Source: Owenia fusiformis
Taxonomy: Eukaryota; Annelida; Polychaeta; Sabellida; Oweniidae
Assembly: GCA_903813345.2 (NCBI GenBank)
Contig: CAIIXF020000010.1
Span: 22,331,181 to 22,395,180, forward strand
Reading direction: 5' to 3'
DNA: 64,000 bases
In this document: positions 1 through 64,000 of the stretch, one piece after another
Numbering within the stretch: position 1 is the stretch's first letter
How the letters are laid out: each line of letters opens with the position of its first letter
The notes under the pieces: generated by a model
What the model was told of the DNA's origin: nothing
Seen by the model: the letters and a program-made list of their open reading frames with translations, nothing else
The model's database searches: none
Program-made: the position numbers and the translations under genes

Positions 1-1625
1 TAAGAAACTTTCTTTGGTATAGCGAAACATATGAGTAAAAAAATAAATTGTGTTGGTTTCTTAGTGTTTCTATGCAAAATAGCACGCTCCATCACAGCGG
101 ACAAATTTTTCGATACCAGCCTGTGATTCTGCTGCAATTATCATGACATATAGTATTGATGTATTGATAATATAGTGTTCAATTTTAGTTGTTTATATAG
201 ATGTACTGATAATTCCCTCAGAATAAATGCCCATAAGCCATTGTAAAGTAGGAGCTTTTGCTTTTACAATGATTTTACCCTTGGCGCATAATGACATTTG
301 TGGTATATACCTAATATGTATAGACCCTTGGCGCATAATGACATTTGTGGTTTATACCTAATATGAATGGTACCCTTGGCGCATAACCTGTAAAGCATTG
401 TAATACTTTATTAAGAGTTTAATCAACCTTGTCATTGTGTTATGTAATATATGTTAATGCTGTTAAACCTGAAATAAATGTTTCAGTTGATATTAAAGTT
501 GATACCTGGACCTTAGAATCACACATTTCCAATATGAAGTTAATTGCAAATATGTGTAATACCTTCATAGAAATGTAAATCCCGGAGTTAAGTCAAAATG
601 TTATATTCATAGTGCCAAACTTTGGAAAAAAACATTTGTGACCTACTTTGATGACTTTCATATACCCCAGTGGGTCTTTTGTGATATATTTGACCTAAAT
701 TTGAATAAAAAATAATTGGAAAATAACCATTTTTACGTTTCAAAGGTAATTTATGGTCACAGCAAAGGTCAAATCTTTAATTAAAGGTCACATATATGAA
801 CTCCTGGCAATATTTAATAGATTTGTTCACTTTGACGCAAGTTGAAATTTGACTTTGAATTTAGAGACTTTTTTCTGTTTTTGAGATCTAATATTCCAAA
901 ACCTTTGCACTCTATCTATTGGTAACATGTGTATAGCCTTTAGAGACTTCTTACATATTGTTTGTTTTAACCTACATTTCTAATTTAGAAAATGTATTTG
1001 ATGATTTAAAGATGTCATTGTAGATATCCAATGTTCACTGTATTTGATATGATCAAGTGATGAGAATCTTAGTTCACTGTTCCAGTTAGGGCACGATTTA
1101 CAATTTTAAAAAGTGTTCTTAGGATTCATCTAACATCATCCAGAAGCGATAAATTCACGATTTTCACCATCTATGTTTTGTTCAATGATGCAAAAACGCC
1201 AATTTATGTTTTTTTAACCTTTTCCACTTTTCGTTTATGTTTCTTTATATTTTACTTTTAAGTTCGCCTAGTTCAACGAAGTTTCAAAATTTGGGACAAC
1301 GCCATTTAGGAAGTGATTATCTGAATTTTCACAATCATACAAAATCGATATCGATTGATATGTGATTAAATCCCTAGCATGAACATGTATGTTTCTAATG
1401 TTATTCAACAATAAATATGCGTTTTTGTTTCGGCATATTGGTGTTACACGAATATTTAGAAGATTTTGTAAAATTATAGATCGCACCGTAACCCTAACTG
1501 CCCGTATACGAATATTGAGAAACTCGTCTTATATATGAGTTTAATTGGGAAAACAAAATAGCTTTCAAAAATCTATCACCGGAAGGCTGGCCATCTTGAT
1601 GCATAACACCGTATTTTTGCATCAC
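1..1625. other. Intergenic AT-rich DNA with one short tandem repeat
   Basis: No coding region is supported here. At 277-385 a unit of about 47-48 bp beginning ACCCTTGGCGCATAA occurs a little over two times (starts near 277, 324 and 372). The rest is AT-rich sequence with short open frames of no recognisable family. Confidence 0.6.
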
Positions 1626-1781
1626 GATGCCCCCTAGCCTTGCCCAAGTCGGTCTCTTTTACTATCTTGATTTCTACATGGGCTCTACATCTGATAGAGC
1701 CCATGATTTCTATTATGACCGCGGTAATAATTCAAGATCAGATAAGTAAAAATACCGACTTGGGCAAGGCTAGATGCCCCC
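1626..1781. mobile_element. Short hairpin DNA transposon (MITE) with 9-bp target duplication
   Basis: A 138-bp element (1635-1772) starts TAGCCTTGCCCAAGTCGG and ends with its reverse complement, giving perfect arms of about 18 bp. It is flanked on both sides by GATGCCCCC (1626-1634 and 1773-1781). A 9-bp target duplication is typical of the Mutator superfamily, so a Mutator-like MITE is the best guess. There is no coding capacity. Confidence 0.75.
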
Positions 1782-4104
1782 AATGATGACATATTGGTTT
1801 TTTATACACCGCGACACATTACATTCAGCTGGATATCCCAGAGGTAATTTAATTGATGTGCTGGAATGCTCCCTTACTACTAGCACTCTCATCTATAAAG
1901 TTCGGCCATGGCCAGAGCGTGTTTACTATTGTGAAGAAAGCCTCGTCAGAAAAAGAGTATTGTTCCGTTATTTGACATTGATTATATAATCGCTAGGAAC
2001 CATATACAGGAATAGGGAGATAAGTTGGTAAGATATATCCCGTATTCTGATTTTGAGGTTTCCATATCCAGAACCTCCATATCTCACGCTCCATGGCATA
2101 CGGTATCTTCCCGCTTTGAAAAAAATTGAAAAAAATATTGAAAAAAGAATTTGAATTTTTTTATAAATGTGTGAAAATGTTGAAAAATCTTTATTTTTTG
2201 TTACAAAACTCTACTCGGTTATGTACGGTCGGTTTGGATATAGCGTTTATCCCTCGTGAGATATGTACATCTACCGTCGGTCCCTACAGCCCCTCGGCTA
2301 GATATGCATATATCCCTCTGGATTAACCCCATATACAAAACATCCCAGTACATAACACTTATTTATAACACATATATCCCTTGGGATAAACCCTGTATTC
2401 AAACCCTCCCAGTATTGCCCTTATATACTCTATACCAATGAATACGACATTTGACAACTTACTACGGCTTCACGCGGTACGTCTTTTTTCGAAACAAATA
2501 ACCCGTTGGATAAAGGATAAAACGATGATTCATTGTGAACTATAAACCCAATAGGCGTAGCCAGGGGGTGCGATGGGTGGGATAAAAGGTTTTACGTGGT
2601 TTGTGAGTTGACTTCTATGGATAATTAAATTCAAAAATAACAGTTGGACCGAACCGGTCACGCTTTGTAGGTTCCCAACCGGTCATTATTTTCGCTGCGT
2701 ACACAAAGTGTGATACAAGATAAGTTAGACCGATCGATAAATAATTGAACGAAATATAACAGTTTGTAAAGACTTTTTGTAATTCCAAGACGTAGATGGT
2801 GTCATCATAACCTCTCTCCAATGTCTGTCCCAGCTTATTGCCCAACCAATAGGACTCAGTGTAAGGTATTATCGGTTTACTTTCAATGAAATGATATCAA
2901 ATGTCTTGTTTATTTTCTAAAAAGTCCAGTTTTGACTTTATTATTTCAGGTTAATCTTTTGATTTTTGAGAATATTATCTGGCAATAGTTTTGTTTTGAA
3001 AAGATAACGTCCTCTTTTTCATTTTTGCATTCTTAGTTATCGATGATTTCGATCTGCATTTGATCAGTTATAATCACAATTCTATTTATCGGAAATTCGG
3101 ATTGTTAGGGAAAGGTTGGCATAATTCTTCCAAAAGATTGCCGTCGTCATTTTAATCTGTCTACCCCTTCCTTTCTGTCTCTGACCCATACCAAGATTCG
3201 TCTCAAAATCATCCCAAATCAAGTTGATACTTCACATGAACTACAACATTGTTAACAAGATAATCAATAACAAGCAAGATAATTCTTTTAACAGTTCCGC
3301 TTTAGTGAAGACAATGTAGAAATAAACACCATTGAGATATTGTTAATACTTAATATTATTCCAGTCAGCTTTAAAAGATCTCCAAATGATTGCATAAATC
3401 CTTGACGATGAGAGGAATTCCCTAGGATTAAAAACATTATGCTGATTATCAATGCATTAGCGAGCAATGGAGAATTCAATAACCCACGAACTGTTAATCA
3501 TCATTCTAAGATATTCCCTTGCATCAAGTAAGAGAATACAGTCTCACATTTCTTCAATATCAAAGGAGCATAATTCATTGCTTAGAGGATCCCTTACATC
3601 AAAATAGAGAACAAGAGCTCAACAAATCTTACAAATCCAAAATGTTTTATTTTATAACGTAGTTCTTAATCACTATGATCACCTGCATCAAATGGGTTCC
3701 ACAAATCCACAATCATTCTGATTCTGAGTCCAAAAGAATCTAAAGAATATGTACACGTAGAAAGGTCATTCAAGTAAAATAACAATTGTAATCTAAAATG
3801 AGATTACGACATCACATTTAGCAATGTGAAAACTTCCGTCTGAAGGATGGAATCATGATCCTCAGTATTAGCTAAAATGTCGCAATACCCTGAAAGAGGT
3901 ATTTATCTTGCAACGTCAGACTGAAATGAAAATATAAAGCTCACATCTATGACGATCACCTGATCTTGTTGCCGAGAAAGGTTAAACCTTAATATCGATG
4001 ATAAATGTGCTTCATATTGTGTATTTAGGAGTGAAGGGAATTGTGAAGGAAAAGAGGCTTCCCCATGAACATAAGAGCTGTCACCATGACCAGGAAGAAT
4101 TTGT
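1782..4104. other. Intergenic, no gene seen
   Basis: No supported coding region. At 2240-2320 the motif ATCTACCGTCGGTCCCTAC resembles the core of the hairpin at 45387-45525, so it is probably a decayed relative. At about 2548-2575 there is one terminus of a CGTAGCCAGG-type element (compare 57443-57743) with no matching second end nearby. Confidence 0.5.
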
Positions 4105-4473
4105 AACGTAGGTTTCTCCTTTAACTTAAAACAATGCTGTAACTAATGCGAATCATAGTTTAGGCTTTAATCCCAGATAATGTAGGTCTGACTATGAAGT
4201 CGTAATATACATTTAGGGTTCTTCCTTGCTTAACTAATGGGAAATCGTAATATAGGCTTCATCCTTAACTCAGACATTGCTGTAACTAATGTGAAGTCGT
4301 AATATAGGCTTCATCATTAACCTTAGACGTTGCTGTAACTAATGTGAAGTCGTAATATAGGCTTCATCCTTAACCCAGACATTGCTGTAACTAATGTGAA
4401 GTCGTAATATAGGCTTCATCATTAACCTTAGACGTTGCTGTTTCTGATATGAAGTCGTAATGTAGGCTTTTTA
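4105..4473. repeat. 52-53-bp tandem repeat, cluster I
   Basis: About six degenerate copies of a unit containing TAACTAATGTGAAGTCGTAA followed by TATAGGCTTCATCCTTAACC. The repeat spacing is 52-53 bp (for example copies near 4281, 4334 and 4386). The same unit occurs at 5405-5595 and 7555-7985. Confidence 0.8.
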
Positions 4474-4614
4474 AATAATCATTTATTTCATATATGTATA
4501 ATACATACGTATGATAGTACAATAGTAAAGTTTGACAAGGTTACAAGTAACATTATTGTCAAAACCTATATGTAGTTTCAAAGAAAGATTCATTAAAATG
4601 GTCAAGTCGTGTGC

Positions 4615-5170
4615 TTAAAGGGTGACGCATATCGTTTAGCAAATCGAACGCTCGTTTCTGGTGTTGCTCACCGTTTAGTATAAAAGGCCCGATCCCGGAA
4701 TAATACTCAAGGGTTCACAGGTTCGAGGTCGTTGTGTCAACACCTCTAACTGTTATATAGCATAAGTATATTATAGATCGTCACACATTTATAAAAGGGT
4801 GATTTTTATTTTGACAAATCAATTCCACATTTATGGGTAAAGTTTCAGGATCTTCTATTAAGGAAAAATTGGCATCTTTTCTCCATAACGTAATAGCACA
4901 CAGCTTGGCATATGAAATATCCTACAAATGAAACAAAGCAGTTCTAATACAAGGATTTATATTGGCTGTTGTACATGTATTCTTTGAACGCAATCACTCT
5001 TTGGATAACGTTTTCAAAATCATTATAAACGGATTACTTTATCTCAAAGACAATTTCAATAAACTTGATTTTACAGAACTCCCCTTATTTCTTAAAAATG
5101 GACTGATCCAGTTGATTCGCCTGGAGCCGCCATATTGTTTTTATACGGGATGCTAATCGGAACCCTTTAA
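4615..5170. mobile_element. TTAA-flanked non-autonomous transposon, family 1, copy 1
   Basis: The element runs from TTAAAGGGTGACG to CGGAACCCTTTAA and is 556 bp long including the TTAA at each end. A second copy at 20491-21055 is alike along its whole length, which fixes both ends. TTAA targets are used by the piggyBac and Kolobok superfamilies. The ends lack the CCY...RGG usual in piggyBac, so Kolobok-like is slightly favoured. No transposase is encoded; the short open frame near 4962 is not conserved in copy 2. Both copies contain a TATAAAAGG motif near the left end. Confidence 0.75.
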
Positions 5171-5404
5171 ACTTTTGAAGTTTAGAGTTTGGTTACGGGT
5201 CCAGTAAGTCTTTGGTGGATTGCAAAAATGACACACTTGCTTTGATTATTAAAATATTAGTATTGTTATCAAAATCAGGGTGACCAAATAAAAGCATGTC
5301 TAATTTATCAGAAGAATTACAATGTAAAAATGCACTTAAGCAATCGGCCATATGGAGATCTCTTAGGAGTTGACATCTTGGGTTTATGTATAGAGGGCAT
5401 TGTA

Positions 5405-5595
5405 CATTGATGTAACTAATTCGAAGTCGTAATGTAGGCTTTACCCTTAATCCAGGCATTGCTGTTACTAATGCTATGTCGTAATATAGGCTTCACTTTT
5501 AACCCAAAACATTTCTGTGACTAATGTGAAGTCGTAATGTAGGCTTCACCATTAACCCGGGCATTGCTGTATCTAATGTAGTGAAGTTGTAATTA
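5405..5595. repeat. 52-bp tandem repeat, cluster II
   Basis: Three to four copies of the same unit as at 4105-4473 (GAAGTCGTAATGTAGGCTTC core). The cluster is separated from cluster I by the TTAA element and adjoining sequence, which suggests one array split by insertions. Confidence 0.75.
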
Positions 5596-6224
5596 AAGAT
5601 ATGCTATACAGATATGTAGGTCAGTATTACATAATCGTGAAATGAATAAGTCTGAATATATCATTGGTCAGAAAACACTAAAACCTGCTTGAAACTGTAA
5701 AAGTTTATACACTCTATTCCACACTGTATAGAAATAAAATAACTTACACTATAAGTAACTGTGAGCCAATCATTGCATAGAAAAAACTTTATGCACTGTT
5801 TATAAGATTCACTGAGACAAGTGGGTCAATACTTCGTGTACTTTATGTGCTCTCACACAATTACCTACCCTTGCATAAAGTTGCTGTACAGTTATATGTA
5901 ACTGAATATTGTATATTCATCACAAACAACCTTAGCAAAATGATGGTTCGACGAAATGGACGGTTCGCTAAAACCAATAAACCAGGCAATTCAGGCCAAT
6001 TTGGAAAGAAACTAGATAGCGTGATAGCGAATGAGGATAGTAAGTGAAATATATTTTGCAAAGGTCAGCTTGTAAACTACTGGGTAACCCTAAATGATGA
6101 GAAATATGTACAAAATATGTTTTGGGATAAGCTATAGAGACCCCTCCATTTGTCCGTCCATCCATCCTTCAACTAGACAAAAGCAACACCAAAGTGTAGC
6201 AAATCCCATCGAACAGCCATGGCT
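5596..6224. other. Intergenic, no gene seen
   Basis: No supported gene or repeat. A short CCATCCATCC-like run lies near 6150. Confidence 0.5.
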
Positions 6225-6632
6225 GGCATTTTTTTTACAAACAAAGTATACAGCAAAAATGGCAGGCATTTTTCAAAATGGCCACCTTCTACCAAAAGTG
6301 TCATTAGACAGTGTGCCACGCTTATAGTATTCACGCATCAAATATGAACAAAATCGCTCTACTACTTTTCGAGTTATAGTAAAATATGTTAAAATGACGG
6401 CCATTTTTCAAAATGGCTGCCTTCTACCAAAAGTGTCATTAGACAGTGTGCCATGCTTAAAGTATTCACATACCAAATATGAACAAAATCGCTCCACTAC
6501 TTTTCGTGTTATAGTAAAATACGTTAAAATGGCCGCCTTCTACCAGAGGAGTCATTAGACAGTGTGCCATGCTCATAGTATTTATATACCAAAAATGAAC
6601 AAAATCGCTCGACTACTTTTCGAAAAATCGCA
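6225..6632. repeat. Tandem repeat of about 116-135 bp
   Basis: About three copies of a unit with the core GTGTCATTAGACAGTGTGCC and a second core ATGAACAAAATCGCTC. Starts of TCATTAGACA fall near 6301, 6436 and 6552. The shorter second interval lacks a stretch around the 'ATTTTTCAAAATGGC' motif. The ATGG-rich segments give short open frames but nothing gene-like. Confidence 0.8.
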
Positions 6633-7554
6633 AAATAACGAGTAAAGGCTGCCATAGTTCAATTCTTTGAAGCAAATGATTCTAAAAGTACAACATATCT
6701 TTGAAAAAATATCATTCTGTTAAGTGAAATTGTAAAAAATATTTTGCAATGTGTGAAATTGAATTAAAGCACATGATTCAATGAATAGTGGATGCTTCAA
6801 TTCACTTATGTCTTCTAGTCTAGGCTTTGAATTCGGAATACCACGCTCGTTCATAGTCTAGAATCAGGACATATGTTAAATTTAATCATCTACAATGCAT
6901 TGAGTCATTGGCTTAAATCCTATAATATAATATGCCTATCAATATAATAATGTAATTATTTAAGTATCATCTCAGTGCTTTAATTTTAATAGAAATATTT
7001 TAATATTTTACTAACTGTATAATATGTAGTTTGCATTACTGTTGATATATAAATAAATGATTGCACTGTTCAGTAAAGAAATATAGCAATTGTATTAGAA
7101 ATGATTTTCATTGAAAAATCAAATCAGTACCAAAATTATGGTTACCCTGTAGTAGTGAAAGGCACATTAGAAATGAATATCACCCCCTTCAATCTATTTT
7201 TACAGGTTTTTATGATTATTTCAGATTTTTCTATAGTTTGCGTAACCAGGACGGTGAATTTTCTTCATTTTTCATCAAACATTTCGTCTTACCAATATTT
7301 ATTATATCTGTCAATTTTATCAAAATCGCGCCGCTACATTTGAAAATAATTCAAATTATGTAGTTTTTCCCATTGAGCTCCATTATACAAATGGAATTTT
7401 CAAACATAATATTTTAAAATTCTACGTGGTGAAAAGTTGCATATTGAGTAGTTAGTTAATGTTATGGTGTTAAAAATTCAAAACAAAAAGGAATAAAGAA
7501 AAAATGCCACAGAGAAGTCTCAATAGAGTCTCTTTAAGCCTTCAACCATACACC
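6633..7554. other. Intergenic, no gene seen
   Basis: AT-rich sequence with no recognisable gene or element. Confidence 0.5.
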
Positions 7555-7985
7555 AGCAGGCATTGCTACATAGGCTTCACCCTTAACCTAAGACGTTGCT
7601 GTAACTGATGTGAAGTCGTAATGTAGGCTTTACTTTTAATCCAGGCATTGATGTGAATTCGTAGTATAGGCTTAACCCAAGACATTGCTGAAACTAATAT
7701 GCAGTCGTAATATAGGCTTCGCCCTTAACCCAGGCATTACTGCAACCAATATGGACTCATAATACAGATCTAGGGTTCTCCCTTAACCCGAGACATTGCT
7801 TTAAGTAATGTGAAGTCGCAATGTAGGATTCAACCTTAACCCAAGACATTGGTGTAACTAATGTAAAATCGTAATGTAGGATTCAACTTTAAGCCAAGGC
7901 ATTGCTTGAACTAATGTGAAATTGTAATATAGGCTTCACCCTTAATCCAGACATTGCTGTAACTAATCTGAAGTCGTAATATAAG
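7555..7985. repeat. 52-bp tandem repeat, cluster III
   Basis: About eight degenerate copies of the ATGTGAAGTCGTAATGTAGG unit. This is the longest of the three clusters and it runs directly into the 82-bp satellite. Confidence 0.8.
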
Positions 7986-8019
7986 AGAGTGTGTCCTAAC
8001 CGGTACTTCCCTTTTAGTT

Positions 8020-9935
8020 TTCAAGTGATGTAACAAACGAATTTATATCTGATCCACCTTCTGGGATGTGCAACATAAGACCCATAAGTGATAATCGAAG
8101 TTCCTTCCTAAGTGATAATCGCTTGATAATTCCTCCCTTTACTGCAAAAGGTGTGACCAGCAGGCATCTTTCTAGCGCTATAAGATGTGCAACATAAGTG
8201 ATAGTCGAAGTTCATCCCTTTACCGCGAAAAGGTGTGACCAACGGGCATCTTTCTAGCGCTATAAGATGTGCAACATAAGTGATAATCGAAGTTCATCCC
8301 TTCACCGCCAAAAGGTGTGACCAACAGGCATCTTTCTAGCGCTATACGATGTGCAACATTAGTGATAATCGCTTGATAATGCCTCCCTTTACTGCAAAAT
8401 GTGTGATCAACAGGTATTTTTCTAGCGCTATAGGATGTACAACATAAGTGATGATCGAAGTTCCTCCCTTTACGGCAAACTGTGTTATCAACAGGTATTT
8501 TTCTAGCGCTATAGGATGTGCAACATAAGTGATGATCGAAGTTCCTCCCTTTACGGCAAAAGGTGTGATCAACAGACTTCTTTATAGCGCTATGTGCAAC
8601 ACGAGTGATAATCAAAGTTCTTCCCTTTAAAGCCAAAAGGTGTGAGCAGCAGGCATCTTTCTAGCACTATAGGATGTGCAACATAAGTGATAATCGAAGT
8701 TATTCCCTTTAAAGCCAAAAGGTGTGAGCAGCAGGCATCTTTCTAGCACTATAGGATGTGCAACATAAGTAATAATCGAAGTTCTTCCCTTTAAAGCCAA
8801 AAGGTGTGAGCAGCAGGCATCTTTCTAGCACTATAGAATGTGCAACATAAGTGATAATCGAAGTTCTTCCCTTTAAAGCCAAAAGGTGTGAGCAGCAGGC
8901 ATCTTTCTAGCACTATAGGATGTGCAACATAAGTGATAATCGAAGTTCTTCCCTTTAAAGCCAAAAGGTGTGAGCAGCAGGCATCTTTCTGGCACTATAG
9001 GATGTGCAACATAAGTGATAATCGAAGTTCTTCCCTTTAAAGCCAAAAGGTGTGAGCAGCAGGCATCTTTCTAGCACTATAGAATGTGCAACATAAGTGA
9101 TAATCGAAGTTCTTCCCTTTAAAGCCAAAAGGTGTGAGCAGCAGGCATCTTTCTAGCACTATAGGATGTGCAACATAAGTGATAATCGAAGTTCTTCCCT
9201 TTAAAGCCAAAAGGTGTGAGCAGCAGGCATCTTTCTGGCACTATAGGATGTGCAACATAAGTGATAATCGAAGTTCTTCCCTTTAAAGCCAAAAGGTGTG
9301 AGCAGCAGGCATCTTTCTATCACTATAGGATGTGCAACATAAGTGATAATCGAAGTTCTTCCCTTTAAAGCCAAAAGGTGTGAGCAGCAGGCATCTTTCT
9401 AGCGCTATAGGATGTGCAACATAAGTGATAATCGAAGGTCCTTCCTTTACCGCCAAAAGGTGTGAGCATGCAGCAGGCATCTTTCTAGCGCTATAAGATG
9501 TGCAACATAAGTGATAATCGAAGTTCCTTCCTTTACCGCCAAAAGGTGTGAGCAGCAGGCATCTTTCTAGCACTATAGGATGTGCAACATAAGTGATAAT
9601 CGAAGTTCTTCCCTTTAAAGCCAAAAGGTGTGAGCAGCAGGCATCTTTCTAGCACTATAGGATGTGCAACATAAGTGATAATCGAAGTTCTTCCCTTTAA
9701 AGCCAAAAGGTGTGAGCAGCAGGCATCTTTCTAGCGCTATAGGATGTGCAACATAAGTGATAATCGAAGGTCCTTCCTTTACCGCCAAAAGGTGTGAGCA
9801 TGCAGCAGGCATCTTTCTAGCGCTATAAGATGTGCAACATAAGTGATAATCGAAGTTCCTTCCTTTACCGCCAAAAGGTGTGAGCAGCAGGCATCTTTCT
9901 AGCGCTATAGGATGTGCAACATAAGTGATAATTGA
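8020..9935. repeat. 82-bp satellite array with higher-order structure
   Basis: About 23 copies of an 82-bp unit containing GATGTGCAACATAAGTGATA and AAAGGTGTGAGCAGCAGGCA (starts at 8641, 8723 and 8805 give the period). The left part is more diverged, while 8640-9900 is nearly homogeneous. Variant positions recur every three units: the CTATAGAATG variant near 8830 and 9076, and CTGGCACTA near 8988 and 9234, are both about 246 bp apart. A four-unit block of 332 bp starting near 9401 recurs near 9733, including an 86-bp unit. The minus-strand open frames here are repeat artefacts. Confidence 0.9.
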
Positions 9936-10105
9936 ATTGGCCAACATGAATGATAACTTAGTTTAAAGGAGTAGTATCGATATGGTGAACTTTTTGAACA
10001 TGCGTTTTTCTTAAACCAGTCATCAAAATATTCTGAAAATTTTACACATCGTCAATTTAATGGTCATCTTTTGGATGGTAACATTATAATTTCAAATTAT
10101 ATACA

Positions 10106-10199
10106 GGGTTGGCCAAAAAAACGCCACTTCTTTCAAAATGCTACAACTTTTTTAATTTTTGATGCAAAATCATAATTTGCATAGCAAATGAAACTTGAG
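10106..10199. mobile_element. End fragment of a Tc1/mariner-type element
   Basis: TATACAGGGTTGGCCAAAAA at 10106 has the ACAGGG(T)TGG-type terminus and TA context seen in mariner elements (compare 31287 and 36644). The Polinton lies about 100 bp inside it, and no matching second end is seen right of 19395. It is most likely an older, incomplete copy that the Polinton entered. Confidence 0.4.
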
Positions 10200-10205
10200 G
10201 TTGTT
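10200..10205. other. Left target-site duplication of the Polinton
   Basis: GTTGTT immediately precedes the element terminus AGTAGTATTATCC. The same six bases follow the right terminus at 19390-19395. Six-base duplications are the rule for Polintons/Mavericks. Confidence 0.9.
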
Positions 10206-10245
10206 AGTAGTATTATCCGTAGGAATGAGGCCTGGGAAAGTGGGA

Positions 10246-10375
10246 CCAATGGGACCAATGGGACCAATCTGAGCCAATCTGGACCAATCAGGGCCAATCT
10301 GAGCCAATCAGGGTCAATCTGGGACATTCTGGGACAATCTGACGCAATCAGGGGCACTCAGGGACAACCAGGGAG
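10246..10375 (+). repeat. CCAAT array / 10-bp periodic repeat in the TIR
   Basis: Seven CCAAT pentamers start at 10246, 10255, 10264, 10274, 10284, 10294 and 10304, with spacings of 9-10 bp, followed by degenerate copies (CTGGGACAAT, CAGGGACAAC). The mirror copy in the right TIR ends at 19349. The period is close to one helical turn. CCAAT is the core NF-Y site, but array binding by the element's own integrase is equally possible; neither can be decided from sequence. Confidence 0.8.
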
Positions 10376-10436
10376 CGATACGGGAGCCGGCGACCAATAG
10401 GCTGTCTCGAACCGATAACGTTTACTTCATTTAAAG

Positions 10437-10588
10437 ATAACAAATTCCACCATCTGAAGATAACAAATTCCACCATCTGAAGATAACAAATTCCACCATC
10501 TGAAGATAACAAATTCCACCATCTGAAGATAACAAATTCCACCATCTGAAGATAACAAATTCCACCATCTGAAGATAACAAATTTCAC
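10437..10588 (+). repeat. Seven 23-bp tandem repeats in the left TIR
   Basis: Seven head-to-tail copies of a 23-bp unit containing GATAACAAATTCCACCATCT; the innermost copy is slightly diverged. The right TIR has the same seven copies in inverse order (about 19007-19158). Equal copy number in both TIRs argues for recent homogenisation or a recent insertion. Confidence 0.9.
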
Positions 10589-11149
10589 CATTTGTGATTT
10601 TTTCAACATTTTAAAGATAAGGCGATATACTATATAATGGCTGAGTTTTAGACAGCTCTGCCTAATCACGTCATCTGCAGCAGAAAAACAGGTAAGTCGA
10701 AAATATATTTCAAAACTTCAGGTGCTATTCTAGGCCTGCATTAAGGGATATAAAAATTGGATGGGAAGCTGAGGAGCTAAGACATCCGCCCTACTGAGCT
10801 ATGTAGAGCCATTGATGAATACGACTGTTAACCACCCGCTTATATACTGATTAGGAGCTACTTGGGCTGGAGAATATGTCACTGATTAAGGAGACTGAAA
10901 TGCGATCGAGTCTCGAAACACGAGTCCAAAAATGTTTTTAACCCAAAATCAGAAGGACCGAAAATTAAAATCCGTTCGTCCGTTTAACATGGCAAATCCC
11001 ATTGGCGCTGGGAAACGTCAGAAATTAGGGGGACCAAAAATATGTTACGGTCGAATTAGGGTACTCAAAAGCTATTTCAGACCAGCATTTAGAGATCGAA
11101 AAGCATGTGTGTGAGAAGTCTCCACGTCTATGGCATACAGATGAACTTA

Positions 11150-11182
11150 GTTGTTTAAAGGAGCCGAGCTCCTTTAAACAAC
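11150..11182. other. Perfect 14-bp-stem hairpin in the left TIR
   Basis: GTTGTTTAAAGGAG and its reverse complement flank a five-base loop (CCGAG). The right TIR carries the same hairpin at 18413-18445. Note that the stem begins GTTGTT, identical to the target duplication; this is probably chance. Confidence 0.85.
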
Positions 11183-11267
11183 TCGCGTACCGTACAGAAT
11201 CCGAGCTGTATACTAGAGTATGCCCCCAGTGAGCAGCAGCATGATCGGGGAGAAACAAAATGACACA

Positions 11268-12430
11268 CTTTATTTAGCCAGTTTTAAAGATAGCAAATTC
11301 CTCCATTTTAAGATAACATTTTTCATCATTAGAGATAAGATTTTCCAACATTTTGAGATAAAAAGGATCCAAAGTCCTCGGTTTTTCAACATTTTATAGA
11401 TAAGGCGATATACTATATTATGGGTTGACAGGTCTAACTCGCCTAATCACGTCATCTGCAACAGAAAAACAGTTAAGTCGATTCTCAAATGCAATTTCAG
11501 ACTTGTTTTTACTAATCTAGATCCAGAAACATTCTTTATACAGTCAATGAGGTCTTTATTCGTATCTTTAGTCCCGATCGTTTATCCTTCAAGCTGACAC
11601 ATCTGTTGGCACGCTACAAGATAGCAGTAAACAGTCATTATAATCCGATAGATTTGGTAGTTTACTTTGTAAAGATGCTTCTTCTAGGTATGCCTCTGCT
11701 AGGTTTAGTCTTTATAGTCCCATAACCATGTACCTGCAAAGAAGATCAGATACAATTTATTTTGAGTAGGAATAAACACGTCTTGCCTCTATTTCGCATG
11801 GAACATAAACTATGGTCTCTAAATATCAGCCTAAAAATATTTTTCACCTACATTAGGAGACTTGAATGCAAACGATTCTCGAAATACCAGCCTCAAAATA
11901 GTTTATTACCTAGGAGACCACAAAAATAAAATCCATACGTTTAACATGGGAAATCCCATTAAAACTCAAAAATATCAGAAATTAGAGGACCAAAACTATT
12001 TTTTCACCTAAATTAGGAGACTGGAATGCAAACGAGTCATGAAATACCAGCCTAAAAATATTCTTGACCGATATTTAGGAGACCGAAATTTAAAATCCGT
12101 ACGTCTGTATAACCTGGGGAATCCCATTGAAATTCAGAAATATCAGAAATTAGAGGACCAAAAATATTTTTTCACCTAAATTAGGAGACTGGAATGCAAA
12201 TGAGTCTCGAAATAATAGCCTCAAAAATATTTTTAAACTGAATTAGGTGGCCCAAAATTAAAACCCATGTGTCTGTTGAACAAAGGAATCCCCATTGAAA
12301 CTCGAAAACATCTGAAATTAGAGGACCAAAGATATGTCACACTTTAATTAGAATTCTCAAAGCTTATTCAGACCTGTATTTCGATCAAGAAACATTCTAA
12401 GTTGAGTTGACAGTGCCATGTTCGTCTGCT
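11268..12430 (+). repeat. Subterminal region built from diverged TIR-derived repeats
   Basis: At 11300-11480 lies a diverged direct copy of TIR positions about 10590-10700, recognisable by AAGGCGATATACTATAT and CCTAATCACGTCATCTGC. At about 11800-12340 there are three tandem units of about 160-170 bp (GGAGACT... starts near 11856, 12016 and 12184). They resemble TIR positions about 10885-11070, with shared words such as AATCCCATT and CAGAAATTAG. The stretch at 12345-12410 resembles TIR 11050-11100. There is no coding region. Confidence 0.8.
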
Positions 12431-13299
12431 CTGTGAGATCCCTTCAGTCAGCAGCGAGACTTCTGAAACATATAATTTAGCTCGTGTTTTCCGCATTTCT
12501 GCAAAAATGTACTGATCTGATTTTCAAGAGTATGTTCCCACAATTCAAAAAACAACTCTCACCTCCTTGAATGTGTTCCCATAGTAGTCAACTGCCATAA
12601 CTCCCACTTCTTGAAAATCCATAGCCATTATATGTGTACATTGTCATGATATATAATTCATAAAATGGTTTCTTTTAGTCACTTCTCAAGAGTGTAAACG
12701 CTTTTAGCAACAGTTTGCCTTGGACTTTGATATCATATACTCATACTAGCTATATATCGACGGTATATTCTCGACTGTATATCAGTTGACCCTCTTGAGA
12801 TAACACATACCCGTGCTCACTTTTAACCGCGCTTATAGAATATGAATAATTAAAGTGGTAATAAAGTTTCAAAAAGCAGGTTAGGGTTTCCTTTTAGCTT
12901 TAAATTGTAATTGTCAAAGGTCTTTGAAACTTTAAGGTCCAAAACAATCAAATTGAAACATTATTTCTCGAGTTACTGCGTTATGAAATAAATCAAAGTA
13001 AGTAAAATTGTAGCAGTCCCAACTCGTCTCAAGTCTTTATGACCCCTTTAATTGTAATGTTCTCTGAAATCATTTTCTTATATACAGGGTGACACAACAT
13101 CATCTAACGGATTAGTAACATACAGGGTGAGTTATAAAATGGTAACCAAAACAATTATCTGAGAATATTCCTATGAAGAAAACAGTAACATTGATTTAAG
13201 TAATATAGTGAACGTAAAAACTATTGGGGGGGGGGGGACTTTAGTAGCATAAAACGAGACACTTCGTCCAAATAGCACTCATTTACATTGAACCATAGG
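12431..13299 (+). other. Non-coding leader before the Polinton gene block
   Basis: No open frame of note. It contains two mariner-like TACAGGGTGA words near 13084 and 13122 and a run of 13 G at about 13226-13238. Promoter elements for the first gene may lie here, but I see no clear TATA box at a fitting distance. Confidence 0.5.
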
Positions 13300-13632
13300 A
13301 TGGATACGGACCATTATTTACACGTGGACAGTAGGGATTCCCGAGAATATTTCCCATTTAACACCAGTGAGCATTTTACAGTGAAATTACCTAGTTATTT
13401 AAACCTAGAAGGATATTGGAAAATAGGACTCTTGCAAATAGGACTTCCTGCATTGGTAGACCAACCAAGTGTAGCCTACCTGGATGTTTTCTGCGATTTG
13501 ATGGATGAAAGCGTGGTCAATGGAAGAAAACAGTCCATCTTAAGGAGGATAGAGGCAGCAGAGGGTTGGCGATACTTCAATCCAGTGCTCTACACCTCCG
13601 TGAAATTCAATCAATTTGATAGAACTATATAA
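13300..13632 (+). CDS. Polinton putative minor capsid (penton-like) protein
   Basis: A 110-residue product, first gene of the block. Its opening (DHYLHVDSRDSREYFPFNT, then FTVKLP and a 'W-K-I-G-L-x-x-I' stretch) matches the N-terminal pattern of a protein family commonly encoded beside F54H12.2-type capsid genes. In that pattern a Y-P-x-N-T segment is followed by F-x-V-K-L-P and a GxWxVGLxEI-like strand. In Polintons this position is taken by the minor capsid/penton protein that forms the particle's vertices. The ATG at 13300 is used; an upstream in-frame TTG is not needed. The family assignment is from memory of the motif pattern, so moderate confidence. Confidence 0.6.
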   Translation: MDTDHYLHVDSRDSREYFPFNTSEHFTVKLPSYLNLEGYWKIGLLQIGLPALVDQPSVAYLDVFCDLMDESVVNGRKQSILRRIEAAEGWRYFNPVLYTSVKFNQFDRTI

Positions 13633-13633
13633 G
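13626..13633 (+). promoter_or_regulatory. Candidate TATA box overlapping the minor capsid stop codon
   Basis: TATATAAG followed by a purine run (AGGAAGTGA) lies about 80 bp before the next ATG (13714). The TAA stop of the upstream gene is inside it. The same arrangement occurs at 16920 and 17622. Confidence 0.4.
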
Positions 13634-13713
13634 AGGAAGTGACAACCAATCTGTCTCATTTAACAACCAGAGACTGACTTGTACAATACACTTAAAAAGA
13701 GTGATTTAGAAGA

Positions 13714-14031
13714 ATGCCTAAGCTAGTACCTTATATAGATAACACCAACAAGTGGCAGCAACTGTTGAAATCTGATAGAGAGGTGGGAATCATCACTCAA
13801 ATTGGACGTGGAAAACACAGAAATAGGTGGATTTCTGTTGACATCATTAAGAAACCAGTCACTGTTATATCTCCAACTGAGGCTGTAGTGGAAAGAGCAC
13901 AGGCGGAAATAGAACGTCAAAGATCGATATATAAGGGAAAACGTCAGGCTAGTGATCCAGTAGTTAACAAAGCACCCAAGAGTAAACGCACGAGGACAAC
14001 TGAGGAGTATAAAATATGGCATTCAAAATAG
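13714..14031 (+). CDS. Small basic protein of the Polinton, function unknown
   Basis: A 105-residue product overlapping the start of the major capsid gene by 16 bp. It has a central charged, probably helical stretch (residues about 55-75, rich in E/R/Q) and a basic tail, with a nuclear-localisation-like KAPKSKRTR at about 86-94. I do not recognise a family with certainty. Its place before the major capsid gene and its basic charge would fit a core, scaffold or DNA-binding virion protein, but that is inference. Confidence 0.65.
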   Translation: MPKLVPYIDNTNKWQQLLKSDREVGIITQIGRGKHRNRWISVDIIKKPVTVISPTEAVVERAQAEIERQRSIYKGKRQASDPVVNKAPKSKRTRTTEEYKIWHSK

Positions 14032-15359
14032 ATGGCTCTAGTGGAGACATTTTGGATGGTAGCCTCAACTTGTTCGAGACACCCAGCACTCAAAGCAGTG
14101 TGACAACAGTCAACTTCGTGGAAATTCGCCCTGTGAACCCCTTGTCACGTGGAACGCCAGTGGAGTTTGTTATCCCAAACAACTCTTCTCAGTTCATCAA
14201 TCTGAAGGACGTCAAGCTCTTTTTAAAATTGAAGATCACCAAGAGTGATGGATCGAATTTGGATATATCTCCCTCTCTATCAAACGTAGCACCAGTAACT
14301 GGATGGATGCATGCCTTATGGCAGCGAGTAGAAGTCATGCTGCAGCACCAAGTGGTTAGCTCCTCCAGCAATTATTACCCCTATAAGGCTCATCTAAACA
14401 GACTTCTGACACAGTCACCAGCGGCTCATAACTCAAGATTGCAAAACGAATTTTTCTACAAGGACGAAGGGACTATTCAGAATTCAGCTTTCATAGATGA
14501 TAGCAATACCATATCTGGGAACAACACAGGGTTAAAGAGGAGAGCTACACTTGTGATGGTATCTAGAGAGGTGGAGCTGCAAGGTCCTATTTTACACGAC
14601 CTGTTTCAAATGGATCGCTATATCTTAAATGGCGTACCGATCAATGTGAAACTGACACCCAGCGAAGATGCCTTCAACCTCATTTCGAATGAGCCAGATG
14701 CAGACTATAGAGTTCAGTTGCTTGATGCTCATCTCCTTGTTCCTATGATAACTGTGTCTCCTGGTATTCTCACATCGTATAACATGGAATTGAAAGAACG
14801 CAACGCTGTATACCCTTATGAACATAATCAGATACGTTCATGGATAGTTCCCCAGGGGCTGACTTCTTATAGCATACACGATTGCTTCCAAGGGAATGTA
14901 CCATCCAGGCTGTTGATTTTTTTCACCAAATCGAAGGCTACCAGTGGGGCTTACAACCTAAACCCATTCAATTATCATCACTTCAAAGTAAACTTTTTAG
15001 AAGTCGCCATAGACGGTACCAGTGTCCCGGGACGAGCTCTGAGACCAGTGTTTGGGGATGCTCCCTATGAAAATCAATACGCCAACGAATATGATCGTTT
15101 ATTCTCAGACCTCTACGATGATGAGGGTTTGATAATTGACAAGATGTCATTCCCTTTTGGTTACGCCATTTTCAAGTACAATATCCAAGCTCAAGATAAA
15201 ACCAGCGAAACATTCTCTTTTCCTTTAGTCAAGAAAGGCAGTGTCAAAGTGAGTGCGCAGTTTACTGAACCATTGGCGGAACCAATAAACTTGATGATGC
15301 TGGCAACCTTCCCCGATAAATTTCAAATAGACTTATCGAGAAATATAATTCTGGAGTGA
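14016..15359 (+). CDS. Major capsid protein, F54H12.2-like (double jelly-roll type)
   Basis: A 447-residue product that matches the 'uncharacterized protein F54H12.2-like' family. That family is widespread in invertebrates and associated with Polinton/Maverick capsids. Diagnostic stretches are NLFETPSTQSS near residue 18, a V-E-F-V-I-P-N...F-I-N-L segment at 49-63, LWQRVEVML at 101-109, and the SSSSNYYPYKAHL block at 115-127 followed by an FFYKDEG element. The predicted role is the hexon-like capsomer of an icosahedral particle. It is followed after two bases by the protease ATG, so the two may share a transcript. The length is normal for the family. Confidence 0.88.
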   Translation: MAFKIDGSSGDILDGSLNLFETPSTQSSVTTVNFVEIRPVNPLSRGTPVEFVIPNNSSQFINLKDVKLFLKLKITKSDGSNLDISPSLSNVAPVTGWMHALWQRVEVMLQHQVVSSSSNYYPYKAHLNRLLTQSPAAHNSRLQNEFFYKDEGTIQNSAFIDDSNTISGNNTGLKRRATLVMVSREVELQGPILHDLFQMDRYILNGVPINVKLTPSEDAFNLISNEPDADYRVQLLDAHLLVPMITVSPGILTSYNMELKERNAVYPYEHNQIRSWIVPQGLTSYSIHDCFQGNVPSRLLIFFTKSKATSGAYNLNPFNYHHFKVNFLEVAIDGTSVPGRALRPVFGDAPYENQYANEYDRLFSDLYDDEGLIIDKMSFPFGYAIFKYNIQAQDKTSETFSFPLVKKGSVKVSAQFTEPLAEPINLMMLATFPDKFQIDLSRNIILE

Positions 15360-15361
15360 CC

Positions 15362-15805
15362 ATGGACTCTGAGCAGATAAGTCTCATATTGGATACGCAT
15401 CCTGACACTGAGTCATCGTTCAAGGGAGTCTATGCTAAGGATCATATGCTGAATCGTCTAAAAGAGGGAAAGTGTTACGTCCTGAACACCAAGGAGAGTT
15501 GGCACCCTGGAGAACATTGGACCTGTTATTACGCTGGACATAAACAACTGGAGTTTTTTTATCCGTTGGGCAATGCGCCAGATGTCTATGGATTCACCGC
15601 GTACACGAATGAACAGCAGTATAATGCCATACGCGTGCAAAATCTAAACAGTTCCAGCTGTGGACACTTTTGCACTATGTTCCTGTTGTTGAGATGCCGA
15701 GGTTATTCCATGGACTATATCGTGAATAATGTACTGTATAAAAATGAACAGGAGGTCGTTGAAACCATTCAATATCTATTATCACTATATGAAATAAATA
15801 AATAA
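15362..15805 (+). CDS. Adenovirus-type cysteine protease (adenain-like)
   Basis: A 147-residue product starting at the ATG at 15362 (CCATGG context). It carries the catalytic pattern of adenain-family proteases: His-Trp in GEHWTCYY (His52), an acidic residue before FFYPLG (Glu64), a conserved Gln (Q93) ahead of the active-site Cys100 in SSSCGHFC. Such proteases mature capsid proteins in adenoviruses and Polintons. The stop lies in an AAATAAATAAATAAA run that may supply a poly(A) signal. The gene sits between the major capsid and integrase genes on the same strand. Confidence 0.87.
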   Translation: MDSEQISLILDTHPDTESSFKGVYAKDHMLNRLKEGKCYVLNTKESWHPGEHWTCYYAGHKQLEFFYPLGNAPDVYGFTAYTNEQQYNAIRVQNLNSSSCGHFCTMFLLLRCRGYSMDYIVNNVLYKNEQEVVETIQYLLSLYEINK

Positions 15806-15843
15806 AATGAGTAGCCTACATTGTGTTTTATTCATTCGCTATC

Positions 15844-16926
15844 ATGACGTTGAGCAAGCTGCAGTCTAAGCTGCTTAAAACAATATATTTCGATCCCAGT
15901 AGACCGGGGTCTTACAGCGGTTTTAAACAACTCTGGCGAGAGGTTAAGGGTCGGGGAATCAAGCAGGCTGATGTCAGGGACTGGTTGAGTCAACAAGAAA
16001 CCTACAGTCTATACAGGGGAGTCAAGACTAGATTTAAACGTAGAAAACTAGTGGTGAGACATATGCTAGAACAAGCTGATACAGATTTAGCCATGATGGA
16101 TAAATATGCGGAGGAAAATGACAGTTTCAAATATCTTCTCATCATGATTGACAGTCTAAGCAGGTACCTGTGGGTGCAGCCAATCAAAAGCAAAAATAGC
16201 GAAGATATGATCGAGGCGTTCAAGAAGATATTTGCCACTGACAAACCTAGTAGGTTGCGCAGTGATAAAGGAATTGAGTATCGATCCAAAAAGATTCAAG
16301 CCTATTTCAAAAGTGTAGGGGTGTGGCACTTCCTGACGCAAGGGACCGTGAAGAGTCACCTTGCGGAGAGAGTTATTCGTTCATTGAAGCATAAAATTTA
16401 CCGATATATGTTCCATAACGCCACGAATCGTTATATCGATGAACTCCAATCTATAGTGGATAGCTACAATCACTCATTCCATAGAAGCATCAAAATGGCT
16501 CCTGCGGATGTTGATGATGATAACGAACTGCAGGTTTTCGAGACCCTTTTCATGAGTAAGCCTAAAAGAGATGAAGCTGTCAATTATCGCTTCGACATTG
16601 GTGATTTGGTGAGACTGGCTTTTACAAAGGGAATTTTCGATCGCGGCTATCAGCAGAAATGGTCCACGGAATACTTTAGAATCAAGAGTAGGAATGCTAC
16701 CGATCCTCCCACATATTACCTGGAAGATCTACAAGGAGAAATAATCAAGGGACTATTCTACGCCGATGAAATGCAGAAAATTTCTGAGGAACCAGCCCAG
16801 CATAGAATCGAATCTGTGTTAAAGTATAGAAAGAGAGGGAGGCAAAAGGAAGCCCTAGTCCACTGGCAGGGTTGGCCCTCCAAGTTTGACACGTGGATTC
16901 CAGCGAAGGATGTACGAGATATATAA
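15844..16926 (+). CDS. Retroviral-type DDE integrase with C-terminal chromodomain
   Basis: A 360-residue product from the ATG at 15844. The catalytic triad is visible: Asp81 (in ADTDLAMMD), Asp141 (RLRSDKGIEY) and Glu175 (HLAERVIRSLKHK). The FKYLLIMIDSLSRYLWVQPI strand is typical of rve-type cores. The C terminus (about residues 320-360, HRIESVL...ALVHWQGWPSKFDTWIP) is a chromodomain, which in chromointegrases reads histone methylation and steers insertion. It would join the AGT ends to target DNA, making the 6-bp duplication. A YKRY-like SH3-type segment (FDIGDLVRLA) lies between the two domains. Confidence 0.9.
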   Translation: MTLSKLQSKLLKTIYFDPSRPGSYSGFKQLWREVKGRGIKQADVRDWLSQQETYSLYRGVKTRFKRRKLVVRHMLEQADTDLAMMDKYAEENDSFKYLLIMIDSLSRYLWVQPIKSKNSEDMIEAFKKIFATDKPSRLRSDKGIEYRSKKIQAYFKSVGVWHFLTQGTVKSHLAERVIRSLKHKIYRYMFHNATNRYIDELQSIVDSYNHSFHRSIKMAPADVDDDNELQVFETLFMSKPKRDEAVNYRFDIGDLVRLAFTKGIFDRGYQQKWSTEYFRIKSRNATDPPTYYLEDLQGEIIKGLFYADEMQKISEEPAQHRIESVLKYRKRGRQKEALVHWQGWPSKFDTWIPAKDVRDI

Positions 16927-16927
16927 A
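16920..16927 (+). promoter_or_regulatory. Candidate TATA box at the integrase stop codon
   Basis: TATATAAA lies 37-44 bp before the ATPase ATG (16964) and contains the TAA stop of the integrase gene. It is followed by the purine-rich GAAGGAG. The distance suits an RNA polymerase II start just before the ATG. Confidence 0.45.
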
Positions 16928-16963
16928 TGAAGGAGCCTTCCCATTTTCATAACATTACCAATC

Positions 16964-17626
16964 ATGGACTGGTGGCAGACGGAGAGCCTCATTAAACTTC
17001 GAAATGGCACGAGCTGCTCGATCATTGGTAGCAGTAATAGCGGGAAGACTCATTTCGTTTATAAACTGTTGAAAAACCTATCTGGCATGTACGAACCTCC
17101 CGGACCACAAGCTGTTCTGTATTGCTACGGCATTCATCAACCGCTTTTTGATCAAATGGAAATGGAGTTGAAAAATGTTCAATTGCACCAGGGCCTACCT
17201 AGTCGGGAAATGATAGATGAGCTGACTAAAGATAGGAGGAGTACGGTGATAGTTCTGGACGACCTGCTTCATCAGGTAGCTAACAACAAGGAGATGGAAC
17301 TCATGTTTACTCAAGGCTGTCACCATAGATGCTTGAATGTGCTGTTTATAAGTCAACAGGCCTTTTACAAGGGTACTCGAACCATAGCGCTCAATACGCA
17401 GTATTTAGTCTTGTTTAAAGCTTTGAGGGACAAGACTCAGATCATGACGTTAGCCAGACAGCTCAGTCCTACAAAGTGGAGACAGTTGATGGAGTCATAC
17501 CACGATGCAACCTCTGCTCCATACGGCTACCTATTTTTGGATCTCTTTCCTCATAGTGATGACGTCACCAGAGTCAGAACTCGCATTTTTCCCAATCAGG
17601 ACACGATTATATATCCGCAGCTATAA
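16964..17626 (+). CDS. A32/FtsK-HerA-type genome-packaging ATPase
   Basis: A 220-residue product. Walker A is GSSNSGKT (residues 22-29) and Walker B is VIVLDDLL (95-102), with the sensor-like strand VLFISQQAF downstream. The size and motif spacing fit the packaging ATPases of Polintons and related double jelly-roll viruses, which pump DNA into the capsid. A good Kozak context (ATCATGG) supports the start. Confidence 0.87.
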   Translation: MDWWQTESLIKLRNGTSCSIIGSSNSGKTHFVYKLLKNLSGMYEPPGPQAVLYCYGIHQPLFDQMEMELKNVQLHQGLPSREMIDELTKDRRSTVIVLDDLLHQVANNKEMELMFTQGCHHRCLNVLFISQQAFYKGTRTIALNTQYLVLFKALRDKTQIMTLARQLSPTKWRQLMESYHDATSAPYGYLFLDLFPHSDDVTRVRTRIFPNQDTIIYPQL

Positions 17627-17630
17627 ATAG
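17622..17630 (+). promoter_or_regulatory. Candidate TATA box at the ATPase stop codon
   Basis: TATAAATAG followed by AGAGAGAG lies 32-40 bp before the ATG at 17662, and the ATPase TAA stop is embedded in it. This is the third such stop/TATA overlap in the element. Confidence 0.5.
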
Positions 17631-17661
17631 AGAGAGAGTTCAGGATAGGATTCAGTCGAAC

Positions 17662-17991
17662 ATGAGCGGGAGAAGTGTATTGATTGCTTACGAACGATAT
17701 CAACGTTTACTAGATCAGTCATCACCAAAACAGGAAGAACCACGCATCACTGAAAAGCAGAACGGAGCTGGGCCTATTAACGTAAATCCTAGAACAAACA
17801 CTCCAGCTGGTGAAAACATATCTGATAGGGATCAGGAGAGAGGAGTTCCTGCCATTGAAAAGGGAGCTAGAAAAATCAACCTTGTTCCTCCCGGTATTCC
17901 AGCTCATAAAATACGCAAAAGAGCAGCCGAAAAATTGATAGGTACAACTGAAGCAAAGAAAAACGCTATTTCTTCGTGGGTCTCCTTGTGA
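17662..17991 (+). CDS. Small Polinton protein starting MSGRSVLIAYERYQRLLD, function unknown
   Basis: A 109-residue product. The first 18 residues and the later VPPGIP-AHKIRKRAAEKLIG block (about 75-94) resemble small proteins I recall beside F54H12.2-type capsid genes. The middle is low in hydrophobic residues and probably disordered. No catalytic motif is visible. The basic C-terminal helix may bind nucleic acid or capsid; that is inference. Confidence 0.6.
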   Translation: MSGRSVLIAYERYQRLLDQSSPKQEEPRITEKQNGAGPINVNPRTNTPAGENISDRDQERGVPAIEKGARKINLVPPGIPAHKIRKRAAEKLIGTTEAKKNAISSWVSL

Positions 17992-18076
17992 CATGAATGC
18001 AATTGGAAAGCAAGTTCCATTTTTGACATATCTAGCTGAAGCTACTACATAACAGAGACGCGTGCTGCTGAAAACC

Positions 18077-18301
18077 ATGACATTGGCTCAAGTTAAAGTC
18101 ATCTCTGAAGTGATACTCAACATCCTTCTACAAAACGTGACTCTGTCCCAAGAGGAGCGAAGAAAACTCCTCCCATATAGAGAAACGTTGGAATTCATGG
18201 CAAACAGAGCTGTCAGCTTGAGGGATAAAAGACGGAGGGCGAAGAGACGAATTAAAGCTGTATTGACTGTACTTAGAATGTTTCTGGCTAAAATAAAATG
18301 A
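18077..18301 (+). CDS. Small very basic Polinton protein, function unknown
   Basis: A 74-residue product from the ATG at 18077 (MTLAQVKVIS). It is predicted all-helical, with a hydrophobic first half and a strongly basic second half (RDKRRRAKRRIKAV). This 'helix plus Arg/Lys tail' pattern resembles small proteins found next to other F54H12.2-type genes. It ends 26 bp before the right TIR, and an AATAAA overlaps its stop (18293-18298). It may be a core or DNA-condensing protein. Confidence 0.6.
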   Translation: MTLAQVKVISEVILNILLQNVTLSQEERRKLLPYRETLEFMANRAVSLRDKRRRAKRRIKAVLTVLRMFLAKIK

Positions 18302-18327
18302 ACATATACATCAATGCCTACGATTTT

Positions 18328-19389
18328 TGTGTCATTTTGTTTCTCCCCGATCATGCTGCTGCTCACTGGGGGCATACTCTAGTATACAGCTCGGATTCTG
18401 TACGGTACGCGAGTTGTTTAAAGGAGCTCGGCTCCTTTAAACAACTAAGTTCATCTGTATGCCATAGACGTGGAGACTTCTCACACACATGCTTTTCGAT
18501 CTCTAAATGCTGGTCTGAAATAGCTTTTGAGTACCCTAATTCGACCGTAACATATTTTTGGTCCCCCTAATTTCTGACGTTTCCCAGCGCCAATGGGATT
18601 TGCCATGTTAAACGGACGAACGGATTTTAATTTTCGGTCCTTCTGATTTTGGGTTAAAAACATTTTTGGACTCGTGTTTCGAGACTCGATCGCATTTCAG
18701 TCTCCTTAATCAGTGACATATTCTCCAGCCCAAGTAGCTCCTAATCAGTATATAAGCGGGTGGTTAACAGTCGTATTCATCAATGGCTCTACATAGCTCA
18801 GTAGGGCGGATGTCTTAGCTCCTCAGCTTCCCATCCAATTTTTATATCCCTTAATGCAGGCCTAGAATAGCACCTGAAGTTTTGAAATATATTTTCGACT
18901 TACCTGTTTTTCTGCTGCAGATGACGTGATTAGGCAGAGCTGTCTAAAACTCAGCCATTATATAGTATATCGCCTTATCTTTAAAATGTTGAAAAAATCA
19001 CAAATGGTGAAATTTGTTATCTTCAGATGGTGGAATTTGTTATCTTCAGATGGTGGAATTTGTTATCTTCAGATGGTGGAATTTGTTATCTTCAGATGGT
19101 GGAATTTGTTATCTTCAGATGGTGGAATTTGTTATCTTCAGATGGTGGAATTTGTTATCTTTAAATGAAGTAAACGTTATCGGTTCGAGACAGCCTATTG
19201 GTCGCCGGCTCCCGTATCGCTCCCTGGTTGTCCCTGAGTGCCCCTGATTGCGTCAGATTGTCCCAGAATGTCCCAGATTGACCCTGATTGGCTCAGATTG
19301 GCCCTGATTGGTCCAGATTGGCTCAGATTGGTCCCATTGGTCCCATTGGTCCCACTTTCCCAGGCCTCATTCCTACGGATAATACTACT
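18328..19389 (-). repeat. Right terminal inverted repeat of the Polinton (1062 bp)
   Basis: Reverse complement of 10206-11267, with the same 33-bp hairpin (18413-18445), seven 23-bp repeats (about 19007-19158) and CCAAT array (19287-19349). It ends GGATAATACTACT and is followed by GTTGTT. Short open frames in it mirror those of the left TIR and are not genes. Confidence 0.92.
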
Positions 19390-19395
19390 GTTGTT
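19390..19395. other. Right target-site duplication of the Polinton
   Basis: GTTGTT directly after the right terminus, matching 10200-10205. Confidence 0.9.
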
Positions 19396-20490
19396 ATCTA
19401 GCCATGGATCATGAATTATACACTTTTACTTGAATAAAATATGTCACCAGCGTCTCACTTAGACATGTGATGCGCCATGAGAAATAAGCATAATTTGCAA
19501 AATGTACTGCACTGATACAGCCTGATGACCACCAAGCTAATAGCCCTTATGCAAAGCCCAGTGAGTATAGGGTATTGGAAGGTCTCCAGGAGATGGTATG
19601 AAGGCACCCAATCTAAAAAATTGCTCAACTAAAGCTGGCAACTAAGTCAAATTTAGCTAACATTTCATTGATACTGCTATATCACCAAGGCGACTAAATT
19701 AAAATCCAAGACCAATTGAACTCCTCTTTTAGATCAAATATAATCCCAGTTGAAGGACTTGTTACATTATATTATTACTAAGAACCCTTGGCACTGCAAC
19801 ATTTGGGGTATGTAGGTTGGAAAATAAAAAAGTTATAGTGTCGTCAAAATATATACTATTCTCTATATTGTTTTAAAAAACACGTCAGACACCTCTTTCG
19901 TTCTTGGTATCATATGTTTGGAATGAAATGAAACATCTTTCCGAACCTCATTGGAAAAAAACGACATAAACACAGCGTGTTTTTAATAAAATAAAAGGTT
20001 TTTCCTAATTTTTATCTATTTTGAGTGGTTTTGTTTTAAGCTTTTTCATACGTTTTGTTAAATCTACCAAAATTTCCTTTGTATAACTACAAGGTCTAAG
20101 AAAATGTTATATATGCTAGTTTGTTCCAACAAGGTTCGAAAATACATTTTATTTCATTCTCAAGAATTGGTAGAAAGGAACAATAAACAATATAGAAATG
20201 ATTTTTGCATTAAATTGTTGCCAATCAGTCAACATTACATAAAAGACCGTGTGTTTTACAGAATGTTTTCAATTATTGTATTAAGGATAGGTATCGATAT
20301 GGTGAACTGAATTCAACAGATAGGCTTCTTTGTAACACGAGAATTAGTGACCAACATGAATGATAACTTAAGTTTAAATTTATACAATAATATATCATCA
20401 ACACAGTTTAAGCTTTACACGACAATATGCCATCAACACAGACAGGCTTCTTCGTAACACTAGAATTAGTGAAAACCGAGGTTATTTCCC
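19396..20490. other. Intergenic, no gene seen
   Basis: No supported gene. At 20275-20375 the words GTATCGATATGGTGAACT and CCAACATGAATGATAACTTA recur from 9937-9996, just left of the Polinton, so the two flanks share an older dispersed repeat. Confidence 0.5.
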
Positions 20491-21055
20491 TTAAAGGGTG
20501 ACGTATATCGTTTAGCAAATCGAACGCTCGTTTCTGGTGCTGCTCACCGTTTAGTATAAAAGGCCCGATCCCGGATAATACTCAAGGGTTCACAGGCTCG
20601 AGGTCGTTGTGTCAACACCTCTAACTGTTATATAGCATAAATATATTATAGATTGTCACACATTTATAAAAGGGTGATTTTTATTTTGACAAATCAATTC
20701 CACATTTATGGGTGTAATTTCAGGATCTAATATTTGTGTATAATAAGGCAAAATTGGCATCTAAATTTCCCCATAACGTAATAGCACACAGCTTGGCATA
20801 TGAAATATCCTACAAATGAAACAAAGCAGTTCTAATACAAGGATTTATATTGGCTGTTGTACATGTATTCTTTGAACGCAATCACTCTTTGGATAATGTT
20901 TGAAAATCATTATAAACGGATTACTTTATCTCAAAGACAATTTCAATAAACTGAATTTACAGAACTCCCCTTATCTCTTAAAAATGGACCGATCCAGTTG
21001 ATTCGCCTTGGCCGCCATATTGTTTTTATACGGGATGCTTATCGGAACCCTTTAA
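20491..21055. mobile_element. TTAA-flanked non-autonomous transposon, family 1, copy 2
   Basis: A 565-bp copy of the element at 4615-5170, same orientation, with TTAA at both ends and the same TATAAAAGG motif. The two copies differ by scattered substitutions and small length changes, so they are old relative to the Polinton. Confidence 0.75.
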
Positions 21056-22249
21056 CACCAGATATGTGGCCAACATGTTTCTAAGACTAGAATATGTTTT
21101 GACAACTGAAGCAACATTCGAGATTTGAAAATAGCATCTCGGGTGAGTTCTTGGGAACTTTTCAAGTTAAATAGGGTGTGTCCTTCAGGAAATACTTACA
21201 TCTTCCTCGACTTATTAACATATTTTAACCCAATGGTGCATACATGTATATCTGTACATGCTTCAATTTAATGCTCTCTAACCAAAGCTTTCCAGTACAA
21301 AAACATAATCCTGAACATATTTAGTATACCCCATCATGCATATAGATACCCAAAAAGTAATTAATCAATTTTGAAAATGCAATACAAAGGAAAGCTATCG
21401 AAGAAAGTAGTCGTTTATATATCGATAAGCATCAAATAATAGACGTTTATGAATTGGTGTGAAATGATTGATTACACTTATATCATTGATATACTTTGAA
21501 CCGGAACTCTGGAGTATTAGTCAGATCATCGTACCATGACATTTGACATTTACAAATAATGGAATAAAGCCTGAAGGTAAATGGCCAACGGTAAAATTGA
21601 GTAGGGTTATTAACAAATCATCAGATAACGATGCTTCTATTTGCATCAACAAGGACCTAAAATTCAAACCCTCTTTTAATGAAAATGTAAACATCAGATA
21701 CTGTAATACGACAATTTTCGGGGTTTTCGGATGACTTTGATTTTTTCATATGGCCTAGAATCCCCATAGTTGCAACAAAAGGCAACAAGAGACAATCCCC
21801 GATAAAAAAAACTCAGACAGTCTTTAAGGTTATCTTGACTTGACATATTCACGTGACTAGTCCGAACTTTAGATTACTTTTAACCAGAGACATGTATAAA
21901 ACATATATACACACATTTATACGTCTCTGTTTTAACTACCTGCATCCTCTGTAAATAAAATGTATTATGTTGCATTGGCGAATCTAAGTTCAACAAATTG
22001 GGATCAAATTAACCCCAATCTATCGAAGTATAACAAAAATGATATCATACTAAATTATATTCATAGCTTTTCTGTACTTATATCCAAGTGATGAATATTT
22101 AGCATGGATCGGTGATTTTGCTAAAAGACAAAAATCTAATATTGAGTAAGCGGCAATGTATGTCCTGTTGAAGTAATAAGAGAGAATGAATAATGATGTG
22201 ATACAACAGTTAGCTCAAAGTGACATTTCCTGATCCATAAATATTATAA
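21056..22249. other. Intergenic, no gene seen
   Basis: AT-rich; no recognisable gene or element. Confidence 0.5.
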
Positions 22250-22491
22250 GTTATTGAATGATTTGAAGTGCAATACAGGATACATTCTCACTGTTCGAGA
22301 AATTCCGTATTGGAACGAGACGAAGTCGAGTGCCAATACAGAATATCGAGACAGAATATGCACTTCAAATCATTCAATAACGTTTTTATCGTGTTATCCT
22401 CTGTATTGCTACTGAGATTGTCTCCTCCGTACCAATATTTTCTGTATTGCGACGGAGATGATCAACGGGGACAATCTCAGTAGCAATACAG
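22250..22491. mobile_element. Two adjacent hairpin repeats (probable MITE pair or one foldback MITE)
   Basis: The first hairpin has 22-bp perfect arms at 22250-22271 and 22360-22381; the second has 22-bp perfect arms at 22401-22422 and 22470-22491. Both, and their loops, repeat CAATACAG/CTGTATTG words. No target duplication could be fixed. Confidence 0.65.
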
Positions 22492-24538
22492 ATTGGTACA
22501 GCACAAGAACTGACCAATCAGAGGGCTGCATTTTACAGATCATACAATAAATACTGATATAGGTTCCAACTTATATTTTGGTATTAGCTGAAAATAAATC
22601 ATCGCGACCAATTTTTGACATGCTACAACTTTCAGACAAGTGAACTTGATATGATATAAAATGCCATCTTCCTCTAAAATGTTTATCAATCAAACGTTCT
22701 TGGTCTCTCTGCATATGCGTGTCGCGTGATTTCTTAGATGAACATGATTCCTGTACAGTGGAGGATTAAGTATAAGACACTGTTTCTTTGGATTTTCCCA
22801 CTTTTCAACATACATTTGAAATATCTAAAACAAGTCAAGTTGACCCTTCAAATCATGTCAAAGAACTTCTCATTTTTCAAGTTACAAACACCCTGAAGGC
22901 CAAAGACTACTGATAATTAAAGGTGGAGCAATTTTATTAAACGCGGAATCAAACTCTTGAAAATGATTAGGTAACACATCAAAGTGGAGTAGATCTTTGA
23001 ATCTATCATCAAGCCCACAATACTACCCCCCCCCCCCCCCCCATTCTCTCAAACATTTACTTTATTTACTTTATTCCAGAGTTTTAAGTTGCTTGTGGCT
23101 GGGATTAGTGATTAACATACTAAAGTATTTTCATCTTAAAGGAGATGTAGTGGCAGAGATTTGATGAATGAATAATCTGTTTAATCTATAAGCTAGTCTG
23201 AAAATGCCCCGAGAAAGAAAGACTACTTTGCTGTGTTTTAGTTGACAGGTCTTTTCAAAACACATTGTTGGCCCAGGATTGCTGGGCTGTTTAGGTAAAA
23301 CAAAACTTCAAATTTTCAAACAACTAAGAATTATATCAAATACAGCGAACATTGGATAACCACAATGACGTCATCTTTGATGTATGGAGATGATATGATA
23401 GTCTAATTAAGTCAATATGCATCGCCGCAGTGGAACTATCCTTGAATGTAACATGGATCTTCATCTAAACAGACACTTTCGAATTGTATCAGGAAATAAT
23501 TCATGTTATGTGCATGATGGAGAAATAAAGCACTTCTTTGATGTGACAGATTTGATGCATGTCCTGATCCAATCAGTTTCCTTAGTGCTTAATCTTGCTA
23601 ACATACTCGTTTACACAACTTGGATCTGATTCTAAATCGCAAGGGGCATAACCAGGAATGAGATAGCACCAAACTTTAACCGAAATTATATATTCGATCG
23701 AAACTGAGATCACTTTTAAAAACAATATTTTGGAGGCTCTACTGTATGCACGTAAAACATGAATTAAAGACACATACTGTATTCAATAGTTAAAGTGAGT
23801 TAGAACACCTCACTTATACCCTTTCCAATAGTGAGTTTCATTTGTTTCTTTAAAAGAGAGCTTCATCTTGCGCTCGGGTTAATTACTCTCTATACTCCCA
23901 AATACATACATACAAACAAATGATTTAGATAACATTTACTCTTAATGAAATTCCCGGCTTAATCCCCCACGTATTTCAGATCACCATGTACATGTTGATT
24001 ATGTACTTTTCCCAATAAAACTGCGAACTGTCCGTGGTTCGCAATCGTCATACAATAGGTGGTGACCTTATAATTGTTTTATTTAATCTGTCCACGAAAA
24101 AATATTATTTTCACTCTATTTTTAGATAACAAAACGCGGCATTTTCTTCAGGGATTCTAAATTGAATTTGACAGGCTATCCTAATCAATCAGGATAATGA
24201 CTGTAATAGGGTTATTGACTTAAAAAAGACAGATGTAGCTTATACGAAACCCTTACGAACATCCCAATTGTTCATCATTTTCTCATATAATTGGCTCGGT
24301 TTTATAAGAAGAATTTATTTGCATATTAGGACAACAAAATCATTTGGGAAACTAAATAATTTGGAATGAGGTTCATGGTTTTGATAAAAATTAAAGAGGA
24401 TATATGAAGTCGTTAAGGTTATGTTGAGAGGGTGGATGTCAGAATGTGGTATGATTGAAAGGGGATTATAAATTGTGATCTCTCATATCATTTAAATCTC
24501 TGGTACATGTGTTTGGTGAAGAACTGACAATCAACAAA
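22492..24538. other. Intergenic, no gene seen
   Basis: No supported gene. A run of about 16 C lies near 23026-23042. Short ATG frames (for example near 23417) have no recognisable family and no coding-like neighbours. Confidence 0.5.
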
Positions 24539-24909
24539 TTAAAGAGAGAATCAGATATAGCGAGCATGCTAAACAAAAAATTGTTTCAATTTTAGAATAT
24601 TTTTGGCTCATGTCATTCCTTGTCATGTCTATCACAAAAGTGCATACTTTATTCCAGGAAAACTAAAGATTTTTACAATAATGTATTATTTTTCTATAAG
24701 AATGGTTACCATTCTTATTATTTGGGAGAATTTAAACATTTTTTCACTCATTTTTGTACTTTGAATCATTAATACCTTCACCAATTTATAACATGTGAAT
24801 CTTTTGGGAGATATTGTATTTGATATTGTAGTAAGGAATAGATTGGTAGGTCAATTATACATGTTGCTTGTAATTCTGTCACCCCCTATGGATCAGATTC
24901 TGCCTTTAA
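24539..24909. mobile_element. TTAA-flanked MITE, family 2, copy 1
   Basis: A 371-bp element with TTAAAGAGAGAATCAGA at the left and CAGATTCTGCCTTTAA at the right, so the ends are inverted repeats with a TTAA duplication. It matches 43342-43722 closely, and the first ~160 bp also match 34400-34560. It has no coding capacity. Confidence 0.75.
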
Positions 24910-25177
24910 ATGACGATAGACTCAAATGTAAGCGAGGTCCTCTGTCTTCACTAATGCGTCCAACACGACCGATGCATTTATGGAAACGCAACATGGAATG
25001 CGGTTGCATCCGATGATCTTACCCGATCCATAGAACTTGGCTTTGAAATTTTGTTCGTAAAGGTCGTAAAGGAAGCTTTTCTGAATCAGGAAAAGCAGTC
25101 GTCCATCCAGAGTGTTAAGACAAGATAGTTCAAGTACTAATTGTATAGTTTATTGATAAGTGCTCATTCAGATGTTA

Positions 25178-25758
25178 CCCTACTATCACACCAAACTAGT
25201 TCTCACTACGTTCTCGAAAACGGGCTCAAACTGTGCACGAACGGATTTGACGTACTAAGAACCCACTAAGAACCATTTAGGATCTGTTTACAAACTTCAT
25301 GAAACTATTAGAACCAGTAGGTCCTCCAGCACTTAGAGCATGCTCAACATTTTCTGGTGATCATCAAAACGTTACCGAATCGGTTTTAAACTGTGTGCGA
25401 ACTGAATGAACGTAGCTACAACGTTCTACGTTCTGTTTACGAACTTCATGGACTTTCCCGGACGGGGTATGTGATTTAGAATTTTGAATCGATTCAAAAT
25501 TCGATGGCGACCATACCGTTCTGTAATCAGGTCATGATGACCTTCTAGACTAAGGGACGGTTTATACTACGTTGCACACCGACGTGGTGCGACCTGAACG
25601 AACTGCGAACGTGATGGACGTATTGAAGACTGTTTATGAACGAAGTAGCTAATTATTTTAGACATATATCCCGACTGCAGCAAGATCGAGCCCGTTTTAC
25701 GACATTTTCGTAGGACTGGCAAGAACGGGTAAGAACTAGTTTGGTGTGATAAGGGGGT
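25178..25758 (+). mobile_element. TATCACACC-type element, copy A (581 bp)
   Basis: Ends CCCTACTATCACACCAAAC and its counterpart GTTTGGTGTGATAAGGGGGT, with TA on both outer sides. The inside is richer in CpG than the surroundings and full of CGTTC/GAACG words. It holds a perfect 24-bp palindrome (25479-25502, centre ATCGAT) and a perfect inverted AGGTCA pair (25529-25543). No transposase. The TA duplication would fit a Tc1/mariner-type or other TA-targeting family; the superfamily is not decided. Confidence 0.8.
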
Positions 25759-25780
25759 TAGTTGTAGGCCCGCATTTGGA

Positions 25781-26514
25781 GTTCTCGAAAACGGGCTTCA
25801 ACTGTGTACGAACGGACTTGACGTACTTAGAACCGTTTGGGGTCTATTTACAAACTTCATCGAACGTAGGTCTTACTCGAACGGGTGGGTCCTCTAGAAC
25901 TTGGAACATGCTCAAAATGTTCTCGTGGTCGTCACGTTCTACAATTAGAACGAGTGACAACCTACTAACGACGAGCTGGACGTGCTATGAACGGAACATT
26001 CGTTCTACGTTTTAACAACGAGTTTAGCTGTCTGAGGACGCATTGAGAACGATGTAGGACTAATTGCAAACGGGTTAAAACTGATTAAGAACGTATTTAT
26101 CAACGAGTTAGCAAAAATATAGCTATCACACCAAGCAAGTTGCCACTGCGTTCTTCAAACCTGGTTTTAAACTGTGTGCGAATGGAGTGAACGTAGCTAC
26201 AACGTTCTACGGTCTGTTTACGAACTTCATAGACTTTTTCCGGACGGGGAATGTGATTTAGAATTTTGAATCGATGGCGACCATACCGTTCTGTAATCAG
26301 GTCATGATGACCTTCTAGACTAAGGAACACGTTATACAACGTGGTGCGACCTGAACGAACTGCGAATGAGATGGAAGTATTGAAGACTGTTTATGAACGA
26401 AGTAGCTAATTATTTTAGACATATTACCCGACCACAGCCAGTTTGAGCCCGTTTTACGACATTTTCGTAGGACTGGCAAGAACGGGTAAGAATTAGTTTG
26501 GTGTGATAGGGGAT
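25781..26514 (+). mobile_element. TATCACACC-type element, copy B (left end missing)
   Basis: Follows copy A directly. It starts inside the element at CTCGAAAACGGGC and ends GTTTGGTGTGATAGGGGA. It has the longer form, with an internal TATCACACCAAGCAAG end-like motif at 26124, which suggests the long form is itself composite. Half of the 24-bp palindrome is lost, but the inverted AGGTCA pair is kept (26299-26313). Confidence 0.7.
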
Positions 26515-27404
26515 TAAATTGCTCTCAGTGACATTGATTCTGACGAAGGATGAGACGTTATTAGATCATATTCTAGCAACAATATCTGAATACTTCGTGT
26601 ATAGAATTGCATTACGCACAGTATCATGTTTTCCTTTTCTACAATACCATGGGTAATCATGGGCATCCAATCACAGACATAGAAGAGTGTTCTATTTAAT
26701 CATCAGTCGGACAGCTACTAGGCAGACTATGCAATGAAGATAAAGTGAATTCAAACAAAGGCTCAGGATGTGTAGCATTGACATATGAGCCACTCTCTGC
26801 TAAATTCATGATAAATCACAGTTTTATTGAAAACCTCTAATTACTAGAATTTACGACAGTTTCAGCGCTATAGAAAGCCAGTAAACAGCTATGGTGAGAT
26901 CTTAGAAGTCAATAGGTATCGCTATAAATATACTGTAATAGTTAGACAATTTCTTGTTCAGCGCTATAATTCTTTGCCTTATCTACTTTAAAAAGCTATT
27001 TTGAAATGACTGTATGCTTTTTCAAATGATCAAATAATTTTGAATACATAGGCTACAGCTATATAGGCAGCAAATAATTACTGAATCTCGTTCCCGGACA
27101 GTTCACCTCGTTCTAAGCACGTCCTCGATCGTCCCTAGTGTGTACAGAAATAATGTACCAGTCAAGTAATGAGGTGACTGATCTAGCACATTAGTCCGAC
27201 TGGACAACGTCGTTACATGTCCCAAGTAGGATCGGTGCACCCATCTCAATTCGGATACGCTGGGGGTAGGCTGGAGGTTCTGGAGTACCTTTCTGTAGAA
27301 CACGTCAATTGATTATTCGTAAAAATCGTAAAAAGTTCGAACAATCCGTTTGCACACAGTTCAAACACGTTCGGTGTGACTTAAATTTAAACGCATTCTA
27401 TCTA
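26515..27404. other. Spacer with a decayed relative of the TATCACACC element
   Basis: 27085-27400 is rich in CGTTC/GTCC words and includes GTTCGGTGTGACTTAA, like a diverged relative. 27028-27083 is an inverted copy of 28992-29058, so the whole copy C/D block is flanked by inverted sequence. No gene is seen. Confidence 0.5.
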
Positions 27405-28214
27405 ACCCCCCTATCACACCAAACTCGTTCTTACCCGTTCTTGCCAGTCCTACGAAAACGTCGTAAAACGGGCTCAAACTGGCTGTGGTCGGGAAATATG
27501 TCTGAAATATTTAGCTTCTTCGTTCTTAAACAGTCTTCAATACGTCCATCTCGTTCGCAGTTCGTTCAGGTCGCACCACGTCGGTGTGCAACGCCGTAGA
27601 ACGCGTCCCTTAGTCTAGAAGGTCATCATGACCTGATAACAGAACGGTATGGTCGCAATCGAATTTTGAATCGATTCAAAATTCTAAAATCACATTCCCG
27701 TCTGAGAACGTTCATAAAGTTCGTAAATAGACCTTAGAACGTTGCAGCTACGTTCATTCCGTTCGCACACAGTTTAGAACCAGTTTTGAAGAACGCAGTG
27801 GCAACTTGTTTGGTGTGATAGCTATATTTTTGCTAACTCGTTCATAAGCAGTGTTAAATACGTTCTTAATCAGTTTAAACCCGTTTGCAATGAGTTCTAC
27901 CTCGTTCTCAACACGTCCTCAGACAGTTCCACTCGTTGTTAAAACGTCCCTAGTAGGATTGAAGTACGACGGTTCCGTTCGTAGTACGTCCAGCTCGTCG
28001 TTAGTACGTTGTCACTCGTTCTAATTGTAGAACGTGACTACCACGAAAACATTTTGAGCATTGTCTAAGTTCTAGAGGACCTACCCGTTCGAGTACGTTC
28101 GATGAAGTTTGTAAATAGATCCCAAACGGTTCTTAGTACGTCCAGTCCGTTCGTACACAGTTGAAGCCCGTTTTCGAGAAAGTAGTGAGAACTAGTTTGG
28201 TGTGATAGTAGGGT
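27405..28214 (-). mobile_element. TATCACACC-type element, copy C (810 bp)
   Basis: Long form, inverted relative to copy A: it starts at the 'CTTACCCGTTCTTGCC' end and finishes at the 'AGTGAGAACTAGTTTGG' end. TA lies at 27403-27404 and 28215-28216. The 24-bp palindrome is at 27661-27684 and the inverted AGGTCA pair at 27620-27634. Confidence 0.8.
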
Positions 28215-28216
28215 TA

Positions 28217-28983
28217 CCCTATACTATCACACCAAACTAGTTCTCACTACGTTCTCGAAAACGGGCTTCAACGGTGTACGAACGGACTGGACGTACTTAG
28301 AACCGTTTGGGGTCTATTTCGTACTCGAACGGGTAGGTCCTCTATCACTTAGAACATGCTCAAAATGTTCTCTTGGTCGTCACGTAGATACAATTAGAAC
28401 GAGTGACAACCTACTAACGACGAGCTGGACGTACTACGAACGAAAGCGTCGTACTTCAATCCTACTACGGACGTTTTTACAACGAGTTGAACTGTCTGAG
28501 GACGTATTGAGAACGAGGTAGAACTAATTGCAAACGGGTTAAACTGATTAAGAACGTATTTATCAACAAATTAGCAAAAATATAGATATCACACCAAGCA
28601 ATTGTTGCCACTGCGTTCTTCAAAACTGGTTTTAAACTGTGTGCGAACGGAATGAACGTAGCTACAACGTTCTACGGTCTGTTTACGAACTTCATGGACT
28701 TTCCCGGACGGGGAATGTGATTTAGAATTTTGAATCGATTCAAAATTCGATGGCGACCATACCGTTCTATAATCAGGTCATGATGACCTTCTAGACTAAG
28801 GAACGCCGTCGTGGTGCAACCTGAACGAACTGTGAATGAGATGGACGTATTGAAGACTGTTTATGAACGAAGTAGCTAATTATTTAGACATATATCCCGA
28901 CCGCAGCAAGATTGAGCCCGTTTTACGACGTTTTCGTAGGACTGCCAAGAACGGGTAAGAACTAGTTTGGTGTGATAGGGGGT
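28217..28983 (+). mobile_element. TATCACACC-type element, copy D (767 bp)
   Basis: Abuts copy C in opposite orientation and shares the TA at 28215-28216, so the two form a palindrome of about 1.6 kb. The 24-bp palindrome is at 28725-28748 and the inverted AGGTCA pair at 28775-28789. Confidence 0.8.
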
Positions 28984-31286
28984 TAAATCACATACTTTAT
29001 TTTCGCTGCCTATATAGCTGTTGCATATGTATCTAAAATTATTTGATCATTTTAAAAAAATAATAACATGAGACCTTCAAAATGAGCATGGGAATGAAAT
29101 GAGCAATGCCATGCTTCCCTTTTCTGGTAATATTTCAAAAAGTATTAGATAAATGTATACGTTTTAGTATTGTTTTGAATAAAAATCAATCTTCAATATG
29201 AAAAGACCAATAGGAATAAAATGTATCAAGATGTTCTCTTCGATTGTGGGTAATTATTCAAGAACACATTCCAATAAAACCATAATTTGTGGGAGACTGT
29301 TCACTTTCTGTATTGTCATAATTATGATGAATTCCATTTTTTATTAAATTATGAACATGTACATGTATGTAGATAATCATGTTTTAATTTTTGAGTTATT
29401 TCTTTAAATCATCAATAAAAGGACAAAATAAGATTTTCTTTGGATGTGCACATTCTCCAATTTTGAAAACCCAAAGGCAATGCTTATGAAATATGGGAAG
29501 TTGCCTACCTTCTAGTTGAAAGCCCGTGATCAAACTGATCGTTTATAAGCAGGCTTTCATACGTCCCTTATCAGTTATAAACCAAAACAACCCAATAAGG
29601 TGTGTATTAAATGTTTACTTCCTGTTATCTCAAAATCTGCTTGGAACTACTACATGGATTTCTATAGCAAATTCCTCAAAAAGAAAATTCTAGGGATTAA
29701 AGGAATGTGTACAGTTTACACAATTTGAGAAATCATTGACATACATGAAACCTATTTAAAACAGCATTTGTATTATTCAAAGCGTTGATTATCAATGATT
29801 CCCAGCCCTCTGAAGTTTGAAAAATTAAAAAACCTGGGTGTTAATCCATAGATAATCCTTAAAAATGAGAAATATTTTTGGGGATTATATGGCGCAATCT
29901 CATAGTCAAATGTTTTAAAGTGTATATGAAAAACATATGCGAAATGCTCGACAAAACTCCCCAATTCATTCGACAAACAACTCCCCTCCTTTCGGGGAAA
30001 ACGAGTTTCATGTTTTTGGGAGAACGTGAACGTGAACACGTAACATTATGACCCCCCCCCCCAAAGATTATCGTCCCTCTCTCAATTGATTTGTACAGGA
30101 ACCTGATCACAATTCAGTTCTTCATACTCATTCGAGTGAGTAACAGTCTTGAAAAGGGAAAGTAGTCCCCGGGGGGAAACAATTTTACACATCCACGTCA
30201 CTTTCTTGAAAAGTGCTTGCACAACCTCCCAAACTAACACTTTCTGAATAACATAAAACACGAAATTTTCAAGCTTAACACCTTATCCATCTGATTTTCA
30301 GCGATGTACTCATTATTGTTTCATTTTCCACTTTTTTGCTCCTATTATATTACTTTCAGAAGGAATTCACGAAATGATGTGAATTTGATACCTGATCATG
30401 AGATACTATAATTGATATGTTATTGCATCGTCTGTATAAATTCATATGAATCCCGAAGAATTATTGTGAGGTTTAAATTGTAAATGTGAAAGGGGTAACA
30501 TTAGCGAGGAATGGTGTAATCAGCTATATTGATAATTGTCTAAATTATTACGAACTTCTAAAATTGTGAAGATTTTGAGTATGTGGAATGCAGATATTTT
30601 AAGCACGGTGAAATCTCAGGGGGAATTAGGAAAAGAAGAACTGTCTTTATTAGTTTTCGAGCCCATTAAATCAACAATAAAGTATTTATGTAACACTTCT
30701 GCGAGAAACAATCTACATATTAGATAGCGAAAGTTGTTATGATTGTGCTTATTGGCAGATATCAGAGTCACTTTTAAGTGACTTTAGATGAATTAGTTTG
30801 CCAAGTGTTCACATATTATGGTATTTATGTTGCTTTAACATTTTTTGACATTTATTGATCAAAAGTGGTAAACAGTAGAAATGGGCTGAGCGGTTAATGA
30901 CTACTTTTCAACGCCTCTTTATGTAATGCTGTCCTGGTTTTAGTCTTTAAATATTCAATTCAATGGGAAGAATCAATGAGTGAGTGACTAATCAAGTGGA
31001 ATTGCTCGCAACAATAGAAGTTTAGGACATGCTTAAAAATTAATTATTATAAAATGGTTGACATACAATAATGGTGCAGAAAAAAATATGTGTTATGATA
31101 ATGTTGTAGTCTTTCATCATCTAAAATTCTTACTCTTTTAGGAGCGACTGGTTCAAAAAAGTCGAATCAAAATATAATTTTCATTTTACATGAGGCCCTA
31201 AAGAGCTCAAATGTCGGAAAGGGCAGTCGATGTCCTTACTTTTGAAGGAGAGTGTACCAAAGGGACAACATTTATGGTTTGTTAAT
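28984..31286. other. Intergenic, no gene seen
   Basis: 28992-29058 is the inverted mate of 27028-27083. A poly-C run sits at about 30052-30062. Short open frames (for example 30536-30727, which lacks an ATG start) are not convincing genes. Confidence 0.5.
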
Positions 31287-31288
31287 TA

Positions 31289-31860
31289 CAGGGTGGTCAA
31301 AAAATGGAAACCCTGCATTTTCCTTATATCTTTGTCACTTTAAGAAAATTACTCCCTGATATTTCACACATTTGTACATCATTCAATTTCCTACCACACT
31401 ACCATATTTCATGACAATCAGACTGATAGTCACAATTGTACAGCACTTTGAATAACATGCTTCAGATTTGACCATTTTCGCTCTGTAGGCAAAGAGCACA
31501 GTTGTCAATGAGCCGAATGCATTCCTCAGCGGGTATGGCCTGAATGAAACAGATGATCTCACTTTTGAGGTTCGCAATTGTCCTGAGGTCATTCTCATAT
31601 ACTCTATCTCTGCCATATCCCCACAGGTAGGGACATTTTAGACGATGAGTACAGGTTTCCCCACAACGCAATAGTGGCCACTGGGCATGTTCTTTAAAGT
31701 AGTTGTAACATTGTGACTATCAATCTGATGGTCGTGAAATAAAGTAGGCTGGTAGCAAATTGAATGATGTACAAAAGTGTAAAATATCAGGGAGTTATTT
31801 TTTAAAATAACAAAGATATGAGGAAAATGGTAATAGGGCTTCCATTTCTTGACCACCCTT
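31289..31860 (-). mobile_element. Decayed Tc1/mariner element with transposase remnant
   Basis: A 572-bp element between TA dinucleotides (31287-31288 and 31861-31862). The ends are CAGGGTGGTCAAAAAATGG and its inverted counterpart CTTGACCACCCTT. The TIRs extend roughly 100-120 bp (shared TATCAGGGAGTTATTTT and GTACATCATTCAAT words). On the minus strand, about 31460-31660 reads like the C-terminal end of a mariner transposase: PYLWGYGRDRVYENDLRTI, IQAIPAEE and IRLIDNCA. The N-terminal two-thirds is absent, so this is a non-autonomous deletion copy. Confidence 0.75.
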
Positions 31861-31862
31861 TA

Positions 31863-34399
31863 CAACAAAAGAGATATAACAATGTTCATATATCCACACT
31901 CATTTTACTAATGCACTTTTTGTTTATTACACATATATAAAATCTACACAAAGCTTTACATTAATCGTTATAATGCATACTTTCCTACATTTGAATTGTA
32001 TAAAGACAACCAGACGTATGGAATACATTTTCATAATTGTCTTACTTTAAATCTATCTTTGGTTCTGTTCCTTTTTATTCATTGTCAATTTCTCTGAGAA
32101 AGGAAGGCTATGTCATCTTAACTTTGTCACCGTCAAAGTCATACAATTTACGCAATAGTTGTACATGGTATATACTATATAGCCTACTGATATCATTTAA
32201 TCTTAGAATTCACGGAAAACTGTAAAAATGTATCATTTTCAGGATTACAGAAAACATATTGCCATTGGTTTATTTATTGGAAATATTGTACACATCATAT
32301 CTTATATTAGATCCCTTGATTTACAGTCGTGACATATCCCCTTGTAATAAGATAGAACCTCTATTTAAAATGACCCATGAATGATAAACCCATTGCTGGA
32401 TTCTCTTGAGAAAACCCATTGAATGATATAGAACCCAAAAGGTATTACTAGTACCTAATAAGACCCATTTAATATCAATAAACTCACTCGTGTTTTATCT
32501 TTAGAAGACGTCTTGAATAATAGACCTCTTGTGATTAATGATTATCATTTTGATTAGAAAAGTACCAGGAGAATTTACACAGAGACATCATTTTTCTGAC
32601 AGTGCTTCTCTCTGACAGTGCATCATCGCAAAAATGTCAATAGACAAATTGAAAGTGTGAAAAATATTCATCAAAGTATCCGGCATCAAGCCAAGTGATA
32701 TGGTGCGTCGATGTAGCTATAATATATGATAGCAGTACTTGCAGTTGAGTAGAAATAGAAAGTTGATATATTTTTTTATAATTACATTTGAGAGATCAAC
32801 TTGAGATTCATATTACTGAAAGGAACATGGAAACCTTAGGTAGAGAGCTGGTACATTCTTTAGAAATATGGTACAGGATTGGAGAAACGGAATTGTGACG
32901 ACCAGCTCCCTACCCTAAGATTCCAATAGTGTCGTATAAATAACACTACATAAAATTTACGGAACCATTAAAATTAATTTTCACAGGTTCATAAACATCA
33001 CCAACTCAGTTGCACATACTTTTAAAGCTATATTTATAGAGAACATTAATTTTGTTCGTCAAATAATTTTCTTTAACTTGCAAAAGCCAAACTCATTTTG
33101 ACAATTTATGTATTTTTCTACAGTATATTAAGCACTATAAGCATGCATATGCTTAACACACGTGGTAGCTGATATATCACAAATAACTAGAATATTTTTT
33201 TTCTGGGTGACCTTCTATCTAAATATAAAATTGATATGGTTTCTGGATTGGAAGTACAATAATTTTTGCCTTAAGAATTCATAAAACAATTTCCTTACGC
33301 TCTTTCATCTTACACGTTAATGTTAAATATTCATGTGTTGTGCGTTACTGTACAGTCACAGTATCTGAATTTACAAGCATACGTTTATGCTAAATATATA
33401 TTAATGAGATGCTTGGGAGATTCATTTTTTTCTCCTGATATGAATTATATATTGAAATTCAGAGCACGAATCTAATGCGCAACTTTTTATCATTTTAGAC
33501 TTTAATGCGGAAATGCTTTTTATCAACAGATATAATTGCCAGTAATTCATATAAGTCGGGATATAAGTACACAGGTCATATGTGAGAAACTCAGTCACCA
33601 GTGGCATTATGGTATGAAATATCAAATTGACGAGGTTCAATTGAGAAGCATGTCAAAATATCTTTAAAATATGCCACAACTTTAAGACAATCATTACCAG
33701 GAAATAATAGTGTCATGAGAAATTATCAAAAATATCTTTAATGGCTATGGCCGTTCTTGATTTTAACACATTGACAAAATGGTGTCACTTTGAATAATTC
33801 AACCTAAAGTTTTTGATCTAATCTATGCATGCAGTTATTGTAAGTGTAATTTTAGATAATGATGAACGTCTCTTTAAGCTGCGATTTGCTTTTCTTAGGC
33901 ATGCAGTTTTTCCCAATTATTCAATGACATTAAATAATCCACATGCCATTGAATAATCCGGCCACGTGCACATTGCTCTCTGTCAAACGTTCTTATTGTC
34001 CTGCAGATGTTGTTTTACACATTTTTAAGTGATTGCTTCTCATTTATTACTGTTCTGTTACTGCACTTTATCCGTACAATGTTTTGAAGCCACAAATTCC
34101 ACTCATTCTTGAAAAACGAATAACCGATAATCTGTTTATTTAGTCAGTACATACATGGGCCATGGTACATATAAACACTATTTATTTTATTCCATTTTGT
34201 TGCTCTTGTGAACTAGAAATATCCAAATTAATTTTTGCATCTTCAAGTACCCCATTCATTGGCTCAAGACTATAAATACCATTTTAAATGCCCATAGGAT
34301 GCAGGTGACCCATTCATTCTTCTGAGGCGATAAATATCCCAATAAGGTCATTAAAGTCACACGTTTCCTCTTCATTACAGTTACAAATACCTCATTCAT
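31863..34399. other. Intergenic, no gene seen
   Basis: AT-rich. At 32340-32530 and again at 34240-34400, degenerate repeats of a 'CCCATTCATT...ATAAATACC' type occur, too diverged to delimit. No gene is supported. Confidence 0.45.
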
Positions 34400-34560
34400 T
34401 TAAAGGGAGAATCAGATCTAGTAAACAGGCTTAACAAAAATTGTTTGAATTTTTGAATATTTGGCTCATATCATTCCTTGACATGTCTTTTTCTAAAAAT
34501 TCCCCCCAAAAAACTTTTATTTCAGGAATATTAAAGATTTTCACTATGATGCATTCACTA
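34400..34560. mobile_element. TTAA MITE, family 2, partial copy
   Basis: Starts TTAAAGGGAGAATCAGATC and follows the family-2 sequence (GGCTCATATCATTCCTTG, CATGTCTTTTTCTAAAAAT) for about 160 bp before similarity fades. No right end is found. The open frame that begins here (34441) is therefore not a credible gene. Confidence 0.55.
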
Positions 34561-34831
34561 AAGTTCCCACTTATAGCTCAGAGACGTTCAATAAATGTGT
34601 GCAAGCTACACAATGTGTTGATACCCATGCATTTTACGGATTGTTCCGAAGCAGACCATACCAACAACATTCACTATTCGGCTCAGGTAACATGCAACTG
34701 CTTCACCTCATATAGTATGAAGCAACAGTTCCACATAGCATTCATTATATCTTTGCATTTGATTCAATGTTCTTGTGACATTAAATCAGAACCATTAAAC
34801 AGATCATGATGAAAAGTCAGATATGGTATAT

Positions 34832-35593
34832 TCACTTTATCCAACTTAATTTTTCTTCTTCTGATGGGCCGAGTTCATGAGAGCTCTTTTTAATAACGGA
34901 ATAAAGTTCACGTGCTTGGTCCATACGTTCCTCTGTGAAGAATCCACGGTCATACTTTAGCATATCCGAAACAACCTTTTGAAGAACTGTTGATTTGTTT
35001 TTATTTGTCGCAGCTTTGATAAAAAGTAGTGCGACATCCGGTGGTACAAGACGTTCCCTCTCGAAGTAGCTTACTCCTACCATTGTATCGTATTGGTCTA
35101 GGAGATTATACTGATCCTCCCAAAATAGGAGGGGATTACATCCCTTAGCAAGAAGTTGTTCTATTAAGTCTGGGCGTTCTCCACGCACCAGACACTGCAA
35201 GAACAGCCCTCGTATTGTCTGTGACCTAGTATGCTCAGATATAACTTGAGAGAGCACAGATAGCTCATTGGAAGTCTGTTCCTTTATGATCAACACCCCG
35301 ATGGTCTTGAATAGCGTCTGATGAGACAATTTATCCGCTCCTCCACGTAATAAGACCTTTACTATATCTATTGGAACTGTTGAGGCTTCCGAACTCATGA
35401 CAGTCAAAAGGGCTAGATCCAATGCCGTGTTGCCATCAGAATTGACCACATCTATGTCAGCCTTGCTACTCTTAACCAGGCGTTTTACTTGGTTTACCTC
35501 ATTCTGCAGCACGGCACCCATCAGGGCAGTCTCTCTAGGAGTGGTGTTGCATTGTTTCTGCTGCTTGGTTGGCAGACCATAGTTGTTGCCCAT
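34832..35593 (-). CDS. Ankyrin-repeat protein (host gene, last or only coding exon)
   Basis: A 253-residue product. N-terminal ankyrin repeats are visible: about residues 18-50 (TPRETALMGAVLQNEVNQVKRL...), 51-90 (NSDGNTALDLALL ... IVKVLLRGGAD) and a further helix pair near 140-156 (PDLIEQLLAKGCNPL). The C-terminal 90 residues are helical and charged, with no family I recognise. The ankyrin part would mediate protein binding. The start MGNNYG leaves a Gly2 that could be myristoylated, but position 6 is Gly rather than Ser/Thr. The ATG has A at -3 and G at +4. A good 3' splice site (TGTTTTCAG) ends 11 bases before the ATG, so an upstream untranslated exon is likely. Its composition is clearly coding-like compared with the surroundings. 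Confidence 0.85.
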   Translation of the reverse strand: MGNNYGLPTKQQKQCNTTPRETALMGAVLQNEVNQVKRLVKSSKADIDVVNSDGNTALDLALLTVMSSEASTVPIDIVKVLLRGGADKLSHQTLFKTIGVLIIKEQTSNELSVLSQVISEHTRSQTIRGLFLQCLVRGERPDLIEQLLAKGCNPLLFWEDQYNLLDQYDTMVGVSYFERERLVPPDVALLFIKAATNKNKSTVLQKVVSDMLKYDRGFFTEERMDQARELYSVIKKSSHELGPSEEEKLSWIK

Positions 35594-35604
35594 TCTATAC
35601 TAAC

Positions 35605-35613
35605 CTGAAAACA
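35605..35613 (-). other. Candidate 3' splice site before the ankyrin gene
   Basis: On the minus strand, TGTTTTCAG ends at 35605, followed by GTTAGTATAG and then the ATG. The same CAG|GTTAGT also reads as a strong 5' donor, so the site could be used either way; an acceptor fits the position better. Confidence 0.4.
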
Positions 35614-36645
35614 CATGAGGATTTGGAATAAACGTTTTGATAATCATTGAAGATGAAAGAGATTTATTTACACCCATATATGCAACCTACGGATTAATAA
35701 TTCATATGTAAAACCAATACAAATAAAATGAAAATGATTCCAATGTAACTAACTTTGATTAAATGTTTCCAATGTAACTAAATCAGAGTTGCTGATTCAA
35801 ATGTAATTATTTGCAATGTCTAACTAAATACAACGTATGGTAAATTGTAAAAAAAAATGGCAAAATATTTTTTGAAGTATCATATAATGTGAATTACTAT
35901 AGTACTCTGAATTGATTAAGTAATGAATTTACTAGCATCACCACCTGGTCATAATAATGGAACTAACTAGCTACTTCCTTATTTGGGTAAACGATGAGAG
36001 ACTAAAGCTAGAAGTCTTCCTATTGGTCTAACTGTTGTTTCATGCTTAAAATGTCATCGTTTTTGTAAACCCCTGATATGTATAGTCACGATACTTTGAT
36101 ACCTAACCCTAGACTGAGATATTTTTCCGATGGATCCTTTTTGCACGAAACTACCATTTACTAGCATTTCCTATCAATATTTCGTAAAAACACGTTTTGA
36201 ATAACATCCACAGATTGAGTTACCTTATTTACCTTATTTGACCTATTTTGGAAACGTCTACCAGTATAAACAGTCATCCAAAGACTAACTGGAATTGTAT
36301 TTTATACCATTGTGCAGCCACGCTGCTCTCTGTTCTAGAAATTTGGAGTAAATGGTAAAAATATCAACTGCACACCCACGCATTGAGGCAACCATGAATA
36401 AGGAATTGGTACATTATATTCAAGTGATACCAAATAAAATCAATTTTCTCCATCGAGCGGATAGAATAATATGAGCTATAGGTTAATAGGCTTCTTGTGT
36501 TTTCATTGACTCTTGTATTAAACCTTCTGGCAAGACAGGACAGCCAAACAAAAAACTAATTAAGAATATAGCAAAAGTAAAGGAGGCAATAGAAACCATT
36601 TATATGTGTATTGTAAAATTTCTTGGTAAAAAGTCACGATACATA
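35614..36645. other. Upstream/intronic sequence of the ankyrin gene, no gene seen
   Basis: No coding region. A short repeated phrase (AATGTAACTAA-type words, about 35745-35810) occurs near the gene. Exons or a promoter of the ankyrin gene may lie here, but none is visible. Confidence 0.4.
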
Positions 36646-37703
36646 CAGGGTGTTCCAAAAGTAACAGGACTGGTGCTGGCATTTTGTCAAATCTGTACGG
36701 AGTGTCTTCAAATTTTCACAAATTGTACTTTGAAGTATTACAACTAAGATTGTGAAGTTTCAGAAAAAATTATAAAATTAGGGTAGAGTTACGGTTACTA
36801 TAGTAACATGACATCACAATACCCAGGGCAACTTTTTCATGAAAATGTGATATCCAACATTTTTGTATGACTGAAGAAAGTATCTAATTCACCTATTACA
36901 ACACAACATTTCTTGTTTGTTTTATTAGTTGTTTTGTTGTAATAGTGTTGCTATACAACTCAGATTCAAGTATGATTTCATAATAATAATATTTATTTAC
37001 TAATTCACTTTCCCGGAATATCACTATCTATAACAGTTTGCACAATTAATGATTGAGTTTTAAAAAAACGCAATTTGAAGCCAGTCATCCACCTTGATAA
37101 TGCGCCTACCTGCAAGTCAGCATTAAAGACCACTGCCGCTATAGAGGAGCTAGGTGTTGATGTCTAAAACCATGCACCATATCTTATGATCATGCAATAT
37201 TTAATTTTTACTTATATGGAGAATGGAATCCTAATCAGCGCGGTTAAACCTTTAAAGATGAGAATGACCTGCTCCTAATTGTCCTTGCAATCGACCTTGC
37301 GTGACATTTCTTCAGATTGGTTCACTTATGTGTTCGAATCATGGATCCAGAGTGCTTCTCTTATACTGATCAAAGAGGAGCGTACTTTGCAAAGTGAGGA
37401 TACATAGAAATATCAAATGATGTAAAGCAAATCTAATTTTCACCAGTTGAATTGTTGCATTTCAACTTTTATATGGGTTGTTCAAAATGCTTCGTCTGTA
37501 ATTTTCTGTGTTGAATGTTGCCCCGGGTATTTTGATGTCATGTTACCATAGCAACCATAACTCTACCCGAATTTCATAATATTTTTTGAAACTTTGCAGT
37601 TTTAGCAACAATACATGAAAGCACATTATGAAAAATTTTCAAGACGATTGGTGCATATTTAACAAAATACGAGCACCAGTCCTGTTACTTTTGGAACACC
37701 CTG
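36646..37703 (+). mobile_element. Tc1/mariner element with partial transposase
   Basis: A 1058-bp element between TA dinucleotides (36644-36645 and 37704-37705). The ends are CAGGGTGTTCCAAAAGTAAC and its inverse. The TIRs are about 190 bp long and imperfect, since the GGGTAGAGTTA...GTTACCATAG region also pairs. On +, from about 37087, a conserved stretch (V-I-H-L-D-N-A-P, then TTAAIEELGVDV and N-H-A-P-Y) matches the second-Asp motif region of mariner transposases. An in-frame stop follows and the N-terminal half is missing. It is non-autonomous. Confidence 0.8.
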
Positions 37704-37789
37704 TATATATTTGTAATTTACAACTTGATTTCCATCTTACAATATTTTTGGATGTTAAACCTCATTAAATAATACACATTTTGCAGACA

Positions 37790-38400
37790 ATGATAATGAA
37801 ATATTCATATCTCATAAATTGTAATGAACAGCACTGTTATCTTATGATAATGAAAAGGTTATATCTTATATTGTAATTAACAGTACTTTAATCCTATGAT
37901 AATGAAAATGTTATCTCTTATATATTGTAATTAACAGCACTGTTATCTTATGATAATGAAAAGGTTATATCTTATATTGTAATTAACAGCACTGTTATCT
38001 TATGATAATGAAAAGGTTATATCTTATATTGTAATTAACAGTATTGTAATCTTATGATAATGAAAAGGTTATATCTTATTTTGTAATTAACAGAACTGTA
38101 ATCCTATGATAATGAAAATGTTATATATTATATATTGTAATTAACAGCACTGTTATCTTATGATAATGAAAAGGTTATATCTTATATTGTAATTAACAGT
38201 ATTGTAATCTTATGATAATGAAAAGGTTATTTCTTATATTGTAATTAACAGTACTGTAATCCTATGATAATGAAAAGGTTATATCTTATATTGTAATTAA
38301 CAGAACTGTAATCTTATGATGATTAAAAAGCTATATCTCATATATTGTAATCAACAGTACTGTAACAGTAATTCTATGATAATGAAAAAGTTCTTATATA
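37790..38400. repeat. 52-54-bp tandem repeat
   Basis: About eleven copies of a unit with ATGATAATGAAAAGGTTATA and TATTGTAATTAACAGTACTG (starts of TGATAATGAA near 37791, 37845, 37897 and 37951). It starts right after the mariner element. Confidence 0.85.
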
Positions 38401-39037
38401 AAAAAATATGACATATCTTATATGTAATTTTAAAAAATGTCATACTTTACGTAATGCTCGCAGTAAACCGGGAGTAAACCTTGTCATTTGCTTTATTCCT
38501 TAAATGCCAAAAGTTCTGATTTTTTTCATGATAATACTTTGACATTTGATCAAATATCCCAAATCGTTTTCCAGATATTGATATAGCATTGTAAGTGACA
38601 CACTAATGTTGTTGTTTTTTAGATAACATTCTTTTCCTTTACAATCACTAAAAGACTGCGCTCTTCTTTTTGAAGAAATACACACATCATTGGGAGAGTA
38701 GTTATTGTCCCTTTGATACACCATAAAGTCATTACCTAATCAACAACAATAACACAACTAATACTTTTTTATTCTTTGAAGAGAGTCACTTTGGTAACAA
38801 TATATCTCAGAGTCTGGAACCTTTGATATCAGGAACTTTTTAATCATACTCATTTTTCACTTAATGGGGTTGTGCATTTATTCTTACAGATGCTAATTAC
38901 TTTTTTCATGAGAAAAAAGGTGAGGGAGAAATATCATTGTGTTTTTTACAAGATGTTAACTTCCTTCATCATCAGAAGCTCATTCATATCAGACCAAGCT
39001 ACAAATGATTTTTAACATTTTTAGCAATGTAATTATT
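38401..39037. other. Intergenic, no gene seen
   Basis: No gene or repeat supported. Confidence 0.5.
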
Positions 39038-39039
39038 TA

Positions 39040-39629
39040 CCCCCCTATCACACCAAACTAGTTCTTATCCGTTCTTGCCAGTCCTACGAAAATGTCGTAA
39101 AACGGGCTCGATCTGGCTGCGGTCGGGATATATGTCTAAAATAATTAGCTACTTCGTTCATAAACAGTCTTCAATACGTCCATCACGTTCGCAGTTCGTT
39201 CAGGTCGCACCACGTCGGTGTGCAACGTAGTATAAACCGTCCCTTAGTCTAGAAGGTCATCATGACCTGATTACAGAACGGTATGGTCGCCATCGAATTT
39301 TGAATCGATTCAAAATTCTAAATCACATACCCCGTTCGGGAAAGTCCATGAAGTTCGTAAACAGACCGTAGAACGTTGTAGCTACGTTCATTCAGTACGA
39401 TTCAGTTCGCACACAGTTTAAAACCGATTCGGCAACGTTTTGATGATCACCAGAAATGTTGAGCATGCTCTAAGTGCTGGAGGACCTACTCGTTCTAGTA
39501 GTTTCATGAAGTTTGTAAACAGATCCCAAACAGTTCTTAGTGGGTTTGTAGTACGTCAAATCCGTTCGTGCACAGTTTAAGCCCGTTTTCGAGAACGTAG
39601 TGAGAACTAGTTTGGTGTGATAGTAGGGT
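39040..39629 (-). mobile_element. TATCACACC-type element, copy E (590 bp)
   Basis: TA lies at 39038-39039 and 39630-39631. Short form like copy A, in opposite orientation. The 24-bp palindrome is at 39295-39318 and the inverted AGGTCA pair at 39254-39268. Confidence 0.8.
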
Positions 39630-40617
39630 TAGCTATTCATTATACATGAACAATGGAGGTACATCTTGTAGTATCTACAGCTTCAGTTCACTAAAAATGG
39701 TACCGTCTAAAATCTACAATATATTAGAGCTGAGATACTTTTGAAATTGACATGAGGTTATAATTAAGCCCTATCATATCAATGCTATTGCCAACGTCTC
39801 AATGTATCATGTAATATAGTAATATGCTGTACAATCTGATTCCACGATTTCCGAGTAAACTATCAACAGAAAAAAATGTAATTAATATTAAAAGCTTTAG
39901 AGGTAATTGTGTGAGCCAGCGTCATATAAGGTCATGCCTTAATATTTAATTCGTCATTAGGGAGAAACAGTCTGTCAATTACCTGGATGTTCCACTGAAT
40001 AATATTTCCAAATGTGACACATTTTCTCATCAAATACTAGGAGAGGAGATACAGAAGTAACAACTTATCAATGTGTCTACTTAAAATCGACTTAAACATT
40101 CTGGGAAACAGACTAGATTTATTAAGATTATTAGAAAAATGTTTTTAATATAGGCATCACAACTATAAACTTTTTGTTGAGGTTGTTTTATTGGCTGAGT
40201 AAGTCTAGATGTCCCTGGCTTGATTCTCTGCCAACATTACTTCATTAAAGGATCGTGACATGGTTGTCAACAGTAATAGAGAATGCATGATGAAAAAACT
40301 AAAAATAATAACGAAAAGTAAAAACATTAGCAATGAACGAAACAATACAAGACCTCTATAAACAAAAACAAGGCATTAACATGCAAAGTGTCAACATCTG
40401 CCATTTGTTACAGACGCTGCACACCAGCCATCGAACACCGTCCATAAAACAGTTGGAAACTGTAACAAAATACGTTCTTCTGGTGTTGACCTAGAAAACA
40501 GATAGGGGGAAGTGTGACAAAAATGATGAAATTAGAAAGTACAAAGATTAGGTCGAATGGAGCCTGATAATATGAATTTAGATCATATTGTCCAAAAATT
40601 GAGCCATTTGTGCATCA
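39630..40617. other. Intergenic, no gene seen
   Basis: No gene or clear repeat. Confidence 0.5.
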
Positions 40618-41330
40618 GTAGCCCAATTTACACTACGAACAGCATTTCAAGACGTTTCGGCTAAAACGTTTTAGGAAAATCAAGTTGAGTTTACATTACC
40701 ATTTTCAAAACGTCTTAGGAAATAAGATCGAGTTTACACCTGTTTTCCTAAAACGTCTTAGAGATATGTAGGTATACATGTAAAATGAAAAAAGCAGTTC
40801 AGTACTGGTCGAAGGACGGTTCAGTCAATATAGCCATTCCTTTCCCGCTTCTACACTTCGTACTCGACTTTGTACTAAAGAATGCATCGGTTTCAGAAAA
40901 ATATGTCCCAAAGACAGCATTGTTAAAAGCATGAAAGAGAGCAGGAAGCATAAATTAGGATTATGATAAATCGCCAGGCAAATAAGTTCTTCTCAATAAT
41001 TTTGGGATGATATTGGGAACAAGGGATAAGGCAAATATAAAGGACCATGCGACATATGTAAATGGAAAGTTTCAAATGTTTCGTTCGGCGCAACGCAAAA
41101 AACTGGGCTAAGAGCTCTTAGCTAAAACCGATGGATTTACACTTGCTTCGTTAAACGTTTTAACGCTAAGACGTCTTGGCTATGACTAGGGTTCTCAAAC
41201 GTTTTAGCTAAGCGCTCTTAGCCGAGAGCTCTTGAGTAAATCTGGATTTACATTACATTTGTAAAACGTTTTAACGCTAAAACGTTTTTAGCTAAGACGT
41301 CTTAGCGCGCAAGTGTAAATCCACCAAGTT
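40618..41330. repeat. Array of 16-bp palindromes with variable core
   Basis: Repeated palindromes of the form GCTAA(R)-core-(Y)TTAGC occur with different hexamer cores. Perfect examples are GCTAAGAGCTCTTAGC (41107-41122) and GCTAAGACGTCTTAGC (41291-41306); near-perfect ones have AACGTT or AGCGCT cores. Many are preceded by TTTACACT/TTTACATTA words, and the outer ends (CAATTTACACTAC at left, AAGTGTAAATCCACC at right) are roughly inverted. This looks like a non-autonomous transposon with dense subterminal binding sites, but the ends are not proven. Confidence 0.6.
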
Positions 41331-41742
41331 AGAACCATTTGATATTACTAATCTAGTATATTCAATATAATGGCTTAATGGGGAAAGTTAAAGCATCCAA
41401 CGTTCAAGCCAGTTTCGTTTAGAATACCAGTAATTTTCATAATTCAGTTCCAAGTCCTTATTTCTACCTTGAAATACTTAAGTCATTGTGATTTGTATGT
41501 CATGAGAGGTTTATTTGGGAGAAAGTGATAACCGCTTCAACCTCAAGAAGCAAACGAAGGGGCGTGGGTATAACAGCATGGCGTAATGTAAGGTCAGTGA
41601 TGGCGTGTACTGTACCTGAAAACAGTATGGCCTAAAACATTAGAAATTCATTTGAAAGAGAGCTTTATAACAAAATGTGTAGAGTTGTTTGATTTGATTT
41701 TATCTGTTACTAAACGAATCAATATCTAGCTCGATGATCTAG

Positions 41743-42083
41743 TTTCAACAATGGCAATATCATCGCTAATATCTGCTAATGCTAATGTTATTTATGTGTG
41801 ATATGCTCCAGACCATATATACGAGCATTAATAGCTTTAGTTTCGACAATTGCAATATCATCGCTAATATCTGCTAATGCTAATGTTATTTATGTGTGAT
41901 ATGCTCCAGACCATATATACGAGCATTAATAGCTTTAGTTTCGACAATGGCAATATCATCGCTAATATCTGCTAATGCTAATGTTATTTATGTGTGATGT
42001 GCTCCAGACCATATATACGAGCATTAATAGCGTTAGTTTCGACAATGGCGATATCATCGTTAATATCTGCTAATGCTAATTTC
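41743..42083. repeat. 98-bp tandem repeat, about 3.3 copies
   Basis: CATCGCTAATATCTGCTAAT starts at 41761, 41859, 41957 and (CATCGTTAAT) 42055, exactly 98 bp apart. The copies are nearly identical, so the expansion is recent. Confidence 0.9.
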
Positions 42084-43111
42084 AGCCGTACCACATAGTC
42101 TTCGGAAAACACAATTTTCAGATAGACAAAAGCAGAATTTGCGAAGCTTTTATCAATTTCTGCCAAGACATCCCATTGAAATAACATAGAGGCTGGAAAT
42201 AATTTGCAACTTAGTGACATTCTACACAAAGGTCACTAAAGGGATTTCTCATATCATCTTATAACTTATGTATTTGAAGAAAATCATCAAAGTCATACAT
42301 TTTCAAGGGGAAATGTTTCAAAAATTTACAGGCTTTGGCAGACTATTCAATGAAGACGACTTTACTCTTTCCAATTAAGCAATACCAGAATAGCATCATC
42401 TACATATTAGATCCGGGCTAGGAATGACTAATATAAGGCTCGGCCAAACCTTTAGTTTACAATATAGGGGAATGCAGCTTGAACGAGTCAACGTATACAT
42501 ATACCATACCCATATATAAATTGTCATCCTGAGAGATCACGGTAGGTTTCTTTGTTTCAAAAAACTAGTTGCAAAAGAGAAATATGAGATGATTGTCAGA
42601 ATGATGTATTGTTTACTTTGCGCATTTCATGCTGCACTGGCAGCGATAGACTCTCAAATAAAATAGTGTATATATCATTCCCTTTAGTGATGACGTCTTG
42701 GCCTGAAATATTGAATTATTGAAGAGCAGCTGATGAACGAATGATAAAAGCAGTTTTTTTCATTCACGCTCAGTGAATGCTCCAAATTCGTCACACAGTC
42801 AAATGATGTAACATTTGAATGATATTCTGATTTCTCTCGTATATAATCTTTCTCATATCTGACTTAGTAATGTATTCGTCTACGATGCAGTATGTGTCAC
42901 TGGTTGATACGCTTGGCTTAATATACAGATATTCCTAATGTCAGAATACTCTAGATGCTGTAGATTATGAAATGAGATGTGTTGTAGTTGCTTGATTACA
43001 GATTTGGCCCAAGTCGCATTACCATTCGCATTCGTTTGAGTTCGTCTCCTACCCTGCGAGCACAGTCTAATTATAAACTACCTAACTGAAGACGAAGCTC
43101 TCTTTCAAGAA
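42084..43111. other. Intergenic, no gene seen
   Basis: No gene or clear repeat. Confidence 0.5.
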
Positions 43112-43985
43112 CACTGGTGATCCGCTCGATCACGCTGGTTACCGAAACGGTTCGTTTTGGTAACAAAAGGTCGGAACGTCGAAGGTACGATTTTTCTTTT
43201 TTCCTTATTTCACGCGTTGTAGGCAGAATCCCCACGACGTTTTTTCTCACAAACGTATATCAGTATCATATGTTTTAGAAAATGTACATATTTGCAAAAA
43301 ATAGCTCAGAAGACAACAGAATCGTCGATTTAATTTCTCACTTAAAGAGAGAATCAGAGATAGCGAGCAGGCTAAACAAAAAAGTGTTTCAATTTTAGAA
43401 TATTTTTGGCTCATGTCATTCCTTGTCATGTCTATTTTCTAAAAATCACAAAAGTGCATACTTTATTCATTGAAAACAAAAGATTTTTACAATAATGTAT
43501 TATTTTTCTATAAGAATGGTTACCATTCTTATTATTTGGGAGAATTTAAACATTTTTCACCCATTTTTGCACTTTGAATCATTAATAACTTCACCGATTT
43601 ATAACATATTGTGAATCTTTTGGGAGATATTGTATTTGATATTGTAAGGAATAGATTGGTAGGTCAATTATGCACGTTGCTTGTAATTTTGTCACCCCCT
43701 ATAGATCTGATTCTGCCTTTAAGTTACATAAACGGTTTGGGTTAAAAGTGCAGATCTTGACTGTTTTTCAATACCCGTTTATGTAACTTAAGTGAGGAAT
43801 TAAATCGACGATTCTGTCGTCTTCTGAATTATTTGTTCGCAAATATGTACATTTTCTTAAACATATGATTCTGATATACGTTTGTGTTAAAAATGTCGTA
43901 AGAATTCTGCCTACAACGTGTGAAATAAGGAAAAAAGAAAAATCGTACTTTCGATGTTCCGACATTTTGTTACCAAAACGAAGCG
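43112..43985. mobile_element. CACTGG-type inverted-repeat element, interrupted by a TTAA MITE
   Basis: The left arm begins CACTGGTGATCCGCTCGATC and runs through CGGTTCGTTTTGGTAAC to about 43341. The right arm (about 43723-43985) is its inverse down to GTTACCAAAACG, after which similarity stops, so the outer right end is lost. The centre was CTCACTTAAGTTACATAAAC; a family-2 TTAA MITE is inserted exactly in its TTAA. The short relative at 59231-59409 shares the arms. Confidence 0.7.
43342..43722. mobile_element. TTAA MITE, family 2, copy 2 (nested)
   Basis: A 381-bp copy of 24539-24909, with TTAA at both ends, inserted in the CACTGG-type element. It must be younger than its host element. Confidence 0.8.
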
Positions 43986-45386
43986 AAGTCTTATTAATAC
44001 AAAGGGTATTCGTCTTCATGACTTTAAGCCAAAGAGGATATTATTCAACCATCGATGTAATAACATTTTCACATTTCCAGCAGTTAAAAGTATAATTTGT
44101 AAAAAAGTTTTAGTGCAGTTGCCTCATTTGCCTTTATAGCTCACCTATGGCCAGGTATGAGTATACCTTTGGAATATTCTGTATAATATCATAAGAACAG
44201 TTAAATTATTTCAGCATTAATACTCAGATCACCATTTACATTCTCCAATACATTTTTCAGCAGGACAGCCTCCACATTTTACAATATGACACCATAAAAC
44301 AAGGTTTCAGTAATTTTATCTTTTGAAAATAGACGAATGTATCACTTTTAAACTAGTAGATTTCCCCGGTTTATAATCAAGTCTGTTCTCTGTGTTGTTT
44401 TTCCAGTCCATGGTTTTTAAAGCTATACATCATTGCAGCTATTACAAGATATCATGATCATCCATGCAATAATAGCAAAACCGATTACTGACATTAGAGA
44501 AATATCGTAATTTATTGACATTACAATGTGATATGAGGTACAGTGCAATAGCTGTATTCATATTTTCTCAAAATGTTCTATGTTCTATTTAAAAATGCAC
44601 TCCACTCCAAAGGGTTTGAAATACGATCTGGGAACCAACAAGGGGGGCAAATTTCAATCCTGAAAAAATTCCGCACTTGCGAGGAGTAAAATTTTGGGCC
44701 CCTGAAACCAAAAAGTGGGACCAGATGTTGAAAATTTAAGGCCCATTTTCTTGATAATTTTGCCTAAAATTTACAAATAAGGCCAACTAATTGGGCTCCT
44801 AAAACATTTTTGGCCCCTGCACCCCCCTCCCTCCCCCAGATCCGCAAGTGATTACTAAACAAAAATATCACGGAATGATCTGATATTCGGTTTATTCCGT
44901 GATTAAATCAAAGATAAAAAATCAAAAAATCAAATTCGATTATCACTTGACTGAAAACTATAGCAATCGCATATGCGATTTTATCCCATACTTGGACGTG
45001 TTACGGGTACATAAAGCCGGTTTGTAAAAACTTATATTTTCATCAGCGGGCAGATACATATAGCTTTACGTCCCGCTCCGAGCGGGCAGATATAATATAT
45101 CTGCTCGCTACGTCATAATCGCTGTTCCCGTATTGGTTCTTTTTTGTAACATTCGCATACTGTAAAGCACAATGGAGAAAAACAGACAATCGCGATCTGC
45201 TTGATGCTTTAAAGAAGGGAAGGAGCAGTATGCCCCGTTATTAATCAAAGATTTGAACAAGAAAATTCGGCTACGGACAAGAATACAAAACTGGACATGA
45301 ATATTTTAAAATAATTCCACGGTTGGTTGCAAAGTTTCTGAACTTTGGCCAATTGAACAATGTGATTGGTATGGGATAAACATATC
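43986..45386. other. Intergenic, no gene seen
   Basis: 44590-44850 is a C/G-run-rich segment (GGGGGGCAAATTTC, CCCCCCTCCCTCCCCC) typical of old repeat ends. 45055-45110 carries GCGGGCAGATA words related to the hairpin that follows. No gene is supported. Confidence 0.45.
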
Positions 45387-45525
45387 ATCCTATAGTCGGT
45401 TCAGGATATTGGGATTATCCCTTGGCCAATATAATATATCTACCCTCGGGACCTACGGCCCTCGGGCAGATATATTATATTGGCCTCGGGATAATCCCAA
45501 TATCCTGAACCTCATATAGGATAAT
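45387..45525. mobile_element. Hairpin repeat (foldback MITE)
   Basis: Long, nearly perfect inverted arms (for example GGTTCAGGATATTGGGATTA at 45398 and its reverse complement ending at 45511) around a GACCTACGGCCCTC centre. Related words occur at 45055-45110 and 2240-2320. Confidence 0.7.
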
Positions 45526-46565
45526 CTCTATATATGGATGCATATAGTATCATATCATTTTTAACATCCAATATATGGGGCTGCTAAACTATTTTCTGAA
45601 AAATAACACACGAATCTTCATAATATCAGAAATATCCCTTTCTGTTATTGTACAGATAACATAATAATTGTGGGATGAAAAAAACATATTGTAGGATACG
45701 ACATATCTTAGAACGACTTACCATGGAACCAAGAACATTATCAAACATCAGTTAGTCATACTATATGAGAAATATCTCATCACCAAATAGAACTGAATTC
45801 TGAACTATTCAAAGCATAAATCACTGATTACGGATAGATCACTTGTCTCACTCAAGACAAATTACCGTAATTTAATTCAATAACTATACTGACAATAACA
45901 CGGCAAGTATTGGCTCTGTGTTAAATGTATGCAATTATGGTTTAGCTCTCCCAATTAGGACATTCCATTTATTACTGCTAGAATTAATCATGGATCAATG
46001 TGATTCATCATGATCAACAAGTTGGAGGCCATGCTATATGAGAACCAAGTCGATGATTGAATTAAGGTTGGTACGTGTCAACCTCGCCAATAGGGAGGTT
46101 AAGTTGAAAATGTGTACGTCATGTACGTGAACGTGTAGAATCATGGTCTTCTAGTTCTCAAATTTTTACGGTTTGCTTGGCCGATTGCGTATAACAACGG
46201 TGTACGGAAAATAGGGAGTTTAAGCTTGCATATGAAATCGAAACATCAACCTATACGTATGACCAATCGCCCATACAAATGCATCGCTTAAATATTTTCC
46301 GTTCGCGTTTAGGTTGTGAAAAACATTGCAGGCTTAAACTCCCTATTAATTGTAATTAGGTCCATGGAAAAGTGAATTGAGAGCGGGATAGTAATCAACG
46401 GGGGTCGAAATTCAAATACAAATACAAATTAAAATATATTGATAAATATACATACTAAACAGTCTCTTAAAAACAAGATTTGGTTTGGAGAACAAACTAT
46501 AAAGATGCTCTTAAAGATGATCAGATACATGATTTTTTGCAATGTGATCACACACTTAGGGCCAC
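45526..46565. other. Intergenic with one small inverted repeat
   Basis: AATAGGGAGTTTAAGC near 46212 pairs with GCTTAAACTCCCTATT near 46333, giving a hairpin element of about 140 bp. No gene is supported. Confidence 0.45.
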
Positions 46566-46944
46566 TTAAAGGGGCAACAAGGACTGTAGAGAAAAAATTC
46601 GAATTTTTTTACTTTTTCTGAGCTATCAGGGCAACATTTAGCTGAACATTTTCTTTAACATACCTATTTTCTTAGAATATATGGATAAATCATAGATTTC
46701 AGCATTGAGAAGTGAAAATTCAGTTCAGTGCTTCTATAAAGGGAGTCCCACTTATATATTTTTAAAGATTCACCATGTTTCAAGAGAAATATCAGCTGAA
46801 ATAATGTTATCCAGGGGGTTTCTTTGAAGATAACAAAAATATATGTTAGTCTTGAATGAAATATCCAAACTTAAATATATTTTGACACTGGCCAATGATC
46901 GTTGAATGGCCCCTCTCTGCACTAATTGTACGTTGCCCCTTTAA
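46566..46944. mobile_element. TTAA-flanked MITE, family 3
   Basis: A 379-bp element with TTAAAGGGGCAAC at the left and GTTGCCCCTTTAA at the right: inverted ends with a TTAA duplication. The middle is unrelated to families 1 and 2. The TTAAAGG start is shared with them. Confidence 0.75.
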
Positions 46945-49900
46945 TCAATGAAATGATACGGGACTGCCCATATCCTCAGAAAGCATGTCTCCCTTCCGAA
47001 AGCCTAGTTTCGTTCAGTGCGGAACAAAATGCTCGAAAATATAGGTAACTTTTAGAGATGGGGAAATGACAAATAGGATTAACTAATAGACTACATTACC
47101 GTAGTCAGGCTATTCCGGGGTGGAGGTGGAGAAGGTGCGACTTACAACGATGATAAAGTACTGTATGTATGCGTGGTTGGTATCAAGTATCTACGTACAC
47201 AATGAATGTAACATGGTAACATCCAGAGGCTCGTCAGCATTTTTGAGGAAACAGACTAATACAAGCATCCATTGTTTTGTTGCTTGTGTTATCAATAACG
47301 TTCCTACGTGATTATATCAGATGTACTCTGATTACGATCACTAAATATATAGTCCAATGCAGCGATGAATGTTCATATTAAATACAATTATAATATAAAC
47401 ATCATATTTTCATCACTTAACAGAATATAATATATTCACCCCAGGCAGACAGATCGCCTAAAATTACATTCGTATGATGCGAGACTCGACATTCACCAGG
47501 AAAGTAGAAACATTTTGTCACCCATGGAGCAAATTAATTTTTACTGCTTAATCTGCTTGATCTGTCTGCATGGGGTGATATTGGAGCATGGTTGTGAGGG
47601 AGGGGTCGATTTCCATGATTTCTCATTTTTTCATTTTATTTTAAATTCTTTTCATAGACGTTCTTTGCTAGTCACTTTACCTTAAATGATCTCCTCTTAA
47701 ATTCAAGATGTGGCAGTTTTCTGTAGTGTTATGTCCTGGCTGTTTTTTGGTTTTTATTTTTCTAAACCTGGTTTTGAAAATTTATAGCCTCAATGTAATT
47801 GTTACGCATATTGAGACCTGAATATATTAATTCTAAGGTTAAATAAGTAAGAATTTATCCAATCAAGAAGACGTCAGATGGAAGTAACTCAACGGAAAAT
47901 GATACTTTTGTTTTGATACTGTTTCTCATCACCACAAATGAGTAATGTCCTCTGCGGGTACCCATTATGGGTGCATTAAAACCATTAACGGTATTCTTAA
48001 TGACATTGTATAAAAAATCCTACCTTATGCCTTCTTCTTCGTTTTCCGTTGTGCGACTCACAGCATTCAGCTATTAATTGAGAGGTAGAAAGCATAAGAG
48101 ACCACTCCCATATTGTGTGACAAATTCCTATTTATTATTTGCTGAATAAAGTAATCTCCTCGTTCTGCATTGGTTTAATAATACACAGATGTAATAAGAT
48201 TGGTAGAAATATAATGCATGACCCAAAGTGAATGAATTCGATGGACAAAACGTTCATTTTGTCGAGGAAAACCAATAAAATGTGTGAAGTGCGGAGAGAA
48301 GGGTTCAATGTATAGTCAGATTCATTACTGAGACTTTTGTGTTGAAGAGGCTTCTATTGCATCGTCAGAGAAACCATCGAAGATAACAGGAAATGTTGTT
48401 GCTGTTAATGTGCATTGCAGAAATGTATTGCATGTTGCAATCGTAACAGATCGATTCGTGCCAGTTGTATTTTGACCACCGACATCACCTCAGAACTGTT
48501 CAATATTATTATAATTCCACCAAAATAATTGTAGTGATCTCACTGGTCCCCATCTGGTTATAAAGACGTTACTTCTTTATAACAAAATGGATGAACTTCC
48601 GTTGGAAGAAATTTTTATTTTTATCATCATTTTCACGTAACGTCTTTACAACCAAGTGGATCTGTTAAAGTGTTTTTATAATATCGATGGACTATAATAA
48701 AAACCCTCTTTTCTGAAAGCACAAACTCTTTAAAAGCATTAAACAGAAAAGATTAGATTGAGAAATGCTAAACTGCACTCTTCGATGGGATGAAAGGGAT
48801 CAATCAGAAATGTAACTAATAATGTTTTTAGAACGCAGTTGACCTGGAACGTTGGGTGTTCAAATACGTTTTCCCAGATAAAAATATCATTAACAATTAC
48901 GCTGCATAATACTAAATTCTGTAAAGAATGAAAAATCTCTTATTTAGGTTTTGCGCTGCAATCTATTTTTAATTAATTATTTATTTTCAAGCATATGTAT
49001 GTCAGTTTATCTGTTTATCAACTCAGTCAAAATCGCATTTGCTTATTACAACAGTTCAATTCTTTATGAAAAACTCATTGTATGAAAATCCATTTGAACT
49101 TTATAAATTTTGGGTTTAAAAAACCTAAAAAGCACCCCTTAAGTTTCACCTAATTTTCACTTCATTTCTTTTTAGAAATGTCAATATTACATCTGAAAAG
49201 ATAATTTAATTGCCTTTCATATGATGCATTTTTATCACTCATTCTTTCCAAGGAATAACGTTGTGAAATGACTTTTGATTATTGAGTCTGTTGGTCATTC
49301 AAATTATTTACTAGTATATGCATATGCAAAACAATTGGATCCATTGTTTCAAAAACCTACTGAGCCAATTAAATTCATTCGAAGAGCTAGTCATTAGCCA
49401 ATCAACTTCATTGTTATAATCTATCATCCAATCAAAGATGCTCCTACAATGACACAAATAGTAAAAAATCTAAAGACAAGATGGAGCATATGTGAAGTAG
49501 ATTGGATCTTGCTGAAGAGTAGATAGAAAAGCATATTACAGATGTATTAAATAGATCTTTCTACAATACACTGGGATCAAGTCAATAAATTGCCATACCC
49601 TGGAGGTTTCGTGTCTTATATTGGCTTAATTATAACATACTCACGCTTGTGCAAAAAATAGACTAAGTATCGTAACAGAACTTTTTTATTACTTGAAATG
49701 AAGATGATATTTCAAGAAACAGAATATAATTCTTGACGTGTTTAGGCCATTTGTTATAAATCATTATTTCGTGTTTATTCACATTTTAATGAATAAAGAG
49801 AATTAGTGAAAAGAGTACTGTTTATTTGAAGGGGTAGGTCTGGTGGGAAATATTGCAAAATGTTTTTATTTGAAGGGAAGAAATCAATTTTCAGCCATAA

Positions 49901-50259
49901 TTCGACAATCATTACTTTGGTTATATTTGGAGGGGAAATTCAATATCGCCATATTAAGATCGTATCTTGGCATTTTTGATTGGACGACATCTGGGATGAT
50001 CATCCCAAGTCGACATATTGACAGATAAAAAAATCATCCACTCCTTAGTGGACAAACCTCTTTACTATGAAACTGTTACTTCCCGTTAAATAACAACAGT
50101 GAATATATCCGATATTCAAACTCCTCTAAAATCTATAGTAAAAGCCAATGTGGCATTTGGCATAAAATCCAGATTCAACCCCTACCAGTAAGTAGCTTCT
50201 ATTTATTGACTGAGTTGAATGACCACAGACACAACACGACAAAGTACAAACTTGGGAAG
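46945..50259. other. Intergenic with one small inverted repeat
   Basis: 48552-48658 has inverted arms CTGGTTATAAAGACGTTAC and GTAACGTCTTTACAACCAAG, a probable short MITE. Otherwise no gene or repeat could be supported. Confidence 0.45.
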
Positions 50260-50870
50260 ATAAAATCGAATATGGATTAATTGATGTCAGGAGAAAGCAT
50301 ATAGAAAATACCATATAATAGGCAAGTACCCCGGAGAACCCTGGTGGAGAAGGAGAAAATACCATATAGGGAAGAACCCTGGGGAATCCTGGTGATATCA
50401 GAAGAAAGCGTATAGAAAATACCATATAGGGAAGAACCCTAGCGAATCCTTGTGATATCAGGAGAAAGCGTATAAAAACTACCAAATGGGGAAGAACCCT
50501 GAGGAACCCTAGTGATATCAGGAGAAAGCGTATAGAAAATACCATATACAAGATCATCTACAAGTTATCGGAAGTTCAAATCTGACTTAAGATTTGACCG
50601 TCAATGACTTTCTCAAGGTCAAAAAAGATTTGACCTTCTATGACATTCTCAAGGGCAAAAGGTCTTTTTTCATCTTGCTTCAAATTGACAAATTTTTTCA
50701 AAATCATTTACGAGTTCTCAGAAATTCAAATCTGACTTTAGATTTGAGATTTCACCTTCAATGACCTTCTCCGGGTTAAAAAGGTTTTTTCAACTTGCTT
50801 CAAATTGACCAATTTATTTTTTCAAAATCATCTACAAGTTCTCATAAATTCAAATCTGACTAAGATTGAG
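50260..50870. repeat. Two short tandem repeats side by side
   Basis: 50280-50548: about four to five copies of a 60-bp unit (GTGATATCAGGAGAAAGCGT; starts near 50392, 50452 and 50512). Because 60 is a multiple of three, a minus-strand open frame runs through it; I regard that as an artefact. 50552-50870: about 2.3 copies of a unit of roughly 130-150 bp containing TTCAAATCTGACTTAAGATT and TTCAAATTGACAAATTTTTT. Confidence 0.75.
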
Positions 50871-51795
50871 CTCATGATATTGTGAGCAGCAAGGGTTCAG
50901 TCAAAAGTCCCCATTCCCGGGCACATGTAAATCAAATTCCCCACCCCCGGGACGACAATCTTTACCCCTGGGGGCAATATTGTGGATCAAATGGGGGGTC
51001 TCACGCAAACTTTTGAATGGTGCATAAGGATTTTAGCTTGTACATTCAGGGAAATGAAGTCCATTCAATTAAACACAAAATAATGTAGTTGTGATTGGTA
51101 AAATCATCATAACTTATTTCAAAAATGATGTTACAAAAGGTGGGTGTCATTTATTTGTGTAAGATCGAGTTGTGCCAGCAAAGGAATAGACGAAATATTT
51201 TGAAACTTCTTATGGAGTTCCAAAATGGAGTGAAGTTTTAATGTGTGAAAAAACAAGTCAGAATCTTCACAGACTAAAAAGGTTATGAAACATTATGTGG
51301 TGGATGTCATTTTTGTGTCGTGGTATTACGTTTGCTTCAGACGCACATTAAAATGGCTACTACAATTTATTTTCCAAACATTGAGATATATTTTAATTAT
51401 CTCTTTATTTCTCCACATATAAAAATTCTAACTAGAAATTATGTCAGAGCATTTTCGGTCAATGGATTTTATTAACTAAGTAAATAAATAAGTAAACGCC
51501 ATAATTGTTTCGCAGTTGCTCCTTAATACCATGGGAAATGAGCAATTCCCAAAGAAGCCTCAAACCAACACTACTCGTTAAATAGTGTTTAATTGCACTC
51601 ATAGTTTCTATAGAGTTCTCCAATAATTATTTCAACTGACACAATGCATATGTCCAATTACCAATAATTGCATGGATTCTGGCGGGTTCTACAATATGAT
51701 GCTATAATACACTTAAATATTATGGCCTTTTGATCCAGTTAAATCTGTTATTGCAGCATCATAATACGTAATGAAGATGAAGAAGGGAACTGATA
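50871..51795. other. Intergenic, no gene seen
   Basis: A C/G-run-rich stretch (CCCCACCCCCGGGAC, near 50940) suggests an old repeat end. No gene. Confidence 0.45.
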
Positions 51796-52339
51796 GTACT
51801 ATTAGAGTATAGCGATAGTGTTACATGTACTAGTGAAAGTAGTACTAGTGTATAGCGATAGTAGTACATGTACTAGTGATAGTAGTACTAGTGTATAGCG
51901 ATAGTAGTACATGTACTAGTGATAGTAGTACTAGTGTATAGCGATAGTAGTACATGTACTAGTGATAGTAGCACTAGTGTATAGCGATAGTAGTACATGT
52001 ACTAGTTATAGTAGTAGTCTAGTGTATAGCGATAGTAGTACATGTACTAGTGATAATAGTACTAGTGTATAGCGATAGTAGTACATGTACTAGTGATAGT
52101 AGTACTAGTGTATGGCGATAGTAGTACATGTACTTGTGATAGTAGTACTAGTGTATAGCGATAGTAGTACATGTACTAGTGATAGCAGTACTAGTGTATA
52201 GCGATAGTAGTACATGACTAGTGAAAGTAGTACTAGTGTATAGCGATAGTAGTACATGTACTAGTGATAGTAGCACTAGTGTATAGCGATAGTAGAACAT
52301 GTATTAGTGAAAGTAGTACTAGTGTATAGCGATAGTAGT
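51796..52339. repeat. 43-bp satellite, left part
   Basis: About 12 copies of a 43-bp unit (TATAGCGATAGTAGTACATG, then TACTAGTGATAGTAGTACTA). The unit is a dimer of related ~21-bp halves (TAGCGATAGTAGTACATGTAC / TAGTGATAGTAGTACTAG). It is rich in palindromes: AGTACATGTACT, AGTACT and ACTAGT. The array is interrupted at 52340 by a transposon and resumes at 54175. Confidence 0.9.
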
Positions 52340-54174
52340 CATAGCCGTAGGCAGCGGGGGTTCGGTGGGTTCGAACGAACCCCCGGTCAGGATTTCCCAA
52401 AATATCATTTTGCTGAAAGATGCATATAACCAGAAACATTAAATAACTGTGTGCTATTTGAAAACTACATATATGAGCAGTAAATGAATCGATGTTTGTT
52501 TTGGTGAACACGAGAGCCTTATTTTGTTAAAAACATGTCATAGTGAAGTTACACTTCCCTCAAAACGGTTGGCAACCTTAGGCACGGGATGAGATTTTGG
52601 GAAGACCCCAGAGCATGAGATTTTACATTTAGAAATAACAATAATTTCGCACAATTAACTTAAAAGCTGCTTCTTCTCGGACAAAATAACCCATCTTGGG
52701 CAATGGCTAAATCAGTCCTTTGTAGGAATTTTGTTTTAAGCCAGTTCTGGTCCAATACGAAGTTATTGAAAACAATGCTAAGACGTCCCATACTCCGAAT
52801 GATTTTTACAACATTGCCGAATAAATATCTGGAATTGTCGTAATACTGATGAAACACATGTTCTTTCAAATGTGTACATCTCTGTTTTGTTTTATTTCAA
52901 TTAAAATTTAAAATATTTCTTGGGACGTCCCTTGGGCTGGCAAGTCCCCGAAACCAATTGCGTTAAATAATTAAAAACCTTGTGAAATGAATATTTAAAA
53001 GCGTATAGCATTTATAAACACAAGCATTTGTTCAATTTATTCATTCTTTCATTTGTTAAGTATTTATTAACCAATCTCTTTTCCAAAGAAAAATCAATTA
53101 TTGCAAAAAATGATTTGGTTTTTTTTTCGTTCAGATACACTCCACTCATCTAAGAGATGGTATAGAATTCAAATTGTTATCGTTCCAGTTTAACTGCTCT
53201 CCATTTTCATGTTAATGTCATGATATGTTTAGCGAAAAAAATTACATAATAAAAAAATCATATGGTATTAATCTGAACTTAACAAATTATGTTTTATATT
53301 CGAACAGTCGCTTGTATTTATATATGATTTATATCCACCAAATTGCAGTTGATCCGCTCCGGGGGACTTACCACTGACATCCGGGGACGTCCAAAGAAAT
53401 ATTTTTAACTTTTTAAAACAAAGCAAAACCGAGACCCACTTATTTGAATAATAGATAATATTTTCATCAGTAATACGACTATCCCGGACAGTTTAAAAAG
53501 CCTTAGTGCAAACGTTGTGAAAAGTTATCGTAGAAGAACGATCTTTCGGAGTATAGGGTGTTTGTATTTGTTCCGAACTGGACTCCAACAAAATTCCTGA
53601 AAAATTATGATAAGCCATTGCATGAGATGATTTATTTTGTCCTAGATGAAGTAGCTTAAGTTAAAGAATAAATTGTGCGAAATAGTTGATATTCCTTGGA
53701 AACAAATCATGCTCCAGAGTCTTCCAGAAATCAGACGAAATAATGGTGGATTCGGGGCAAATCAGATTTCAGGATATGTATTCAGTAAAAGATTCACCGA
53801 AATATATTTTGATGCAGAAAATTAATTATAAGTTGTCTGACTTTTTTGCACATTGCCTGTTTATTTTTCTTTGTGAACATTAAAGTTACAAAGCTACAAG
53901 GCCATTTTTGAAAATCATTTTTACGTCCTGTGTTATTTCAATGGGAGAGGTTTCTTGATAAAGCCTATGACTTTCAGACTTTGCTTAAAAATAAGACTTC
54001 AAACTTAAAGATGCTTTTAATACATAATCCAATGGGTTAGTTAGGATTGTTAAACTTTTGTAGGGGTTGTAATTGTACAAATTGCATTATTTGAGTAACC
54101 CAAATGAAGGGGGGGGGATTTGTGAATAACATAAAAATAGAACCCCCGGTCACCAAATCCTGGCTACCCCACTG
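52340..54174. mobile_element. 1.8-kb foldback transposon inserted in the 43-bp satellite
   Basis: It starts CATAGCCGTAGGCAGCGGGG and ends CTGGCTACCCCACTG, flanked by GTAGT on both sides (52335-52339 and 54175-54179). The two halves are diverged inverted copies of each other. For example, 52645-52705 pairs with 53610-53680, and GGGACGTCCCTTGG near 52921 pairs with GACATCCGGGGACGTCC near 53380. It is therefore a long palindrome. No transposase is recognised. The terminal motif GTAGCCAGG is shared with 57443-57743. Confidence 0.8.
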
Positions 54175-55565
54175 GTAGTACATGTACTAGTGAAAGTAGA
54201 ACTAGTGTATAGCGATAGTAGTACATGTACTAGTGATAATAGTACTAGAGTATAGCGATAGTAGTACATGTACTAGTGATAGTAGTACTAGTGTATGGCG
54301 ATAGTAGTACATGTACTTGTGATAGTAGTACTAGTGTATAGCGATAGTAGTACATGTACTAGTGATAGTAGTACTAGTGTATAGCGATAGTAGTACATGT
54401 ACTAGTGAAAGTAGTACTAGTGTATAGCGATAGTAGTACATGTACTAGTGATAGTAGTACTAGTGTATAGCGATAGTAGTACATGTACTAGTGAAAGTAG
54501 TACTAGTGTATGGCGATAGTAGTACATGTACTAGTTATAGTAGTAGTCTAGTGTATAGCGATAGTAGTACATGTACTAGTGATAATAGTACTAGTGTATA
54601 GCGATAGTAGTACATGTACTAGTGATAGTAGTACTAGTGTATGGCGATAGTAGTACATGTACTTGTGATAGTAGTACTAGTGTATAGCGATAGTAGTACA
54701 TGTACTAGTGATAGCAGTACTAGTGTATAGCGATAGTAGTACATGTACTATTGAAAGTAGTACTAGTGTATAGCGATAATAGTACATGTACTAGTGATAG
54801 TAGTACTAGTGTATAGCGATAGTAGTACATGTACTAGTGATAGTAGTACTAGTGTATGGCGATAGTAGTACATGTACTAGTTATAGTAGTAGTCTAGTGT
54901 ATAGCGATAGTAGTACATGTACTAGTGATAATAGTACTAGTGTAAAGCGATAGTAGTACATGTACTAGTGATAGTAGTACTAGTGTATGGCGATAGTAGT
55001 ACATGTACTAGTGATAGTAGTACTAGATATAGTGATAGTAGTACATGTACTAGTGATAGTAGTACTAGTGTATGGCGATAGTATTACATGTACTAGTGAT
55101 AGTAGTGCTAGTGTATAGCGATAGTAGTACATGTACCAGTGATAGTAGTACTAGTGTATAGCGATAGTAGTACATGTACTAGTGATAATAGTACTAGAGT
55201 GTAGCGATAGTAGTACATGTACTTGTGATAGTAGTACTAGAGTATAGCGAAAGTAGTACATGTACTAGTGATAGTATTACTAGAGTATAGCGATAGTAGT
55301 ACATGTACTAGTGATAGTATTACTAGAGTATAGCGATAGTAGTACGTACATGTACTAGTGATAGTATTACTAGAGTATAACGATAGTAGTACATGTACTT
55401 GTGATAGTAGTACTAGAGTATAGCGATAGTAGTATATGTACTAGTGATAGTAGTACAAGAGTATAGCGAAAGTAGTACATATATAGCGATAGTAGTGCAT
55501 GTTCTTGTGATAGTAGTACAAGAGTATAGCGATAGTATTACATGTACTTGTGATAGTAGTACAAG
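54175..55565. repeat. 43-bp satellite, right part
   Basis: About 32 copies of the same unit. It is homogeneous to about 55020; after that unit length and sequence become irregular (extra ACGTAC, ATATAGTG variants), as expected at an array edge. Confidence 0.9.
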
Positions 55566-57442
55566 CAATACACCGTTGTGTACTTGTATATGAAATATAT
55601 TACCATTGATTTCCTGATTTGAGTGTGCTCTTTCTATGATTTCAAATATTTCTTCCGATCAGGAAAAACAAAACAAACGCTTTTCAAAATAACAACATTT
55701 CATTTATAAGGAATTGATCAATCAGAATCCACTAAAATACGGAAGAATATTTTGGGGGAAATAGCGTATTTTCGAGACTAATTAACTAAATATTTCTGTA
55801 GAAATGTTGCTTCTAATTTAATCATAATTTCCCTACAAAAGCACAAAGTGTAACATATAAGACTGCATTCGTGTATGATTCAGATCGATTATTTTTGCTA
55901 ATACGACTCCCCAACCCTCCAGTTTGGACGGAACTAAAGAGTTTAAGGAACCTAATGAAAAACTGGAAATGTTATTTCGTATTGGGAAAGTAATTAATTG
56001 CAAAATGAATGAAAAATGGAAATATTCTTCGCATCATTCTACTTTGACATCCTCGGATCAACTTCAATTAACCCCTAAAGCTTGGTGAATTTTTCCTTGA
56101 CACTTTATTTCATGCTTTGACATACAAAATCACCAGATTTCGCTACTTCGTCCATAAAGCCAAATCATTTGGATTCACTCCTTGTTGCGGTTGTCTATTA
56201 AGTTGGCTATTTACATGATATAGGCTAATTTGTCAGCATTCTTTATAGAACAATTATTTAGTTTCTTTACACTGGTAATTTGTAGATTAATAGCAAGCTA
56301 GGTCTTCGTTTCATTAAAGTCTCCTCAATTTGATTCCTTTTAGTTGCAACCCCTCTGAATTAAGGAACATTGTTGTCCACAATTTAGAGTAATTCCTTTA
56401 TTTACTTTCTCTTTTATTATTTCATTGATGTTGAAGTCTTCTTGGTTGTTTTAAGTGATTTAATTTGGGTGATCAAAGTGAAAACAATAGATAATAGACA
56501 CATCATCGACGAATTATAGAATTGGAACGGTTCCCTTTTATTTAGAGAAAATACTGTTAAACTGTATGTCCAATGCACTAAACACGGACTGTATTGTTCC
56601 GACATCTTGTTGCAAAGACGCGTTGGCATTGTAGCACATTGTGACCAACTTGAAATAAAGGGATCCGATGAAGGGCTCACATAATTTATGCATGTATTCT
56701 AACTATCAAAAGGTTTATGTAGATCTGTACATTGGTTTTAGTATAAACATCGATAGAGCACAGTTCGAACTCCCACGTGAAGTAGCTGCATTGTTTTTGG
56801 AAGTATCCCATTTAATGAGACTCAGGAAAATATTCCAGATGTTCTCCATTAGTCTGCCTACGACACATATGCATTTGTCTCTTCTACATTGACTAAGTAG
56901 CCACATCAACTATTCTCTTTTCTTCCGAAGGATCTCTCAGCTCGATGCCACCCACTCTCTCTAGCTTTTACATAGACTCCCCTCCGGCTTTTACATAGTC
57001 TCCCTATCTCCATACCTAAGTACGATCCCGCTCCCCAGTCCCTTTCATCCCTTTCTCCCATCTTATTTTCTATCATATCTCCTTCCCTACTATTTCTTAA
57101 ATGCATCAAGGATATGAAAAAAATCATAAAATGGTATTCGTGATAATTCTGTTTTAAGGATGTTTCTCTTTGTGATATCTATGTTGTTTGAGTATGGTAC
57201 TATTTGATTGTATGGCATGTTTGTTTGACATATCGTAAGTAATATTTACAAACATCTGCAGAATTTATTTCTGGCGTGGTTCCTACCAATGCAAATTATT
57301 CAATTACATTGGTTGTAAACATGAAAAATCAATGCATGAATATAAAGACTCTGGTGTCTTTGGTTATTCTTGTTGGTCCTATCTTGGAAAATACACCGTT
57401 CCTAGCGCTCATAATAGGGTGCCAAATAGGTCCCTTAGTCTC
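55566..57442. other. Intergenic, no gene seen
   Basis: AT-rich with short random open frames; nothing supported. Confidence 0.5.
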
Positions 57443-57743
57443 CATGGTCGTAGCCAGGTGCGATGAGTGTGATCGCACCCCCCCCCCCCCCCGTAACCAA
57501 TAAAAATAAAACCATTAGATAGAGGAAGAAAAGAGCTTTAAATGCTTTATATTTGAAGGTTTTAACTCAATCTTAAAGGACGTTGCATCATTTTTTGTAA
57601 AATTCAACACAAATCTTTAAAAACAATTATTTTTATTTTGCTTATGTCACGATCGCACCCCCCCCCCTGACTGAAAACCGGAATTATTTTGGCGATCCCA
57701 ACCCCCCCCCCCCCCCCCCGACTGAAAGCTGGCTATGCCTCTG
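57443..57743. mobile_element. CGTAGCCAGG-type MITE (301 bp) with poly-C tracts
   Basis: Ends CATGGTCGTAGCCAGGTGCG and GCTGGCTATGCCTCTG, an inverted pair. It contains GATCGCACC followed by poly-C twice, and a third poly-C run near 57702-57719. A lone terminus of the same kind is at about 2548. hAT-like is possible from the CA...TG ends, but no clear duplication was found. Confidence 0.6.
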
Positions 57744-58159
57744 CTCTCTACAATATAATTATTACATATGGCATGTTCTAGAGAGAAGCTAATTCAAGGC
57801 CATGATTCCTCATGATAGGCAATCCTTGATTTTCAAGCATCTGATAGGTCAAAAATTCAAATTAACGGTCGAAGTTAGTACCGCGTGATGTACAATATTT
57901 GGTTCTTCATGAAAATAAATATATATTCTTAATGTAACTCTGTAATAGTTTATTTTGTATACAAGAATGCAAATAGGACTTTGCTAAGAAGTGTCATTCA
58001 GAAATTGTATTCAAGAAAATTTAATGTCTAAATACTAATATGCTCTTTTACAAGTAACAATACAAGTAACAATGCAAACTCTGGAAATCACTTTGGTGGA
58101 GTACTTTGGGGAAAACGAAACCTGTTGACAAGTCTGTGAAAATGTATTTGGAAACGATC
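57744..58159. other. Intergenic, no gene seen
   Basis: No gene or repeat supported. Confidence 0.45.
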
Positions 58160-58833
58160 CACTCATTAAAAGGAGGAGGAAAGTATTGCAACAGGTTTTG
58201 GACAGTCATATGTTGAATTTTGACTATTTTCTGAGGATTTAAACAGGTGCATATGTTAGGCCAATGCATTACTTACAGGAAAAACACTCATAGAGATTAT
58301 AAAATAATTTCGGCTTCGAGACAGGGGAGGTGCAAACAACCCACCCACATGTTTTTTCTCAAACGTTGTCCTGATTTTCAGCAACTTCCACCCCTTTAAC
58401 GGAACAAGTGATTCCTCTTCGATAAAGTGGAAAACAATATTTCCTATGTTATTTTCCCATAGGGAAAACTCATGCGATACATTGCTTTCAGCTAATTTTG
58501 GTCACCCATAATGGATATCTTTAAAACTCTTTAAAGGGGTAAATTGTGTGTCAAAACACAACATATTGATGCAACAAAAATTGAAAAAGCAGGGGTGGAT
58601 CGAAGGGGTTGAAAATCAGGACAACATTTCAGAAAAACATGATGTGGGTGGGTTGTTTGCATCTTCCCTGTCTCGAAGTCGAAATTATTTTATAATCTCT
58701 ATGAGTGCTTTTCCTGTAAGTAATGCATTGGCCTCACATATGCACCTTTTTAAATCCTCAGAAAATAGCCAAAATCCAACATATGACTGCCCGAAATCTG
58801 TTGCGCTACTTTCCCTCCTCCTTTCAATTCAAA
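58160..58833. mobile_element. Long inverted repeat (foldback), arms about 240 bp
   Basis: 58160-58400 is the diverged reverse complement of 58594-58833. For example, GGCCAATGCATTACTTACAG near 58258 matches its inverse near 58714, and GTGGGTGGGTTGTTTGC near 58645 matches the inverse near 58340. The spacer is about 190 bp. Open frames in both arms are shadows of the same repeat. The ends are not fixed. Confidence 0.7.
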
Positions 58834-59230
58834 GCCAACTGAATACACAGGATTTGAATCCCATGACTCAATTAAGCTTTTTTATGATGGTAAATCCACA
58901 GACAATACCCAGGCCTCCGAATCGCCTCAATTTTAAACAATAGGCATGCATAAATACCTACTTGGCCAATCATGATTAAAATATAATACAGCTTTGCACA
59001 AAAGACCATGCTTTCCCCAATTTTAAATTTGAGATTTCCCATCCTGCGAACACATGCCTTCGGAACTCTTTCTCCTCATTTTCTTCTTGGAAAAAGCAAG
59101 GAACGTAGTGGATGATGTCTGGAGCACTGCGTTCGGAGGATAAGATTTCCTGTGTTCCAACTGGCCGAAGACTGATATAGACATCTTGCTATATATGAAA
59201 TATGTCAAATTGATATTGCAATGACAAATA

Positions 59231-59409
59231 CACTGGCGATCCACTCGATTACGCTGGTTACGGAAACGGTTCGTTTTGGTAACAAAATGTTGGAACATCG
59301 AAGGTCTTAACTGTTTTTCGAAATACAGTTTATGTAACTTAAGTTTACCAAAAATAGTTACCAAAACGAACCGTTTCGGTAACCAGCGTAATCGAGTGGA
59401 TCACCAGTG
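59231..59409. mobile_element. CACTGG-type MITE (179 bp)
   Basis: TIRs of about 55 bp start CACTGGCGATCCACTCGATT and end with the inverse (ATCCACTCGATTACGCTGG also present in the right arm). It is flanked by AAATA on both sides (59226-59230, 59410-59414). It is a short relative of 43112-43985. Confidence 0.8.
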
Positions 59410-59414
59410 AAATA

Positions 59415-61440
59415 GTCCATAACTCAGAATAGCAATGGTGTTAGTACATTGACTTAATACAAATGAAATGACACCTCGTAAGTCGATGGCTGCTGTTGTT
59501 TTTAAACGTATAATCTAGACTGATAAATATTGTAACATATTACATAGAAACAAACTATTATAAACTGAAGCATAATTCTAACATTTGTTTTGCGGATTCT
59601 CTTATCGATAATTAAAAACTAAGATATTGATCATGTGCTCGAGAACAGGGAGGTCGTCCAATACATGCCTTGGCAACGATACTGGTTTGTTGGAGAAAAT
59701 CTGTACAGCATTTATAGTAACATATTCCATTTCAAGAAAAATAGTTTAAAAAGTGCTATCTTGAACAACTATGTAAATTGACTACCAAAAAGAAATAAAA
59801 GATCTGAGAGAACAATCAATCGTAAGGAAAACATACAATGTTCCAAGCTATAACTTATCTTACAAAGGAACAACATACTATCACTTCCCCACATTCCCAC
59901 CATTTGGGAATGATATCACAATATTTAGGAATAATATCACAATCCAAATCCACAAAGACCATGTGACATCACCTTCATATTGACGTAATTTCAATACAGA
60001 TGTGCAACACAGATTGGTGAGAGTTTTACGAAATAGAAAATTAAGACTCTTGGAGGTTCATGATATTAGATCAAATAATGTTTGCATGCGAAACATACGC
60101 GGGGGTAAATCCCCTTTCCACTCCACGTACTATGTAGGGCCTAGAGACATCTTAAAAAACCTTTACATGCATAGAGATGAGAAAAAATCAATCATTCAAG
60201 GCAATGCTTTGATAATGAAATCTTCCTTTGCGTCTATAGATTGAATTGGACCATTCTATTGAAGCCCTCTAACCTCCCCTGTTAATTTATCCTGATGAAC
60301 CGGGCTCCATGAAGTAGTACTTCGTTCGTCAGCCATTCGCAATTCTGTTCAACCATAGGAAGCGAGTAGAGAACGACTCGCCATAACAACGGCATGACTA
60401 GATGGTGAATGTTTTTCACTTGTATCCATATGAAATCAATTTTGATCTGCAAGATATGATGAAACTGTTTCAATTCGAATTCACATGTATTCCATTTACA
60501 GTCACCTGGGATATTCTATCCAAACACGAATAGCCCCTAAACATCTCATGACCGGTTCATTGTTGTTTAACCATGCACTCCGAGGTTTTGACCAGTCAGA
60601 ACGCAGTTTTACCATTCATTACTTTAACATTGTTTGGTAAGTAAGGAAAACTGTAATAAGGAAAGCATAACCTTGTAATCAATTGTTTTCGATTCTTATA
60701 GGTGTATTAGGGGTATATAACTTCTAGTATATGAGCTTAATGTTTTATTTCTGCAGTATGCTTTTAAAATGCCGTCTATAAATCTAGGAAACTGTTAATC
60801 TTTTGTTAAAGGTTTATGTTAGCAATTGATACATCATCATGATTTATAAATAGCCTACCATTTAGATTTAATCTTCTTCACATTATCTTTGCTTTATCCA
60901 TCCTCTGAGGCCTCGCGACATTTTGCTAGTTACACAATACACTATAATACATCTCGTAGAACAATCATTGTGTTTTAACAAGAGCGTTTCTCTTGACGTC
61001 ATTGTTGCTAAACGATGACTCGACGGATTATGTAATAATATTGTTAATGACGGTTTTGACACATGCAACTAAGACACTTTATCCCACTTAATACTTGGCG
61101 CTGCAGAGGGAGAGAGATTTATGGCACTGGAATAATATCTGCGTGGCTTAAGCACACATAAAAGTGAATAACGCTTTAACAAAAGTTTCATCTATTAAAA
61201 TATGTCATTTTTAATACATATTATTCTTATGTATTTGACTCAATTCAGCTTTGAGAACCCATTAAGACTATCTCCCCAACAAAAAATGAGCATTCCGAAT
61301 TTTGTAACGTCAGAAAGATGGTGTGGACACAATTATCAAGAATGAAAGCAATAATAAATTAAGAAGGACAATCTAGAATAGTAACGATCTTTACAAGGTT
61401 AGGAGTTCAACCAAGGGAAAGAACAATACCCGGTGATTTC
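59415..61440. other. Intergenic, no gene seen
   Basis: No convincing gene. The short frame at 60002-60244 has no recognisable family. No repeats found. Confidence 0.45.
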
Positions 61441-61620
61441 AGCGGGAAGTGGCGTTTCGTTCATTGGATGAGCTGCGCGCGCACGCATAAATGTGATTAT
61501 CCAATATAATTAGGGGAGGGCTATTTGAAGTAGTTTTTGGTCTCAGGCGCGACCCAGGGCTGTTGTCTTGAAGACATTTCGTTGAAAATGAGCCATTCGG
61601 CTGATAATTGGTAAGAGTTT
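61441..61620 (+). promoter_or_regulatory. Possible promoter and short first coding exon
   Basis: A local CpG-rich patch (GCGCGCGCACGC, 61474-61486) lies among AT-rich DNA. An ATTGG (61464) and a CCAAT (61501) lie around it. Further on, ATG at 61588 starts MSHSADN and runs into a strong 5' splice donor, TTG|GTAAGAG (exon end 61610). This is the arrangement of a promoter with a tiny first coding exon; the next exon was not identified in the window. Confidence 0.3.
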
Positions 61621-63057
61621 GCGATCTTATAATGTATAACTGTTACTCAGACACATATTTTGACACGATTCTGTTGGAAATAAGCTTTGAACCGAGAGAT
61701 ATTCACGATTGATATGCACATTTTTGATTGTGCCATTGCTTTTCTATTGCACAACCCATGTATTGATAGAAGAAACATTAATAATACAGATTGGTTTACC
61801 TTCAATACATGGCAGACACTACATATCGGTCTATTAATACCAGTTTGTGCCTTAAATAGTTTTATATTTCCATCCACGGCCTGGAGCCTGGGTGTGTTTG
61901 TCTCTTATGTGTATGCTTGTGCATGGACTTCTAATCACTAGCAGAATTTAACATGATGCAAACTCGACATTATAACTCATGCTGTAACATTTTGACTTCG
62001 CTGGAAAACAATAGGAATTATTTTTCTTGCCAATCAATCATGAATCACAATCAAAATTTCAGAATGATCAATCAGGCAATGATCCAAATCAAGTTATAAC
62101 ATTATATGATATTCAGCAAGAAGTCCGGTAGAAATACAGAATATTTAAACATCAAAGCTGAAAGTTAAAAGCTAATCTGTCAATTTTCTGTCTGCAAAAG
62201 AGCGTCCCAAGAGCGTTTACATTTGACACAATAACAGACTGAGGCCTTGAAATCTAGGATTCCCCAGGAAAATATGACGTCATACTAATTAGCATAAGGA
62301 TTTCCCTATTGGGGTGGGTCGAGCCTTGTTCGAAAACACAATCCATAAATACATGCTAATTTCTAAGGAGATAGGAAGTGTATAACGTGTTTATCGATTT
62401 TGTTTAAAGATTTAATCAATTATCAAATTGTTTAAGTGGATAAAGTGGTCACACTTGCTTCAATTCATAGCGAAATCGACGGATAGAAACTGACCGAATT
62501 CCCGATATCCTACCCCGTATTACTGTAGGCTATAAGCACAGTGACCTACAGAGGGCGCTATCACAAACAAGTACTGGACGAACCGATAAATTCCCGGGTA
62601 TTGTAACGCCCTTGGTTCAACAACATAATTTTGGTTCATAGTCTTGTTTCAGCCCCCACGCCTCTCTTATAATACCCAGTCTGACATTGGTATTCTTAAG
62701 AGAATACGGGCACCACAAGACTATCGTTTCTTTATGAAAAACAATTTCATCATGCAATGCTGGCTATATTCTGATTATGTCTGAAAGGGATCTGAACTAA
62801 CTAGGCAATTAAGTCTACCTGCAGCGGAATTGCAGATTTGATTTATTAGTACTTGCAGGTGCAGTGTTAATAACAGCAACATCATATTTCCTTTTACTAC
62901 ACACGTCATCAATTCATTCCTCAGTGTCCTGGCGCATAATTAGAAAGGACCAACGCAAAACATGGACGTGTTAGATTTCAGTGATATAACCAACCTTGGG
63001 ATGCTTATATTTCGGAGGATACAAGAGATGCCCATTCCAGTCCAATTAACCAACAAC
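61621..63057. other. Intergenic/intronic, one weak coding candidate
   Basis: The ATG at 62962 (AACATGG context) opens 32 residues (MDVLDFSDITNLGMLIF...) up to the transposon at 63063. They look somewhat coding-like but match no family I know, and the frame stops soon after the transposon's far side. Confidence 0.3.
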
Positions 63058-63062
63058 ATATC

Positions 63063-63691
63063 CACTGGTCAGTACCAAGCGAAGGTAACGGCCGTCTCCT
63101 TCACATCAAAGATGGCGTACGGGAAGTGTCGATTTCGATATTTTTAGTTTTCATCGAATTAAACTACTTTATATTTGACGTAATGCTTTGATATTTGAAC
63201 TAAAGCCGACTTATATGACATGGGAACTCTGGGGTATGATCATTTGTTCAAATACCATGCGTGGACGCCACAGTTCAAGGATATTTCCATCTTAAGGGAA
63301 GGTAACTGGGATCTTGGTTTTACAGATGATAATATAACTGATATGCGGTGATGCAGTAACGTTATGAGAGTTTATAATGGAGAGCTAAGATGTCTCGTTA
63401 CCGTGTATTGAAAACTAACATGACCGTAACTGTATCTTACATTTCCAGTTACCTTCCCATAAGCGGTGGAAGATATCTGTGAACTGTGGCGCCCACGCAT
63501 GATATATGAACACATTATCATATTCCATAGTTCCAATGTCATATGAGTCTGATTTGGTTCAAATATCAAAAGCATTACGTCAACTAAAAAGTAGTTTTAT
63601 TCGATGAAAACTAAAAAAATATCAAAATCGACACTTCCCGTCCGCCATCTTTGATGCGAAGGTGACAGCCGTTACCTTCGTTTGACCAGTG
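63063..63691. mobile_element. Foldback transposon (629 bp) with 5-bp target duplication
   Basis: Starts CACTGGTCA and ends TGACCAGTG, flanked by ATATC (63058-63062, 63692-63696). The arms are about 290 bp each and roughly 85-90% alike by eye (ATCAAAGATGGCG, GGGAAGTGTCGATTT and CGCCACAGTTCA are shared in inverse). The CACTGG terminus and 5-bp duplication match the element at 59231-59409, so both may belong to one superfamily. Confidence 0.8.
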
Positions 63692-63696
63692 ATATC

Positions 63697-64000
63697 GTTA
63701 GATTTCAGATTTTTTTAGCCAGTATATGATTTTTATTCTGACTTTTTTTGACCCAAAAGAATAGTTTTTCGGCAAATACAAGGTAAATATCTAATAATTT
63801 ATGCTGTGCCAAATATTTGACCAATCACATAATGGGAAGCTTGTCAATGAGATAAGATACGTGGTGTTTTATAGGGATGGCTTTTGCAGAGGGATGATTT
63901 GATATCTGAGTCCCATTTATAAGAATAAAACCTTTCCAATCAATCCCAACGAGTGTAATACCTTTCTACTGCGTAATATCTATTAAATCCATTATTTGAA
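63697..64000. other. Intergenic, no gene seen
   Basis: No gene or repeat supported to the window end. Confidence 0.5.

Follow-up and report, generated by a model that had tools for sequence, protein, structure and literature searches.

A candidate non-autonomous Polinton lineage without a detectable DNA polymerase B in the annelid Owenia fusiformis

Introduction

Polintons are known as self-synthesising elements, and the adintoviruses, a named animal family, are defined by a DNA polymerase B (PolB) together with adenovirus-like capsid genes. Departures from the full gene set have been described: PMC4028283 presents Polintons that have no major capsid protein (MCP), protease or ATPase, and the same report set aside as incomplete everything below 10 kb, which means that an element of the size considered here would have gone uncounted in it. 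PMC10120064 describes Polinton-like and virophage-like integrations in protists without a detectable polymerase, for which its authors suspect undetected replication genes. Here we analyse a 64,000-nucleotide stretch of the Owenia fusiformis genome (the window), which holds an element that resembles Polintons/Mavericks (the animal polintoviruses and adintoviruses) in its terminal inverted repeats (TIRs), 6-bp target site duplication (TSD), chromodomain integrase, double-jelly-roll MCP, minor capsid protein, protease and ATPase, but whose lineage differs from them in giving no PolB match in nine copies and in being about 9 kb long where uninterrupted. It shares modular gene loss with the Polintons of PMC4028283, although the opposite module is missing. 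Like the integrations of PMC10120064 it is integrated, capsid-bearing and without a recognised polymerase; the hosts described there are protists, whereas in Owenia PolB-bearing relatives reveal what is missing.

Results

Ends and genes of the window element

The element occupies positions 10206-19389 of the window (Table 1), and the exact ends, 6-bp duplication and 1062-bp TIRs given in the preliminary description are as stated there: the two arms are 100% complementary over 1062 nt each, and GTTGTT stands on either side. The 168-bp repeats of its left gap are akin to the inner TIR. Eight plus-strand ORFs were listed, as had been described; however, one of these supposed genes has a broken frame (minor capsid) and another (the 109-aa ORF) shows no sign of constraint.

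Table 1. Features of the Owenia fusiformis element, in window coordinates.
Feature	Position	Strand	Remarks
Left TSD copy GTTGTT	10200..10205	.	6-bp target site duplication
Left TIR	10206..11267	+	1062 bp; 10-bp and 23-bp tandem units inside
Non-coding stretch	11268..13299	.	168-bp repeats at ~11840-12335; without polymerase
Probable minor capsid protein	13300..13632	+	110 aa; frame broken near 3' end
Basic protein, putative	13714..14031	+	105 aa; dN/dS 0.46
Major capsid protein, predicted double jelly roll	14016..15359	+	447 aa; dN/dS 0.15
Adenain-type maturation protease	15362..15805	+	147 aa; dN/dS 0.26
Retroviral-type integrase with chromodomain	15844..16926	+	360 aa; dN/dS 0.10
Packaging ATPase (A32-like)	16964..17626	+	220 aa; dN/dS 0.08
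109-aa ORF	17662..17991	+	dN/dS 1.2; constraint not evident
74-aa ORF	18077..18301	+	conserved among copies; dN/dS 0.01 (7 pairs, one B copy)
Right TIR	18328..19389	-	same sequence as left arm
Right TSD copy GTTGTT	19390..19395	.	6-bp target site duplication

Retention of capsid, protease, integrase and ATPase genes was confirmed by a capsid model, by Pfam and by matches to a full-size, 18.7-kb Polinton of the same genome (C9:25120136-25138822). The predicted MCP structure (mean pLDDT 87.4) matches double-jelly-roll capsids (PBCV-1 with E 9e-16, Sputnik and mavirus being among the matches), and the protein is predicted to adopt that fold. The integrase gives Pfam matches to the retroviral-type integrase core (rve, 2.1e-9) and the chromodomain (3.3e-7). 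Pfam matches of the protease (adenain, E 0.0087) and the A32-type ATPase (E 0.0012) are weak and fall short of the curated cut-offs, but similarity to the C9 Polinton is clear: the protease is 31% identical to the protease position of that element (and 46% to that of a second relative), and the ATPase is 44% identical to its counterpart. The product of the first ORF is probably the minor capsid protein, judging by its position and by 31% identity to the minor-capsid position of the C9 Polinton (P0046 and P0047 are relatives); it has 138 aa in all eight other copies and 110 aa in the window copy, which makes it doubtful that this particular copy still forms its own particle, as had been proposed. 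Searches of PHROGs with the window proteins gave nothing past the integrase and a weak ATPase match, and no useful lead came from IMG/VR or, by sequence, the PDB (both with the capsid) or from a phage collection (with the integrase).

Nine copies without a PolB match

The claim that the polymerase is missing was borne out by frame listing and by tblastn. In the stretch from the left TIR to the minor capsid gene, stop-to-stop frames that lie wholly inside are at most 69 aa long; two PolB types gave zero matches in the window at an E limit of 1e-2, and a third, closest type gave chance-level matches only (best E 0.07). A search of the same genome for like elements found nine gene-bearing copies with a single gene order, and none of the nine, the longer ones included, matched any of the three PolB query types. 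Three long copies, C12 (17.4 kb), C3 (15.4 kb) and C2a (14.8 kb), were considered as PolB-bearing forms and rejected, their extra DNA having no PolB match; the surplus of C12 and C3 lies in their left non-coding part, and that of C2a in one of its TIR arms. The ORF listing of this DNA covered pieces L014, L016 and L018, the insert ends reaching into L015 and L017 lying outside it; it has no ORF longer than 144 aa in L014 and L016 and one additional frame of 221 aa, without a Pfam match, in L018. Since PolB is unmatched in all nine copies, the lineage is a derivative of a Polinton and not a self-synthesising Polinton; with no PolB found, it also falls outside the adintoviruses as defined above.

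Perfect 6-bp TSDs, each different, flank all eight copies in which both ends were located, and the copies were thus integrated separately. They fall into two sub-lineages, A and B, about 0.13-0.21 apart in dS, and PolB is missing from both. In comparisons of A with B the four main genes (major capsid, protease, integrase, ATPase) have dN/dS values of 0.08-0.26, from pairs that are not independent of one another; selection-maintained capsid genes, a mark of satellite viruses, are indicated by the MCP value of 0.15 (five A-B pairs with intact frames, with one B copy) and the protease value of 0.26 (14 pairs). Most simply, this constraint acted after PolB was lost, since both sub-lineages are without it; part of it could predate the loss and stem from a PolB-bearing ancestor if the sub-lineages lost the gene separately. 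The nine PolB-free copies, their distinct TSDs and this range of dN/dS together establish that the window element belongs to an amplified lineage and is neither a single deletion nor an assembly collapse.

TIR arms within one copy are 97.3-100% identical (seven copies measured). Compared with the arms of the window copy, by contrast, those of five further copies reach just 88.5-91.8% identity, with genes at about 98-100%. Because arms match within copies and differ between copies with such similar genes, the two ends are renewed together, as in copying through a linear intermediate, or through later gene conversion. Four further pieces (L020, L021, L022 and L023) have TIR pieces in common and no Polinton genes.

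Related elements that carry PolB

Two relatives of family F75, at C4:25.10 Mb and C9:19.51 Mb, are like the window element in MCP (74-75%) and ATPase (95%). The C4 member, the nearest relative (capsid 74%, ATPase 95%), differs from the window lineage in that it has a PolB, which is convergent and lies in a frame of 1148 aa; near the C9 member a PolB search, by tblastn positions only, found no match. A broken element on C11 keeps a PolB fragment, and its ends are 87% identical over 206 bp to those of copy C9b. A TIR search, whose list does not include the two F75 places, brought up no element that combines an intact PolB with TIRs recognisable as those of the window lineage.

Overall, a PolB match lies within 20 kb of 23 of the 80 capsid places, relics included (with L035-type and C4-type queries among those used), a count that may fall short, given how divergent and interrupted PolB is. 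Members of deeper branches have PolB near their capsid places (3/4 in F58, 3/3 in F47, 4/5 in F40), and in relatives the gene sits beyond the ATPase rather than at the position of the window's left gap. The absence of the polymerase is probably a derived loss, because the nearest relative and members of deeper branches have the gene. As a refuting case the preliminary description had named a unique deletion in an element whose relatives all have a polymerase; many of them do have one, but the deletion is common to nine copies. PolB was unmatched within 20 kb of 7/9 capsid places in F41, 10/10 in F33 and 11/11 full-length ones in F35, where divergent PolBs can escape the search; going by these families, PolB-free lineages may have had several origins in O. 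fusiformis.

PolB frames that are intact, 1485 and 1475 aa long, do occur in the genome. The 18.7-kb C9 Polinton, with a 1485-aa PolB, has homologues of the capsid, protease, ATPase and integrase of the window element, and its termini likewise start AGTAGT and are flanked by a 6-bp TSD. It differs in its MCP (33%), in the place of its integrase and in its 366-bp TIRs, and the MCP identity and different gene order exclude it as the direct parent.

Discussion

The reading we prefer, with a probability of roughly 55%, is that this is a non-autonomous, PolB-deleted lineage of annelid Polintons that is copied in trans by a co-resident relative, integrates itself and perhaps packages itself. Its ancestor would have been a Polinton whose PolB was convergent, as in the C4 relative; that gene would then have been lost, while the family kept its genes for capsid, protease, integrase and packaging ATPase. 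Starting at the TIR ends, the linear DNA would be copied by a protein-primed polymerase that such a co-resident relative supplies; the product could be packed into shells of the lineage's own or into shared ones, and the lineage's own integrase would reinsert it, giving the 6-bp duplication. Counting against this reading are the outcome of the TIR search, which gave no intact PolB element with matching ends, and the broken or truncated ORFs of six copies. With no PolB of its own and PolB-bearing relatives present, a satellite-type dependence on a helper polymerase is suggested. Of the two possibilities raised earlier, a compact lineage or a satellite-like derivative, copied by a relative or by the host, the first is opposed by the PolB of relatives, and the second fits nine PolB-free copies with separate integrations and constrained main genes.

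Mobility might instead be independent of any Polinton polymerase, through cut-and-paste by the integrase or copying by a host polymerase, the element being a chromodomain-integrase DNA transposon that carries capsid genes incidentally. The integrase frame is intact in all nine copies and the TSDs attest to integration, but plain transposition leaves the constraint on MCP, protease and ATPase unexplained and sits poorly with ends renewed in pairs, and we consider this explanation unlikely. We are similarly disinclined to view the copies as debris, that is, as one PolB-deleted element that burst with whichever helper was active and whose genes are now dying in an unmaintained lineage. At least one ORF is broken or truncated in six of the nine copies and three copies are interrupted by insertions, as such decay would produce; against it stand the divergence of two sub-lineages that both lack PolB and the low dN/dS of their main genes, and since it still requires a helper in trans it overlaps with copying by a co-resident relative.

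It is very improbable that one of the 105-, 109- and 74-aa ORFs, to which no function is assigned, is a hidden replication protein by which a host polymerase is primed or recruited: conservation of the 74-aa ORF is strong, but all three are too small for a polymerase, and an ORF like the 105-aa one precedes the capsid gene in another family too (36%). Loss of PolB through a collapsed assembly at about 11.3-13.3 kb, a caution raised at the outset, is scarcely credible, for although this stretch contains repeats, the gene order and left stretch recur in eight further copies on six chromosomes, the same structure thus being found at nine loci, and the PolB of relatives lies beyond the ATPase, outside the gap.

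More tentatively than for trans-copying of this one lineage, we raise the possibility of a satellite system made up wholly of Polintons, in which lineages that have a capsid and an integrase of their own, but no polymerase, are maintained by selection, parasitise the protein-primed polymerases of their siblings and swap modules. Size filters such as that of PMC4028283 can conceal such lineages. With the lineage described here, helper dependence among sibling Polintons becomes testable, and an element that has given up its polymerase yet keeps capsid and integrase under selection would indirectly indicate that Polinton particles matter in animals.

A polymerase-free Polinton and its nine-copy family

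The Polinton at window positions 10206-19389 has the exact ends proposed in the preliminary description: both are complete, their TIR arms (1062 bp each) are 100% identical, and the element is flanked by the 6-bp duplication GTTGTT. The eight plus-strand ORFs reported between the TIRs were likewise recovered. The integrase, which carries a chromodomain, has a clear Pfam assignment; the protease and ATPase are sub-threshold in Pfam and have counterparts in a Polinton of the same genome that bears the protein-primed DNA polymerase B (PolB). A structure predicted for the 447-aa major capsid protein from 26 relatives (mean pLDDT 87.4) matches double-jelly-roll capsids. Towards the 3' end, the minor-capsid frame of this copy is disrupted; all eight other copies (below) have a frame of 138 aa. 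The claim that no polymerase is present held up: none of the three PolB types used as queries matched the window significantly, and inside the element, between its left TIR and the minor-capsid gene no frame longer than 69 aa lies wholly within the stretch. Immediately outside the left end are 82-bp tandem repeats (window 9500-9947). Elsewhere in the window, GC skew reaches 0.33 at 53000-57000 and composition is otherwise even.

Searching the 498-Mb genome for the TIRs and inspecting the retrieved regions revealed nine gene-bearing copies (the 9-kb family), all without a match to the PolB queries, on contigs C2 (two), C3, C8, C9 (two), C10 (two) and C12. All nine have a single gene order. Three are longer (14.8-17.4 kb) because additional DNA interrupts the non-coding stretch on the left in C12 and C3, and one of the TIR arms in C2a, one of the C2 copies. 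The eight copies with both ends located, the window copy included, have perfect 6-bp target site duplications (TSDs), each different; the end motif was sought and not found in the C3 copy. Six of the nine carry one or more broken or truncated ORFs. The same genome also holds TIR-only or TIR-bearing loci without Polinton genes: L020 (C3:34053000-34062900), L021 and L022 (C11:17119500-17123000). L020 has two outward-facing inverted arms (97%) with about 7 kb, free of long ORFs, between them.

Our literature search found no paper on a Polinton in Owenia fusiformis. Nor did we find a description of a capsid-bearing, polymerase-free animal Polinton family in the accessible papers covered, PMC11071308 and PMC6431247 among them. 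PMC4028283 discarded elements under 10 kb and describes nine capsid-less Polintons in which protease and ATPase are absent too, and PMC10120064 reports that many protist elements have no detectable polymerase.

Selection on the family's genes

The family comprises two sub-lineages, A (seven copies) and B (two copies, C9b and C3). Mean Nei-Gojobori dN/dS between A and B, over pairs that are not independent, is 0.08 for the ATPase, 0.10 for the integrase, 0.15 for the major capsid protein (MCP) and 0.26 for the protease, with dS of 0.13-0.21 for these four genes; the small ORFs give 0.46 (105 aa), 0.01 (74 aa) and 1.2 (109 aa). Broken frames were left out (MCP of C10b, C8 and C9b; 105-aa ORF of C10b and C8; 74-aa ORF of C3), the MCP and 74-aa values each use one B copy, and one of the 105-aa frames compared, that of C2a, lacks its true start. 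Because A and B both lack PolB, the constraint on the capsid and integration genes is most simply placed after PolB loss.

Polinton relatives in the genome

The genome of the annelid Owenia fusiformis is very rich in Polintons of many families. On contig C1, locus L044 encodes, by visual comparison, the C-terminal portion of P0046, an Owenia fusiformis protein. An MCP search gave 92 matches, merged by hand into 80 capsid places (three of them fragments), and an ATPase search gave at least 150 matches (150 scored of 217 candidates). With the Pfam family and the C9-type, L035-type and C4-type polymerases as queries, a PolB match, relics counted, lies within 20 kb of 23 of the 80 places. F33, F35 and the majority of F41 places have no such match and are candidates for additional polymerase-free families.

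Capsid families (F labels coined in this analysis) and places with a PolB match within 20 kb
Family	Coordinates	Places with PolB
9-kb family		0/9
F75	C4:25.10 Mb; C9:19.51 Mb	1/2
F59		1/3
F58		3/4
F47		3/3
F40		4/5
F41		2/9
F33		0/10
F35		0/11

The capsid family nearest to the 9-kb family is F75. Its C4 member has a convergent PolB in a 1148-aa frame, the part read giving tblastn matches to the polymerases of loci L035 (E 3e-13) and L036 (E 7e-13); Pfam makes no polymerase call on this frame. The C9 member has no PolB match within 20 kb, and the genome TIR search listed neither F75 place. Among the matches listed, F75 is 74-75% identical to the window element in capsid and 95% in ATPase; F59 is 58-60% identical in capsid and, in two members, 53-54% in ATPase. 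That the F75 ATPase identity is out of proportion to its capsid, unlike that of F59, suggests that F75 and the 9-kb family may have exchanged modules by recombination.

Probable origin and proposed copying of the 9-kb family

Arm-to-arm TIR identity inside one copy is 97.3-100% (seven copies; C2a and C3 left out), whereas against the window's TIRs those of five other copies show just 88.5-91.8% identity, despite genes in these copies that are about 98-100% identical. Both ends are therefore renewed together, via copying of a linear form or via gene conversion.

The window element would descend from a PolB-bearing Polinton that lost its polymerase and later expanded into a non-autonomous lineage with capsid genes, copied in trans by the PolB of a sibling Polinton. 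The genome TIR search found no intact PolB element with recognizably the same TIRs, the ends of the C4 element lying outside this comparison. A full-size C9 Polinton of 18.7 kb carries TIRs, the TSD GGAGTG and a PolB frame of 1485 aa; in capsid, identity is only 33%. Copying by a sibling's PolB is nevertheless the best mechanism, if not a proven one, because the genome holds PolB Polintons, because the family shares AGTAGT at its ends with this C9 Polinton, and because a broken element on C11 links similar ends to a PolB carrier: its ends match those of C9b at 87% identity across 206 bp, and it contains a fragment that matches the C4 PolB at 65% identity across 68 aa.
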